NCBI RefSeq assembly: GCF_030272895.1
Contig: NZ_JALRNF010000014.1
Span: forward strand, 62,001-126,000
Direction: 5' to 3'
Origin: Pseudomonas sp. BGr12
GTDB taxonomy: Bacteria; Pseudomonadota; Gammaproteobacteria; Pseudomonadales; Pseudomonadaceae
Length of the DNA stretch: 64,000 bases
Positions 1 through 64,000 of the stretch are shown piece by piece. Both the position numbers and the translations under genes were made by a program. The first letter of the stretch is position 1. Every line of letters begins with the position of its first letter. Below the pieces are notes generated by a model that was not told the DNA's origin, did no database searches, and was given only the letters and a program-made list of their open reading frames with translations.

Positions 1-705
1 GTCGGGGGTGACGAAGATCAGCTTGCAGGGGTTGCCTGCCGCCGCCAGTTTTTCCCGGTATTGGTTGGTGATGCGCTCGGCGCGCTCCAGCTGTGCGCGG
101 GTCGGCAGCAGGCCGAGGCGGTTCAGGTGCGCCCAGCCGTAGAACTGACAGGTGGCCAGTTCGACGAAGTCGGCTTCCAGGGCGATGCACAGCTCGATGA
201 TGCGGTCGATCTTGTCGATGTTGTGCCGATGGGTAACGAAGTTCAGCACCATGGGATAGCCGTGGGCCTTGACCGCCCGGGCCATCTCCAGCTTCTGCGC
301 GAAGGCCTTTTTCGACCCGGCCAGCAGGTTGTTGACCTGCTCGTCGCTGGCCTGGAAGCTGATCTGGATGTGGTCCAGGCCGGCTTGCTTGAACGCCGCG
401 ATTTTCTGCTCGGTCAGGCCGATGCCCGAGGTGATCAGGTTGGTGTAGTAGCCCAGGCGACGGCCTTCACCGATGAGCTCGGCAAGGTCCTGGCGCACCA
501 GTGGTTCGCCGCCGGAAAAACCCAGCTGCGCGGCGCCCATCTCACGGGCCTCGGCCATCACCCGGAACCAGTCGGCGGTGCTCAACTCCTGCCCTTGCGC
601 GGCGAAATCCAGCGGGTTGGAACAGTACGGGCACTGCAGCGGGCAGCGGTAGGTCAGCTCGGCGAGCAGCCACAGCGGCAGGCCGACTTCCGGCGTTGCC
701 GGCAC
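1..705 (-). CDS. pqqE: PQQ synthase PqqE, radical SAM enzyme (partial, C-terminus outside window)
   Basis: PqqE is the radical SAM enzyme that forms the carbon-carbon bond between the Glu and Tyr side chains of the PqqA peptide, with PqqD as peptide chaperone. The visible N-terminal 235 codons hold the cluster motif C-x3-C-x2-C (RCPLQCPYC, Cys21, 25 and 28), the GFSGGEP motif and the family sequence [13 protein letters not shown] start at 705 lies one base after the pqqD stop; an upstream start inside pqqD cannot be excluded. The SPASM auxiliary-cluster domain would be beyond the left edge. It is the last pqq gene visible and follows pqqD in the same transcript direction. Confidence 0.93.
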
Positions 706-706
706 C

Positions 707-982
707 TTACTTGAGTGTGATCCAGTGTTCGGCACGGGCCACCTCCATGAACTGCACGATGTCGTCAGCGAGCTCGGCTACGTCGGGGAACTGCTTGTCC
801 AGCTCGGCAATGATCGCCGCGACATTGCGCTGGCCGTCGATCAGCCCGCCGATCAGCGCCGCGCTTTCGTTGAGCTTGATCATGCCCTCGGGGTACAGCA
901 GTACATGGGCCTTTTGCGCCGGCTCGTACTGGAAGCGGTAGCCCGGGCGCCAGGCCGGGACCTGTTCGCGATTGAAACTCAT
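707..982 (-). CDS. pqqD: PqqD, PqqA-binding peptide chaperone
   Basis: A 91-residue protein of the usual PqqD length, with the family pattern around residues 10-20 ([11 protein letters not shown]) and a winged-helix-like body. PqqD binds the precursor peptide PqqA and presents it to PqqE (established for the family). The ATG overlaps the pqqC stop by four bases (ATGA), which implies translational coupling. The next gene, pqqE, begins one base after the stop. In some bacteria pqqC and pqqD are fused; here they are separate. Confidence 0.95.
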
Positions 983-1734
983 AGGGCGATTCCTTTGTGC
1001 CAGACCCGTTCGCTGGTGACACTGTGATAGGGCGGACGGTTCAGTTCGTAGGCCATGCTCATGGCGTCGAGCATGCTCCAGAGAATGTCCAGCTTGAACT
1101 GCAGGATCTCCAGCATGCGCTGCTGGCCCTCAACTGTAGTGTAGTGCTGCAGGGTGATTGCCAGCCCATGCTCGACATCGCGCCGGGCCTGGCCCAGGCG
1201 GGTGCGGAAGTATTGATAGCCGGCCGGGTCGATCCAGGGATAGTGCTGCGGCCAGCTGTCCAGGCGCGACTGGTGGATCTGCGGGGCGAACAGTTCGGTC
1301 AGCGAACTGCTGGCCGCTTCCTGCCAGCTGGCGCGGCGGGCGAAGTTGACGTAGGCATCGACGGCAAAGCGCACGCCGGGCAGCACCAGTTCCTGGGAGC
1401 GCAACTGGTCCGGGTCCAGGCCGACCGCCTGGCCCAGGCGCAGCCAGGCCTCGATGCCACCGTCTTCGCCGGGTGCACCGTCATGATCGAGCAGGCGCTG
1501 AATCCACTCGCGACGAATCTCACGGTCCGGGCAGTTGGCCAGGATCGCGGCATCCTTGAGCGGAATGTTCACCTGGTAGTAGAAGCGGTTGGCGACCCAG
1601 CCCTGGATCTGCTCGCGGCTGGCGCGGCCTTCATACATCGCCACATGGTAGGGGTGATGGATGTGGTAGTAGGCGCCCTTGGCACGCAGGGCCTGTTCGA
1701 ATTCGGCGGGGGACAGTGCTTTGGCGTCGCTCAT
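979..1734 (-). CDS. pqqC: Pyrroloquinoline-quinone synthase PqqC
   Basis: PqqC is a cofactor-less oxidase that performs the last step of PQQ synthesis, ring closure and eight-electron oxidation of AHQQ. The 251-residue length and motifs such as YHIHHPYH near residue 22, ANRFYYQ, and the TEQ-like helical segments fit the family. The start is preceded by GGAG five bases upstream. It follows pqqB with an eight-base gap and overlaps pqqD by four bases, so the three are one transcript. Confidence 0.97.
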
Positions 1735-1742
1735 GTCGGCTC

Positions 1743-2654
1743 CTAGAGAATGATGCTCATGCCGTCGAAGGCCACTTCGACGCCGCGCCGGTCCAGTTCG
1801 GCGCGTTCGGCCGAGTCTTCATCGAGGATCGGGTTGGTGTTGTTGATGTGGATAAGTACCTTGCGCTGGCGGGGGAAGCCTTCCAGCACCTCGAGCATGC
1901 CGCCCGGGCCGTTCTGCGCCAGGTGGCCCATTTCCCGCCCGGTGCGGGTGCCGACGCCACGGCGCTGCATTTCATCATCCTCCCACAGGGTGCCGTCGAC
2001 CAGCAGGCAGTCGGCCTCGGCCATCATCCGTAGCAACTGGTCGTCGACCTGACCCAGGCCCGGGGCGTAGAAGAGTTTGCCGCCGCTGCGCAGGTCCTCG
2101 ACCATCAGTCCGAGGTTGTCGCCCGGGTGCGGGTCGAAACGGTGGGGCGAGTAGGGGGGCGCGGCACTGCGCAGCGGGAAGGGGGTAAAGCGCAGGTTCG
2201 GACACGCCTCGATCACGAAGCTGCCTTCGAGCTCGATACGGTTCCAGTGCAAGCCGCCGTTCCAGTGGCTGAGCATGGTGAACAGGGGGAAGCCGGTGGT
2301 CAGGTCCTGGTGGACCATCTCGGTGCACCAGACCTGGTGCGGGCAGCCTTCGCGCAGGCTCAACAGGCCGGTGGTGTGGTCGATCTGGCTGTCGAGCAGG
2401 ACGATCGCGTCGATGCCGGTGTCACGCAGCGCCCGGGCCGGTTGCAGGGGGGCAAAGCCCTGCAGCTGGGCACGGATGTCCGGCGAGGCATTGCACAGCA
2501 CCCAGTGCACGCCGTCGTCGGACAGCGCGATCGACGACTGGGTGCGCGCCGTGGCCCGCAAGGTGCCATCGCGAAAGCCCTTGCAGTTCTCGCAGTTGCA
2601 GTTCCACTGCGGAAACCCGCCACCGGCGGCGGAACCTAGGATCTGGATGTACAT
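1743..2654 (-). CDS. pqqB: PqqB, metallo-beta-lactamase-fold PQQ biosynthesis protein
   Basis: A 303-residue protein with the metallo-beta-lactamase fold. PqqB is reported to act as a hydroxylase on the Glu-Tyr intermediate. The N-terminal cysteine-rich segment NCNCENC (about residues 18-24) after GGGFPQW and the QIDHTTG segment mark the family. The start has AGGAGA upstream. It is separated from pqqA by a terminator-like hairpin at 2676-2706, so its expression probably depends on read-through. Confidence 0.96.
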
Positions 2655-2675
2655 GGCGTCTCCTGCCGCGTCTTG

Positions 2676-2706
2676 AAATAAAAACGCCCCGGCAGACCGA
2701 GGCGTT
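2676..2706 (-). terminator. Intrinsic terminator or attenuator between pqqA and pqqB
   Basis: On the minus strand a 10-bp stem (AACGCCTCGG / CCGGGGCGTT, one G-T pair) with loop TCTG is followed by TTTTTATTT. It sits 16 bases after the pqqA stop and before the pqqB ribosome binding site. A partial terminator here would give more pqqA mRNA than pqqBCDE mRNA, which suits a peptide precursor used once per cofactor molecule. Confidence 0.85.
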
Positions 2707-2721
2707 GTACCGCAAGCAGAT

Positions 2722-2793
2722 TCAGCGGCTTGCGAAATACATGGTCACTTCAAAGCCGATACGCAGGTCAGTGTAAGCAGGTTTGGTCCACAT
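2722..2793 (-). CDS. pqqA: PqqA, precursor peptide of PQQ
   Basis: A 23-residue peptide, [10 protein letters not shown] then [13 protein letters not shown]. It contains the required Glu15 and Tyr19 in the E-x3-Y spacing that PqqE crosslinks to make PQQ. A strong AAGGAG lies seven bases before the ATG. It is followed by an intrinsic terminator-like hairpin and then pqqB, and preceded by pqqF, all on the minus strand. Confidence 0.97.
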
Positions 2794-2952
2794 GGGTTTA
2801 CTCCTTCCGGATAGGTCCTGGGGTTGCCAGCTACTTATTTAGTCCACCCTCCGGGTGAGGGGTTCCAATAGCCGAGATTGCGCTATCTTACTAAAAAACC
2901 AGCTGCTGAATGGTTAAATCTACGATAAATGTCGTTACATTCCTGGTAAGAA
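2794..2952 (-). promoter_or_regulatory. pqqF-pqqA intergenic region with small leader hairpin
   Basis: This 159-base gap should hold the pqqA promoter. The only clear structure is a small hairpin on the minus strand (CACCC / GGGTG, 2845-2857) in the presumed leader. A TAAGAT that could be a -10 box is at 2885-2890, but no convincing -35 box is spaced to match, so no promoter is called with confidence. Confidence 0.35.
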
Positions 2953-5295
2953 TCAGCGCCTGGCGTGCCAGTCGTCGCCAGGCGCGGGGCCGTTGGCCAG
3001 GCACAGCCAGCCGTGCCTGGCCTGCAGCAGGTCTTCGGCGCACTGGTGCAGGCGGGCTTGATCGACAGCGAGGACTGCGCTGCGCAGCGCCTCCAGACTG
3101 GCTTGCGATCGCCCCGCCAGCTGCGTCTGCCAGGCCCATTCGGCGACCTCGGCGTTGCTCATCGCCGCTTCGTCCAGTTGTGCGGCCAGGGCCTCACGGC
3201 TATCGGCGCTACAGCCCAGGGTCTGCGGCAGCGCAGCGAAAAACTCACGGACATAATCGAGGATCTGGGCATGGCTGGCACTGGGTGACTGCACGCCAAA
3301 CAGCAAGCCACTGCAGCCCTGCACCTGACGAAAGGCACTGAACACGGCGTAACCCAGTTGCAGTTCGACTCGCAGACGCTGGTAGAACGGCCCCTGGATC
3401 TGTTGCGCCAGCAAGCGGGCGCAGGCCTCATCGGCGAGCGGGCAGAACAACAGCACGGCGTGTTCGCTGGCAGGTGGCAGCAGCGTTTGCCAGCGTCGCA
3501 CCGGCTCGATCACTACCGGCTGCTGCGCCTGCGGGTGTCCGGGCACGGCCTGCAGGGCGCGGTTGAGTGCCTGCTGGGCGGGGTCATCGAAACCTGTGGC
3601 CATACCTTGCCAGCGGGCATGTGCCCACAGGGCATCGACATCGCTCTGGTTCAGGCTACCGCTGGGCGAGGGGGCCTTGTCCTGGCCGACCAGCTGTTCA
3701 GGCAGTTGCCCGAGCAAGGCACGGATCGGCATCGGCTCCGGCTCGCTGGCGGCCTTCGCCATCCAGTTGGCTGGAGACGGGTGGCGCAGGGTTTCCAAGG
3801 CCTCCATCACCACCATGACCACAGCTTGCGGTACGCCGCTGCAGCGCAGTTGCCAGAAGGGGCCGGTGGCGTCGAACTGCAACTCGATGGCAGCGCTGGC
3901 CGCACGCTCACGCAAGGGCTGCAAGGCCTGGTCGAGCACCTGCCAGAGCTGCCCGCGCAGGGCCGAGGCCAACTGCCAGCGCAGGTAGACGACACCGTGC
4001 TGGCGTTGCGCGGGGAGCAGGGGGCTGACGACCAGGCCGGCAGGGGCAGGGGTGAACGTCAGCTCGCTGCGTGGCACATCGAGCAGCGGCTCGGCAGCAG
4101 GCAGGCGCCAGGGCTCCTTGTAGACAGGCGGGCTGTTTTCCAGCATCTGGTCGAGCAGGACACGCAGCGTTGCCTCGGCTTGTCCGCTCAAGGCCAGGTA
4201 CGGCTGAGCGCTACTGTCGCGGCGGGCCAGGTCCAGGGCGGTTGCGGTCTGTTCGCGGCGCTGCTGCAAGCGCGTGTATTCCTGCTTCAGGGGGCTCCAG
4301 TCGGCCTCGCGGAAAAACCTCAGCCAGTCGAACAGCAAGGCCTGGACCTGATCGGCATTGCCGGCGTCGCCGAGCCTTGCCCGCAGGTGCAGCAGTGCCT
4401 GCCCGGCAAAGCTGTACAGCGGCGAGCACTCGAATGCCTGCAGCCATCCGCGCTGACGCAGGGCGGCCTGCAATCCGCCGGCACGGGTATCGGCCAGCCA
4501 GGTGGCGAGGAACTCGATGGCCTGGTCGAGGCCGGCCGACTGCCGCTCGACGGCCAGCAGCAGGTCGAGGTGCCGGCCGTTCAAGGTCGGCGCCAGTGGC
4601 CTGTCGACCAGCGCCGGTGGTGTTGCCTGAACGATGCGTGCACCGCTGGCGATAACGCTCCCGGCCTGTTGCACCAGCGCCTGAAGCTCGTCGAGGCGGT
4701 GCGGGCCGCTCAGGCTCAAATGCATCTGCCCGCCCTGGTACCAGCGCTGGTGGAAGTGCTGCAAGGCCGTCTGGAACTCGTGGCTATGCACCGGCAGGCT
4801 GAAGCGGTTGCCCGCCTGGAAGGCACTCAGCGGATGGCGTAGCGATACCTGCTGCAACAAGGCGAACTGCGCCTGGGCCTGGGCGTTGCGGGACCAGGCG
4901 ATGAACTCGGCGTGTATCACCTCCCGCTCACGCAGCTGGCGCGGGATGTCGAACGAGGGCCGGGCGAGCATTTCGCACAGGCGCTCAAGCGCCCCGGCCA
5001 ATGCCGCCTGCGGCACTTCGAAGAAGTAGTCGGTGGTGCGCTCGCGGGTGCTGGCATTGACCTGCCCGCCATGACGCTGCACATAACGCATCAGGCCGTC
5101 GTCGAGCGGGAAGCGCTGGTTGCCGAGAAACAGCAGGTGTTCGAGAAAGTGGGCCATGCCGGCATAGCGGCGCGGGGCGTCGTGGCTGCCGGCCATGACC
5201 CGCACGGCAGCCGCGCAGCGCTTGAGCTGCGGGGCGTGGCGCAGGGTGACCTGCAGGCCATTGTCGAGGCTAAGGTGTCGCAGGGTGGAGGACAT
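2953..5295 (-). CDS. pqqF: PqqF, M16-family zinc peptidase of the PQQ cluster
   Basis: A 780-residue M16 metallopeptidase. The inverted zinc motif H-x2-E-H is present (HFLEH, residues 49-53), with the third ligand Glu130 in REREVIHAE, 77 residues after His53 as in pitrilysin. PqqF is thought to trim the modified PqqA peptide and release the crosslinked Glu-Tyr. The later half shows the weaker, non-catalytic M16 repeats. It is upstream of pqqA on the same strand, the usual place in fluorescent pseudomonads, where some strains place a second protease gene pqqG after it. Confidence 0.93.
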   Translation of the reverse strand: MSSTLRHLSLDNGLQVTLRHAPQLKRCAAAVRVMAGSHDAPRRYAGMAHFLEHLLFLGNQRFPLDDGLMRYVQRHGGQVNASTRERTTDYFFEVPQAALAGALERLCEMLARPSFDIPRQLREREVIHAEFIAWSRNAQAQAQFALLQQVSLRHPLSAFQAGNRFSLPVHSHEFQTALQHFHQRWYQGGQMHLSLSGPHRLDELQALVQQAGSVIASGARIVQATPPALVDRPLAPTLNGRHLDLLLAVERQSAGLDQAIEFLATWLADTRAGGLQAALRQRGWLQAFECSPLYSFAGQALLHLRARLGDAGNADQVQALLFDWLRFFREADWSPLKQEYTRLQQRREQTATALDLARRDSSAQPYLALSGQAEATLRVLLDQMLENSPPVYKEPWRLPAAEPLLDVPRSELTFTPAPAGLVVSPLLPAQRQHGVVYLRWQLASALRGQLWQVLDQALQPLRERAASAAIELQFDATGPFWQLRCSGVPQAVVMVVMEALETLRHPSPANWMAKAASEPEPMPIRALLGQLPEQLVGQDKAPSPSGSLNQSDVDALWAHARWQGMATGFDDPAQQALNRALQAVPGHPQAQQPVVIEPVRRWQTLLPPASEHAVLLFCPLADEACARLLAQQIQGPFYQRLRVELQLGYAVFSAFRQVQGCSGLLFGVQSPSASHAQILDYVREFFAALPQTLGCSADSREALAAQLDEAAMSNAEVAEWAWQTQLAGRSQASLEALRSAVLAVDQARLHQCAEDLLQARHGWLCLANGPAPGDDWHARR

Positions 5296-5333
5296 GACGG
5301 TTCCCGTACAGCACGAACCGTCATGCTAGCGGA

Positions 5334-6134
5334 TTATTGCTGGCGCGGCGCGCCGTAGAGCTCCGGGCGCAGGTCGTGCAGATAGGGCGTGTTGGCCCGT
5401 CCCTCGTGGACCCGCTGCAGTTCGAGGTCGGCCTGCAACAGCATGCTGTCGCGCCCGGCCATAGCCAGGATGCTGCCGTCCGGCCCGACAATGCTGCTTT
5501 GCCCGCAGTAGTGGATGTCATCCTCGGCGCCGCAGTAGTTGGCGTAGGCCAGGTAGCACTGGTTCTCGTAGGCGCGGGCGCGCACGGTGACCTGGGCGAC
5601 GAAGTCATAGGGCACCATGTTCGCTGTCGGTACCAGGATCAGCTCGGCACCGGCCAGGGCCAGGCGCCGGGCATTTTCCGGGAACTCGATGTCGTAGCAG
5701 ATCAGCAGGCCCAGGCGCCAGCCGTTCAACTCCACCACCGGGAAGTGGTCAGGCCCCGGGCTGAACATCGCCCGGTCCAGGCCACCGAACAGGTGGGTCT
5801 TGCGGTAGTTGCACAGGCTGCTGCCATGGGCGTCGATCAACTGCACGGCGTTGAACACCTGGCCATCGTCGGCCAGCTCCGGATAACCGTAGGCAATGGC
5901 AATGCGATTGCTCTGGGCAATCTCCACCACGCTCATGGCCGACGGGCCATCCTCGGCCTCGGCCAGGCGCATTACCGCGTCGCTGCCGATGTTGTAGCCG
6001 GTCAGGAACATCTCCGGGCACACCAGCAGTTCGACACCGCGGGCGGCGGCCAGTTGCGCCTGCTGGTGCAGGCGCTCGAGGTTGCCGGGCACATCCAGTG
6101 GCTGTGGAACACCTTGATACAGCGCGATGCGCAT
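5334..6134 (-). CDS. davA: 5-aminopentanamidase DavA (nitrilase family)
   Basis: DavA hydrolyses 5-aminovaleramide to 5-aminovalerate and ammonia, the second step of the lysine monooxygenase pathway. The 266-residue protein has the nitrilase catalytic triad Glu41 (CPEMFLTGYN), Lys112 (NYRKTHLFG) and Cys146 (LLICYDIEFPE). The start at 6134 is chosen because GGGAGA lies six bases upstream and the protein then begins MRIALYQG as in relatives; a longer frame from 6188 would overlap davB. It follows davB by 13 bases, so the two are co-transcribed. Confidence 0.94.
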   Translation of the reverse strand: MRIALYQGVPQPLDVPGNLERLHQQAQLAAARGVELLVCPEMFLTGYNIGSDAVMRLAEAEDGPSAMSVVEIAQSNRIAIAYGYPELADDGQVFNAVQLIDAHGSSLCNYRKTHLFGGLDRAMFSPGPDHFPVVELNGWRLGLLICYDIEFPENARRLALAGAELILVPTANMVPYDFVAQVTVRARAYENQCYLAYANYCGAEDDIHYCGQSSIVGPDGSILAMAGRDSMLLQADLELQRVHEGRANTPYLHDLRPELYGAPRQQ

Positions 6135-6147
6135 GGCGAATCTCCCG

Positions 6148-7830
6148 TCAGTCGGCCAGGGCGATAGGTCCGATTTCGTGGAACACATCGCCCGGGCCTG
6201 GGTTGTCCGGATGGGTATGGCCCCCGAAGTGATTCATGATACCCCACACCGCGTTGAGCGAGGTCTGCACCGCGCCTTCGACCCAGGCCGGGGTCCAGGA
6301 CACGTCGTCACCGGCGATGAAGATGCCGCGTTGTTCGGCCGGCATGTCCTGCTGCATGAAGTGGGCATACATGCGCTGGTTGTAGCGGTAATGGCCGGGC
6401 AGAGCACCCTTGAACGCGCCGAGGAAGTGCGGGTCGGCCTCCCAGGAAACGGTGATCGGATCGCCGATGATATGCCCGGCGATGTCCACTTTCGGGTAGA
6501 TCTTCTTCAGTGCATCGAGGGCCAGCTTGACGCGCTTTTCCACCGGATGCGGGAGCATCTTCAGGGCGTCGCTCATCCACGAGTACGACAGGCAGATCAC
6601 CCCCGGCTTGTCGTCGCCGTTGTCGAACAGGTAGGTGCCGCGGGTCAGGCGGTCGGTCAGGGTCATGCTCATCAGGTCGCGGCCGGTTTCCGGGTCCTTG
6701 TCCTTCCAGAACGGCCGGTCGACCATCACGAAGGTCTTCGACGACTGCATGTAGCGGGTGCGGTCCAGGGCCATCCACATCTTTTGCGAGAACAGCGACT
6801 CTTCACATTCGATCTGGGTGGTCAGCAGCCAGCTCTGGCAGGTGGTGAGCACGGCGGCGTAGTGGCGAGTGTCGCCCCAGTTGTCGGTCACGGCCAGGCG
6901 CCCGTCGGCATCGCGGCGGATGCTCTTGACCCCCGGGCGTGGGGCGCCACGGTGCAGCGAGCTCAGGCTGGTGCCTGCCGGCCAGTGCGCGCAGCGCTCC
7001 GGCACATGGCGCCAGATGCCCAGCGGAACCTGCTCGACGCCGCCGACCACCAGGTGCTGGTGATCGTCGCAGTTGGTCATCACCACGCGGAAGATTTCCA
7101 GCATCGAGTTGGGGAAGTCCGAATCCCAGCCGCCGGTGCCGAAACCGACCTGGCCGAACACTTCGCGGTGCAGGAAGCTGAGCTTGGCAAAGGCCTTGGA
7201 GGTGGCGACGAAGTCGTAGAAGGTGCGGTCGTCCCACAGCGGCACCAGGGTGTTCCACAGCTCCTTGAGACGCGGCACGTCGCGATCGCGGATGGCCTGC
7301 TGGATATCGCCGAAGCGGGCGCCGTCTTCCAGGGCGTCGGCCCAGGCGTCGGCCACTTCCTGGAACAGCTTGGGCAGGTCGGAGAGCTTCTCGGCGTAGT
7401 GCGTCTGGCCTTCCAGATCGATCACCGTGCTGCCCGACGCCGGGGTCAGCGGGTTGGGGAAGGGTTTGGTGTCGAGCCCGAGCTTGTCCACATAGTGGTA
7501 GAACGCGGTGGAGGACACCGGAAAGCGCATGCCGCCGAGCTCGGCGATGATGCCGTCGGTGCCTTCGAAGGTTTGCGAGCGCAGGCGGCCGCCCATTTTC
7601 GAGGCTTCGTACACCACCGGTTTGAGGCCCAGCTTCATCAGCTCATAGGCGGCTACCAGGCCGGCGATACCGGCACCGACAATCGCCACCTCTTCACCGT
7701 GACGCTCGGCCGGGATGCTGCCCAGGCCCGCCGGATGCTCGATCCAGTCGTCGAAGGCGAACGGGAAATCCGGGCCGAAGATGGTGATGGGTTTCTTGCC
7801 GTCGGCGGGGTGGCGATTGTTCTTGTTCAT
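6148..7830 (-). CDS. davB: L-lysine 2-monooxygenase DavB
   Basis: DavB is a flavin monooxygenase of the amine-oxidase fold that converts L-lysine to 5-aminovaleramide with loss of CO2. The 560-residue protein has the FAD dinucleotide motif GAGIAGL near residue 52, the acidic end VYEASKMGGR, and the C-terminal FAD segment FIAGDDVSWTPAWVEGA. Immediate linkage to davA supports DavB rather than tryptophan 2-monooxygenase, which is close in sequence. A regulator of the Lrp family lies upstream on the same strand. Confidence 0.93.
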   Translation of the reverse strand: MNKNNRHPADGKKPITIFGPDFPFAFDDWIEHPAGLGSIPAERHGEEVAIVGAGIAGLVAAYELMKLGLKPVVYEASKMGGRLRSQTFEGTDGIIAELGGMRFPVSSTAFYHYVDKLGLDTKPFPNPLTPASGSTVIDLEGQTHYAEKLSDLPKLFQEVADAWADALEDGARFGDIQQAIRDRDVPRLKELWNTLVPLWDDRTFYDFVATSKAFAKLSFLHREVFGQVGFGTGGWDSDFPNSMLEIFRVVMTNCDDHQHLVVGGVEQVPLGIWRHVPERCAHWPAGTSLSSLHRGAPRPGVKSIRRDADGRLAVTDNWGDTRHYAAVLTTCQSWLLTTQIECEESLFSQKMWMALDRTRYMQSSKTFVMVDRPFWKDKDPETGRDLMSMTLTDRLTRGTYLFDNGDDKPGVICLSYSWMSDALKMLPHPVEKRVKLALDALKKIYPKVDIAGHIIGDPITVSWEADPHFLGAFKGALPGHYRYNQRMYAHFMQQDMPAEQRGIFIAGDDVSWTPAWVEGAVQTSLNAVWGIMNHFGGHTHPDNPGPGDVFHEIGPIALAD

Positions 7831-7869
7831 GGTCTGACCTGGCCAGGGCTGCGCGGGATGCGGAGCTTG

Positions 7870-7917
7870 AGTATAGAAAATGCTGGCGGTCAGTTTAGGG
7901 ACAGTGGATTACGTAAT
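7870..7917 (-). promoter_or_regulatory. Candidate davB promoter with 10-bp palindrome
   Basis: On the minus strand a -10 box TATACT (7870-7875) lies 17 bases after a poor -35 (CTAAAC, 7893-7898), about 40 bases before davB. Just upstream is a perfect palindrome ATTACGTAAT (7908-7917) in AT-rich DNA. A weak -35 next to a palindrome suits an activated promoter; the neighbouring Lrp-type protein is the natural candidate. Binding is inferred only. Confidence 0.4.
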
Positions 7918-7993
7918 TAAGATGCAGAGTGTCGTCTATTTGCATGCCGAATAATCATAATGACCAACAAGTAATGCATTTTGACTTGGCCCG

Positions 7994-8452
7994 TCAAACC
8001 GGACCACGGTCCACCTTGCTGCTGAGGATGATCGAGGTGGTGGTCTTCTCCACCCCTTCGACACTGCCGATCTGGTCGAGCAACTGGTCCAGTTGCTCCG
8101 GCGACTCGCTGCGCAGCCAGGCCACGTAGTCGAACTCGCCGCTCACGGCGCACAGCTGCTGGACCTGGCCCATGGCGCTCAGGCGGCGCACCACGTCCTT
8201 GCCCGAACGTGGCTGCACGGTGATACCCACGTACGCCTGCAACCCGCCATCGGCCAGGCGTTGGCCCAGGCGCACCCCGTAGCCGCTGATGACCTTGGTC
8301 TTTTCCAGGCGAGCCAGGCGCGAGGTGACCGTGGTACGGGCGATGCCCAGGTGCCGAGCGAGGGTGGCGACACTTTCACGGGCGTTGATCTGCAGCAGCG
8401 AAATCAGCTGGCGGTCGATTTCGTCGAGGGCGACGGGACGGCTGTCGGACAT
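7994..8452 (-). CDS. Lrp/AsnC-family transcriptional regulator next to davBA
   Basis: A 152-residue protein with an N-terminal winged helix (DEIDRQLISLLQINAR and the recognition segment ARTTVTSRLARLEK) and a C-terminal RAM ligand domain containing VSGEFDYVAW. Proteins of this family sense amino acids and usually regulate adjacent genes. It precedes davB on the same strand with a 163-base AT-rich gap, so lysine or a product of its breakdown is the likely effector (inference). Confidence 0.9.
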   Translation of the reverse strand: MSDSRPVALDEIDRQLISLLQINARESVATLARHLGIARTTVTSRLARLEKTKVISGYGVRLGQRLADGGLQAYVGITVQPRSGKDVVRRLSAMGQVQQLCAVSGEFDYVAWLRSESPEQLDQLLDQIGSVEGVEKTTTSIILSSKVDRGPV

Positions 8453-8543
8453 GAGGACTCTCTGTAGACGCCGTGTTGGACGGCGCAGGGAATGAACCCA
8501 CTAGCCTATCCATTCCACTTGCCGGCCAGCAAGGTGTTGATGC

Positions 8544-9335
8544 TCAGCCTCGTACCAGCGCCTGCACTTCGTCGAGGCTCCGGTAGGGCACGACCGTGCG
8601 TGGCAGGCGGGAGGAGGGCGACAGGTTGTAGACGGCGAAATCGTCGCCGACGACCGACTCGGCCATCAACTCGAACGAGGGCAGGATCCTGTTCTGGTAA
8701 TGCTGATCCAGGCCGCAGGGTGACAGGTTGGAGTGCTCGTGCTCATAGAACCTGCCAATGCTCTGGTCCAGGTCAAGACCCACCAGAAAGACCGTGTTGA
8801 ACCCCGCATGATAGGCGATCTGCAAGGCCACATAAGCCACGGTGCGGGCGTCGAAGAAGCCGCGCTGCAGGTTCTTGCTGAAGCCCAGTGGCTTCTTGCG
8901 GCTGCAGGGAAACACGCGGTTGCGCACAAGCTCGGGGTCTGTGCGCAGCAGGTCCGCCAACGTGGCCCTGGGCGCCTTGCGCAGGAAGTACAGCTCGCCC
9001 GTGGGCGACGCCTGGCTGGACTGGTAGTGATCTTCCCACAACGCGACCCGCTGACTGCGACGCATGGCTTCGGCAAACATCTCGGGTTGCTGGTTGGAGA
9101 AGTCGCGGTCGGTGCAGACATGGAAGAACGGCTTGATCGGCGTATCGATGAACATGGAGATCGATCCATTCATCGTGATCATCGGAATGTCGGCGAATTG
9201 CTGAAACGGGAAGTCCTGTGCCGAGCGGCCTGAAGCGATCAGGAAAACCGCACCTGACGCGATGTTCCGGCAATCGTCGAAAACGTTTGCGCGAACAGGC
9301 GCGTCAGCGGTCGATCGTGTTTTGGTGGTGTCCAT
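8544..9335 (-). CDS. WaaZ/RfaZ-like lipopolysaccharide core protein
   Basis: From memory of the E. coli WaaZ sequence, several blocks match in order: VFLIASGRSAQ, MITMNGSISMFI, FFHVCTDRDF, LGFSKNLQRGFF, TVAYVALQIAY, LVGLDLDQSIGRFY, ILPSFELM and AVYNLSPSSRLP. WaaZ affects addition of a third Kdo to the LPS core. The start at 9335 (263 residues) has AGGGAA eight bases upstream; an in-frame GTG at 9374 has no good ribosome site. No other LPS gene is nearby, so it is an orphan. Function in Pseudomonas is inferred from similarity only. Confidence 0.7.
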   Translation of the reverse strand: MDTTKTRSTADAPVRANVFDDCRNIASGAVFLIASGRSAQDFPFQQFADIPMITMNGSISMFIDTPIKPFFHVCTDRDFSNQQPEMFAEAMRRSQRVALWEDHYQSSQASPTGELYFLRKAPRATLADLLRTDPELVRNRVFPCSRKKPLGFSKNLQRGFFDARTVAYVALQIAYHAGFNTVFLVGLDLDQSIGRFYEHEHSNLSPCGLDQHYQNRILPSFELMAESVVGDDFAVYNLSPSSRLPRTVVPYRSLDEVQALVRG

Positions 9336-9627
9336 TTCAGTGTTCCCTGGCGACTGGCAGGTGGACGCACTCACCTGAATAAATGATAGCTAGCAAACGA
9401 TTTAAGTCGAATTGTGAAAAACTGTAAACAAATTCGACCGGACGCGAGGGCTTGAGTTCCATGGTCAAGGACGCTTGATGCGCACTGGGCGGCGCTGGGC
9501 ACTGGCCTTGCAGGGGCTGTATCAGGTTGTGGGAAGGCGGTAGTAGCGAGGGGAAGGGAGACGTGCCGGAAGCAGCAACGGTGGCGGCAAATCACTGCAG
9601 AGGGCATTAGCCGTTCGCTGGAAACGC
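9336..9627. other. Intergenic region upstream of the waaZ-like gene
   Basis: About 290 bases without a supportable gene. The first part (9385-9435) is AT-rich and carries an 8-bp inverted repeat GTCGAATT (9406-9413) / AATTCGAC (9431-9438) with 17 bases between, upstream of the waaZ-like gene; it may be an operator. The remainder shows nothing recognisable up to the tRNA terminator. Confidence 0.4.
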
Positions 9628-9654
9628 AAAAGCCGCGCAATGCGCGGCTTTTTG
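9628..9654 (-). terminator. Intrinsic terminator of the tRNA-Ile gene
   Basis: Stem AGCCGCGCA / TGCGCGGCT with essentially no loop spacer (9631-9649), flanked by A-runs on one side and T-runs on the other, so it can act on both strands. It lies immediately after the CCA end of the tRNA on the minus strand. Confidence 0.85.
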
Positions 9655-9656
9655 TC

Positions 9657-9733
9657 TGGTGGGCCCACACGGACTTGAACCGTGGACCAAAGGATTATGA
9701 GTCCTCTGCTCTAACCAACTGAGCTATAGGCCC
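9657..9733 (-). tRNA. tRNA with CAU anticodon, probably tRNA-Ile2 (lysidine type)
   Basis: A 77-base cloverleaf on the minus strand: acceptor GGGCCTA pairing with TGGGCCC, D-arm AGCTCAGTTGGTTAGAGC, anticodon loop CTCATAA (anticodon CAT), T-arm with GGTTCAAGTCC, and an encoded CCA. CAT-anticodon tRNAs can be Met or Ile2. The GGTTCAAGTCC arm and the TTGGTC variable region resemble E. coli ileX, so Ile2 with the C34-to-lysidine change is favoured. Confidence 0.9.
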
Positions 9734-9745
9734 CAGTGGTCGCGG

Positions 9746-9773
9746 ATTATAACGAGGGTTTCCAGGCTGTGCT
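9746..9773 (-). promoter_or_regulatory. tRNA-Ile promoter overlapping the end of rmcA
   Basis: On the minus strand a perfect -10 box TATAAT (9746-9751) lies about 12 bases before the tRNA 5' end. The rmcA stop codon TAA (9747-9749) is inside this box. A partial -35 (AGCACA, 9768-9773) is spaced 16 bases away, within the rmcA coding end. Confidence 0.6.
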
Positions 9774-12700
9774 ATCCGAAAGATCCGAAACTGCTATGCG
9801 AAGGAAGGTCGCGGCGAATTCCTCGGCGGGCAGCGGCAGGCTGACGATGTAACCCTGGATCTGTTCGCAGCCTTCGGCGGCAAGGAATTGTTGTTGGGCC
9901 TGGTTCTCCACGCCTTCGGCAATGATCGTCAGCTGCATGCTGCGGCCCAGGGCGATGATCGCCCGGGCGATGGCGGCGTCATGGGGGTCGTCCGGCAGGC
10001 CGCGTATGAACGATTGGTCGATCTTGAGGATGTCCAGCGGCAGGCGCTTGAGGTAGCTCAGCGAGGAATAGCCGGTGCCGAAGTCGTCGATGGCCAGTTG
10101 CACGCCCAGTTGCTTGAGCTGGTGGAGGATGGCCAGTGCTTCTTCGGCCTGGCTCATGATGAAGTTCTCGGTGATTTCCAGCTGCAGGTCGCCGGCCTTG
10201 AGCTGGTGGGCCTTGAGCAACTGGTCGATGCGCTTGACCAGGCTGGGCTGGCGCAGTTGGGCGCCGGCCAGGTTGATCGACAGCGGGCCGAAGGCCAGGT
10301 AGTTCTTCTTCCAGGCCTGCATCTGCCGGCAGGCCCGTTCCAGCACCCAGTCGCCCAGTTGCAGGATCGTGCCGTTCTCTTCGGCCAGGCTGATGAAGTG
10401 TTCCGGCGGCACTTCGCCGAACAGCGGGTGGGTCCAGCGGATCAGCGCTTCGGCCCCCACCAGGCTCTGGGTTTTCAGGCTGAACTTGGGCTGGTAGCTC
10501 AGGCTCAGTTCGTTACGTTCGATGGCCCGGCGCAGTTCGTGCTCCAGGGCAATGCGTTCGCTGGCCTGGGCCGTGAGGTCGCGGGTATAGGATTCGACCC
10601 GGTTTCGGCCCTTGGCCTTGGAGCGGTACATCGCCGCGTCGGCATTGCGGATCAGCGAGGCGACGTCGGTGCCGTCCTGTGGGTACAGGCTGGTGCCGAT
10701 GCTGGCGCTGGTGAAGAACTCGTGCTCGCCGGCCTGGAAAGGGGCGCTGAAGCAGGCCAGCAGTTTATTGGCGATGTGTTCGGCGTCGCTTGGCTGGTGC
10801 AGGCCCGGCAGGAGAATGATGAATTCGTCGCCGCCCAGGCGCGCCACCGTGTCGATGTCGCGCACCTGTTCCTTCAGGCGCTGGGCAATGCCCTTGAGCA
10901 ACAGGTCGCCGACCGGGTGGCCGAGGCTGTCGTTGATGTGCTTGAAGCGATCCAGGTCCAGGAACAGCACCGCGCCCTGGCGCTTGGCAGCCTGCGGGCA
11001 GGTGAGTGCGGCCTGCAGGCGGTTCTCGAACAGGGTGCGGTTGGGCAGCCCGGTCAGCGGGTCGTGGTGGGCCTGGTAGTCGAGCTTGGCCTGGGCGTGC
11101 TTGAGGCTGGAGATATCGGCGAACACCGCAACGAAGTGGGTGATGACCCGCTCACTGTTGCGCACGGCACTGATGGTCAGCCAGCTGGGGTACAACTCGC
11201 CGTTCTTGCGCCGGTTCTGGATCTCGCCCTGCCAGTGGCCTTCGGCAGTCAGTTGGTGCCACATGGCGGCATAGAAGGCGCTGTCGTGCTGGCCGGAGGC
11301 AAGCAGGCGCGGGGTCTGGCCCAGGGCTTCGAATTCGCTGTAGCCGGTGATTTCGCTGAAGGCCCGGTTGACCGCGCTGATGCGCTGTTCGGTGTCGGTG
11401 ATCAATACACCTTCAGCGGTGTTTTCGAACACGGTGGCAGCCAGTTGCAGTTTTTCCTGCATCAGGTGGCGCTCGGTGATGTCCCGGGCGATGGTCAGCA
11501 TGCAATCGACACCGGCGATCGGCAGCGGCCGGGCGGAAAGTTCGCACAGGCGGATCTGCCCGTCGCGGCGACGGATATGGCAACTGAAATCGCGGACGAA
11601 ACCGTCCCGCTTGAGCATGTTCAATAGGCGCCGACGTTCGTTCAGGTCAACCCAGATGCCCAGGTCCAGGGTGGTGTGGTCCAGGGATGTGTGGTCGTCG
11701 AAACCGGTCAGGCGGCAGAAACCCTCGTTGACCTCCAGCAGCAAGCCATCGCTCTGGCGCGACAGCAGCAGGCCGTCAGGGGAGGCGTGGAACGCCTTGG
11801 CGAACTTTTCTTCCGAGGTTTGCAGTTGCTCCTGGGTTTCCTTGAGCTGGCTGATGTCGCGTACGGTCACCACCAGGGCGGGGGCGTTGTCCAGTTCGAA
11901 GGTCTCGGCCGAGATCAGGCCGGTGAACAACTGGCCGTTGCTGCGGCGGAACAGCGTTTCCAGGTTGCGGATGCTTCCCGTCTGCAGGCGCTGCAGCAGG
12001 CTCGGCCCGACACCGTCGACGCCCCAGATGTTCAGCTCGGTGGCCGTACGGCCGATGACGTGTTCCGGGCCCAGGCCGATCTGCTCTTCGAAGGCTTCGT
12101 TGACTTCCAGCAGGCAGCCGTCGCTGAGGCGGGCAATGAGCAGGATATCCGGGCATTGCTGGAACACCGAGGCGAACTTCTGTTCGGACAGGCGCAGGGC
12201 GGCTTCGGCATTCTTGGTTTCGCTGATATCGATCATCAGCCCGCGCATCACCGGTTTGTGCCCGTGCTCGATCAGGCTGACGATGTCGCGCACCCACAGG
12301 TGGCCTCCATCGGCGCGGATCACCCGGTAGTCGAAGCTGTGATCGCGACCGGCTGCGGTTTCGCTTTCGCAAAAGGCCTGGACCCAGAGGGCGTCGTCAG
12401 GATGGAGGATGCTGCGCCAGAAACCGGGGCGCCGCCACTGGCTCAGTGGGTAACCGAGCAGGTCTTCGGCATGGGGCGAAACGTAGCTGAAGGTGAAATC
12501 GTTGGCATCGGCCTCCCAGGCAATGGCTGACAGGCTTTCGACCAGCCCGCGGTAGTGATATTCGCTGCTGCGCAGTTCCTGTTCCAGGGCGATGCGGCGG
12601 GAAATTTCCGAGCTCAGTCGCCGGTTGATGCGAATCACCGCGGCGAGGATGGCCACCAGCAGCAAGATACCGGGCAGGCCATAGACCAGCAGGTCGGACC

Positions 12701-13490
12701 ACAAATTGCGGTGATCGATGACCTTGCCGACCCAGCGCTCCTGGATATCGCTGATCTCACTGGCGCTCATGTCAGCCATGACTTTGTCGATGATGCCCAC
12801 CAGAATCTTCTGTTCCTGGGGCACGGCCATGGCCAGCTGGTAGCGGTACGGGGTTTCGCCGCTGACATACAGGCCTTCGAGCTTGAGCTGGCGCAGGCTC
12901 CAGATGCTGGAAGCAAGGTCGCCGACCACCGCATCGACTTCGTCGGTGGCCAGTGCCTGCAGGACCGAACTGACATTGGCCAGGGCGACCAGGTTCAGGT
13001 CGGGGTGACGGGCGCGCAGCAGCTCATGGGGGGCGTAGTTTTCCACCACGGCGACTTTCAGCCCGTACAAGTCCTTGATATTGCGCGGCTGCGGCCCGCC
13101 CTTGTGGGCCAGGATGACGATCGGGAAGTCCAGGTAGGGGCGGGTGAACGCCAGGTAGCTTTGCCGCTCCGGGGTCGACATGATGCCCGGGAGCAGGTCC
13201 AGTTTGTTCTGCCGTGCCTGCTCCATGACGGCCGTCCAGCTGCTCGGCTCGACCGGCTTGAAGCTGACACCCAGGCGTTCCTGGATAAGGGCGATGTAAT
13301 CGGCGGCCAATCCCTGGTAGCGGCCATCCTGGTCACGGTATTCAAATGGTGGCCAGGACGCGTCGACGCCCAGGCGCAGCTGTGGGTGGGCGCTGAGCCA
13401 GGCGTGCTCGTCGTCGGTCAGGGTCAGGGCGCCGGCCGTTGCGCTCCAGCACAGCTGGAGCAGTAACAGGAGGGCCGGCATTCTGGGCAT
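9747..13490 (-). CDS. rmcA: RmcA-type redox-responsive c-di-GMP enzyme (SBP-PAS4-GGDEF-EAL)
   Basis: A 1247-residue inner-membrane protein: signal peptide (1-20), periplasmic bacterial solute-binding domain (about 30-255), transmembrane helix (266-288), four PAS domains (about 311-425, 435-550, 560-672 and 685-795), GGDEF (886-890 in RLGGDEF, with inhibitory-site RDID at 877-880) and EAL (1014-1016). Both catalytic motifs are intact. Length, domain order and position next to rpoD match P. aeruginosa RmcA (PA0575), which degrades c-di-GMP in response to cellular redox state and phenazines and affects biofilm structure. The gene follows the rpoD terminator and has its own ribosome site (GAGG). 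Confidence 0.9.
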   Translation of the reverse strand: MPRMPALLLLLQLCWSATAGALTLTDDEHAWLSAHPQLRLGVDASWPPFEYRDQDGRYQGLAADYIALIQERLGVSFKPVEPSSWTAVMEQARQNKLDLLPGIMSTPERQSYLAFTRPYLDFPIVILAHKGGPQPRNIKDLYGLKVAVVENYAPHELLRARHPDLNLVALANVSSVLQALATDEVDAVVGDLASSIWSLRQLKLEGLYVSGETPYRYQLAMAVPQEQKILVGIIDKVMADMSASEISDIQERWVGKVIDHRNLWSDLLVYGLPGILLLVAILAAVIRINRRLSSEISRRIALEQELRSSEYHYRGLVESLSAIAWEADANDFTFSYVSPHAEDLLGYPLSQWRRPGFWRSILHPDDALWVQAFCESETAAGRDHSFDYRVIRADGGHLWVRDIVSLIEHGHKPVMRGLMIDISETKNAEAALRLSEQKFASVFQQCPDILLIARLSDGCLLEVNEAFEEQIGLGPEHVIGRTATELNIWGVDGVGPSLLQRLQTGSIRNLETLFRRSNGQLFTGLISAETFELDNAPALVVTVRDISQLKETQEQLQTSEEKFAKAFHASPDGLLLSRQSDGLLLEVNEGFCRLTGFDDHTSLDHTTLDLGIWVDLNERRRLLNMLKRDGFVRDFSCHIRRRDGQIRLCELSARPLPIAGVDCMLTIARDITERHLMQEKLQLAATVFENTAEGVLITDTEQRISAVNRAFSEITGYSEFEALGQTPRLLASGQHDSAFYAAMWHQLTAEGHWQGEIQNRRKNGELYPSWLTISAVRNSERVITHFVAVFADISSLKHAQAKLDYQAHHDPLTGLPNRTLFENRLQAALTCPQAAKRQGAVLFLDLDRFKHINDSLGHPVGDLLLKGIAQRLKEQVRDIDTVARLGGDEFIILLPGLHQPSDAEHIANKLLACFSAPFQAGEHEFFTSASIGTSLYPQDGTDVASLIRNADAAMYRSKAKGRNRVESYTRDLTAQASERIALEHELRRAIERNELSLSYQPKFSLKTQSLVGAEALIRWTHPLFGEVPPEHFISLAEENGTILQLGDWVLERACRQMQAWKKNYLAFGPLSINLAGAQLRQPSLVKRIDQLLKAHQLKAGDLQLEITENFIMSQAEEALAILHQLKQLGVQLAIDDFGTGYSSLSYLKRLPLDILKIDQSFIRGLPDDPHDAAIARAIIALGRSMQLTIIAEGVENQAQQQFLAAEGCEQIQGYIVSLPLPAEEFAATFLRIAVSDLSDSTAWKPSL

Positions 13491-13567
13491 AGCGGCCTCG
13501 TCACACAGATGAATTGATTCGAGTGTAGACGGGTCGGCCGAAGGTCCAGATGTTTTCTGTCGCGCAA

Positions 13568-13594
13568 GAAAAACCCCGGCCTGGGCCGGGGTTT
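13568..13594 (-). terminator. Terminator of the rpsU-dnaG-rpoD transcript
   Basis: Ten-base stem AAACCCCGGC / GCCGGGGTTT with loop CCAG (13571-13594), followed on the minus strand by TTTTTC, directly after tandem TGA stops of rpoD. It separates rpoD from rmcA. Confidence 0.9.
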
Positions 13595-13598
13595 GTCA

Positions 13599-15449
<1,851 letters not shown>

Positions 15450-15496
15450 AACACCCTATCCACTGAAGGTCTTGGCGGGCAAAAAACAAGCCGAGG

Positions 15497-15502
15497 ATTA
15501 TA
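15497..15502 (-). promoter_or_regulatory. Candidate internal rpoD promoter (-10 box)
   Basis: A perfect TATAAT on the minus strand in the dnaG-rpoD gap, 48 bases before the rpoD start. No good -35 is seen at the right distance (best TGGCGC with an 18-base spacer). Independent rpoD promoters in this operon are known in E. coli, though there they lie within dnaG. Confidence 0.4.
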
Positions 15503-15516
15503 CCCGAGCATGGACC

Positions 15517-17487
15517 TCACGCGCCAGTTGAGGTCGGGGTTTGTGCGGGAACATTCCGGCTTAGCAGGTCACGCAGCTGATTTTTTTCCTCTGCGCTCAA
15601 CTCACTTTGACGTGCTTTCCTGAGCAGATGTTCCAGGCTGCGCTCGCGTTGGCGAGCGGACAAGCTAGTTATAGTGTCGAAAAACTGTTGTTCAAGGTTG
15701 TCGGCATCGATCAGCCATTCCTTTTCCGCCAGTGCTCGCAGCAGACGCCCTTGTTCGGTGCCGTGCCAGCGTGCGATCAACTGTAGTGAGCGTAGCTCAG
15801 GATTCTTTTGCAGGGCCTCGAGCAGGGCCACCAGCAGCTGGGCGTAGACGTGTTCCTCGGCGGCGAAATGGCCGGCATCCTCGACCTTCTTGGCCAGCTG
15901 CGGATGGTGCAGCAGGGTGCGCAGGGCGCTCAAGGTCGGCGGTTCCACCGAGGTCGGCACCCGCGGCGGGGCGTCCTGGCGCTGGCCGTTGCGCTCCCAG
16001 GGCTTGCCTTTCTTGTCCCACGGCTTGCCGTCCCATTTCTTCTTGCCGCCCTTGTTCGGCGTCCACTGCTGCTGGGGCGGCGCGTACTCCGGCTGGTGAA
16101 AGTCGCCGTAATCCGGGGCGTAGTCGGGAATGGCGTCGTAATCGATGCCGGGGTCGTAGCTGGGCGGCGCTTCGACCGGCGCACTGTGGCTCAGTTGCTC
16201 GACCTGCTGGTTGTCCAGCCCGGTGATTTCCTTGAGCCGATTGCGCATCAGTGCGCGCAGGTTGGCGCCGGGCACTTTTTCGATCAACGGTGCTGCCAGG
16301 GTGGCCATGTGCGCCTTGCCCTCGAGCGAGCGCGGGTCGGCTTCCTCGGTCAGCTGCTGGAAGAAATAGTCGGCCAGGGGCTGGGCGTGCTGGTTGATCC
16401 GGGCGCGGAAGGCATCGGTGCCTTCGGCGCGGATCAGGGTATCCGGGTCTTCGCCTTCGGGCAGGAACAGGAAGCGCGCCTTGCGGCCATCCTGCAGGCT
16501 CGACAGGGTCGACTCCAGGGCGCGCCAGGCGGCGTTGCGGCCGGCCTGGTCGCCGTCGAAGCAGAACAATACGCTGGGCACCACGCGAAACAGGCGCTTG
16601 AGGTGCTCTTCGCTGGTGGCCGTGCCCAGGGTCGCCACCGCGTTGCGCAAGCCTTGCTGGGCCAGGGCGATGACGTCCATGTAGCCTTCGACCACGATGA
16701 TTTCATCGAGGTTGCGGTTGAACTTGCGCGCCTCGAACAGCCCGTACAGCTCCTGGCCCTTGTGGAACACCGGGGTTTCCGGGGAGTTCAGGTACTTGGG
16801 CTTGTCGTCGCCCAGCACCCGGCCACCGAAGGCGATGACCCGGCCACGGCTGTCGCGGATCGGGAACATGACCCGGTCGCGGAAGCGGTCGTAGCGCTTG
16901 CCGGTTTCGGCGTTCTCGATCAGCAGGCCGGCGTCGATCATGGCCTTCTGTTGCAACGTGTCGCTGCTCAGGTGCTTGAACAGGTTGTCCCAGCCCGGCG
17001 GGGCGTAACCCAGGCCGAAGTCGCGGGCGATTTCACCGGACAGGCCGCGACCCTTGAGGTATTCCACGGCCGAGCGGCGCGTCGGGTGGCTTTTCAGCGC
17101 CTGGCGATAGAACTCGGCGGCGGCCTCCAGCAGCGGGTAGAGCGGCGAGTCGACCGGTTGGCGAGGCTTGTGCCCGCGTCCGCCTTCCTCGCGGGGCACC
17201 TCCATGCCGGCGGCCTTGGCCAGTTCCTCGACCGCCTGGGGGAAGTCCAGGTTGTCGTGGTCCATGATGAAGCCAAGGGCGTTGCCGCCGGCGCCGCAGC
17301 CAAAGCAGTAATAGAACTGCTTGTCGGGGCTGACGCTGAAGGAGGGGGTTTTTTCCTTGTGGAACGGGCAACAGGCGGTGAGGTTCTTGCCGGCCTTTTT
17401 CAGTTGCACGCGCGAGCTCACCACATCGACGATGTCGGTACGGTTGAGGAGGTCGTCGATGAAACTCTGGGGGATCAGCCCGGCCAT
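15517..17487 (-). CDS. dnaG: DNA primase DnaG
   Basis: Primase that makes RNA primers at the replication fork. The 656-residue protein has the N-terminal zinc domain (Cys40, His43, Cys61 and Cys64 in CPFHKEK and CFGCG), the RNA polymerase and TOPRIM core with VVEGYMDVIAL and FCFDGDQAGRNAA, and a C-terminal DnaB-binding helical domain (about 509-656). Between them is an unusually tyrosine- and proline-rich, then lysine- and tryptophan-rich linker (about 443-508). Second gene of the rpsU-dnaG-rpoD unit. Confidence 0.98.
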   Translation of the reverse strand: MAGLIPQSFIDDLLNRTDIVDVVSSRVQLKKAGKNLTACCPFHKEKTPSFSVSPDKQFYYCFGCGAGGNALGFIMDHDNLDFPQAVEELAKAAGMEVPREEGGRGHKPRQPVDSPLYPLLEAAAEFYRQALKSHPTRRSAVEYLKGRGLSGEIARDFGLGYAPPGWDNLFKHLSSDTLQQKAMIDAGLLIENAETGKRYDRFRDRVMFPIRDSRGRVIAFGGRVLGDDKPKYLNSPETPVFHKGQELYGLFEARKFNRNLDEIIVVEGYMDVIALAQQGLRNAVATLGTATSEEHLKRLFRVVPSVLFCFDGDQAGRNAAWRALESTLSSLQDGRKARFLFLPEGEDPDTLIRAEGTDAFRARINQHAQPLADYFFQQLTEEADPRSLEGKAHMATLAAPLIEKVPGANLRALMRNRLKEITGLDNQQVEQLSHSAPVEAPPSYDPGIDYDAIPDYAPDYGDFHQPEYAPPQQQWTPNKGGKKKWDGKPWDKKGKPWERNGQRQDAPPRVPTSVEPPTLSALRTLLHHPQLAKKVEDAGHFAAEEHVYAQLLVALLEALQKNPELRSLQLIARWHGTEQGRLLRALAEKEWLIDADNLEQQFFDTITSLSARQRERSLEHLLRKARQSELSAEEKNQLRDLLSRNVPAQTPTSTGA

Positions 17488-17791
17488 GGCTTTCTCGTCA
17501 TCAGGCGATAAACAAGTGTAATCGCTAATGCTGCAGGAACGACGGCGCGTTCGAGCGATGTCGAATGGCGTAACACAAAATTCGGAAAGACGTGCTCGTC
17601 TGCAGCCGGTGAGGGCTCGTCAGTAACGACGTGCACAGCTGGCGTTGAGGCCAGTTCTGACGATTCGGGCAGGTTGTCCGCATTACAGGGTAACGGGACG
17701 CCTCCGGTCCGGGGACCCGAGGGTAAAGCGGCATCTGCCGGCAGCCCGGCTTTGGGCCGGGCGAGGCAGAAGCTTGCGTCGAGCGTCTGTA
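17488..17791 (-). promoter_or_regulatory. rpsU-dnaG intergenic region with consecutive hairpins
   Basis: In transcript order on the minus strand: a hairpin over the rpsU stop codon (17784-17803), a 7-bp hairpin GCCCGGC / GCCGGGC (17744-17762), and an interrupted 8-bp hairpin CCTC-GGTC / GACC-GAGG (17701-17722). None is followed by a U-tract. In E. coli the equivalent gap has a partial terminator and an RNase E site that set the high rpsU to low dnaG ratio; these hairpins may do the same. No gene is seen in the rest. Confidence 0.55.
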
Positions 17792-17803
17792 TTAGTACAG
17801 ACG
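17784..17803 (-). other. Perfect hairpin spanning the rpsU stop codon
   Basis: Stem CGTCTGTA / TACAGACG (8 bp) with loop CTAA. The UAA stop of rpsU is at 17792-17794, in the loop and the first base of the stem. It could protect the rpsU mRNA 3' end or mark the processing site between rpsU and dnaG. Confidence 0.6.
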
Positions 17804-18007
17804 AACGGCGCGGCGCTGTTCGCGCTGAACTTTCTTGGCGTGACGTTTGACAGCGGCTGCTGCCTTGCGCTTACGCTCGGAAGTCGGCTTCTCGTAAAAT
17901 TCGCGGCTACGAACTTCAGCCAGAACACCGGCTTTTTCGCAGGAGCGCTTGAAACGACGCAGAGCTACGTCGAAGGGTTCATTCTCTTTAACTTTGACGG
18001 CTGGCAT
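17792..18007 (-). CDS. rpsU: 30S ribosomal protein S21
   Basis: A 71-residue, highly basic protein beginning [20 protein letters not shown] and ending in a lysine- and arginine-rich tail, the classical bS21. It binds near the anti-Shine-Dalgarno region of 16S rRNA and is needed for initiation on structured messages. AAGGTAG lies upstream of the start. First gene of the rpsU-dnaG-rpoD unit and divergent from tsaD. Confidence 0.98.
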
Positions 18008-18081
18008 CCAGAGCTACCTTCATTCATTACCGGGGGTCAACGAACTCGTGGCAAAACTGTGCACTGGAGAACGTCGGTTTT

Positions 18082-18106
18082 TAAGGGTTGCGGATGTTAA
18101 CCCTTA
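18082..18106. repeat. Inverted repeat between rpsU and tsaD
   Basis: Perfect 8-bp arms TAAGGGTT / AACCCTTA separated by 9 bases in the 202-base divergent intergenic region. It could be an operator shared by the two promoters or a leader hairpin. No protein is assigned. Confidence 0.5.
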
Positions 18107-18209
18107 GCCAGCCGGAATGCAAAGCCTCTGATCGAAAACCGCTGGTCGGCACCCGGAGTGGCGACTATCATGCGCGGCTTCGAATTCAGCCTCCACAAGG
18201 CGCAGACCC

Positions 18210-19235
18210 ATGCTAGTACTGGGATTGGAAACATCCTGCGACGAAACCGGCGTCGCATTATACGACAGCGAACGCGGCCTGCTGGCCGATGCGCTGTTCA
18301 GTCAGATCGACCTGCACCGCGTCTATGGCGGCGTGGTGCCGGAGCTGGCCTCGCGTGATCACGTCAAGCGCATGCTACCGTTGATCCGCCAGGTGCTGGA
18401 CGAGGCCGGCTGCGTGGCCACCGAGATCGATGCCATTGCCTACACCGCAGGCCCCGGCCTGGTCGGTGCACTGCTGGTGGGCGCCTCCTGTGCCCAGGCC
18501 CTGGCGTTCGCCTGGGGTATCCCGGCGCTGGGCGTGCATCACATGGAAGGGCACCTGTTGGCGCCGATGCTCGAAGAGCAGCCGCCGGAGTTTCCGTTCG
18601 TCGCCTTGCTGGTGTCCGGCGGCCATACGCAACTGGTGCGGGTGGACGGTATCGGCCGTTATGAGCTGCTCGGCGAAACCCTCGACGATGCGGCGGGCGA
18701 GGCGTTCGACAAGACCGCCAAGCTGATGGGCCTGAATTACCCGGGCGGCCCGGAAATCGCTCGCCTGGCGACCCAGGGCGTTGCCGGGCGTTTCGTCTTC
18801 CCGCGGCCGATGACCGACCGGCCGGGCCTGGATTTCAGCTTCAGCGGCCTGAAGACCTTCGCCCTGAACACCTGGCAGCAATGCCAGCAGTCTGGAGACG
18901 ACGGCGAACAAACACGTTGCGACGTGTCGCTGGCCTTCCAGCAGGCGGTGGTGGAGACTCTGACCATCAAGTGCAAGCGGGCCCTGAAGCAGACCGGCCT
19001 CAAGCGTCTGGTGATCGCTGGCGGCGTCAGTGCCAACAAGGCCCTGCGTGCCTCGTTGGAAGAGATGCTGGCGGGCATCAAGGGCAATGTGTACTACGCC
19101 CGTCCGCAGTTTTGCACCGACAACGGCGCCATGATCGCTTATGCCGGTTGCCAGCGCCTGGCGGCGGGGCAGCAGGAAAGCCTGGCGATCAGCGTGCATG
19201 CGCGCTGGCCGATGGAGCAACTGGCACCGCTGTGA
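18210..19235 (+). CDS. tsaD: tRNA threonylcarbamoyladenosine synthase subunit TsaD
   Basis: TsaD (Gcp/Kae1) transfers the threonylcarbamoyl group to A37 of ANN-decoding tRNAs with TsaB and TsaE. The 341-residue protein has the ASKHA fold with metal ligands His111 and His115 in HHMEGH, the phosphate loop VSGGHTQLV and the late motif [12 protein letters not shown]. It is divergent from rpsU, the usual arrangement in gammaproteobacteria. The gene converges with plsY. Confidence 0.98.
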
Positions 19236-19258
19236 TGAGTCCGGCGCATGCCGTGGAT

Positions 19259-19828
19259 TCAGAAATGCCGTTCGCGACCGGCAAAAAGGTCGCGTAGATT
19301 GCCGCGGTGGCGCCAGACGATCAGCACGGTCAACACGCTGATCGGCAGCAGCGCCGCAGGCTCGCGCCAGGCCAGCAGTGGCAGGGTCAGGGGCGTGGCG
19401 ATCAGTGCGGCCAGGGAGCTTGTGCGGGTCAGGTAGAAGGTCAGCAGCCAGGCGCTGATGGCCAGCAGTGCGGCAGGGGGGTAGAGCCCCAGCAGCATGC
19501 CGGCGGCGGTGGCGACACCTTTGCCGCCGCGAAAGCAAAAGTACAATGGGAACAGGTGGCCGATCACCGCGCACAAGCCGATCCAGGCCTGTTGTTGCAG
19601 GTCGAGGCCGGCAAGATGGGCGATCAGCACGGGCAGCAGGCCCTTGCACAGGTCGCCCAGCAGGGTCAGGACCGCCAGCTTGCGGCCGGCCAGGCGCAGC
19701 ATGTTGGTTGCTCCGGCATTGCCTGAACCGCTCATGCGTGGGTCCGGGCTGCCATTGAGGCGGCTCAGGACAATGGCGAAGGACAGCGAGCCGAGCAGGT
19801 AGGCGAGCAGCGCCAGTAACCAAAACAT
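19259..19828 (-). CDS. plsY: Glycerol-3-phosphate acyltransferase PlsY
   Basis: PlsY makes lysophosphatidic acid from acyl-phosphate and glycerol 3-phosphate at the inner membrane. The 189-residue protein has about five membrane segments and the family loops [23 protein letters not shown] and the late RHRGNLRDL. It stands alone on the minus strand between tsaD and folB. Confidence 0.97.
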
Positions 19829-19902
19829 GCTAACTATTCCGGGCGAGGACGCCCTGATTCTAACGGCGCCAGTCGCCCTTGTCGTGCAGTGGAGAGAAGT
19901 GC

Positions 19903-20256
19903 TTGGACAGAGTGTTCATCGAAGGCCTGGAAGTCGATACCGTGATCGGTGCCTATGACTGGGAGCGTGGCATTCGCCAGTGCCTGCGTCTAGACCTGCG
20001 TTTTGCCTGGGACAACCGCCCGGCGGCAGCGGGCGACGACCTGACCCTGGCCCTGGACTACGCCAGCGTCACGGCCCGTATCCAGGCATTTGCCGAGCAG
20101 GCCGAGTTCGAGCTGGTGGAGACCTTCGCCGAGCGCCTGGCCGCGGTGCTGATGAGCGAATTCCAGATCCCCTGGCTGAGCCTCAAGCTGACCAAGCCTG
20201 GCGCCATCCCGGCCGCCACCGGCGTGGGCGTGGAGATCGAGCGCGGATGTCTCTGA
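19903..20256 (+). CDS. folB: Dihydroneopterin aldolase FolB
   Basis: FolB cleaves 7,8-dihydroneopterin to 6-hydroxymethyl-7,8-dihydropterin in folate synthesis. The frame begins [20 protein letters not shown] after the start, with the catalytic Glu/Tyr of the family, and ends [15 protein letters not shown] start at 19903 is chosen because GGAGAG lies nine bases upstream and the resulting 117-residue length is typical; an in-frame upstream TTG at 19879 would add eight residues. It overlaps folK by 10 bases. Confidence 0.93.
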
Positions 20257-20756
20257 ACCGGGTTTACCTTGGCCTCGGCAGCAATGTCGAGCGCGAGCGG
20301 CACCTGTGTGCGGGGCTTGAGGCGCTGGCCGGCCTGCTGACCGACATGCACTGTTCGGCGGTGTTCGAGAGCCAGGCCGTAGGAATCAAGAGTGGTCCGT
20401 TTTTCAACCTGGTGGTCACCGGGCTGACCGCGTTGCCGCTGATAGAGCTGGATCGCCGGCTCAAGTTCATCGAGGCCGACAACGGCCGCTACGCCCCTGA
20501 GCGCAAAGGCTTGCCGCTGGATATCGATGTGCTGATGTACAACGATCTGCACGGCACCTTCGACGGGCTGGTGTTGCCCAGGGCCGAAATTCTCAAGAAT
20601 GCCTTCGTACTCTGGCCGCTGTCGTTGATTGCGCCGCAACTGGTGCATCCGGGGGCAGGCAAGAGCATGAGCCAGCTGTGGGAGGAGGCGCGGATCGACC
20701 AGGTGCTTGCGCCGGTGCCATTCGAGTGGCGCGGACAACAGCTGACCGCTATCTGA
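20247..20756 (+). CDS. folK: HPPK-family 2-amino-4-hydroxy-6-hydroxymethyldihydropteridine pyrophosphokinase
   Basis: HPPK transfers pyrophosphate from ATP to the pterin made by FolB. The 169-residue protein has YLGLGSNVERERHL at the N-terminus and PLDIDVLMYND, which holds the two magnesium-binding aspartates. The ATG at 20247 lies inside the end of folB in another frame, giving a 10-base overlap and likely translational coupling. Some pseudomonads carry a second folK beside panB, so this may be the FolB-linked paralogue. Confidence 0.92.
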   Translation: MSLNRVYLGLGSNVERERHLCAGLEALAGLLTDMHCSAVFESQAVGIKSGPFFNLVVTGLTALPLIELDRRLKFIEADNGRYAPERKGLPLDIDVLMYNDLHGTFDGLVLPRAEILKNAFVLWPLSLIAPQLVHPGAGKSMSQLWEEARIDQVLAPVPFEWRGQQLTAI

Positions 20757-20771
20757 GTCCGTGTCGTATTC

Positions 20772-20805
20772 CATCGCGGGGCAAGCCCGCTCCTACCCCG
20801 CGATG
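20772..20805. repeat. REP-type palindrome between folK and cca
   Basis: Arms CATCGCGGGG / CCCCGCGATG enclose CAAGCCCGCTCCTA, the core of the Pseudomonas REP family. It lies in the 51-base gap between convergent folK and cca and may help end both transcripts, although it lacks a T-tract. Confidence 0.75.
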
Positions 20806-20807
20806 AT

Positions 20808-22037
20808 TCAGCCCCTGGCAGCGTCCCTGTAGGCCTTCAGCGCCTTCAGGCGCTCGCCCTTGAGTGCTTCCCCCAGTGCCTGCCCGGTCAGCCCTTGCTG
20901 CACCAGCGGCTGCACCTGCACCGCCCGTGCTGCCGCCGCGGCCCCGCGCAGGTAATCGGCCTGTGGATAATCCCGCTGTTCCAGTCCCTTGCGCCCGCGT
21001 GCGTCCATCTCGCAGGCGGCGATGAATTCCTCGAAGCGCTGCGGGCGCCGATAGACATCGAAGCTCTGCAGCAGTTCGAGCAGGGTCGAGGCCTTGAGCT
21101 CCAGGGCGCGATGGCAATGGGTGTGGTACTCACCGACCAGCAGGGCCAGTTCCTGGCACTCCCGTGGCGCCTTGAAGCGCTGGTTCACTGCCTTGATCAG
21201 CTTCAGCCCGCGCTGCTCGTGAGCGATGTGCCGTGGCCATTCCTCTTCGGGGGTAAGGCCTTTGCCCAGGTCATGCAGCAAACAGGCCCAGCGCACGCTC
21301 AGGGGCTGCTGGTGCCGGGCGGCCTGCTCCAGCACCGACAGGGTATGCAGGCCCGTGTCGATCTCCGGGTGATGGGCCTCAGGTTGCGGCACGCCGAACA
21401 GTGCGTCGAGTTCGGGCATCAACTCCTTGAGGGCGCCGCAGTCACGCAGCACCTGGATGAACACCTGGGGTTGATCCTCCATCAGCGCCCGGGCGATTTC
21501 CTTCCAGCTGCGCTCGGCGGTCAGCGCCTGGAGCTCGCCGGAACCGCTGAGCTGACGCATCAGCTCGATCGTTTGCGGGGCTACCCTGAACCCCAGCCCG
21601 GCGTAGCGGGCAGCGAAGCGCGCGACGCGCAGTACGCGCAAGGGATCTTCGGCAAACGCCGGGGAAACATGGCGCAAGATTCGGGATTCTAGGTCTTTCT
21701 GGCCGTGATAGGGGTCGTAGACCCTGCCCTGTTCGTCCTCGGCCATGGCGTTGATGGTCAGGTCGCGACGGATCAGGTCTTCTTCGAGGGTTACCTCGGG
21801 GCTGGCGTGGAACGTGAAACCACCGTAGCCGTGGCCGCTCTTGCGCTCGGTGCGCGCCAGGGCATATTCCTCGCCGCTGTGCGGATGCAGGAACACCGGG
21901 AAATCGGCGCCTACGGGCCGATAGCCCAGCGCTTGCATCTCTTGCGCCGTGGCGCCGACCACGACCCAATCGATGTCACTGACCGTTCGGCCGAGCAAGC
22001 GGTCGCGCACGGCGCCGCCGACTTTGTAGATCTGCAT
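20808..22037 (-). CDS. cca: CCA-adding tRNA nucleotidyltransferase
   Basis: This enzyme adds or repairs the CCA 3' end of tRNAs. The 409-residue protein has the class II polymerase head with [11 protein letters not shown] and the D-x-D motif in [10 protein letters not shown], the [10 protein letters not shown] segment, and a C-terminal HD domain (LLHDLGKG). The ribosome site GGAGG is nine bases upstream but sits inside a long hairpin (22044-22087) that also looks like the spoVR terminator. Confidence 0.97.
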
Positions 22038-22087
22038 GAAAAACCTCCGTTGATGCCACAGGATAACCTGTCTGGCAGCAACGGAGG
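22038..22087 (-). promoter_or_regulatory. Terminator-like hairpin containing the cca ribosome binding site
   Basis: On the minus strand, starting six bases after the spoVR stop: CCTCCGTTG pairs with CAACGGAGG, TGCC with GGCA, and ACAGG with CCTGT around loop TTAT, 18 pairs in all with small interruptions. The 3' arm ends GGAGG, the cca Shine-Dalgarno, and is followed by TTTTTC and then the cca ATG. It therefore resembles an intrinsic terminator and an RBS-sequestering hairpin at once. Confidence 0.7.
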
Positions 22088-22093
22088 GCTGGT

Positions 22094-23656
22094 CTAGAGG
22101 TGCACCACGGCCAGGTCCATGCGACCGTAGTCTGCTTCGCCGTGCTCGCCCCGTGGCGGCACGTGGTGGGTTTTCATGATCTGGTCGCCTTGCAGCGTCT
22201 CCAGGTGGATATCGAAGCCCCAGAGGCGATGCAGGTGCTTGAGCACCTCTTCGGTGGAGTCGCCCAGTGGCTTGCGGTCGTGTTGCTGGTGGCGCAGGGT
22301 CAGCGAGCGGTCGCCACGGCGGTCGATGCTCCAGATCTGCACGTTGGGTTCACGGTTGCCCAGGTTGTACTGGGCCGCCAGGGTTTCACGGATGATCCGG
22401 TAGCCGCCCTCGTCGTGGATGGCCGGCACCAGCAGGTCTTCGCGCTGGTCGTCATCGAGGATGCTGAACAGCTTGAGGTCGCGGATCACGGTGGGTGACA
22501 GGTACTGCAGGATGAAGCTCTCATCCTTGAAGCTGCTCATGGCGAACTTGATGGTCGACAGCCAGTCGCTGCCGGCGATATCGGGGAACCAGCGGCGATC
22601 CTCCTCGGTGGGATGCTCGCACATGCGACGGATGTCGCGGTACATGGCAAAGCCCAGTGCATAAGGGTTGATGCCGCTGTAGTAGGGGCTGTCGAAGCCG
22701 GGCTGGAACACCACGCTGGTGTGTGACTGCAGGAACTCCATCATGAAGCCTTCGGTGACCAGGCCTTCGTCGTACAGGTCGTTCATCAGGGTGTAGTGCC
22801 AGAAGGTGGCCCAGCCCTCGTTCATCACCTGGGTCTGGCGTTGCGGGTAGAAGTATTGGGCGATCTTGCGCACGATGCGCACGACCTCGCGCTGCCAGGG
22901 TTCGAGCAGCGGGGCATGCTTCTCGATGAAGTAGAGGATGTTCTCCTGGGGTTCGGCCGGAAAGCGCGCGTTGTCCCGTTCGCTGTTCTTGTCGGCACCC
23001 TTGGGGATGGTGCGCCACAGGTCGTTGATCTGCTTTTGCAGGTGCTCTTCGCGCTCTTTCTGCCGCCGCCGCTCCTCTTCGGCGGAAATCGGGTAGGGCC
23101 GTTTGTAGCGGTCCACGCCATAGTTCATCAGGGCGTGGCAGGAATCGAGCAGGTCCTCGACCGCATCGATGCCATGGCGCTCTTCGCACTGGGTGATGTA
23201 CTGCTTGGCGAACACCAGGTAATCGATGATCGAGCTGGCGTCGGTCCAGGTGCGGAACAGGTAGTTGCCCTTGAAGAAGCTGTTGTGCCCGTAGCAGGCA
23301 TGGGCAACCACCAGTGCCTGCATGCACATGGTGTTTTCTTCCATCAGGTAGGCGATGCAGGGATCGGAGTTGATCACGATCTCGTAGGCCAGGCCCATCT
23401 GCCCACGGCTATAGGATTTCTCGGTGCTGAGGAAGTGTTTGCCATAGGACCAGTGGTGATAGCCCAGGGGCATGCCGACGGAGGCGTAGGCATCCATCAT
23501 CTGCTCGGCGGTGATCACTTCGATCTGGTTGGGGTAGGTGTCCAGGGCATAGCGCTCGGCCAGGCGGCTGATTTCCCGGTCATAGGCCTGGATCAGTTCG
23601 AATGTCCATTCGGACCCGGTGGAAAGGGGGTGGCGCTTCTGCTCTCTGGCGGTCAT
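22094..23656 (-). CDS. SpoVR family protein
   Basis: A 520-residue SpoVR-family protein (E. coli YcgB). The biochemical role is unknown; members occur with PrkA and YeaH and are induced in nitrogen starvation or stationary phase. Typical blocks such as [29 protein letters not shown] and [11 protein letters not shown] are present; no signal peptide or membrane segment is seen. The start overlaps the yeaH stop by four bases (ATGA), so it is the third gene of prkA-yeaH-spoVR. Confidence 0.95.
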
Positions 23657-24924
23657 GTCGCTAACCTGCGCTGGAAGAGTTCACGGAAGACCGGATAGAT
23701 ATCGCCGGCCGACACCAACTGTTGCTGGGCGAACGTATCGGCAAAGGCTTCGCCGATGCGTTCGTACTCGAACCACAATGCCTGATGTTCGCGAGGGGTG
23801 ATCTCGACATAAGTGTAGTACTGGACGAACGGCATGATCTGCTTGGTCAGGATCTCGCGGCAGATCGGTGAGTCGTCGTTCCAGTTGTCCCCGTCGGACG
23901 CCTGGGCCGCGTAGATGTTCCACTCATTGGCCGGGTAGCGTTCGGCCATGATTTCCTGCATCAGCTTCAGGGCGCTGGAGACGATGGTGCCGCCGGTTTC
24001 CCGGGAGTAGAAGAACTCCTCTTCGTCGACTTCGCGGGCGCTGGTGTGATGGCGAATGAACACCACTTCGATCTTGTCGTAGTTGCGCTTGAGGAACAGG
24101 TACAGAAGGATGAAGAAGCGCTTGGCGATGTCCTTGGTGGCCTGGGTCATCGACCCGGAAACGTCCATCAGGCAGAACATCACCGCTTTGGAGCTGGGGT
24201 TGGGCTGCTTGACCAGCAGGTTGTACTTGAGGTCGAAGGTGTCGAGGAACGGCACGCGGTTGATGCGCGCGCTCAAACGCGCGATTTCCGCTTCGATTTC
24301 CTGGATATCGCCGAAGTTGTCTGGCTCTTCGCGTTTCAGCCGCTCCAGTTCCTCCTGGGCGGCGCGCAGTTTGGCGCGGCTGCTGCCGGACAGGGCGATG
24401 CGCCGGGCATGGGCCGAACGCAGGGTGCGAATGATGTTGATCCGGGATGGATTGCCTTCGTTGCTGATACCGGCACGTACGGTCTTGAAGGTGTCGGTAC
24501 CGGCCAGGTGACGTTTGACCAGGTTGGGCAGCTCGAGGTCCTCGAACATGAATTCGAGAAACTCCTCCTGGGTGATCTGGAACACGAACTCATCCATGCC
24601 TTCGCCGGAGTTGCCCGCCTTGCCGCGGCCACCCCCGCCGCCACCGCCCTGGGGCCGGGCGATATGCTCGCCAGCGGTGAATTCCTTGTTGCCCGGGTGC
24701 ACGATGGTCTGCTTGCCGCCGCGGCCATGGTGCAGCACCGGTTCGTCGATGTCGCGACCGGGGATGCTGATCTGTTCGCCATGCTCCATGTCGGTGATGG
24801 AGCGGCGACTCACGGCCTCCTCGACGGCTTTCTTGATGTGGTCACGGTAACGCCGCAAAAAGCGCTGGCGGTTGACCGTGCTCTTGTTCTTGCCGTTCAG
24901 GCGTCGGTCGATCACATAGCTCAT
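23653..24924 (-). CDS. YeaH/DUF444 family protein (VWA-like)
   Basis: A 423-residue DUF444 protein. Its C-terminal half resembles a von Willebrand A domain with the metal-site segment [11 protein letters not shown] (D-x-S-x-S), and a glycine-rich stretch of about ten glycines occurs near residues 95-105. It is the usual partner of the PrkA kinase and SpoVR. A GGAGG lies upstream of the ATG. The 104-base gap from prkA contains a large hairpin. Confidence 0.94.
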
Positions 24925-24956
24925 AGGCCCCTCCGGGGAGCTGAAGACTCAAGCTT

Positions 24957-25013
24957 CAAGCCGCAAGCCGTGCCAGGCGATGTGCCGGTGCCTGGCCGGG
25001 AGCTTGCGGCTTG
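24957..25013 (-). repeat. Large two-tier hairpin between prkA and yeaH
   Basis: Outer arms CAAGCCGCAAGC (24957-24968) and GCTTGCGGCTTG (25002-25013) are perfect 12-bp complements; inner arms GCCAGGC (24972-24978) and GCCTGGC (24990-24996) form a second 7-bp stem. It lies inside the operon, after the prkA stop, and may protect prkA mRNA or reduce read-through into yeaH-spoVR. Confidence 0.75.
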
Positions 25014-25028
25014 CCACTTACAGCTCGG

Positions 25029-26951
25029 TCACTGCGATTTTCTGACTCGCAGGTACCATTCCGAGAGCAGCCGAACTTGCTTGTCTGTGTAACCGCGTTC
25101 CACCATGCGGGTGACGAAGTCGTTGTGTTTTTGCTGATCCTCTTTGCTGGCCTTGGCGTTGAAGCTGATGACCGGCAGCAGGTCTTCGGTGTTGGAGAAC
25201 ATTTTCTTCTCGATCACCACCCGCAGCTTCTCGTAGCTGAGCCAGGTCGGGTTCTTGCCATTGTTGTTGGCCCGGGCACGCAGGACGAAGTTGACGATCT
25301 CGTTGCGGAAATCCTTCGGATTGCTGATGCCCGCCGGTTTCTCGATCTTCTCCAGCTCCTCGTTGAGGGCGATGCGGTTGAGGATCTCGCCGGTTTCCGG
25401 ATCGCGGTATTCCTGGTCCTGAATCCAGAAGTCGGCGTACAGCACGTAGCGGTCGAAGATGTTCTGGCCGTACTCGCTGTAGGACTCCAGGTAGGCGGTC
25501 TGGATTTCCTTGCCGATGAACTCGATGTAGCGCGGCGCCAGGTATTCCTTCAGGTAGCGCAGGTAGCGTTCGCGCACCTCGGCCGGGAACTGTTCCTGTT
25601 CGATCTGCTGTTCCAGCACGTACAGCAGGTGTACCGGGTTGGCGGCGATCTCATGGGGGTCGAAGTTGAAGACCTTCGACAGGATCTTGAAGGCGAAGCG
25701 GGTCGACAGGCCGTTCATCCCTTCATCGACACCGGCGGCGTCGCGGTACTCCTGGATCGACTTGGCCTTCGGATCGGTGTCCTTGAGGTTTTCGCCGTCG
25801 TAGACCCGCATTTTCGAGTAGATGTTCGAGTTTTCCGGCTCCTTGAGGCGCGACAGCACGGTGAACTGGGCGAGCATCTTCAGGGTGTCGGGAGCGCAAT
25901 GGGCCTTGGCCAGCGAGCTGTTGAACAGCAGCTTGTCGTAGATCTTGATCTCGTCGCTGACGCGCAGGCAGTACGGCACCTTGACGATGTAGATCCGGTC
26001 GATGAAGGCCTCGTTGTTCTTGTTGTTGCGGAAGCTGTGCCATTCCGATTCGTTGGAGTGCGCCAGCAGGATGCCGGAGTAGGGGATCGCACCCAGGCCT
26101 TCGGTACTGTTGTAGTTACCTTCCTGGGTCGCGGTCAGCAACGGGTGCAGGACCTTGATAGGCGCCTTGAACATCTCGACGAATTCCATCAGGCCCTGGT
26201 TGGCCCGGCACAGGGCGCCCGAGTAGCTGTAGGCGTCGGCGTCGTTCTGTGGATATTCTTCGAGCTTGCGGATATCGACCTTGCCCACCAGGGCGGAGAT
26301 GTCCTGGTTGTTCTCGTCACCCGGTTCGGTCTTGGCCACGGCGATCTGGTTGAGGATCGAGGGGTACAGCTTGACCACCTTGAACTGGCTGATGTCGCCG
26401 CCGAACTCGGCCAGTCGCTTGGTCGCCCAGGGCGACATGATGGTGTTCAGGTAGCGCCGTGGAATGCCGAAGTCTTCTTCGAGAATGGCGCCATCTTCGG
26501 TGGCGTTGAACAGCCCCAGGGGCGACTCGAAGACCGGCGAGCCCTTGATGGCATAGAAGGGCACCTTCTCCATCAGTTGCTTGAGTTTTTCAGCCAGCGA
26601 GGATTTACCGCCCCCCACCGGGCCGAGTAAATAGAGGATCTGCTTCTTCTCTTCCAGGCCCTGAGCGGCATGGCGGAAGTAGGAGACGATCTGGTCGATG
26701 CATTCTTCCATGCCATGGAAGTCTTCAAAGGCCGGATAGCGACGGATCACCTTGTTCGAGAAAATCCGCGACAGCCTTGAATTGTGCGAGGTGTCGACCA
26801 GCTCCGGCTCGCCGATAGCCATCAACAGGCGTTCGGCTGCCGAGGCATAAGCACTGCGATCGCTCTTGCAGAGTTCGAGATACTCTTGCAGCGAGAGTTC
26901 TTCCTGACGGGTGGACTCGAAACGTTGTTGGAAGTGGCTAAAAATACTCAT
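25029..26951 (-). CDS. PrkA serine protein kinase / AAA+ protein
   Basis: PrkA (E. coli YeaG) combines an N-terminal AAA+ module with a C-terminal kinase-like domain. The P-loop LLGPVGGGKSSLAEKL is near residue 100, followed by the Walker B region and the conserved ILLAHSNESEW. The 640-residue form starting at 26951 has AGGTGA five bases upstream and matches the family length; an upstream in-frame start would add 42 unconserved residues. It heads prkA-yeaH-spoVR, a set linked to nitrogen starvation and stationary phase. Confidence 0.95.
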   Translation of the reverse strand: MSIFSHFQQRFESTRQEELSLQEYLELCKSDRSAYASAAERLLMAIGEPELVDTSHNSRLSRIFSNKVIRRYPAFEDFHGMEECIDQIVSYFRHAAQGLEEKKQILYLLGPVGGGKSSLAEKLKQLMEKVPFYAIKGSPVFESPLGLFNATEDGAILEEDFGIPRRYLNTIMSPWATKRLAEFGGDISQFKVVKLYPSILNQIAVAKTEPGDENNQDISALVGKVDIRKLEEYPQNDADAYSYSGALCRANQGLMEFVEMFKAPIKVLHPLLTATQEGNYNSTEGLGAIPYSGILLAHSNESEWHSFRNNKNNEAFIDRIYIVKVPYCLRVSDEIKIYDKLLFNSSLAKAHCAPDTLKMLAQFTVLSRLKEPENSNIYSKMRVYDGENLKDTDPKAKSIQEYRDAAGVDEGMNGLSTRFAFKILSKVFNFDPHEIAANPVHLLYVLEQQIEQEQFPAEVRERYLRYLKEYLAPRYIEFIGKEIQTAYLESYSEYGQNIFDRYVLYADFWIQDQEYRDPETGEILNRIALNEELEKIEKPAGISNPKDFRNEIVNFVLRARANNNGKNPTWLSYEKLRVVIEKKMFSNTEDLLPVISFNAKASKEDQQKHNDFVTRMVERGYTDKQVRLLSEWYLRVRKSQ

Positions 26952-27009
26952 GACGTCACCTCGCTCGATACGTGGAGCCGACGCCGGATCAGTCAGCTGA
27001 TGCTGGCAT

Positions 27010-27036
27010 GCAATCGGCACTGCCGATTGCTGTATA
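27010..27036 (-). promoter_or_regulatory. Candidate prkA promoter with 9-bp inverted repeat at the start site
   Basis: On the minus strand a -10-like TATACA (27031-27036) is followed at once by a perfect inverted repeat GCAATCGGC / GCCGATTGC with a three-base loop (27010-27030). A hexamer TTTACA lies 14 bases upstream of the -10, which is short for sigma-70. The repeat would be an operator at +1 or a 5' end hairpin of the mRNA. Confidence 0.45.
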
Positions 27037-27234
27037 CCCCCCAGAACACCTGTAAAGTCGCTACCGATGACCCGCACGCCGGTGTACCGGCTCTCCCCTT
27101 TTTTGGATGGCCTGGGCTTAAGGATAGTTCGTTCTCGGCGAGGTCAAGGGCCGTTGGATGAATTGTTGCCGGCGACCGTTCGTCAGGTCAGGCGCAAGCC
27201 CGCACGGGACGCGGGCTGCAGGAATTGAAAAAAA

Positions 27235-27564
27235 TTATTCGGCAGAGCCTTGAGCGGTTTCGGCAGGGTAGCTGCCGCGCCACAGCTCGAAGCCGCCGTC
27301 GAGGCTGTAGACGTCGGAGAAGCCCTGGCCGATCAGGTAGGCCGCGGCGCTCTGGCTCGAGTTGCCGTGGTAGCAGACCACGACTGTCGGTGCGTCGAGG
27401 TCGGCATTGCGGATGAATTCCGCCACCGAGTGGTTGTCCAGGTGCTTCGCGCCAGTGATATGGCCGGCGGCATAGGCTTGCGGGTCGCGAATATCGACCA
27501 CGACCGCACCTTGTTCGCGCAGGGCCTGGGCCTGCTCGGGAGGGATGCGTTTGAATTCGCTCAT
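27235..27564 (-). CDS. glpE: Thiosulfate sulfurtransferase GlpE (rhodanese)
   Basis: A single-domain rhodanese of 109 residues that moves sulfane sulfur from thiosulfate to acceptors such as thioredoxin or cyanide. The active loop has Cys64 in [10 protein letters not shown], the six-residue loop of true sulfurtransferases. It is the last gene after apaG-apaH, with a 14-base gap and AAGGAA upstream. Confidence 0.94.
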
Positions 27565-27578
27565 GGGTACGGTTTCCT

Positions 27579-28454
27579 TCAGGACTGGTCGTTCATTCTA
27601 TCTGGTTGTGGCGCTGCTGGCTGGGGCCGTACGGCGCCCTGGTCATTGCACTCGCAACGATGGAATTCACCGCTGTCGACGTTGTACAGGGTCATGGCCC
27701 CGCCCCAGACGCAGCCGGTGTCCAGGGCGACGACCCCGGGCTCCTTGCAGCGTCCTTCCAGGGCCGCCCAGTGGCCGAAGAGGATCTTCACATGGCGCGA
27801 GCGACGGCCCTTGTGCGCAAACCAGGGCTTGTAGCCCGGCGGGGCGGTTTCAACGCCTTCCTTGCCCTTGAGGTCGAGCTTGCCCTCGCTGGTGCAGAAG
27901 CGCATGCGGGTGAAGTAGTTGGTGATCACCCGCAGGCGTGTCACGCCGCTGAGGTCCTTGCTCCACTTGTTCGGCTCATTGCCGTACATGCCATCGAGGT
28001 AGGGCTTGAGGCGGTTGTCGTCGTGCAGCACCTCTTCCACCTCGGCCGCCAGCGCCAGGGCCTTGCCCAGGGTCCATTGCGGCGGGATGCCGGCATGCAC
28101 CAGGACCACGCCGCGCTGCTCGTCGTAATGCAGGAGCTTCTGCCGACGCAGCCAGTCGAGCAAGTCGGCGGCGTCCGGGGCCTCGATGATCTCGCGCAGG
28201 GTGTCGCTCTTTTTCAGGCGCTCGATGTTGTGCCAGGCCGCCAGCAGGTGCAGGTCATGGTTGCCCAGCACGCACACCAGCGAATCGCGGATCGAATAGA
28301 GAAAACGCAGGGTCTCCAGCGACTCCGGGCCGCGGTTGACCAGGTCGCCGACCAGCCACAGACGGTCGACGGCCGGGTTGAACCTGACCCGTTCCAGCAG
28401 GCATTTGAGCGGTTGCAGGCAGCCTTGCAGGTCGCCGACGGCGTACACCGCCAT
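27579..28454 (-). CDS. apaH: Symmetrical bis(5'-nucleosyl)-tetraphosphatase ApaH
   Basis: ApaH hydrolyses Ap4A to two ADP and also removes Np4 caps from RNA 5' ends. The 291-residue metallophosphatase has GDLQGC at residues 7-12, [11 protein letters not shown], and GNHDLHLLA, the phosphodiesterase metal motifs. Its ATG shares one base with the apaG stop (TGATG), so translation is coupled. Confidence 0.97.
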
Positions 28455-28834
28455 CAGTGCAGCGCTCCGGGCACGGCCAGGCGGAAGGGGGCGATGACGG
28501 CGTCGAAGCGCTTACCGTCTTCGGCGAACATCTGGTAGCTGCCCTGCATGGTCCCGACCCGGGTGCTGATCACCGCGCCACTGCTGTAGGTGTGGCTCTT
28601 GCCGGGCTCGATCAGCGGCTGCTGGCCGATCACGCCGGCACCACGCACTTCTTCGACCTGGCCGTCACCGTTGGTGATCAGCCAGTGACGGGACAACAGC
28701 TTGGCCGTAAGCGACCCGTTGTTCTGCACGGTGATGGTGTAGGCGAAGGCGAAACGGTCGTTTTCAGGATCGGATTGTTCTTTGAGAAAGCGGGTCACGA
28801 CACTGACGTCGATCTGATAGCGGGGATCTGACAT
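28454..28834 (-). CDS. apaG: ApaG protein
   Basis: A 126-residue immunoglobulin-like-fold protein of the ApaG family, with [21 protein letters not shown] and VVGQQPL-like blocks around residues 28-65 and GTMQGSYQM near the end. Its biochemical role is unsettled; it is nearly always beside apaH and affects cobalt and magnesium phenotypes in enterics. AAGG lies upstream of the start. An inverted repeat and a long hairpin separate it from rsmA. Confidence 0.95.
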
Positions 28835-28853
28835 GCAAGGGGCCTTGGAAACA

Positions 28854-28876
28854 GACGCAAATACGGCGATTGCGTC
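28854..28876 (-). repeat. Inverted repeat 20 bases upstream of apaG
   Basis: Perfect 7-bp arms GACGCAA / TTGCGTC with a 9-base spacer, just before the apaG ribosome site. It may be an operator or a leader hairpin for an apaG-apaH-glpE transcript. Confidence 0.45.
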
Positions 28877-28901
28877 AGTCTAGGCCATTGGCGGGGGTGC
28901 C

Positions 28902-28927
28902 GGCCAGTCATGCGGGCATGACTGGCC
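28902..28927 (-). repeat. Perfect 12-bp hairpin between rsmA and apaG
   Basis: Arms GGCCAGTCATGC (28902-28913) and GCATGACTGGCC (28916-28927) with two bases between. It begins about 11 bases after the rsmA stop in transcript order and has no T-tract. It probably marks the boundary between the rsmA and apaG transcription segments, or stabilises the upstream mRNA. Confidence 0.65.
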
Positions 28928-28938
28928 AGGCGAGGGCC

Positions 28939-29745
28939 TTACTGGGCGCCTTGCTGTTCGGCCAGCTTGTCGGCCAGGCGCACGAAGGCGGCCAGGTCCA
29001 GTTGCTCCGGACGCAGGCTGCCGTCGACGCCAGCGGCTTCGATGGCTTCGCTGTTGAGCAGGGCCTTGAGGGTGTTGCGCAAGGTCTTGCGGCGCTGGTT
29101 GAAGGCTTCGCGAACGATGCGTTCGAGCAGGCGGTGGTCCTTGGCGGGGAACGGCAGGGTTTCGTGCGGCACCAGGCGGACGATGGCCGAGTCGACCTTC
29201 GGTGGCGGATTGAACGCGCCCGGGCCGACGTTGAACAGGTGCTCGACCCGGCAATGGTACTGGACCATGATCGACAGCCGACCCCAGTCGCCACCGCCGG
29301 GGCCTGCGGCCAGGCGCTCGACCACTTCCTTCTGCAGCATGAAGTGCATGTCGCGGATCAGCTCGGCGTTATCGAGCAGGTGGAAGATCAGCGGGGTGGA
29401 GATGTTGTACGGCAGGTTGCCGACCACCCGCAGGCTGCGCGGTGCGGCGCCGAGGCTGGTGAAGTCGAACTTCAGGGCGTCGCCCTGGTGCAGGCGGAAG
29501 TTGTCGCGACCGGCGAATTGCTGGTTGAGGATCGGCACCAGGTCCTTGTCCAGCTCGACCACGTCCAGCTGTGCACCACTGCCCAGCAGGCCTTCGGTCA
29601 GGGCGCCCTGGCCCGGGCCGATTTCCAGCATGCGGTCGGCAGACTTGGCGTTGATCGAGCGCAGGATGCGGTCGATGACGCCGGCGTCGTGCAGGAAGTT
29701 CTGGCCGAAGCGCTTGCGCGCCCGGTGTTGGTATTGCTCACTCAT
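28939..29745 (-). CDS. rsmA: 16S rRNA dimethyladenosine transferase RsmA (KsgA)
   Basis: RsmA dimethylates A1518 and A1519 of 16S rRNA, a late check in 30S assembly. The 268-residue protein begins [18 protein letters not shown], has the SAM motif [14 protein letters not shown] and the catalytic NLPYNIS. The start at 29745 overlaps the pdxA stop by four bases (ATGA); a longer frame to 29961 is only read-through in pdxA. Not to be confused with the CsrA homologue of the same name in pseudomonads. Confidence 0.97.
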
Positions 29746-30731
29746 AGTCGGGTCTCGGCCATCTGGTAGGCGGTTTCCAGGGCGACCTGCAGGCTGCCGG
29801 TGTCGATCTTGCCGCTGCCGGCCAGATCGAGGGCAGTGCCGTGGTCGACCGAGGTGCGGATGATCGGCAGGCCCAGGGTCACGTTCACTGCGGCGCCAAA
29901 GCCCTTGTACTTGAGTACGGGCAGGCCCTGGTCGTGGTACATCGCCAGCACTGCGTCGCAATGCTCCAGATATTTGGGGGTAAACAGGGTATCGGCAGGC
30001 AACGGGCCGCGCAGGTCCATGCCTTCGCTGCGCAGGCGCGCCAATGTCGGTTCGATGGTGTCGATTTCTTCATGGCCCAGGTGGCCGCCTTCACCCGCAT
30101 GGGGGTTGAGGCCACAGACCAGGATGCGCGGGCTGGCGATGCCGAACTTCTGTTGCAGGTCGGCATGCAGGATCCGCGTGACCCGCTCCAGGCGCTCCGG
30201 GGTGATGGCGTCGGCGACATCGCGCAAGGGCAGGTGGGTGGTCACCAGCGCCACGCGCAAGCCGCGGGTGGCGAGCATCATCACCACCTGGGTGGTGGCG
30301 GTCAGGTCGGCGAGAAACTCGGTATGGCCGGAAAAGGCGATGCCGCTCTCGTTGATCACACCCTTGTGCACGGGTGCGGTGATCATCCCGGCAAAGTGCC
30401 CGTCCAGGCAGCCCTGGCCCGCGCGGGTCAGGGTTTCCAGGACGAATGCGGCGTTGGCCTTGTCCAGCTGCCCGGCAACCACCGGGTTTTGCAGTGGTGT
30501 ATCCCAGACATACAGGCTGCCGGCGGCGGCAGGCTGGTCAGGGAAGGCATCAGGGGTTACCGGCAGCAAGGTGACGGCCACCCCCAGCTGCGTGGCCCGC
30601 TCGGCGAGCAGGTCACGGCTGGTGATGGCGATCAGGGGGTGCGGCTGGGCTTGCGTGGCCAGCAGCAGGCACAGGTCTGGACCTATGCCGGCTGGCTCAC
30701 CGGGGGTGAGGGCGAAGCGCTTGAGTTTCAC
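29742..30731 (-). CDS. pdxA: 4-hydroxythreonine-4-phosphate dehydrogenase PdxA
   Basis: PdxA oxidises 4-phosphohydroxy-L-threonine in the DXP-dependent pyridoxal phosphate pathway. The 329-residue protein begins with [12 protein letters not shown] and contains [22 protein letters not shown] and [13 protein letters not shown], which carry the zinc-binding histidines. It overlaps surA and rsmA by four bases on each side, so the three are translationally coupled. Confidence 0.97.
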
Positions 30732-32047
30732 TGGGAGGCCTGGTCGGCGCCGGGAAGCTTGATTTCAACGTAGGCTTCGTCGCGAATCTGACGCAGCCAG
30801 GTCTGCAGCTCTTCGTCGTACTTGCGGTTGCGCAGGACGTTCATCGCTTGCTGCTCACGCGCCTGCTCGGTGCTGTCGGTCGCGCGGCGGCCGAGGACTT
30901 CCAGCACGTGCCAGCCGTATTGGGTCTGGAACGGCTTGGTCACCTGACCTTGCGGGGCGTTGGCCATTTGCTCGCGGAACTCCGGCACCAGGACGTTGGG
31001 GTCGACCCAGTTGAGGTCGCCGCCGTTGAGCGCCGAGCCCGGGTCTTCCGAGAAGCTCTTGGCCAGCTCGGCGAAATCTTCACCGTTCTGGATGCGCTCG
31101 TAGAGTTTCTCCGCCAGTTGCCGGGTCGCTTCAGGGCTGCGGATTTCGCTTGGCTTGATCAGGATGTGGCGTACGTGAACTTCGTCACGCACCACGCTGC
31201 TGCCGGCGCCGCGCTTTTCCTCGAGCTTGAGGATGATGAAGCCGTTGGGGATGCGGATTGGCTGGGTGATGTCGCCGATCGCCATGCTGCTGAGCATCTT
31301 GGCGAAGTCCGGAGGCAGCTGGCCTGCTTTGCGCCAGCCCATCTCGCCGCCTTCCAGGGCGTTATCGCTGGCCGAATTGGCGATCGCCATCTGGGCGAAG
31401 TCGGCACCACTGCGCAGTCGCTGGTGGAGCTCACCGACTTTCCGGGCCGCGGCCTGGATTTGCTCCGAGTTGGCGCCTTCAGGCGTAGGGATAAGGATGT
31501 TGGCCAGGCGGTACTCTTCCGACAGTTGCATCTTGCCCTGGTCAGAGTTGAGGAAGTTCTTCACTTCCTGTTCCGACACCTGGATGCGCTCGGCCACACG
31601 GCGCTGGCGCACGCGGCTGATGATCATCTCGCGGCGTACCTGCTCGCGGGCATCGTCATAGGACAGGCCGTCACGGGCCAGGGCCGCGCGGAACTGCTCC
31701 AGGCTCATGCCGTTGCGCTGGGCAATGGTGGCGATGGCCTGGTTGAGTTCTTCGTCGGTGATGCGGATGCCCGAACGATCGCCGATCTGCAGTTGCAGGT
31801 TCTCGACGATCAGGCGCTCGAGCACCTGCTGGTCCAGCACGCTGGCGGGCGGCGCGGAGCCGCCGCGCTTGGCGATGGTCTGCTGGACTTCGCGCACGCG
31901 CTGGTCCAGCTGGCTTTTCATGACCACGTCGTTGTCGACGATGGCCACAACGCTATCCAGGGGCTGAACGGCGGCATGTACCGCGCCGCTCAGCAATACA
32001 GCGCCCAGCAACAGCGGGCGCAGACAATCAGTAAGCTTGGTCTTCAC
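30728..32047 (-). CDS. surA: Periplasmic chaperone and peptidyl-prolyl isomerase SurA
   Basis: SurA escorts outer-membrane proteins, including LptD, to the BAM complex. The 439-residue protein has a signal peptide (cleavage after VHA near residue 25), an N-terminal chaperone region, two parvulin domains (about 175-275 and 290-390) and a C-terminal helix. Its start overlaps lptD by 20 bases, and it overlaps pdxA by four, consistent with joint expression with its client LptD. Confidence 0.97.
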
Positions 32048-34877
32048 GTGTACGATAACCTTGAATGCCCTGGTCGAGGAACGACTCGACCTTGTTGCCC
32101 ACTACGCCGCCCAGGCCTTTCAGCACAATCTGCAGGAAGACGCCGTGGTCGCCTTTTTCGTTTTGCGGAGTCGCCTGGCTGAAGTCGTCGTAATCGATCC
32201 AGTAACGGTTGATCAGACGCAGCTTCCAGCAGCAGCTGTCGTACTCGAAGCCACCGAACGCTTCCAGCGTGCGGTTGCGGTTGTAGTCGTGCTGCCAGCG
32301 AGCGATCGCGGTCCATTGTGGAACGATCGGCCACATGACCGAGAAGTCATGCTGTTCGATCTTGTAGTAGTCCTTGATGTAGCCCGGTTCGCCTGGGGTG
32401 AGGTAGTCGCCGCCACCGACCTGCCAACGACCCGTGGTGCTGTTGTAGGTCACCATGTCGTTGCGGTAGCGATAGCCGAGGTTGACCACCTTGTTCACGT
32501 TGTCTTCAGGCTGGTAGTGGAACATCGCGCTGCCCGAACGGGTGCTGCGGCTGTCCGGATCCCAGTTGAAATCGGAGTTGAAGCGCCAGTCGCGGTTGAA
32601 CTTGTACTCGTACTCCAGTGCGTACGGCGATACATCCGACTGGGCATCCTTGCGATCGTCGAAGTTGACGCCCGGCAGTTGCACCTTGCGATCCCGGAAG
32701 TACAGGGCCTGACCCACGGCAAGGCGCTGACGCTCGAAGCCGTTTTCTTCGATCCAGCGGTTGTTCACGCCCAGCGACAGCTTGTTCTCGTCACCGATAC
32801 GGTCGATGCCGGAGAAGCGGTTGTCGCGGAACAGCGAGGCGTAGTTGAAGGTGTTCTCGCTGGTGTCGAAGACCGGGATGTCGCGCTGGTCTTCATAAGG
32901 CACATAGAGATAGAACAGGCGCGGTTCCAGCGTCTGCCGGTAGTTCTTGCCGAACCATTGGGTGTTGCGGTCGAAGTACAGGCCGCTGTCGATGCTGAAG
33001 ATCGGCACATTGCGGTTCTGCGTGCCATGGAACTCACCCTGCAGCGCCAGTGTTTCCGGGCTGGCGGTCGCCAGGTCGTTCTTGCCTTTGCCGTCCAGAT
33101 CAAGATCGTAATGAGTGGTCATGTACTTGATCGAAGGCGTCAGGAAGCCATAGGTTTCCCGCAGCGGCAGGCTGATCATCGGCGCGGCATTCAGACGGGT
33201 ACCGTTCGAACGGGCAACGCCGAAGATGTTCTCGTCCAGTCGCTTGCCGCCGATAACGTTACCGGAAGCATCGGTCACCAGCCCGGCGGTTGGGTCCGGG
33301 TTGCCATCTTCGTCGAAGACCAGGTCGTCCTTCAGGTTACGGTCGAAGCGCACCGCTTCGGTCTCGTAGCTGAAGTCGAACCCGCCCGGATGATACGGCA
33401 GCATGCCGTTGAAGGTGACCTGAGGCAGCCGGTCATACGGGGTGATCTGGGAGATGGTCGCCAGCTCGGTGGCCTGCACGTTCAGGCGCGCGGTGTAGTC
33501 GTCACCGCGGTAGGTCATGGCACCCTGCTGGTTGAGGTAGTCGCGGCTCTCGACGCCGATCTGGTCGGTCTCCAGGTCCTGGAAGTAGAACGGATCGCTG
33601 ATGTCGGTGTAGTCGACCTCGGTAAACACGCGTGAATCCAGGCCGCCCTTGTGCTGCCAGTTGACCATCCAGCGCTGGTCTTCGTAGTCGGTCTGCAGCT
33701 TGCGCTCGTCATCCTTGTCGTTCAGGTAGGCACCACCGAACTGACCTTCGCTGGATTCGGTCAGGTAGCGGAACTCGCCTTCCATCAACAGGCCACGTTT
33801 GGCCATGTAACGCGGATACAAGGTGGCGTCGTAGTTCGGCGCCAGGTTGAAGTAGTACGGCGTGACCAGGGTGAAACCGGTGTCACTGCTGGTGCTGAAC
33901 GACGGCGGCAGGAAGCCGGACTGGCGACGGTCGTCGATCGGGAAGTAGATATAAGGTGTGTAGAACACCGGAATATCCTTGACCCGCAGGGTGACGTTGG
34001 TCGCGGTACCGAAGCCGGTGGCCGGGTTCAGGGTGATGTTGTTGCCCTTGAGCTGCCAGGCGTTGCTGTTCGGCTCACAGGTGGTGTAGGTACCGTCCTT
34101 GAGGCGAATGATGGCGTTCTCGGCGCGTTTGGCGTACAGCGCGCTGCCGCGGATGCGCGATTTGTGCATCACGTATTCGGCGTTGTCGACCTTGGCTTCG
34201 CCGGTATCGAGCTGGATGTCGGCGTGATCGCCGACCACCAGCGAACCGTTGTCACGGATCTTGACGTTGCCGCTGAGCTCGCCCCGGTTTTCGGCCTGGT
34301 ACAGGTTGGCCTCGTCGGCTTCGACCTGCATGCTGCCCTGGCGCATGACCACGTCACCGGCGAGGGTGGCGATCTGCTGTTCTTGCTGGTAGCGGGAAAC
34401 CTTGGCGCCGATGAAGGTCGGTGCTTCGTCCTTCGGCGTGGTGTCTTGCATGCCCGGACGGATCGGCTCGACGTAGGCGCCGGCGCAGTAGGGGCCGGTT
34501 TCGGCGAGCTGGGCCGGGGTCAGTTGATCACGTGGTACCCAGTCCAGGTGGCTGTAATCGGCACTGCGGGTCTTCAGGCCGCGGCCCTTGCTCTCGGTGA
34601 CCAGCATTGGCGTCTCGCCAGGCGCTTCGACGGCTTCGCCGGAGGCTGCGGTGCTCTCGCCAGCGGCAGCGGCGGCCGCACCCTGGTGCACTGGGCGGGG
34701 GGGCAGAGGCGCAGCGTTGGTCTTGGGCTTGCAGTCCCAGCCTCCGGCAGCGGACACTTGGCAGTCGAACTGCTCGGCGGCGACCACATACGAGGTGGCC
34801 AGCGGTTGCAGCGCCAGCAAACCGCCGGTGACCAGCAACGGGAATTTTTTACGAAACGCGGGGGATTTCAATGCCAT
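32028..34877 (-). CDS. lptD: LPS-assembly outer membrane protein LptD
   Basis: LptD with LptE inserts LPS in the outer leaflet. The 949-residue protein has a signal peptide ending VVAA near residue 34, an N-terminal cysteine pair (Cys39 and the Cys in GWDCK), an OstA/jellyroll region (about 160-300), and a long beta-barrel with the C-terminal pair in DSCCWKL for the interdomain disulfides. The extended region before the jellyroll (about 50-150, Ala/Pro-rich) is typical of Pseudomonas. First gene of the lptD-surA-pdxA-rsmA cluster and divergent from amgK. Confidence 0.97.
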
Positions 34878-34977
34878 CTTATTAGTCCGGGCTTCCTGCG
34901 TGCCATCTGCCCGCGGTGGGGCCGCACGCCTCTCGATGGTCTGAAAAAGATGCTGGATAATAAAGCATGACCCGCTT

Positions 34978-34993
34978 GACGGCTAGGGCCGTC
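34978..34993 (+). promoter_or_regulatory. Leader hairpin before amgK
   Basis: Perfect 6-bp stem GACGGC / GCCGTC with loop TAGG, directly upstream of the amgK ribosome site GGAGACC (34994). It could modulate translation start. The rest of the 129-base lptD-amgK gap shows no convincing promoter for either gene, although TATTAT/ATAATAAAG at 34956-34965 is AT-rich. Confidence 0.4.
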
Positions 34994-35006
34994 GGAGACC
35001 CTTGTA

Positions 35007-36700
<1,694 letters not shown>

Positions 36701-36701
36701 G

Positions 36702-37466
36702 ATGCTGTGGCCGAGCACAGTGATTGGTGCCGGGGCCGGTTTCGCCATTGCCAGCATTCCAGGCGCATTGCTGGGGGCATTGCTGGGCCAGGCGATGGAT
36801 CGCCGCTTGCAGCTGCACAGCTGGGCGCACCTGCGCGAGCGCTTGGGTGGACGCCCGGTGCTGCGCGACGACGAGGTGCTGTTCGTGCTGCTCGGCCGTC
36901 TGGCCAAGTGCGACGGGCGGGTGGTCGATGGCCATATCCAGCAGGCGCGCCAGGAAATGCAACGCCTGGGGATGAGCGAGCCGGTACGCCGGCGGGCGAT
37001 CGCTGCATTCAACCGCGGCAAGCGGGGCAAGGAGCGCCTGGGCCACTACCTGCGTCGTCTCAAGCAACAACCCCACGCGGCCGAAGGCATGCTGCGCGCG
37101 TGCTGGCGCATGGTCTGGGCCGATGGTCGGGCCGGGCGCCTGGAACGCGAGCTGCTGCTGGACTGGGGCCAGCAACTGGGGTGGTCGGCCAGCAAGGTCC
37201 AGGCCCTGGCGCTGGAGTACGAACCCCAGCGTCCTGCGCTGGCCAGTGCCAGCCTCGGCTATCAGGACGCCTTGCGCGTGCTCGGGGTTGCGGTCGAGGC
37301 CGAGCCCGGGCAGATCAAGCAGGCCTATCGGCGCTTGCTCAGCCGTCACCATCCGGACAAGCTGGTCGGCAGTGGCGCCAGCCCGGCCCAGGTACGCGAG
37401 GCGACCGAGCGTACCCGTGAACTGCATCAGGCCTACGCGATCATCCGCAAGCGCCGCGGCTTCTAG
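36702..37466 (+). CDS. djlA: DjlA-like co-chaperone (TerB and J-domain)
   Basis: A 254-residue membrane-anchored J-protein: an N-terminal hydrophobic glycine-rich segment (about 6-30), a TerB-like helical domain (about 50-165), and a C-terminal J-domain with the HPD motif in SRHHPDKLV. Such proteins stimulate the ATPase of DnaK at the inner membrane. The start is one base after the murU stop. Its stop codon overlaps that of the convergent next gene through the palindrome CTAG. Confidence 0.9.
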   Translation: MLWPSTVIGAGAGFAIASIPGALLGALLGQAMDRRLQLHSWAHLRERLGGRPVLRDDEVLFVLLGRLAKCDGRVVDGHIQQARQEMQRLGMSEPVRRRAIAAFNRGKRGKERLGHYLRRLKQQPHAAEGMLRACWRMVWADGRAGRLERELLLDWGQQLGWSASKVQALALEYEPQRPALASASLGYQDALRVLGVAVEAEPGQIKQAYRRLLSRHHPDKLVGSGASPAQVREATERTRELHQAYAIIRKRRGF

Positions 37467-38467
37467 TCGACGTTTTCCGGGCTCAGCCAGCCGCGCACGC
37501 GGCGGAACAATTGCTCTTGTTCCGCCTTGCTGTTACCGGGCATGGCGGTCAGGGCCACCTGCCGATAGCTGTTGTCCTTGAGCCGTTTGCTCGCTTGCAG
37601 GCGCAGTTCGGCGGCGCGACGGGCCTGGGCCTGATTGCTGTAGTAGAAATCGCCGGTCGCTACTCTCAGCGAAGGCGCCAGGCTGTCCAGGCTCTGTTCA
37701 GCTTGCGCCGGTGTCTGCGCTGCGATCATCACCAGTTTCTGCACCTGTGCCGGCTGGCGCTCATTGAGGTAGCGGGCAGCCCAGTAGGCGCCGCTGCCAC
37801 TGCCGGCCAGGGCTATGGTGCGGGCGTTGTGCTGCTGCGCGTAGGCCACGGCGGCATCGAGGCGGGCGAAGATGCGCTCGGCGTCGGCCTTGTCATCGCT
37901 GTTGACGGCCGCTGATGGCGTGGCACTTTCGGCCGCCTCGTTGTCGACGGCAGTGGCCTGTTCGACGCTGGCATTGGCGTCGGCTGGGGTGTCCTTGGCC
38001 GGCGCGCTCTGGCCTTCGGCGGTGGGCTGATTTGCCGGCGCTGCGCTTTCGACACGGGCTTGCGGGCTGTCTTGCAGCAGGTCCGGCAGGCTCAGGCTCA
38101 GGCTGTGCCAGCCGGCATCCGGGAACTTGCGCCGCAGGGGGCCGACGGTCTTTGGCCAGTCGGCGGTTTCGCCAGCACCGGCGAGGATGATCAGTGCCCC
38201 CTCGGGTTCGCTGCTGTTGGCCGGCTTCCACAACGCCAGGAAGGTCTCGCTGCCCGCTTGCAGCATCTGCTGCTCGGCCTTGGGCACCTGGCGCTCGAGG
38301 GCCTGGGCATCTTCCTGGCTGCGCTCGGCCAGTGGCTGGCGCTGAACCGCGGCAGGCGGGGTGTCGGCAGCCGCTTCTGGCGTTTCGCCAGTAGCCGCAT
38401 TTGCGCTACAAGGTAATATCAATGAAAGGCAGAACGCGGGAAGCGTCGTGCGATACAGTGAGAACAT
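37463..38467 (-). CDS. DUF3530 family alpha/beta-hydrolase-like periplasmic protein
   Basis: A 334-residue protein with a signal peptide (about 1-24). It has hydrolase-like blocks ALIILAGAGETADWP, and a nucleophile-like turn LAGSGSGAYWAARYL in the second half. Between them is an Ala/Pro/Thr-rich, low-complexity insert (about residues 136-192). DUF3530 proteins are common in Pseudomonas and have no known substrate. It shares its stop codon palindrome with djlA on the opposite strand. Confidence 0.8.
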   Translation of the reverse strand: MFSLYRTTLPAFCLSLILPCSANAATGETPEAAADTPPAAVQRQPLAERSQEDAQALERQVPKAEQQMLQAGSETFLALWKPANSSEPEGALIILAGAGETADWPKTVGPLRRKFPDAGWHSLSLSLPDLLQDSPQARVESAAPANQPTAEGQSAPAKDTPADANASVEQATAVDNEAAESATPSAAVNSDDKADAERIFARLDAAVAYAQQHNARTIALAGSGSGAYWAARYLNERQPAQVQKLVMIAAQTPAQAEQSLDSLAPSLRVATGDFYYSNQAQARRAAELRLQASKRLKDNSYRQVALTAMPGNSKAEQEQLFRRVRGWLSPENVD

Positions 38468-38561
38468 GGATCGATCCAGGCCAGATTAATACCGGCAGCC
38501 TAATAGTATTTGTCCGGGACGGCCATGCTCGCTGGCCATCCTTCCTTTGATGAGAGTGCAG

Positions 38562-40952
38562 ATGAAGTCATTGCGCTGCCTGTTGTTTATCGGCTGTTTG
38601 TGCCTGCCCTTGATCACATCGGCAGCACCAGTCACGCCGCCCGGCGCCGTGGTGCTGGAGCCGGCGCAGCAGCAATGGCTGGAGCAGCATCGCAGCCTGC
38701 GGGTCGGGCTGGTGCTGCAGGCACCTTTCGCCCAGTTCGACCGGCGCCTGCAACAGCTGTACGGGGTCAATGTCGAGCTGATGAACTGGTTGGGCCGCGC
38801 GCTGGGGCTGGACCTGACCTGGCGCAACTTTCCTGACCAGGAGTCGCTGGAGCATGCACTGCTCGCCGGCGAAGTCGACCTGGCGCCCGGCCTGACCCAG
38901 ACCCCGGCCGGCCTGCGCCTGTGGTTGTTCAGCGATCCCTACATGCGCGTGCCGCAACTGATCGTCGGCTCGCGTACCGGTGCGGTGGCGGTGGACCTGG
39001 AAAAGCTCGTCGACAACGAGCGGGTCGCGGTACGCATGCCCAGTGCGGTGGCCGACTACCTGCGCGCCACCTATTCGAACCTCAACCTGCAAGGGGTTCC
39101 CCAGGAACGCCAGGCCTTGCAACTGGTGCTCAGCGAGCAGGCCCGCTATGCCGTGGTCGACGAAGCGCAACTGAGCCGGCTGTCGCGGGAGAGCGAGTTC
39201 AGCGACCTGGCCGTGGTCGGCGATATTGGCTTGCCGCAGTTGCTGCGTGTGGCGTCGCGGCGCGACTGGCCACAGCTGGCAGAAATCATCGAGCGCGGCT
39301 TGCAGGCCATCCCGGCCAAGGACCTGGAGCAATTGCACCAGCGCTGGCTGGAGCCCAAGTACCCGCGCCTGAGCGAGTCGCCCGGTTTCTGGCAGAACCT
39401 GGGATTGTTGCTCGCCGCCTTGCTGTTGAGCTGCATGGCCATCGTTGTTTGGCAGCGGCGTCAGTTGCGCCAGCTGGAGCACAACCTGCTCACGGCCCGA
39501 GAAACCATCAACCAGCGCCAGGCGCGGGAGGAGGCCCTGCGCCTGAGCCAGTTTTCCATCGACCAGAGCACGGTGGGCATCCTCTGGGTCAACTGGGACA
39601 GTCATGTGCGCTACGCCAACCGGGCGGCCGAAAGCATGCTCGGCTACCCCGAAGGGGCGGTGATCGACCGGCCATTGATCGATTTCGAACCCAACCTGCA
39701 CATGGACCGCTGGCTGGAACTGTGGAAGCGCGCCCGGGCCAGCAACGACACTGCCCAGCATTTCGAAACCCAGTGCCTGCACGCCAACGGCAGCCTGCTG
39801 CCGGTGGATGTGTCGCTGAGCTTCCTGCGCTTTCGCGATGCCGAGTACCTGGTGGTGTTCCTCACCGATGTCACCGAGCGTCGTCGCGCCCTGGCGGCCT
39901 TGCGCGAAAGCGAGGCCAGGCTCAAGGGCATCGCCGGCAATGTGCCGGGGCTGGTGTTCCGGCTGGAGCGCAACCCGGCGGAAGGCGAGCTGGAGTTTCC
40001 GTACATCAGCGAGGGCAGCGAGGCGCTGGTCGGCTATTCACCGGCAGTCCTGCAGCACCCGGACATGGGCTTGCGCAATCTGGTGCACCCGGAGGACCGG
40101 GCCGATTACCACAAGGTCCAGGACCTGGCCCTGGCCACTGACCGCGATTGGTCCTGGCAGGGCCGCATCCTGACCCGCGACGGTGAGCAGCGCTGGGCCG
40201 ACATCAAGGCCAGTACCCGCAGCCTGGGCGATGGCCGGGTGGTCTGGGACGGCGTGGTCTGGGACATTACCCAGAGCAAGCGGGTCGAGCTTGAGCTGGC
40301 GCGTTCCCAGGAACAGTTGCGAGAGTTGTCGGCGCACCTGGAAAGCGTGCGGGAAGAAGAAAAGGCGCGCATCGCCCGGGAAGTGCATGACGAGTTGGGG
40401 CAGATGCTGACCGTGCTCAAGCTGGAAACGTCCATGTGCGAACTGGCCTACGCCGACCTCGACCCCGGCCTCAATGAGCGCCTGGCCAGCATGAAGCGCC
40501 TGATTGCCCAGCTGTTCCAACTGGTGCGCGATGTGGCCACGGCCTTGCGCCCCCCAATCCTGGATGCCGGCATCGCCTCGGCCATCGAATGGCAGGCGCG
40601 GCGATTTGAAGCACGCACGCAGATTCCTTGCCTGGTCCAGGTGCCGGAAAATCTGCCACCCTTGAGCGATGCCAAGGCCATTGGCCTGTTTCGCATCCTC
40701 CAGGAGGCCCTGACCAATGTCATGCGCCATGCCCGGGCGCATACTGTGCAGATCAACCTGAGCCTGGATGGGCAGACCTTGCGCTTGACGGTGATCGACG
40801 ATGGCATCGGCTTTGCGCTGGAGCAGAACCGCCCGGCCTCTTTCGGCCTGGTTGGCCTGCGTGAGCGGGTATTGATGCTGGGCGGGCAAATGACCCTGGA
40901 AAGCGAACCGGGCGAAGGCACCAGCCTGAGCGTGGGCATTCCTCTGAAATAG
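38562..40952 (+). CDS. agtS: Sensor histidine kinase AgtS-like (SBP-PAS-PAS-HisKA_3)
   Basis: A 796-residue sensor: signal peptide (1-21), periplasmic solute-binding domain (about 40-265), transmembrane helix (about 277-297), two PAS domains (about 325-440 and 450-573), a HisKA_3 domain with His609 in IAREVHDELGQM, and a HATPase domain ending GLVGLRERVLMLGG and GEGTSLSVGIPL. This is the NarX/DegS class. Position before the response regulator and the ABC operon matches P. aeruginosa agtS (PA0600), which controls uptake of GABA and 5-aminovalerate. The start at 38562 gives a clean signal peptide; 38547 is also possible. Confidence 0.86.
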   Translation: MKSLRCLLFIGCLCLPLITSAAPVTPPGAVVLEPAQQQWLEQHRSLRVGLVLQAPFAQFDRRLQQLYGVNVELMNWLGRALGLDLTWRNFPDQESLEHALLAGEVDLAPGLTQTPAGLRLWLFSDPYMRVPQLIVGSRTGAVAVDLEKLVDNERVAVRMPSAVADYLRATYSNLNLQGVPQERQALQLVLSEQARYAVVDEAQLSRLSRESEFSDLAVVGDIGLPQLLRVASRRDWPQLAEIIERGLQAIPAKDLEQLHQRWLEPKYPRLSESPGFWQNLGLLLAALLLSCMAIVVWQRRQLRQLEHNLLTARETINQRQAREEALRLSQFSIDQSTVGILWVNWDSHVRYANRAAESMLGYPEGAVIDRPLIDFEPNLHMDRWLELWKRARASNDTAQHFETQCLHANGSLLPVDVSLSFLRFRDAEYLVVFLTDVTERRRALAALRESEARLKGIAGNVPGLVFRLERNPAEGELEFPYISEGSEALVGYSPAVLQHPDMGLRNLVHPEDRADYHKVQDLALATDRDWSWQGRILTRDGEQRWADIKASTRSLGDGRVVWDGVVWDITQSKRVELELARSQEQLRELSAHLESVREEEKARIAREVHDELGQMLTVLKLETSMCELAYADLDPGLNERLASMKRLIAQLFQLVRDVATALRPPILDAGIASAIEWQARRFEARTQIPCLVQVPENLPPLSDAKAIGLFRILQEALTNVMRHARAHTVQINLSLDGQTLRLTVIDDGIGFALEQNRPASFGLVGLRERVLMLGGQMTLESEPGEGTSLSVGIPLK

Positions 40953-40962
40953 GAGCGGTATC

Positions 40963-41592
40963 GTGATTCGAGTTCTGGTAGCCGAAGACCACACCATCGT
41001 CCGCGAGGGTATCAAGCAATTGATCGGCCTGGCCAAGGACATGCAGGTGGCGGGGGAGGCCGCCAATGGCGAGCAGTTGCTGGAGACCCTGCGCCATACC
41101 GAGTGCGAGGTGGTGCTGCTGGATATCTCCATGCCCGGCGTCAATGGCCTGGAGGCTATTCCACGGATCCGTGCGCTGAACGATCCGCCGGCGATCCTGG
41201 TGCTGTCGATGCATGACGAAGCACAGATGGCGGCGCGGGCGCTGAAGATCGGGGCGGCGGGCTATGCCACCAAGGACAGCGATCCGGCCCTGCTGCTGGC
41301 GGCGATCCGGCGGGTGGCCGGCGGCGGTCGTTACATCGATCCGGAATTGGCCGACCGGATGGTCTTCGAGGTCGGCCTGACCGATGCCCGGCCGCTGCAT
41401 TCGTTGCTGTCCGAGCGCGAGTTCTCGGTGTTCGAGCGCCTGGCCCAGGGCGCCAATGTCAACGACATCGCCCAGCAACTGGCGCTGAGCAACAAGACCA
41501 TCAGCACCCACAAGGCGCGCCTGATGCAGAAGCTCAACGTGAACTCGCTGGCAGAGTTGGTGAAGTACGCCATGGAACACAAGCTGGTCTGA
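40963..41592 (+). CDS. agtR: NarL/LuxR-family response regulator AgtR-like
   Basis: A 209-residue response regulator: receiver domain with the phospho-acceptor aspartate in VVLLDISMPG (about residue 53) and a C-terminal LuxR helix-turn-helix (ANVNDIAQQLALSNKTISTHK). It starts with GTG, with AGGAG eight bases upstream, 10 bases after agtS. P. aeruginosa AgtR (PA0601) activates agtABCD in response to GABA or 5-aminovalerate and has also been linked to peptidoglycan sensing. Confidence 0.88.
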   Translation: MIRVLVAEDHTIVREGIKQLIGLAKDMQVAGEAANGEQLLETLRHTECEVVLLDISMPGVNGLEAIPRIRALNDPPAILVLSMHDEAQMAARALKIGAAGYATKDSDPALLLAAIRRVAGGGRYIDPELADRMVFEVGLTDARPLHSLLSEREFSVFERLAQGANVNDIAQQLALSNKTISTHKARLMQKLNVNSLAELVKYAMEHKLV

Positions 41593-41620
41593 GTGTTCCA
41601 ATTGCGACATCGTGGTGCTG

Positions 41621-41703
41621 CCATCGCAGGCTACGCCAGCTCCCACAGCTCCCACAGCTCCCACAGGGACTAGGTATGTGGGAGCTGGCGTAGCCAGCGA
41701 TGG
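41621..41703. repeat. REP-like long inverted repeat with tandem GCTCCCACA units
   Basis: Two 27-base arms (41621-41647 and 41677-41703) are complementary at 26 positions. The left arm ends with GCTCCCACA, which is repeated in tandem three times (41639-41665). The arm sequence resembles the Pseudomonas REP core. It lies 28 bases after agtR and can form a strong hairpin that would separate agtSR from agtABCD. Confidence 0.8.
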
Positions 41704-41754
41704 CGATACTGAAGCCGGAGAATCCCTCGGGTCTTGTCTGAAAGCGTCATCCTT

Positions 41755-41770
41755 GTAGGGCAATCCCTAC
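41755..41770 (+). promoter_or_regulatory. Candidate operator upstream of agtA
   Basis: Perfect inverted repeat GTAGGG-CAAT-CCCTAC, 111 bases before the agtA start and 163 bases after agtR. Its position and symmetry suit a dimeric NarL-type regulator such as AgtR. A second hairpin CCCCCG / CGGGGG follows near 41810-41826. Binding is inferred only. Confidence 0.45.
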
Positions 41771-41880
41771 CCCAAACCTTCCATGCGGCTGATATCAATC
41801 TCTCTCCACCCCCGATTTCCGGGGGCTTGCACCTTCTCTAGGCTGTGACAACGGCAGTCATCCAACAAGAAGGTACAGGT

Positions 41881-43005
41881 ATGAGTGAGGTGAATTCGAG
41901 CGCTGCAGCCGGCGAAGTGCTGGTCAGCTTCCGTGGTGTGCAGAAGAGCTACGACGGCGAGTCGCTGATCGTCAAAGACCTCAACCTGGATATTCGCAAA
42001 GGCGAGTTCCTGACCTTGCTCGGCCCGTCCGGCTCCGGCAAGACCACCAGCCTGATGATGCTGGCCGGCTTCGAAACGCCGACCGCCGGCGAGATCCAGC
42101 TGGCTGGCCGTTCGATCAACAACGTGCCGCCGCACAAGCGCGACATCGGCATGGTGTTCCAGAACTACGCCCTGTTCCCGCACATGACCGTGGCCGAGAA
42201 CCTGGCGTTCCCCCTGACCGTGCGCAACCTGAGCAAGACCGACATCAGCGAGCGGGTCAAGCGCGTGCTCAACATGGTCCAGCTCGACGCCTTCGCCAAA
42301 CGCTACCCGGGCCAGTTGTCCGGCGGCCAGCAGCAGCGTGTGGCCCTGGCCCGGGCGCTGGTGTTCGAGCCACAGCTGGTGCTGATGGACGAACCGCTGG
42401 GCGCCCTCGACAAGCAACTGCGCGAACACATGCAGATGGAAATCAAGCACCTGCACCAGCGCCTGGGCGTCACCGTGGTCTACGTGACCCACGACCAGGG
42501 CGAGGCGTTGACCATGTCCGATCGCGTGGCGGTGTTCCACCAGGGTGAGATCCAGCAGATCGCCGACCCGCGGACCCTCTACGAAGAGCCGAAGAACACC
42601 TTCGTGGCCAACTTCATTGGCGAGAACAACCGCATCAACGGCCGCCTGATCAGCCAGGACGGCGACCGTTGCCATGTGCAGCTGGCGCGTGGCGAGAAGG
42701 TCGAGGCGCTGGCGGTGAATGTCGGCCAGACCGGCGAACCGGTGACCCTGTCGATCCGTCCCGAGCGCGTGCGCCTCAACGGCCACAGCGAAAGCTGCGT
42801 CAACCGCTTCTCCGGCCGGGTGGCCGAATTCATCTACCTGGGCGACCACGTGCGGGTGCGCCTGGAAGTCTGCGGCAAGGCCGATTTCTTCGTGAAGCAG
42901 CCGATTGCCGAACTCGACCCGGCCCTGGCCGTGGGCGATGTGGTACCGCTTGGCTGGGAGGTCGAACACGCCCGCGCGCTCGATCCGATCCAGGAAGCCA
43001 ATTGA
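41881..43005 (+). CDS. agtA: ABC transporter ATPase AgtA (5-aminovalerate/GABA uptake)
   Basis: A 374-residue ATPase of the spermidine/putrescine (PotA) type. Walker [12 protein letters not shown]-loop [10 protein letters not shown], signature [15 protein letters not shown], Walker [13 protein letters not shown] and the switch histidine in VTHDQGEA are all present, followed by a TOBE domain (about 285-370). The start at 41881 has AAGGTACAGG upstream. Annotation pipelines often call this operon putrescine transport; the AgtSR context and PAO1 order support GABA/5-aminovalerate. Confidence 0.88.
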
Positions 43006-43045
43006 AGGTTTGCTTCACCAACCCTGTACTGTGGAGAGAATAATA

Positions 43046-44077
43046 ATGCTCAAACACTTGAAGTTGACCGCCCTGACAGTGGGTATCTTTGCGGCAGCCC
43101 AGGCCGTGGCTGCCGACCTCACCGTGATCTCCTTCGGCGGCGCCAACAAGGCCGCCCAGGTCAAAGCGTTCTACGAGCCATGGGAGAAGGCAGGCAACGG
43201 CAAGATCGTCGCCGGCGAGTACAACGGTGAAATGGCCAAGGTCAAAGCCATGGTCGACACCAAGAGCGTGTCCTGGAACCTGGTGGAAGTCGAATCGCCG
43301 GAGCTGGCCCGTGGTTGCGATGAAGGCATGTTCGAAGAGCTCGATCCGGCCCTGTTCGGCAACGAGGGCGACTATGTGCCTGGCGCTATCCAGCCGTGCG
43401 GCGTGGGCTTCTTCGTCTGGTCCACGGTCATGGCCTACAACGCCGACAAGCTGAAAACCGCACCGACCAGCTGGGCCGATTTCTGGGACACCAAGCAATT
43501 CCCGGGCAAGCGTGGCCTGCGCAAAGGCGCCAAGTACACCCTGGAATTCGCCCTGATGGCCGATGGCGTGGCGCCCAAGGATGTGTACAAGGTGCTCGGC
43601 ACCAAGGAAGGCCAGGACCGTGCCTTCAAGAAACTCGACGAACTCAAGCCGAGCATCCAGTGGTGGGAAGCCGGCGCCCAGCCGCCGCAATACCTGGCCT
43701 CGGGTGACGTGGTCATGAGCTCGGCCTACAACGGCCGTATCGCCGCGGTACAGAAAGAGAGCAACCTCAAGGTCGTCTGGAACGGCGGCATCTACGACTT
43801 CGACGCCTGGGCCATTCCGAAAGGGGCGAAGGACGTAGAGGCGGCGAAGAAGTTCATCGCCTACTCGGTCCAGCCCGAGCAGCAGAAGACCTACTCGGAG
43901 AACATTGCCTACGGTCCGGCCAATTCCAAGGCGGTGAGCCTGCTGTCCGACACCATCAAGAAAGACATGCCGACCACCCCGGAGAACATTGCCAACCAGG
44001 TGCAGATCGACGTCGCCTTCTGGGCTGACAACAGCGAGCAGCTGGAGCAACGCTTCAACGCCTGGGCCGCCAAGTAA
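43046..44077 (+). CDS. agtB: Periplasmic substrate-binding protein AgtB
   Basis: A 343-residue PotD-family extracellular binding protein with a signal peptide ending AVAA near residue 23. The mature part begins DLTVISFGGANKAAQ. It delivers the substrate to the AgtC-AgtD permease. Starts 40 bases after agtA with GGAGAG upstream. A perfect 11-bp hairpin follows the stop, which may keep this mRNA more abundant than the permease part. Confidence 0.88.
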   Translation: MLKHLKLTALTVGIFAAAQAVAADLTVISFGGANKAAQVKAFYEPWEKAGNGKIVAGEYNGEMAKVKAMVDTKSVSWNLVEVESPELARGCDEGMFEELDPALFGNEGDYVPGAIQPCGVGFFVWSTVMAYNADKLKTAPTSWADFWDTKQFPGKRGLRKGAKYTLEFALMADGVAPKDVYKVLGTKEGQDRAFKKLDELKPSIQWWEAGAQPPQYLASGDVVMSSAYNGRIAAVQKESNLKVVWNGGIYDFDAWAIPKGAKDVEAAKKFIAYSVQPEQQKTYSENIAYGPANSKAVSLLSDTIKKDMPTTPENIANQVQIDVAFWADNSEQLEQRFNAWAAK

Positions 44078-44088
44078 GGTTGGCTGAT

Positions 44089-44115
44089 GGAGCGTCGGCG
44101 CGTTGCCGACGCTCC
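44089..44115 (+). repeat. Perfect 11-bp hairpin between agtB and agtC
   Basis: Arms GGAGCGTCGGC (44089-44099) and GCCGACGCTCC (44105-44115) with loop GCGTT, 11 bases after the agtB stop and before the agtC ribosome site. It has only a weak T-rich follow-up (CTGTTCTC). Hairpins in this place in binding-protein operons are known to stabilise the upstream mRNA. Confidence 0.75.
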
Positions 44116-44141
44116 CTGTTCTCAAGATTTCGGAGTTCGCT

Positions 44142-45389
44142 ATGGCCATCGCAGTGCCCCTCAAAGAAGGCGCCGGATCCACCCTCAAGCAGCGCCTGGC
44201 CCATGCCGAGCGGGTCAACCGCTGGAAAGCGCAGGCCCTGATTGCGCCGCTGGCGCTGTTCCTGCTGCTGGTTTTCCTGGTGCCTATCGCCGCGCTGCTT
44301 TACAAGAGCGTCGGTAACCCGGAAGTCGTCACCGGCCTGCCGAAGACCGTCGAGGCGGTGGCACAGTGGGATGGCAAGGGTCTGCCCAGTGAGCCGGTGT
44401 ACAAGGCACTGAGTGAAGACCTCGGCCAGGCACGCAAGAACCAGACCCTGGGCGATACCTCCAAACGCCTGAACATGGAGCTGGCCGGCTATCGCAGCCT
44501 GCTGGCCAAGACCGCCCGCGCCTTGCCGTTCAAGACCGAGCCGGCCTCCTATAAGGACGCCCTGCAGGAACTGGACGAGCGCTGGGGCGATCCGGCCTAC
44601 TGGCAGGCCATCCGCCGTAACACCAGTAGCGTCACCCCGTTCTACCTGCTGGCGGCCCTGGATCATCGCATCGATGACCTTGGCGAGCTGGCCAAGGCCA
44701 CCCCGGACCAGGCCATTTACCTGGACATCTTTACCCGCACCCTGTGGATGGGCTTCGTGATCACCGCCATCTGCCTGGTGCTGGCCTACCCGCTGGCCTA
44801 CCTGCTGGCCAACCTGCCGACCCGGCAAAGCAACCTGCTGATGATCCTGGTGCTGCTGCCGTTCTGGACCTCGATCCTGGTGCGGGTCGCGGCCTGGATC
44901 GTGCTGCTGCAGTCCGGTGGCCTGATCAACAGCGCGCTGATGGCCCTGGGGATCATCGACAAGCCGCTGGAGCTGGTGTTCAACCGCACCGGTGTGTACA
45001 TCTCCATGGTCCACATCCTGCTGCCGTTCATGATCCTGCCGATCTACAGCGTGATGAAAGGCATCTCGCCGACCTACATGCGTGCGGCGATTTCCCTGGG
45101 TTGCCATCCATTTGCCAGCTTCTGGCGGGTGTACTTCCCGCAGACCTACGCCGGTGTAGGCGCCGGTTGCCTGCTGGTGTTCATCCTGGCCATCGGCTAC
45201 TACATCACCCCGGCGCTGCTCGGCAGCCCCAACGACCAGATGGTCAGCTACTTCGTGGCCTTCTATACCAACACCAGCATCAACTGGGGCATGGCCACTG
45301 CGCTGGGCGGTCTGCTGTTGCTGGCTACCGTGCTGTTGTACCTGATCTATAGCTGGCTGGTCGGCGCCAGCCGCCTGCGTCTGAGCTGA
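44142..45389 (+). CDS. agtC: ABC transporter permease AgtC
   Basis: A 415-residue PotB-type permease. After TM1 (about residues 29-50) there is an unusually large soluble, presumably periplasmic region of about 150 residues before the remaining helices, then the EAA-like loop YMRAAISLGCHPFASFW near the C-terminal side. The start at 44142 has GGAG six bases upstream; the frame extends to 44103 without a better site. Confidence 0.87.
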   Translation: MAIAVPLKEGAGSTLKQRLAHAERVNRWKAQALIAPLALFLLLVFLVPIAALLYKSVGNPEVVTGLPKTVEAVAQWDGKGLPSEPVYKALSEDLGQARKNQTLGDTSKRLNMELAGYRSLLAKTARALPFKTEPASYKDALQELDERWGDPAYWQAIRRNTSSVTPFYLLAALDHRIDDLGELAKATPDQAIYLDIFTRTLWMGFVITAICLVLAYPLAYLLANLPTRQSNLLMILVLLPFWTSILVRVAAWIVLLQSGGLINSALMALGIIDKPLELVFNRTGVYISMVHILLPFMILPIYSVMKGISPTYMRAAISLGCHPFASFWRVYFPQTYAGVGAGCLLVFILAIGYYITPALLGSPNDQMVSYFVAFYTNTSINWGMATALGGLLLLATVLLYLIYSWLVGASRLRLS

Positions 45390-45400
45390 GGAGCGTTGTC

Positions 45401-46228
45401 ATGCTGAGCCCCTACATGTCGCCCGTCGAGCGGGTCTGGTTCTACAGCTTGCGCATCCTTTGCGGGCTGATCCTGTTGTTCCTGGTACTGCCGGTGCTGG
45501 TGATCATTCCGTTGTCGTTCAACTCGGGCAGCTTCCTGGTGTACCCGCTACAGGGCTTCTCGCTGCAGTGGTACCACGACTTCTTCGCCTCGGCGGAGTG
45601 GATGCGGGCCTTGAAGAACAGCATCATCGTCGCCCCGGCGGCCACGGTACTGGCGATGGTCTTCGGCACCCTGGCCTCGATCGGTCTGACCCGCGGGGAC
45701 TTTCCCGGCAAGTCGCTGATCATGGCCCTGGTGATTTCGCCCATGGTGGTGCCGGTGGTGATCATCGGTGTTGCCAGCTACCTGTTCTTCGCCCCGCTGG
45801 GCATGGGTAACAGCTTCATCTCGCTGATCCTGGTGCATGCCGTGCTGGGTGTGCCGTTCGTCATCATCACCGTGTCGGCGACCTTGCAGGGTTTCAACCA
45901 CAACCTGGTGCGTGCAGCCGCCAGCCTCGGCGCCTCGCCGCTGACGACCTTCCGCCGGGTGACCTTGCCGCTGATTGCCCCGGGAGTGATCTCCGGCGCC
46001 TTGTTCGCCTTTGCCACCTCGTTCGACGAAGTGGTGGTGACCCTGTTCCTCGCCGGCCCCGAACAAGCGACCCTGCCACGGCAGATGTTCAGCGGTATCC
46101 GCGAGAACCTCAGCCCGACCATCGCCGCCGCGGCGACCTTGCTGATTGCCTTCTCGGTGCTGCTGTTGCTGACCCTGGAATGGCTGCGCGGGCGTAGCGA
46201 GAAGCTGCGCACCCAGCAGCCGGGTTGA
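45401..46228 (+). CDS. agtD: ABC transporter permease AgtD
   Basis: A 275-residue PotC-type permease with about six membrane helices and the EAA loop VRAAASLGASPLTTFRRVTLPLI that contacts the ATPase. It starts 11 bases after agtC with GAGGAG upstream and ends the operon. A REP pair follows 15-20 bases later. Confidence 0.87.
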   Translation: MLSPYMSPVERVWFYSLRILCGLILLFLVLPVLVIIPLSFNSGSFLVYPLQGFSLQWYHDFFASAEWMRALKNSIIVAPAATVLAMVFGTLASIGLTRGDFPGKSLIMALVISPMVVPVVIIGVASYLFFAPLGMGNSFISLILVHAVLGVPFVIITVSATLQGFNHNLVRAAASLGASPLTTFRRVTLPLIAPGVISGALFAFATSFDEVVVTLFLAGPEQATLPRQMFSGIRENLSPTIAAAATLLIAFSVLLLLTLEWLRGRSEKLRTQQPG

Positions 46229-46240
46229 TCTGGCGGGCCT

Positions 46241-46306
46241 GATCGCGGGGCAAGTCGAGTCGTCGCACCGCCGCTCCTACCTGTAGGAGCGGGCTTGCCC
46301 CGCGAT
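46241..46306. repeat. Inverted pair of REP elements after agtD
   Basis: Right unit TGTAGGAGCGGGCTTGCC followed by CCGCGAT (46282-46306); left unit ATCGCGGGGCAAG, then an extra segment of about 16 bases, then CCGCTCCTAC (46242-46280). The pair is head to head and lies in the 180-base gap between agtD and rpe. The expanded left unit is a variant I recall as common in P. putida genomes. Confidence 0.8.
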
Positions 46307-46408
46307 GGGATGTAGGAGACATCTGTCGTACGGTTTGATACCGGTCAGCCCTTGGCCGCTTCCCTGAGGTACAATGCGCGCCACCGTGATTTTGCCCTAA
46401 GGTGCGCC

Positions 46409-47083
46409 ATGCAGCCCTACGCTATTGCCCCCTCCATTCTTTCTGCCGACTTCGCCCGCCTGGGCGAGGAAGTCGATAACGTGCTGGCCGCAGGTGCCGA
46501 CATCGTTCACTTCGACGTCATGGACAACCACTACGTGCCGAACCTGACCATCGGCCCGATGGTCTGCACCGCCCTGCGCAAGTACGGCATCACCGCGCCG
46601 ATCGACGTGCACCTGATGGTCAGCCCGGTCGATCGCATCATCGGCGACTTCATCGAAGCCGGCGCCAGCTACATCACCTTCCACCCGGAAGCCAGCCTGC
46701 ACATCGATCGTTCGCTGCAGTTGATTCGCGACGGCGGCTGCAAGGCCGGCCTGGTGTTCAACCCGGCCACCCCGCTCGACACCCTCAAGTACGTGATGGA
46801 CAAGGTCGACATGATCCTGTTGATGAGCGTCAACCCGGGCTTCGGCGGCCAGAAGTTCATCCCCGCCACCCTCGACAAGCTGCGTGAAGCCCGTGCGCTG
46901 ATCGATGCCAGCGGTCGCGATATCCGCCTGGAAATCGACGGTGGCGTGAATGTGAACAACATTCGCGAGATCGCCGCGGCCGGTGCTGACACCTTCGTTG
47001 CAGGCTCGGCGATCTTCAACGCCCCGAACTACCAGGAAGTCATCGCCAAGATGCATGCCGAACTGGCCCTGGCCCGCCCATGA
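46409..47083 (+). CDS. rpe: Ribulose-phosphate 3-epimerase
   Basis: Rpe interconverts ribulose 5-phosphate and xylulose 5-phosphate. The 224-residue TIM barrel has [15 protein letters not shown] near the N-terminus, [12 protein letters not shown] with metal ligands, HLMV and the late EIDGGVN. The ATG at 46409 is chosen over upstream in-frame codons because the family begins [11 protein letters not shown] or similar. A TACAAT box at 46372-46377 may be its -10. Overlaps gph by four bases. Confidence 0.97.
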
Positions 47084-47898
47084 GTGGCTTCGAGCAGCTG
47101 TTTCCCGGCGCATTGCCCAGGCTGGTGATGTTCGATCTGGACGGTACCCTGATCGACTCGGTACCGGACCTGGCGGCGGCGGTGGATCGCATGCTGCTCG
47201 AAATGGGGCGCAAGCCCGCAGGCCTTGAGGCGGTACGCCACTGGGTCGGCAATGGGGCTCCGGTGCTGGTGCGCCGGGCCCTGGCCGGCGGCCTGGACCA
47301 TGCTTCAGTCGATGACGACGAAGCGGAACAGGGCCTTGAACTGTTCATGCAGGCCTATGCCGAGAGCCATGAACTGACCGTGGTCTACCCCGGTGTGCGC
47401 GACACCCTCAAGTGGCTGCACAAGCAGGGCGTGGAAATGGCCCTGATCACCAACAAGCCGGAACGCTTCGTTGGCCCCTTGCTCGACCAGATGAAGATCG
47501 GTCGTTACTTTCGCTGGATCATCGGCGGCGATACCTTGCCGCAGAAGAAACCCGACCCGGCAGCCCTGCTGTTCGTGATGAAAATGGCCAACGTGCCGGC
47601 CGAACAGGCCCTGTTCGTTGGCGACTCGCGCAGCGATGTACTGGCCGCCAAGGCCGCTGGAGTCAAATGCGTGGGCCTCACCTATGGCTACAACCACGGG
47701 CGACCGATCAGCGAGGAAGCCCCGTGCCTGGTAATCGACGACCTGCGTGCACTGTTGCCAGGTTGCTTAGAACCGGCCACTGGGATAACGTTGACGGACG
47801 TTAATCCCCCCTCAGATCGAGATTCCATCGTGGCGGTATCCGGCAAACTCTGGATGAAAGTCATCAAGGCCCTGGCCCGCTGGCGTTGGCGCGCCTGA
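47080..47898 (+). CDS. gph: Phosphoglycolate phosphatase with trp leader peptide as its C-terminus
   Basis: Gph removes phosphate from 2-phosphoglycolate, a by-product of DNA repair. The HAD core has [11 protein letters not shown] (about residues 18-28), the lysine loop [11 protein letters not shown] and [14 protein letters not shown]. The core ends about residue 225; the remaining roughly 45 residues are atypical and end [13 protein letters not shown], the tryptophan leader peptide that precedes trpE. gph and the leader are in one frame and share the stop at 47896-47898. At 272 residues the protein is longer than common Gph proteins (about 220-250). Confidence 0.93.
47854..47898 (+). CDS. 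trpE leader peptide (trpL), in frame with gph
   Basis: A 14-residue peptide [14 protein letters not shown] with two near-adjacent Trp codons (TGG CGT TGG), lying in frame at the end of gph. An alternative in-frame GTG start is at 47830. No strong ribosome site precedes either start, so gph-translating ribosomes may be the main readers. Trp-dependent attenuation of trpE and trpGDC is established in P. putida; the same core peptide occurs before trpG in this window. Confidence 0.8.
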   Translation: MKVIKALARWRWRA

Positions 47899-47907
47899 CG
47901 TTGGTCT

Positions 47908-47930
47908 GCCGGCCGTTGCCGGCCCGTTTG
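47908..47930 (+). terminator. Attenuator hairpin upstream of trpE
   Basis: Stem GCCGGC / GCCGGC with loop CGTT (47908-47923), ten bases after the leader stop, followed by CCGTTTG. The T-tract is short, so it may need the competing leader structure for control. The trpE start is 45 bases further on, with GAGG upstream. Confidence 0.65.
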
Positions 47931-47967
47931 CCTGCCTGACCCCATTGCTGCTTGCCACGAGGCTATC

Positions 47968-49449
47968 ATGACCCGCGAAGAATTCCTGCGCCTGGCCGCT
48001 GCCGGCTACAACCGCATTCCCCTGGCCTGCGAAACCCTGGCCGACTTCGACACGCCGTTGTCGATCTACCTGAAACTGGCTGACCAACCCAACTCCTACC
48101 TGCTCGAATCGGTGCAGGGCGGCGAGAAGTGGGGGCGTTACTCGATCATCGGTCTGCCGTGCCGCACCGTGATGCGGGTGCATGATCACCAGGTGCGGAT
48201 CACCCACGACGGTGAAGAGATCGAAACCCACGAGGTCGAAGACCCGCTGGCTTTCGTCGAAAGCTTCAAGGACCGCTACAAGGTGCCGACCATCGCCGGC
48301 CTGCCGCGCTTCAACGGTGGTCTGGTCGGTTACTTCGGCTATGACTGCGTGCGCTATGTCGAGCGCCGTCTGGGCAAGTGCCCGAACCCCGATCCATTGG
48401 GCGTACCGGACATCCTGCTGATGGTTTCCGATGCCGTGGTGGTGTTCGACAACCTGGCGGGCAAGATGCACGCGATCGTGCTGGTCGACCCTGCCCGGGA
48501 GCAGGCCTACGAAAACGGCCTGGCGCGCCTGGAAGCACTGCTGGAGCAACTGCGCCAGCCGATCACCCCGCGTCGTGGCCTGGAACTGGGCGGCCCGCCC
48601 GCTGCCGAGCCGGCCTTCCGTTCCAGTTTTACCCAGAGCGACTACGAGCGCGCGGTCGATACCATCAAGGAGTACATCCTGGCCGGTGACTGCATGCAGG
48701 TAGTGCCGTCCCAGCGCATGTCCATCGACTTCAAGGCCGCGCCCATCGACCTGTACCGGGCGCTGCGCTGCTTCAACCCGACGCCGTACATGTACTTCTT
48801 CAACTTCGGCGACTTCCATGTGGTCGGCAGCTCGCCGGAAGTGCTGGTGCGCGTCGAAGACAACCTGGTCACCGTCCGCCCGATCGCCGGTACCCGGCCA
48901 CGGGGCGCCACCGAGGAAGCGGATCGGGCGCTGGAAGAGGACCTGCTGTCGGACGACAAGGAAATCGCCGAGCACCTGATGCTGATCGACCTGGGTCGCA
49001 ACGACACCGGGCGGGTATCGGAGACAGGCTCGGTCAAGGTCACCGAGAAAATGGTGATCGAGCGTTATTCCAACGTCATGCACATCGTCTCCAACGTCAC
49101 CGGCGAGTTGAAGCAGGGCCTCAGTGCCATGGATGCACTGCGTGCCATCCTGCCGGCCGGGACCTTGTCCGGGGCGCCGAAGATCCGCGCCATGGAAATC
49201 ATCGACGAACTGGAGCCGGTCAAGCGCGGGGTCTACGGCGGGGCCGTCGGTTACTTCGCCTGGAACGGCAACATGGACACCGCGATTGCCATTCGTACCG
49301 CGGTGATCAAGGACGGTGAACTGCATGTGCAGGCGGGTGGCGGCATCGTTGCCGACTCGGTGCCGGCCCTGGAATGGGAAGAAACCATCAACAAGCGCCG
49401 GGCCATGTTCCGCGCGGTGGCGCTGGCGGAACAGACGCCACGCAGTTGA
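47968..49449 (+). CDS. trpE: Anthranilate synthase component I
   Basis: TrpE makes anthranilate from chorismate using ammonia from TrpG. The 493-residue protein has the feedback-site segment [15 protein letters not shown] near residue 45, and the chorismate-binding core with [24 protein letters not shown] and [11 protein letters not shown]. It is separated from trpGDC by estA and has its own attenuated leader. A bidirectional terminator follows. Confidence 0.97.
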
Positions 49450-49451
49450 TG

Positions 49452-49486
49452 AAAAAACGGCGCTCCAGGTGGGCGCCGTTTTTTTT
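49452..49486. terminator. Bidirectional terminator between trpE and estA
   Basis: Stem ACGGCGC / GCGCCGT flanked by six A on one side and eight T on the other, so it works for trpE on the plus strand and estA on the minus strand. It occupies almost the whole 42-base gap between their stop codons. Confidence 0.92.
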
Positions 49487-49491
49487 GGGGC

Positions 49492-51414
49492 TCAGAAGTC
49501 CAGGCTGACGGCCAGGTTGATCCCCTGTTGGGTCAGCTCATCGCTCTTGCGCCAGTTGTAGCTGCCGCGCAGGGCCAGCCCCGGCGCCAGGGTCTGGCTG
49601 ATACCGAGCGTTGCCCGGTCCATGTTGCTCTGCGGTGTGTAGCCGGTCAGGGTGAAGTCATTGCCCGGCAGGCTGTTGAGATGAATGCCCAGGTCCTGGC
49701 GATCGTCCTCGAACTCGTGTTCGTGAGCGAGCTCGGCAAACAGCAGCGTGGCTGGCGCCGCCTGGTACTTGCCTTGCAATCCCACACCCAGGCGTCGCGA
49801 CTCGCGATCCTGGTCGTCGAAGCTCAGCGCGGTGGCGCGGGTGCCTTTCTCGGCATAGCCATCGACTTCCACCCGTGCATAGTCGGCGCTGACGAAGGGT
49901 GACAGGCTCCATTCGCTGCCAGGGGCGGCCAGGTCATAACCCAGGCGCGCGGCAAAGGCCCAGAGCTCGCCATTGGTATCGCCCTTTTCAGTGCGATCGT
50001 TGACGCCCAGGGCGAAGGCTCGCTTCAGGTCGCTGTAATCCAGGTGGCCGCCGGTCAGGGTGGCGTCGGCCCACCAGCGGTCCTGCTGGAACTGGGCGAA
50101 GGCGGTTGCCAGGTAACTGTCGAGCTTGTAGTCGGAGTCCTGCTCGCCCGCTTCCAGCTTCTGTTGATAGGCGCCGACCGCGACGCCCAGGCGCCAGGCG
50201 GCATCCAGGCGATAACTGCCGCCCAGGGTCAGGTTGTAGCCGTGGCCGTCAGCGCTGGCCGAGCTGCGCTGGCTGTCGATATCCAGGTCCTGTCCACCGG
50301 CGGCGACAATGGCCTGCCACTGGCCAACCGCTTGCCACTTGCCTTGCCACTGGTTGCGCAGTTCATCCTGGTGGGCGCGCAGGCTGGCGTGGGCCATTTC
50401 CGGAAGCAACGTCAGTTCCCAGGGGGCGGAGAGAATTGAAAAGGCGTAGTCCGCAATCAGATCCTGGCCCGCGCTGGTGGGGTGAACCCCGTCATTGAAC
50501 AGCAGCTTGCTTGGGTCCGGGGTGGCGCTGTTGATGCCATACAGCGGGTTTTCCCGGCAGCCATTGCCACTGAAGCAGGTGCCGACCAGGTTCTGCCCGC
50601 TGGCCAGGCCGAACTGTTCCGGGTTGGCCAGGCTTTCCTGGAGCAGCAGGGGCACGTTCAGGGGGATGACCTGTGCATCGATTTGCGCCAGCTGGCCGAT
50701 CAGTTGCTGGTTGAACAGGCTGCTCAACTGCGAGGCCGCGCCTTGCTGGGGCGTGCCGCTGATCGCCGGGGTCAGGCCCAGGTCGGGCAGCAGCCAGACC
50801 ATGATGTAGTTGGCGCCCGCCTGCTGCAGGGCCTGGGCGCTGGCGGCCAGGCGATTTGCTGCCGCCGCTGCCGTTGCCGGGCTGGTGATACGGCCCTGGA
50901 GGAAATCGTTGCCGCCGCCGGTCAGGTAGTAGAGGGCATTGGGATCGGCACGCAGGCCACCGGCCAGGTAGCCCGGGCGTTCCCGCAGCACAGTCCCGGC
51001 GCCGGGATTACCCGGGGGTATCACCACATCGGAGGTGCCGGTGATCGAGTCGAGGATCTGGTCGGTGCGATAACCACCGACTGCCCAGTTGTTGCCGTCG
51101 GGCAAGCCCAGTGCGGCATTGACCGGGGAGGTGGAGGCGCCCAGTTCTGTCGGTGAGATCCCCAGCTGGGTGCCCAGCAGCATGGGCGACACGGCGGCGA
51201 ACGGTTCTCCATTGCCGTAGCTCGGGCCGACCCGATTGGTGAAGCGCTGCACGGAGCCTGCCGGGCCATTGCTGTCGGGGAACTGGCCGGCATCGCTGAG
51301 GCTGTCGCCAAACACGATCAGGGTGGAGTAGGGGGAAGGGCTGGCAATGGCACTGGAGCAGGCCAGGGCCAGCAGGGAAAAAGCACAGGGTAATAGCGAA
51401 CGCGCTTTCAACAT
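49492..51414 (-). CDS. estA: GDSL-family autotransporter esterase EstA
   Basis: A 640-residue outer-membrane lipase/esterase of the EstA/EstP type. Signal peptide (about 1-25), GDSL passenger with Ser38 in [11 protein letters not shown] and the catalytic DGVHPT block near residue 315, then a 12-strand-type autotransporter barrel (about 360-640) ending with phenylalanine (AVSLDF). EstA of P. aeruginosa is needed for rhamnolipid production and motility. The start at 51414 has AAGGA seven bases upstream. It lies between trpE and trpGDC on the opposite strand. Confidence 0.93.
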
Positions 51415-51558
51415 CGCAAGATCCTTTTTCGTTGTTGTTATCGGATGACGCCCAGGGACGTTAGCAAAGCATTGCGCCGGTCTTCCATCGATAAAGCGTT
51501 TCGGCATGCCTCCGTCATATTGCGCGTACCGCTGCGGTAGGCTACTGTGCGGGAACGT

Positions 51559-51645
51559 ATGAACGAGACCTACCCCGTGTTGATCGTCAGCAAACTCTTG
51601 ATGCGCGTTATCAAGGCCCACGCCCGTTGGCGTTGGCGCGCCTGA
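51559..51645 (+). CDS. trpGDC leader peptide
   Basis: A 28-residue frame from ATG 51559 (GGGAAC upstream) or 14 residues from ATG 51601, [14 protein letters not shown], with TGG CGT TGG. The last part is nearly identical to the trpE leader at both protein and DNA level, so the two leaders are duplicates. Tryptophan-dependent attenuation of trpGDC is established in P. putida. The remainder of the 386-base estA-trpG gap shows no other gene. Confidence 0.82.
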
Positions 51646-51656
51646 CTTTATCTCCT

Positions 51657-51690
51657 GCCGGATCTTCCGGCCCAGTACCGCTTTGCCTTT
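51657..51690 (+). terminator. Attenuator hairpin upstream of trpG
   Basis: Stem GCCGGA / TCCGGC with loop TCT (51657-51671), 12 bases after the leader stop, followed by CCAGTACCGCTTTGCCTTTC. As for the trpE leader the T-tract is broken. trpG starts 111 bases further on. Confidence 0.6.
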
Positions 51691-51800
51691 CTCAAACCGC
51701 TGTCGCTGTCACTGCACCGTCGCACACAGAGCGGTCTGCGTACGCCCTTGGTACGCAAGGCATATCATCAAAGTCAGTCGATGCAAGAGGTTGAACCCAG

Positions 51801-52394
51801 ATGTTACTGATGATCGACAACTACGACTCCTTCACCTACAACGTCGTGCAGTACCTCGGCGAGCTGGGTGCAGAGGTCAAGGTCATTCGCAATGACGAAC
51901 TGACCATCGCCCAGATCGAAGCCCTGAACCCCGAGCGCATCGTCGTTTCTCCCGGCCCTTGCACCCCGACCGAAGCCGGCGTGTCGCTGGAGGCCATCCT
52001 GCATTTCGCCGGCAAGCTGCCGATCCTGGGCGTCTGCCTGGGCCACCAGTCCATCGGCCAGGCGTTCGGTGGCGATGTGGTGCGCGCCCGCCAGGTGATG
52101 CACGGCAAGACCAGCCCGGTGTTCCACAAGGACCAGGGTGTATTCGCCGGCCTCAACAACCCGCTGACCGTCACCCGCTATCACTCGCTGGTGGTCAAGC
52201 GCGAAACCTTGCCCGACTGCCTGGAGCTGACCGCCTGGACCGCCTTCGAAGACGGTTCGGTGGACGAGATCATGGGCCTGCGCCACAAGACCCTGAACAT
52301 CGAAGGGGTACAGTTCCACCCCGAGTCGATCCTCACCGAACAGGGCCACGAGCTGTTCGCCAACTTCCTCAAGCAGACCGGCGGCCGCCGCTAA
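51801..52394 (+). CDS. trpG: Anthranilate synthase component II (glutamine amidotransferase)
   Basis: TrpG supplies ammonia from glutamine to TrpE. The 197-residue class I amidotransferase has the oxyanion loop SPGPCTP, the nucleophile in GVCLGHQ (Cys79) and the His-Glu pair in [14 protein letters not shown] lies upstream. Nine bases separate it from trpD. The related PabA role in folate synthesis is also possible, since a single TrpG may serve both. Confidence 0.97.
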
Positions 52395-52403
52395 GGATCG
52401 ATC

Positions 52404-53453
52404 ATGGATATCAAGAGCGCGCTCAGCCGCATCGTCGGCCATCTGGACCTGAGCACCGAAGAAATGCGTGACGTCATGCGCGAGATCATGACCGGCCAAT
52501 GCAGCGAAGCGCAGATCGGCGCCTTCCTGATGGGCATGCGCATGAAGAGCGAGAGCATCGACGAGATCGTCGGCGCGGTGTCGGTAATGCGCGAGCTGGC
52601 CGACAAGGTCGAGCTGCAGACCCTCGACGGCGTGGTCGATATCGTCGGCACCGGTGGCGATGGCGCCAACATCTTCAACGTCTCCACCGCCTCGGCCTTC
52701 GTCCTGGCGGCGGCAGGTTGTACGGTGGCCAAGCACGGCAACCGTGCCGTCTCCGGCAAGAGCGGCAGCGCCGATCTGCTGGAGGCCGCCGGTATCTACC
52801 TGAACCTGACCCCCGTGCAGGTTGCCCGCTGCATCGACAGCCTCGGCATCGGTTTCATGTTCGCCCAGACCCATCACAAGGCCATGAAGTTCGCTGCCGG
52901 CCCGCGTCGCGAGCTGGGTCTGCGCACCTTGTTCAACATGCTCGGTCCGCTTACGAATCCGGCCGGCGTGAAGCACCAGGTGGTCGGGGTCTTCACCCAG
53001 GCCCTGTGCCGCCCACTGGCCGAGGTGCTGCAGCGCCTGGGCAGCAAGCATGTGCTGGTGGTGCATTCGAAGGATGGCCTGGATGAGTTCAGCCTGGCCG
53101 CACCGACCTTCGTCGCCGAACTGAAGAATGACCAGATCACCGAGTACTGGGTCGAGCCGGAAGACCTCGGCATGAAGAGCCAGAGTCTGCATGGCCTGGC
53201 GGTCGAAGGCCCAGAGGCATCGCTGGAGCTGATCCGTGATGCGCTGAGCCGACGCAAGACCGAGAACGGCCAGAAGGCCGCCGAAATGATCGTGCTCAAC
53301 GCTGGTGCGGCGCTCTATGCCGCCGACCACGCGATGAGTCTCAAAGCCGGTGTGGAACTGGCCCACGACGTTCTGCACACCGGGCTGGCCTGGGAGAAGC
53401 TGCAGGAGCTGGGCGCCTTTACCGCGGTATTCAAGGTGGAGAATGAAGCATGA
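52404..53453 (+). CDS. trpD: Anthranilate phosphoribosyltransferase
   Basis: TrpD joins anthranilate to PRPP. The 349-residue protein has the glycine-rich [35 protein letters not shown] and the late [19 protein letters not shown] lies upstream, and the stop overlaps the trpC start (ATGA). Confidence 0.98.
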
Positions 53454-54298
53454 GTGTACCGACGGTGCTGGAAAAGATCCTCGCCCGCAAGGTTGAAGAA
53501 GTTGCCGAGCGCAGTGCCCGGGTCAGCCTGGCAGAACTCGAGCAGTTGGCTAAAACGGCCGATGCCCCACGTGGTTTTGCCAAGGCGCTGATCGAGCAGG
53601 CCAAGCGCAAGCAGCCGGCGGTGATCGCCGAGATCAAGAAGGCTTCGCCGAGCAAGGGCGTGATCCGCGAGCACTTCGTGCCGGCCGAGATTGCCGTCAG
53701 CTACGAGAAGGGCGGTGCGACCTGCCTGTCGGTGCTGACCGACGTCGACTACTTCCAGGGTGCCGACCTCTACCTGCAGCAGGCGCGTGCCGCGTGCAAG
53801 CTGCCGGTGATCCGCAAGGACTTCATGATCGATCCTTACCAGATCGTCGAAGCCCGCGCCCTGGGCGCCGACTGTGTGCTGCTGATCGTTGCCGCGCTGG
53901 ACGATGTGAAGATGGCCGAACTGGCCGCCACGGCCAAAAGCGTTGGCCTGGACGTGCTGGTCGAGGTTCACGACGGCGACGAGCTGGAGCGTGCCCTGAA
54001 GACCCTCGACACCCCGCTGGTCGGCGTCAACAACCGCAACTTGCACACCTTCGACGTCAGCCTGGAAACCACCCTCGACTTGTTGCCGCGCATTCCCCGT
54101 GATCGCCTGGCCATTACCGAGAGCGGCATTCTCACCCGGGCCGATGTCGAGCTGATGGAAATCAACGAGGTCTACTCGTTCCTGGTGGGCGAAGCCTTCA
54201 TGCGTGCCCAGAACCCGGGCCTGGAACTGCAGCGCCTGTTTTTCCCTGAGCGTGAGGTGCATATCCCAGTCAATAACCCGGTGCAAGATCCGGAGTGA
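53450..54298 (+). CDS. trpC: Indole-3-glycerol phosphate synthase
   Basis: TrpC closes the indole ring from CdRP. The 282-residue TIM barrel has [36 protein letters not shown] and the phosphate-binding ITESGI. It is monofunctional, without the PRAI half found in E. coli. Last gene of trpGDC, followed by a strong terminator. Confidence 0.98.
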
Positions 54299-54307
54299 TT
54301 CACGTTG

Positions 54308-54330
54308 AAGCCGGCATTGCCGGCTTTTTT
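54308..54330 (+). terminator. Terminator of trpGDC
   Basis: Stem AGCCGGC / GCCGGCT with loop ATT and a following run of T, ten bases after the trpC stop. Confidence 0.9.
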
Positions 54331-54350
54331 GTACCTACAAGGTTGCTGTG

Positions 54351-55055
54351 ATGACTGATCAAATACTGGATGTGACTGTCGAGGCCGGCCTGCATGCCGA
54401 ACAGGATCTGCTGGCGGCGGTGTGCAAGGGTGAAAAGGACCATGGCCTGTTGTTCTGGCGACCGACCGATCGCGCCCTGGTCATGCCGCGACGCATGAGC
54501 CGCCTGGAGGGCTTCGAGGCAGCCTGCGTCGAACTTGCCATCGGTGGCTGGCCGGTGCTGTTGCGCGAAACCGGCGGTGAGCCGGTGCCGCAGTCGCCTG
54601 CGGTGATCAATATCGCCCTGGTCTATGTGGCGCCGCGCAGCGAGGGCGACCACGGCCGCATCGAGAATGCTTATGAACGTCTGTGCCTGCCCTTGTGCGA
54701 TGTGTTGCGCGAGTGGGGTGGGCTGGCTTCGGTCGGGGAGATCGAAGGGGCGTTCTGCGATGGTCGGTACAACGTTAACCTCAACGGTCGCAAGCTGGTC
54801 GGCACGGCCCAGCGCTGGCGCCAGGGGCTGGGTGGCAAGCGTCCGGTGGTGCTGGTGCATGGCGCCCTGCTGCTGGATAACGAGCGCAAGTCGATGGTGG
54901 CCGCGGTCAACCGCTTCAACGAATGTTGCGATCTGGAGCAGCGCTGCCTGGCCGACAGTCACATCGCCCTGCATGAAGTGGTTCCACAAGCGCCGCTGCT
55001 CGAACGCCTCGGCAGTGCCTACGCCCAGGTGATCGAGGGTATCGCCCGGGATTAA
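54351..55055 (+). CDS. Lipoate-protein ligase / octanoyltransferase-like protein
   Basis: A 234-residue protein of the biotin/lipoate ligase fold (LplA/LipB/LipM superfamily). Visible blocks are [16 protein letters not shown] near residue 34, a tyrosine-rich middle, [23 protein letters not shown] with the lysine that normally contacts the acyl-adenylate, and VLVHGALLL. Whether it lipoylates, octanoylates or has lost activity cannot be told from sequence. It starts at 54351 after GTG, and its stop overlaps that of vfr on the other strand through TTAA. Confidence 0.75.
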
Positions 55056-55696
55056 CGGGTACCGAAGACCACCATGGTCTTGCCTTTGACGTGAACCAGG
55101 CTGCGTTCTTCAAGATCCTTGAGCACGCGGCCGACCATCTCCCGCGAGCAGCCCACGATGCGGCCGATTTCCTGGCGGGTGATCTTGATCTGCATACCGT
55201 CGGGATGGGTCATGGCGTCGGGCTGCTTGCACAGCTCCAGCAGGCAACGGGCGACACGCCCGGTGACATCGAAGAAGGCCAGGTCGCCGACCTTGCGCGT
55301 GGTATTGCGCAGGCGCTGGGCCATCTGGCTGCCCAGGGCGTAGAGAATGTCCGGGTCCTGGCGCGCCAGCTCGCGAAACTTGTCGTAACTGATTTCCGCC
55401 ACTTCACATTCGCTCTTGGCTCGTACCCAGGCGCTGCGTGTCTGTTCCTGCCCGGTGGGCTCGAACAGCCCCAGCTCGCCGAAGAAATCACCGCTGTTGA
55501 GGTAGGCAATGATCATCTCATGGCCGTCATCGTCCTCGATCAGGATGGTGACCGAGCCCTTGACGATGAACGACAGGGTATCGGCCGTGTCGCCAGCGCA
55601 GATGATGTTGCTCTTGGCGGCGTAACGACGCCGCTGGCAATGCGCGAGCAGCTTGTCGATGTTTTTGATCTTGGCTGAAAGGGCTGATGCAACCAT
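55052..55696 (-). CDS. vfr: CRP-family regulator Vfr
   Basis: A 214-residue CRP homologue: cAMP-binding beta-roll with [12 protein letters not shown] and [14 protein letters not shown], a C-helix, and the helix-turn-helix [22 protein letters not shown]. Vfr is the global cAMP-dependent virulence regulator in P. aeruginosa; in P. putida the orthologue (Crp) mainly affects dipeptide and amino acid use. It sits next to trpC as in other pseudomonads. Confidence 0.96.
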
Positions 55697-55887
55697 GGCT
55701 GAATCCCGGTAAGAGGCGACGCTTCATCACTTTTATAGAGTGCCTGGCGCCTGGCGCCAGTGATTTGGCGTCAGCTTATCAGACACTTGTCGTTGTATCG
55801 GCAGATTTACTCGTACGCTTGAGCTTTTCCACGGGGCCGTCTGGGTCTAAGCTGGCAGCCTTTTTTCAAGCAAGTGGAGTCCGGGTG

Positions 55888-56310
55888 ATGAAGGCGCGTA
55901 TCCAGTGGGCAGGTGAAGCCATGTTTCTGGGCGAATCAGGCAGTGGCCATGTCGTGGTCATGGACGGTCCGCCCGATGCCGGTGGGCGTAACCTGGGTGT
56001 ACGGCCCATGGAAATGCTCCTGCTGGGCCTGGGTGGCTGCAGCAACTTCGATGTGGTCAGCATCCTGAAGAAGTCCCGCCAGGCGGTGGAAAGCTGCGAG
56101 GCCTTCCTGGAAGCCGAGCGCGCCACTGAAGATCCCAAGGTGTTTACCAAGATCCACCTGAACTTCGTGGTCAAGGGCCGTGGCCTGAAGGAAGCCCAGG
56201 TCAAGCGTGCGGTCGAGCTGTCGGCAGAGAAGTATTGCTCGGCCTCGATCATGCTCGGGCGGGCGGGTGTTGAAATCACCCACAGTTACGAGATCGTCGA
56301 ACTGGGTTGA
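55888..56310 (+). CDS. OsmC-family protein
   Basis: A 140-residue OsmC/Ohr-fold protein. The two peroxidatic-type cysteines are in GLGGCSNFDVV (about residue 52) and EKYCSASIML (about residue 115), so thiol-dependent peroxidase activity is possible. It is of the YhfA-like subgroup found beside crp in many gammaproteobacteria. The start at 55888 has GGAG nine bases upstream. Divergent from vfr. Confidence 0.9.
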   Translation: MKARIQWAGEAMFLGESGSGHVVVMDGPPDAGGRNLGVRPMEMLLLGLGGCSNFDVVSILKKSRQAVESCEAFLEAERATEDPKVFTKIHLNFVVKGRGLKEAQVKRAVELSAEKYCSASIMLGRAGVEITHSYEIVELG

Positions 56311-56315
56311 TTGAA

Positions 56316-56345
56316 CAAAGGGCCCATCAAGGGCCCTTTTGTTTT
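56316..56345. terminator. Terminator after the osmC-like gene
   Basis: Stem AAAGGGCCC / GGGCCCTTT with loop ATCAA, followed by TGTTTTG. It lies between the convergent osmC-like gene and the DUF2157-like membrane gene and can serve both. Confidence 0.85.
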
Positions 56346-56359
56346 GTTGTGTCCAGCGC

Positions 56360-57400
56360 TCAGCGGCGCAATCCCGGCAGCAGTTGCAGCAGGCCGGCCG
56401 GCAGTTGCGCGCGCAGGCGCGCACTCAAGCGCTCGCGGTGTTTCTGGTAGAACAGGCCAAGGCCGATGACCCCCAGGCCAATCAGGGTCAACACCAGCGG
56501 GAACAGCAAGGATTCGGCAAACACTTCGTACGACAGGTAGCCCAGGTACGCGGCCACGCCCATGGCACCGAAAACCATGAACACTGGCCTGCGCAGCAGT
56601 ACGGCGAGGGCCATCAGGCCAAGGTTGACCAGGCAATACAGTGCCTTGCCCAGCTCGCTATCGCTGTCCATCAGGGTCAGGCCCAGCCAGAACGCCAGCA
56701 ATCCGGCCAGGTAGCCCCAGAAGGCGTAGTCCTGGCGGGTACGGCCATCGACCAGCAGGAACACCACGAGCAGGGCCAGGCCGAACCACAGCGAAACCGT
56801 GCGCCGCTGATCCCAGTTGAAGGCGTCACCGTAGACCCATTCGCTCAGGTCCATGGACATGAACCATAGCGCCACGGCAATCGGCATCACAATGAACGGG
56901 AAGGGAATCAGGCGCAGCATCAGCAGGCCGGCGAGCACCGTTGCCGCTTCCATCAGCAACCAGCCGCCCTGCACGTAGGTGTAGTAGTTGTGGTAGTTGC
57001 CCTGGCTGTCGTCCAGTGGCCAGAAGCCGGTCAGGCGCTCCACGGCGAATACCGCCAGGGGCACGATACTGACCGCAACCGCGCCGAGCACGCCGGCGGG
57101 GATGGTCTGGCCGCGCCGCTGCATCAGCAGCCCCGCCAGGGTCAGGCCGCCAATGTAGGCCAGGGCGATCAGCAGCAATGCGCTGTCGCCGATGCGCATC
57201 CAGGCTTCGCTGAGCAGCCAGCCCATGGCGCCCATGATCAGCAGGGCACCGAAGTAGAAGGCTACATGGGCCAGCTGGAAGCTGGCCTGCGTGGCGGGCT
57301 GGCGCTTGAGAAACTCGAGCAGGGCCTGGTCCTGGCCAGGGTTGAGAACGCCGGCGCTGACAGCGCGGGCCAGATCCTTGGCATCGAAGCGTTCTGTCAT
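56360..57400 (-). CDS. Multi-pass membrane protein, DUF2157-like
   Basis: A 346-residue protein with a short soluble N-terminus (about 1-40, including LLEFLKRQ) and around ten predicted membrane helices, starting ASFQLAHVAFYFGALLIMGA. This resembles DUF2157 membrane proteins. No motif gives a function. It starts eight bases after the coq7 stop, so it may be co-transcribed. Confidence 0.75.
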   Translation of the reverse strand: MTERFDAKDLARAVSAGVLNPGQDQALLEFLKRQPATQASFQLAHVAFYFGALLIMGAMGWLLSEAWMRIGDSALLLIALAYIGGLTLAGLLMQRRGQTIPAGVLGAVAVSIVPLAVFAVERLTGFWPLDDSQGNYHNYYTYVQGGWLLMEAATVLAGLLMLRLIPFPFIVMPIAVALWFMSMDLSEWVYGDAFNWDQRRTVSLWFGLALLVVFLLVDGRTRQDYAFWGYLAGLLAFWLGLTLMDSDSELGKALYCLVNLGLMALAVLLRRPVFMVFGAMGVAAYLGYLSYEVFAESLLFPLVLTLIGLGVIGLGLFYQKHRERLSARLRAQLPAGLLQLLPGLRR

Positions 57401-57408
57401 GGCGTGTC

Positions 57409-58056
57409 CTAGATGCGGTAGGTGCTCTTGGTCATGACCTTGGCCATCAGGCTCATGCCAAAGCGCACCGGGGCCGGGAAGCGGAAGCCGCCAGCCTCGA
57501 GGGCCGATTCGGCGTGTTGTTCTTCGTCGATACGCATCTGTTCGAGAATGGCCCGGGATTTTTCATCCTCGTTCGGAATCTGCTCCAGGTGCTCGTCCAG
57601 GTGCTTGCACACCTGATGTTCGGTGGCGGCGACGAAACCCAGGCTGACCTTGTCGCTGACCAGGCCGGCGAGGGCGCCGATGCCGAACGACATGCCATAG
57701 AACAACGGATTGAGCACGCTGGGATGGCTGCCGAGCTGACGGATACGCTGCTCGCACCAGGCTAGATGGTCGATTTCTTCCTCGGCGGCGTGTTCCATGG
57801 CCTTGCGCACCTGCGGCAACTTGGCCGTCAGTGCCTGGCCCTGGTACAGCGCCTGGGCGCAGACTTCACCGGTGTGGTTGATGCGCATCAAGCCGGCCAC
57901 GTGGCGGGTCTGGGTGTCGTCCAGATCGGCGTCCGGCTGGATGATCGCCGGGGAGGGGCGGGAAGGGTGGCCGCTGAAGGGCAGCAAGGTGCGCATGGCG
58001 GTGTCGGCCTGCAGCAACAAGCGGTCGAGCGGCGAATAGTGACGTTCGGTAGCCAT
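57409..58056 (-). CDS. coq7: 2-polyprenyl-3-methyl-6-methoxy-1,4-benzoquinone monooxygenase (Coq7)
   Basis: Coq7 is the di-iron hydroxylase for C6 in ubiquinone synthesis, replacing the flavin enzyme UbiF of E. coli. The 215-residue protein has the di-iron ligand motifs [26 protein letters not shown] and DEEQHAE. The start at 58056 has GGAGG seven bases upstream; an earlier ATG at 58071 lacks one. Confidence 0.95.
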
Positions 58057-58121
58057 CGGGCACCTCCGCAAGAATGTGCCCGACAGTTTACCGCAATCGA
58101 GATGATCGGGCTTGCCCTGGA

Positions 58122-58460
58122 TCAGCCCGGCGGCCAGTGCATCTGGCGCTGACCCAGCACGTGCATGTGGATGTGGTAGACGGTCTGGCCACCCTGCTCG
58201 TTGCAGTTCATGACCACACGGAAGCCGTCTTCACAACCCAGTTCCTTGGCCAGGCGCTGGGCGGTGAACAGGATGTGCCCGGCCAGTCCCTTGTCCTCTT
58301 CGGTCAGGTCGTTGAGGGTGCGGATCGGCTTTTTCGGGACGACCAGAAAGTGCACTGGCGCCTGTGGGGCGATATCGTGGAAGGCCAGGACCTGGTCGTC
58401 CTCGTAGATGATCTTGGCCGGGATCTCCCGGTTGATGATCTTGGTGAACAGAGTATCCAC
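58122..58460 (-). CDS. HIT-family nucleotide hydrolase (HinT-like)
   Basis: A 112-residue HIT protein with the H-x-H-x-H motif in [16 protein letters not shown] near the C-terminus and the N-terminal segment [17 protein letters not shown]. HinT-like enzymes hydrolyse AMP-lysine and related phosphoramidates. The start is GTG at 58460, with GGAG eight bases upstream; the nearby ATG is out of frame. Confidence 0.93.
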
Positions 58461-58485
58461 TACGGTTGCTCCATGAGAGTGATCG

Positions 58486-58505
58486 GGCCTGAGTGTACTC
58501 AGGCC
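58486..58505 (-). repeat. 9-bp inverted repeat upstream of the HIT gene
   Basis: Perfect arms GGCCTGAGT / ACTCAGGCC separated by GT. It lies 26 bases before the HIT start and 27 bases after the SDR stop. No T-tract follows, so an operator or a boundary hairpin is possible. Confidence 0.55.
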
Positions 58506-58531
58506 GGGCGCCGACGCCCAGTCCCGTACGC

Positions 58532-59305
58532 TCAGCGTGGGCAATAGGCCTGGTTGATGGCGCCGGCCAGCTTGCGCGCCATCCAGCGTGTCAGTAGCCG
58601 GGGGCTGAAGGCCAGCCAGCGGTTGCGTCGACCGGGAATGATCAGCGCGCGGTTCTTGTCCAGGGCGCGAACGGTGTACAGCGCCACTTCCTCGGGGCTC
58701 AGGCTGCGCTTGCCCTTGTCCAGGCGGGGAATGCGCCGCAATGGCGAGCGAACCGGTCCTGGGCACAGCACAGAGACCTTGATGCCGGTGCGCTTGAGTT
58801 CTTCACGCAGGGCTTCGGAGAAGTGCAGCACATAGGCCTTGCTGGCGGCATAGCTGGCCATCCACGGGCCGGGAGCGAAGGCGGCCAGCGAGGCGACATT
58901 GAGGATTTGCCCACCACCCTGGACCGCCATGGCATTGCCCAGCGCGTGACAGAGGCGGGTCAGGGCGAGGATGTTCACCTCGATCAGGTCCTGTTCATCA
59001 GCCCACTCCTGGGCCAGGAACGGGCCGTAGGAGCGAATGCCGGCGCAGTTGACCAGCAGATCGATCTGTCGATCGCTTTCCTCCAGCTCCAGCAGGAACC
59101 CCGACAGGCGCAGCGGTTCGCCCAGGTCGCAGGCACGGAACAGCACCTCGACGCCAAAGCGCTGGGTCAACTCGATGGCGATGGGTTCGAGCAGGTCGCG
59201 CTGCCGCGCCACCAGGATCAGATTGCGTCCCCGACGCGCCAGGGCCTCGGCCAGCGCCAGGCCCAGACCGCTGGAGGCACCGGTGATCATGGCGTAACGG
59301 GTCAT
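58532..59305 (-). CDS. Short-chain dehydrogenase/reductase
   Basis: A 257-residue classical SDR. The NAD(P)-binding motif TGASSGLG is at residues 8-15, NCAGIRSYG follows, and the active-site tyrosine and lysine are in SYAASKAYVLHF. Arg residues after the first beta-strand suggest NADP preference. The substrate cannot be assigned. The start at 59305 has GGAG seven bases upstream. Confidence 0.9.
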   Translation of the reverse strand: MTRYAMITGASSGLGLALAEALARRGRNLILVARQRDLLEPIAIELTQRFGVEVLFRACDLGEPLRLSGFLLELEESDRQIDLLVNCAGIRSYGPFLAQEWADEQDLIEVNILALTRLCHALGNAMAVQGGGQILNVASLAAFAPGPWMASYAASKAYVLHFSEALREELKRTGIKVSVLCPGPVRSPLRRIPRLDKGKRSLSPEEVALYTVRALDKNRALIIPGRRNRWLAFSPRLLTRWMARKLAGAINQAYCPR

Positions 59306-59352
59306 GCAGTACTCCAGAGGGGGATAGGGTCGAAACGTCCAGTTTACAGGAA

Positions 59353-60309
59353 TCAGCCGGGCCAGCGCTGGCCCAGGGCGCTCGCAGCGGCTTGCGCCTG
59401 GCGGTATTCGGCATCCAGGCGGGCGATGAGTTCGGCGGCAGGGCACAGTTCGTCGATGGCGCCGACGCCTTGCCCGGCGGACCACACCGTTTTCCAGGCC
59501 TTGGCCTCGTCGTGGATGGGTTTGAGCTTGGTTTCGAGATTGCCGCGCAGGGCCGCCATGTCGAAGCCGGCATTCTCCAGGCTCTGGCGCATGAAGCTGG
59601 CCGGCACTCCGGAAACGGCGGCGGTGTGGATGATATCGGCGGCCTTGGCGCCCAGCATCATTTCCTTGTAGGCATCTGGCGCGCGGCTTTCGTGGGTGGC
59701 GATAAAGCGCGTGCCGAGGTAGGCGAGGTCGGCGCCAAGCAGTTGTGCGGCGAAGATTTCGTGGCCACGGTTCAGGCAGCCGGCCAGCAGCAGGGTCTTG
59801 TCGAAGAACTGACGGATCTCGGCGACCAGGGCAAACGGGCTCCAGGTGCCGGCATGGCCGCCAGCCCCGGCGGCTACGGCGATCAGGCCATCGACGCCGG
59901 CTTCGGCAGCTTTCTCCGCATGCCGGCGGGTGGTGACGTCATGGAACACCAGCCCGCCGTAGCTGTGCACCGCGTCGACCAGTTCCTTCACCGCGCCGAG
60001 GCTGGTGATCACGATCGGTACCTTGTGCTCGACGCAGATCGCCAGGTCTGCCTGCAAGCGCGGGTTGCTCTGGTGGACGATCAGGTTGACGGCGTAAGGC
60101 GCAGGATTGTCCAGCAGCGCAAGGCCCGCTTCGACTTCCTCCAGCCAGGCCTTGAAGCCTGCGCTGTCGCGCTGGTTCAGTGCCGGGAAGCTGCCCACCA
60201 CGCCGCCTGCGCAGCAGGCCAGCAGCAGTTGCGGGTTGGAGATCAGAAACATCGGCGCCGCAACCACCGGCAGGCGCAAGCGGTGTTCGAGCAGGGCAGG
60301 CAATGACAT
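59353..60309 (-). CDS. Nitronate monooxygenase-family flavoprotein
   Basis: A 318-residue FMN-binding TIM-barrel protein of the nitronate monooxygenase / 2-nitropropane dioxygenase family. The catalytic-type histidine is in AGAGGHAGTWSPF, and the phosphate site in LLGADLAYLGTRFIAT. The family also contains enoyl-reductase-like members, so the substrate is uncertain. Located between hemJ and the SDR, all on the minus strand. Confidence 0.88.
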   Translation of the reverse strand: MSLPALLEHRLRLPVVAAPMFLISNPQLLLACCAGGVVGSFPALNQRDSAGFKAWLEEVEAGLALLDNPAPYAVNLIVHQSNPRLQADLAICVEHKVPIVITSLGAVKELVDAVHSYGGLVFHDVTTRRHAEKAAEAGVDGLIAVAAGAGGHAGTWSPFALVAEIRQFFDKTLLLAGCLNRGHEIFAAQLLGADLAYLGTRFIATHESRAPDAYKEMMLGAKAADIIHTAAVSGVPASFMRQSLENAGFDMAALRGNLETKLKPIHDEAKAWKTVWSAGQGVGAIDELCPAAELIARLDAEYRQAQAAASALGQRWPG

Positions 60310-60342
60310 GACGGGCTTCCCGAGGCTGAGTGATAACTGAGA

Positions 60343-60768
60343 TTAGAACGGTTTGACCACCACCAGGATGACGATACCGAGCAGGATCACCACGGGGACT
60401 TCATTGAACCAGCGGTAATAGACATGGCTGCGGGTGTTTTCACCGCGGGCGAAGCGCTTGAGCTGGGCACCGCACATGTGGTGATAACCGGTGAGCAGGA
60501 CGATCAGGGTGAGCTTGGCGTGCATCCAGCCCTGGCTGAGGAAGCCCGGGGTCAGGCTGAGCAGCCAGATGCCGAAGATGAAGGTGGCGATCATCGCCGG
60601 GCCCATGATGCCGCGGTAGAGCTTGCGCTCCATGGTCACGAAGCGTTCCTGGCTGATGCTGTCCTGGCTCTGGGCGTGGTAGACGAACAGCCGTGGCAGG
60701 TAGAACAGGCCGGCAAACCAGCAGACCACGCTGACGATGTGCAGGGCTTTGATCCAAAGGTAAAGCAT
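60343..60768 (-). CDS. hemJ: Protoporphyrinogen oxidase HemJ
   Basis: A 141-residue membrane protein with four hydrophobic helices. His10 in IKALHIVSVV and the conserved lysine in WMHAKLTLI match HemJ, the quinone-linked enzyme that oxidises protoporphyrinogen IX in bacteria lacking HemG and HemY. The call rests on length and motifs. Divergent from argC. Confidence 0.9.
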   Translation of the reverse strand: MLYLWIKALHIVSVVCWFAGLFYLPRLFVYHAQSQDSISQERFVTMERKLYRGIMGPAMIATFIFGIWLLSLTPGFLSQGWMHAKLTLIVLLTGYHHMCGAQLKRFARGENTRSHVYYRWFNEVPVVILLGIVILVVVKPF

Positions 60769-60840
60769 GGGGTTGAGTTCCTTCAGGGTTCACGGTCGTC
60801 AGATAGTAGAGGCTGAGGGCCTGGCGGGCCATCTCAACAG

Positions 60841-60869
60841 TTGTGAGCGTGTTGCAGGATCCCTATCAT
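60841..60869 (+). promoter_or_regulatory. Candidate sigma-70 promoter of argC
   Basis: A -35 TTGTGA (60841-60846) and -10 TATCAT (60864-60869) with a 17-base spacer, about 42 bases before the argC start. No operator for an arginine regulator was recognised. Confidence 0.5.
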
Positions 60870-60910
60870 CGTGGGCTTTCCAGTCGGTTCGTTGATAAGG
60901 GGCACGCGTT

Positions 60911-61945
60911 ATGGTCAAGGTCGGTATTGTTGGCGGCACGGGTTACACCGGGGTCGAGCTGTTGCGTCTGTTGGCACAGCATCCACAGGCAGAGGTTGCG
61001 GTCATTACCTCGCGATCCGAAGCAGGCCTGGCCGTTGCCGACATGTACCCGAACCTGCGCGGCCACTATGACGGCCTGGCGTTCAGCGTACCGGACGTGA
61101 AAACCCTGGCGGCCTGCGACGTGGTGTTCTTCGCCACTCCGCACGGTGTCGCCCATGCCCTGGCGGGCGAACTGCTGGCTGCCGGCACCAAGGTCATCGA
61201 CCTGTCCGCCGACTTCCGCCTGCAGGATGCCGATGAGTGGGCTAAATGGTACGGCCAGCCCCATGGCGCGCCGGAACTGCTCAAGGATGCGGTCTACGGC
61301 CTGCCGGAGGTCAATCGCGAGCAGATCCGCCAGGCGCGCCTGATTGCCGTGCCGGGTTGCTACCCGACCGCTACCCAGCTGGGCTTCCTGCCCCTGCTCG
61401 AAGCCGGCATCGCCGACGCTTCGCGCCTGATCGCCGACTGCAAGTCCGGGGTCAGCGGTGCCGGTCGCGGTGCTTCCGTCGGCTCGCTGTTCTGCGAAGC
61501 CGGTGAAAGCATGAAGGCCTATGCGGTCAAGGGCCACCGCCACCTGCCGGAAATCACCCAGGGCCTGCGCCGGGCCGCAGGCGGTGACGTCGGCCTGACC
61601 TTCGTTCCGCACCTGACCCCGATGATCCGCGGCATTCACTCGACCTTGTACGCCACCGTCGCCGACACCTCGGTCGACCTGCAGGCGCTGTTCGAGAAGC
61701 GTTATGCCGATGAACCGTTCGTCGACGTAATGCCCGCCGGCAGCCATCCGGAAACCCGCAGCGTGCGCGGCGCCAACGTCTGCCGCATTGCCGTGCATCG
61801 GCCGCAGGGCGGCGACCTGGTGGTGGTGCTGTCGGTGATCGACAACCTGGTCAAAGGCGCATCGGGCCAGGCGGTACAGAACCTCAACATCCTCTTCGGC
61901 CTGGATGAGCGCCTGGGCCTGTCCCATGCGGGCTTGCTGCCATAA
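60911..61945 (+). CDS. argC: N-acetyl-gamma-glutamyl-phosphate reductase
   Basis: ArgC performs the third step of arginine synthesis. The 344-residue protein has the NADP motif [14 protein letters not shown] at the N-terminus, the active-site Cys150 in [12 protein letters not shown] and [14 protein letters not shown] lies nine to ten bases upstream. A terminator follows, and erpA comes next on the same strand. Confidence 0.97.
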
Positions 61946-61961
61946 GACAGCCAGCTGTCAA

Positions 61962-61993
61962 CGGGCCCGCCTTGTGCGGGCCTTGTTGTTTTT
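61962..61993 (+). terminator. Terminator of argC
   Basis: Stem GGCCCGC / GCGGGCC with loop CTTGT, followed by TTGTTGTTTTTGG, about 17 bases after the argC stop. Confidence 0.8.
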
Positions 61994-62026
61994 GGCGACG
62001 CAGGGCAGACGAAAGCCGCACAATTG

Positions 62027-62075
62027 TTGACCGATTTTCTCGGGGAAGCGGATAATGCGCGTCATCACGCATTAT
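62027..62075 (+). promoter_or_regulatory. erpA promoter overlapped by an 8-bp inverted repeat
   Basis: A -35 TTGACC (62027-62032) and -10 GATAAT (62051-62056) with an 18-base spacer. A perfect inverted repeat ATAATGCG / CGCATTAT (62052-62059 and 62068-62075, 8-base spacer) begins in the -10 and covers the expected start site. It is a candidate operator for a repressor of iron-sulfur genes; IscR is the obvious candidate by analogy, though the sequence is not an E. coli-type IscR site. Confidence 0.6.
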
Positions 62076-62103
62076 GGCGGCATAGCGCCGGGAGATAGTC
62101 AGC

Positions 62104-62454
62104 ATGAGCGTCGAATCCTTCACCCCTCTGGCATTGCAGTTCACTGAGGGTGCAGCGCACAAGGTGAAGACCCTGGTCGATGAGGAAGGCAATGATCGCC
62201 TGAAGTTGCGAGTGTTCGTGACCGGCGGCGGTTGCTCGGGTTTTCAATACGGTTTCACCTTCGATGAGGACGTCGCCGAAGACGACACCATCGTCGAGCG
62301 TGAAGGCGTGGCCCTGGTCGTCGATCCAATGAGCTTCCAGTACCTGGCAGGAGCCGAAGTGGATTACCAGGAAGGCCTGGAAGGCTCGCGTTTCGTTATC
62401 AAGAACCCGAACGCCACCACCACCTGTGGTTGCGGTTCTTCGTTCTCGATCTGA
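62104..62454 (+). CDS. erpA: Iron-sulfur cluster insertion protein ErpA
   Basis: A 116-residue A-type carrier that passes Fe-S clusters to enzymes such as IspG. The three ligand cysteines are Cys44 in [10 protein letters not shown] and Cys108 and Cys110 in [15 protein letters not shown] lies upstream. It stands alone with its own promoter and terminator, beside the peptidoglycan recycling gene anmK. Confidence 0.96.
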
Positions 62455-62474
62455 TCGCAGGGCAGGTTGCACCG

Positions 62475-62503
62475 CAAACGCCGCGCTTATGCGCGGCGTT
62501 TTG
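62475..62503. terminator. Terminator between erpA and anmK
   Basis: Perfect 10-bp stem AACGCCGCGC / GCGCGGCGTT with loop TTAT, followed by TTTGC. It lies between the convergent genes and can serve either strand. Confidence 0.88.
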
Positions 62504-62514
62504 CTATGTGCGGG

Positions 62515-63609
<1,095 letters not shown>

Positions 63610-64000
63610 TTAGCGCTTGTTGGAAGCGAGCATGGTCGCTTTTTCCTGGTTCATGCGGGCAACCAGGGGCTGGGTTTGTTGCATGAAGCGCTGGCGCTCG
63701 GCCTTGGCGATCGGGTCGGCCATCGGTAGCTTCTGCCCCAGCGGATCGACATGCACGCCGTTGACCTGGAACTCGTAGTGCAGGTGTGGACCGGTCGACA
63801 GGCCGGTGGTGCCGATATAACCGATGACCTGGCCCTGCTTGACGGTGCCGCCGGTCTTCACGCCCTTGGCGAAGCCCTGCATGTGTCCGTAGAGGGTCTG
63901 GTAGCGGTTGCCGTGCTGGATGATCACGGTGTTGCCGTAGCCACCGCGACGACCGGCCAGCAGCACCTTGCCGTCACCGGCTGCCTTGATCGGCGTGCCA
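63610..64000 (-). CDS. M23-family peptidoglycan endopeptidase (partial, N-terminus outside window)
   Basis: The last 129 residues of an M23 (LytM-type) metallopeptidase. The zinc motif H-x-H is in GPHLHYEFQVNG, with GYIGTTGLSTG before it and TLYGHMQGFAKG earlier. Such enzymes cut peptide crosslinks in peptidoglycan. The visible part resembles MepM/YebA, whose N-terminal region would lie to the right. Linkage to anmK fits a cell-wall turnover pair. Confidence 0.9.
   Translation of the reverse strand, partial: GTPIKAAGDGKVLLAGRRGGYGNTVIIQHGNRYQTLYGHMQGFAKGVKTGGTVKQGQVIGYIGTTGLSTGPHLHYEFQVNGVHVDPLGQKLPMADPIAKAERQRFMQQTQPLVARMNQEKATMLASNKR

Follow-up and report, generated by a model that had tools for sequence, protein, structure and literature searches.

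In Escherichia coli, trpE is preceded by trpL, which has its own promoter and encodes a 14-residue peptide with Trp codons near its end, followed by a hairpin. Another E. coli attenuator, that of rph-pyrE, senses UTP through transcription-translation coupling, with the whole upstream gene acting as the leader. In Pseudomonas putida, trpE and trpGDC are reportedly regulated by attenuation, as the title of a 2001 report by Olekhnovich and Gussin (J Bacteriol 183:3256) has it. The same genes occur in the window (the whole 64,000-nt stretch of Pseudomonas sp. BGr12 DNA that was analyzed, to which all coordinates refer; features lie on its + strand unless stated otherwise), and here a leader with Trp codons stands before each of them. 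The trpE leader resembles E. coli trpL in that a 14-residue peptide with late Trp codons precedes trpE and a hairpin comes next. It differs in that trpL does not overlap an upstream gene, whereas this leader overlaps gph, and in that its hairpin lacks a good U run. The likeness to rph-pyrE lies in the translation of a full upstream gene as an attenuator leader, which the frame and layout of this locus would permit, and the difference is that rph-pyrE senses UTP by coupling rather than an amino acid through codons. Among the titles listed by literature searches on the gph-leader fusion, none describes it.

Our analysis suggests, with a probability of roughly 70%, that trpE is governed by an attenuator that has its own promoter and start codon within the 3' end of gph and that ribosomes translating gph could also enter. 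We infer this promoter and a GTG start because both are conserved among relatives. If this is true, one attenuator would be reachable by two ribosome streams.

Reading frame shared by Gph and the trpE leader

The gene upstream of gph spans 46409..47083 (from ORF and sequence, the ATG at 46409 being picked by eye) and is putatively rpe, encoding ribulose-phosphate 3-epimerase, going by its position and the name given by an earlier reader. It overlaps gph by 4 nt (ATGA). The phosphoglycolate phosphatase frame gph, delimited by its ORF and family matches, runs from 47080 to 47898 and encodes 272 amino acids including the leader; according to the ORF listing and the sequence, its stop is also that of the Trp-rich trpE leader. 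The distance from this stop to the start of trpE (anthranilate synthase component I, 47968..49449, TIGR00564 above cut-off) is 69 nt. Gph belongs to NCBIfam family NF009698 (PRK13223), given a match over residues 1-272 with 553.3 bits (cut-off 466), and also matches TIGR01449 at residues 16-226 (219.6 bits, cut-off 180) and Pfam PF13242 at residues 157-224. Since the HAD matches stop at about residue 226, the tail comprises about 46 residues. An earlier note on this DNA had claimed a gph frame that stays open through the trpE leader to a shared stop and extends about 45 residues past the HAD core, and both claims are borne out.

To place this frame among relatives, 261 distinct loci were compared, comprising the window, 80 loci from named genomes and 180 from the same family and order. 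The leader core, or a recognizable form of it, was present in 232 of the 261 loci, fused to gph in 163 and unfused in 69; of the 29 loci without it, 20 were outgroups from the order and 9 belonged to the family. The comparison of Gph C-termini, which the earlier note had proposed as a check on conservation, gave fusion in all 80 of the nearest named loci (the best 80 of 509, found with one search pattern that came from the tail, and so a biased sample) and in 163 of the 232 leader-bearing loci. In the 69 unfused loci, all outside the fused clade or at its base, the leader does not form part of gph, and all three frames occur among these leaders. The note had held that its reading would be refuted by close relatives in which Gph stops short of residue 230 and the leader is off-frame; such cases were found among relatives outside the fused clade, but not among the 80 nearest loci from named genomes. 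A family-wide search gave Gph matches in 395 of 398 family genomes; among the matches listed, every Gph extends without a stop to residue 271 or 272, and in two sets of 80 genomes, mainly outside those listed, 17 and 15 were stop-free to residue 272. These comparisons show that the fused frame is real and more than a chance feature of one locus, that it is common across core Pseudomonas, and that it has mostly stayed in frame.

Several loci depart from the common layout. Of the nine family members that lack the leader at gph, two (L130 and L145) belong to genomes in which leader and trpE sit together some 2 kb away from gph (L282 and L289), so that the leader stays with trpE, and in two others (L155 and L161, genus g7) a divergent Trp leader ending in VWHRWRCCA precedes trpE. 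In the family member L132 no leader separates the two genes, and gph (261 aa) shares about 4 nt with trpE. Eight order outgroups (L170, L174, L175, L177, L178, L182, L183 and L185) have other Trp-rich peptides between gph and trpE (LRWRWRW, TRWWRWRTG, NERWRWRA), which are separate from gph.

Within the genus listed for the genome itself, gph is only 72-77% identical to that of the window (74% in one genome of the "same species"), and it is 93-95% identical in P. vranovensis and P. putida-type strains. The assembly may carry a wrong taxonomic label.

Leader start, promoter-like site and candidate attenuator hairpin

An all-frame motif scan delimited a 22-aa leader ORF starting at a GTG (47830..47898), with Trp codons at 47851, 47881 and 47887. 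It thus has what a ribosome-mediated Trp attenuator calls for, a cluster of Trp codons in a short ORF immediately upstream of a trp biosynthesis gene. The earlier note had described these codons as tandem; they are present, but the last two read TGG-CGT-TGG (47881-47883 and 47887-47889), and the third TGG lies at 47851-47853. Comparison of loci delimited a conserved core with its stop at 47854..47898, in which RWRWR is kept in 231 of 232 leader loci.

The note was right that no good Shine-Dalgarno sequence stands before the ATG at 47854, as judged by eye, but the leader probably starts instead at GTG 47830. Seven nt upstream of this GTG, the alignment of loci shows a weak Shine-Dalgarno-like GAGA (47819..47822), where other loci have GGAAA. 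In the all-frame scan, this GAGA...GTG box lies 21-54 nt before the core at eight different spacings, all of them multiples of 3 (232 of 232 loci, and 172 of 172 in the first round). Training used 53 loci that have the 24-nt spacing, and the motif weights the GTG itself, so the presence of GTG in all 232 loci holds partly by construction and the spacing is the real test. From the gph stop to the GTG, the 69 unfused loci are distributed 15/22/32 across the three frames. The ATG at 47854 is missing in 7 of 232 leaders, which rules it out as the sole start. Between GTG and core there is little codon-position bias (third/first-two ratio 1.32 in fused and 1.45 in unfused loci), so this stretch by itself does not look translated. 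The +1 frame of the tail (about 47813-47856) often reads SWWSPANSG followed by a stop in relatives, perhaps as a side effect of the GTGGTGG box.

Upstream of the GTG, alignment of unfused loci yielded a promoter-like pattern, TTGnnn-17-TAnnnT, represented in the window by a -35-like TTGCTT (47763..47768) and a -10-like TAACGT (47786..47791), which together form a putative trpE promoter. Of 232 loci, 223 (163/163 fused and 60/69 unfused, leaving 9 unfused loci without it) carry this pair at 26-62 nt upstream of the GTG, and of 1160 random gph-core windows 1 does; these controls are coding sequence, and the loci compared are related. The usual -10 is not visible in L282 and L289. From this site, the trpE transcript would start near 47798. 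A sigma-70 scan covering 46900-48300 called no promoter. The TTGACG at 47791-47796, proposed in the note as a -35, is in place, but it is not conserved as a promoter element (the base after TTG varies in relatives, as in TTGGC, TTGCC and others) and it overlaps the last base of TAACGT; we rejected it.

Both the GTG box and the promoter-like site are conserved in fused and unfused relatives alike, which supports the view that the leader is a conserved unit, found with and without the fusion. They also bear on the central proposal of the earlier note, namely that translation of Gph is the main or only Trp sensor, with trpE transcribed from rpe-gph and a leader that lacks a start of its own. Gph ribosomes could indeed read the Trp codons in frame, but their role as main or sole sensor is improbable. 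An open frame throughout the fused clade save for one frameshift state, the 4-nt overlap of rpe with gph, the lack of any terminator-like site found on the + strand before trpE, and the weak Shine-Dalgarno sequence and scant codon bias from GTG to core would all fit that proposal. Against it stand the promoter-like site in every one of the fused loci, the constant frame of the GTG box, and the trpG leader and unfused relatives, which do without the fusion. The tail itself also argues against it: among 119 fused loci (2986 non-independent pairs), the part occupied by the promoter differs less (0.19/0.13/0.18 by codon position, with no position bias) than the tail after the -10 (0.45/0.34/0.38).

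In the attenuator that we favor, with its own promoter and start, trpE would be transcribed mainly from that promoter and the leader translated from the GTG. Transcripts from rpe-gph would bring Gph ribosomes to the same Trp codons in frame, and the attenuator would read charged tRNA-Trp from either source of ribosomes. A simple scan of 46900-48300 found no terminator-like site on the + strand and two on the - strand; with the frame kept and no such + strand site found, Gph ribosomes on read-through transcripts would meet the Trp codons. Reading the leader through Gph is probably only a second way in.

The attenuator candidate after the leader is a hairpin, GCCGGC-CGTT-GCCGGC (47908..47923), which begins 12 nt downstream of the first base of the leader stop codon and has a very short U run. 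Of 220 loci, 195 place the 5' arm at either +12 or +13, and 45 different stems occur, although the stems were found locus by locus and the median score is reached by about 10% of shuffled sequences. In an alignment of 77 loci the hairpin arms fall into two registers by eye, and RNAalifold on these loci gave weak structure only. Single folds are also weak (z-scores -1.04 and -0.88), and Rfam gave no family at the leader site at gathering score. A TTT follows the hairpin within 10 nt in 170 of 220 loci and is absent from the others, for example from the 14 with CCGUCCGC. Base pairs can form between the Trp codons and the hairpin region, but a stalled ribosome would then favor the hairpin, opposite to the expected direction. 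The classical 1:2 / 2:3 arrangement of an attenuator was not found in folds of the leader region. At the level of a guess, a Rho-dependent switch would suit the poor U run.

Origin of the fusion and evolution of the Gph tail

In 29 of the 69 unfused loci, the gph stop falls within the promoter-like site, as the TGA of TTGATT in 13 and as the TAG opening the -10 in 16; in the remainder it lies upstream of the site (27), in the spacer (1) or downstream (3), or the locus lacks the pattern (9). The codon that is this TGA in the 13 unfused relatives is TGC in 163 of 163 fused loci, and in the window it encodes Cys229 (47764..47766) within the -35-like hexamer. A FastTree of the gph core with 229 rows (including 154 fused and 66 unfused) needs two changes of the fused state. 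The branch holding all fused rows (support 90, not starred) contains 154 fused rows, two unfused ones (L106 and L248), and L132, which has no leader. The fusion appears to be derived, and a single origin is the simplest reading of this tree. An ancestor of the core Pseudomonas clade would have lost its gph stop, most simply by TGA changing to TGC at codon 229, after which the gph frame, matching the leader frame by chance, would extend to the leader stop. A promoter element and a stop codon would then share bases, such that one substitution fuses two frames.

At the base of this clade, three loci (L106, L108 and L248) have one off-frame state in common, with a gph stop that begins 4 nt downstream of the first base of the GTG; here the fusion has been lost naturally.

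How the tail has evolved since then bears on why the fusion persists. Downstream of the -10, the fused tail changes as fast as the third positions of the gph core (0.11/0.07/0.38 by codon position), and the matching stretch in 58 unfused pairs is equally flat (0.40/0.46/0.38). Differences in the leader core are nearly confined to third positions. The amino acids of the tail look unconstrained. It is therefore very improbable that the tail is a functional part of Gph whose sequence is kept for that reason: PRK13223 does cover all 272 residues, but the tail has the neutral pattern of a sequence free of codon-position bias, and the leader core is also present outside Gph and in the trpG leader. 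On our favored reading, the 272-residue Gph of PRK13223 would have a regulatory leader as its C-terminus.

The frame itself gives a different picture. In the last 45 nt before the GTG, the gph frame is open in 154 of 154 fused rows, the other two frames in 42 and 110, and the gph frame of unfused rows in 41 of 66. As "fused" is defined by an open frame, the weight of this test rests on the clade having no stop in its tails, and indeed it has none, with one frameshift state (3 loci). Parsimony places 664 substitutions in the tail without a stop, where about 16.6 stop gains would be expected. Simulations were run for two length classes, with 117 and 31 of the 154 fused rows. Runs without any stop numbered 5 of 400 (larger class) and 1 of 400 (second class) in a first simulation, 16 of 600 and 2 of 600 with one base composition, and 211 of 600 and 27 of 600 with per-column base composition, which was learned from the same open sequences and so absorbs any selection. 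For the larger class, simulated stops in the +2 frame outnumbered those observed (18/600 and 7/600), which means that the model overpredicts stops there. The lack of stops depends on the null, being significant under one and weak or not significant under the stricter one.

A second test concerns changes in the length from -10 to GTG. In the fused clade (156 rows including L106 and L248), six are multiples of 3 and two are not, versus five and 26 among 56 unfused rows on about equal tree length (Fisher P 0.003); fused rows are in frame by definition, and this test relies on L106, L108 and L248 being the only losses in the clade. There is moderate evidence that the open frame, and not its amino acids, is what is kept, in which case a reading frame can be under selection while its amino acids are not.

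That the fusion is a harmless accident, with one stop loss, a chance match of frames, a tail kept open by descent and composition, and no role in trpE, seems rather unlikely. The free evolution of the tail amino acids would fit such an accident, as would the frameshift state in L106, L108 and L248 and the per-column null, under which the absence of stops in the larger class is unremarkable (211/600). It accounts less well for the bias of length changes towards multiples of 3, seen inside the fused clade but absent elsewhere (P 0.003), for 664 substitutions without a stop where about 17 were expected, and for the second length class (27/600 and 2/600). A further possibility, which we put forward tentatively and somewhat below even odds, is that the last codons of the enzyme sense Trp for the next operon in parallel to the leader with its own start, and that selection keeps the frame of the tail rather than its amino acids. 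One base of the -35 (TTGATT or TTGCTT) would then toggle between stop and fusion.

Paralogous leader before trpG

A second leader in the window precedes trpG (51801..52373, end approximate, from a TIGR00566 match and tblastn in L271). By sequence comparison, this paralogous leader runs from a GTG over 22 codons (51577..51645), with an in-frame ATG also at 51559. Its GTG lies 24 nt before the core, as in the trpE leader, and it is unfused. A promoter-like TTGCGC-17-TACTGT (51520..51548), read from the sequence and compared with relatives, has the same spacing. In the P. aeruginosa trpGDC operon, early 3' ends are reported near a potential uORF with a GTG start (PMC8297930), and this uORF agrees with the paralogous trpG leader of the window. 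That report concerns trpG, and the one mention of trpE in its text is in the title of the Olekhnovich and Gussin reference.

A query with the trpG leader retrieved 30 loci, 14 of which, that of the window included, have a trpG leader. The GTG is at -24 in 12 of them, four of which (L287, L288, L290 and L291) have no Shine-Dalgarno sequence by the pattern used, and at -21 in two (L281 and L286). Between trpE and trpG, an ORF in the opposite orientation occupies 49492-51621.
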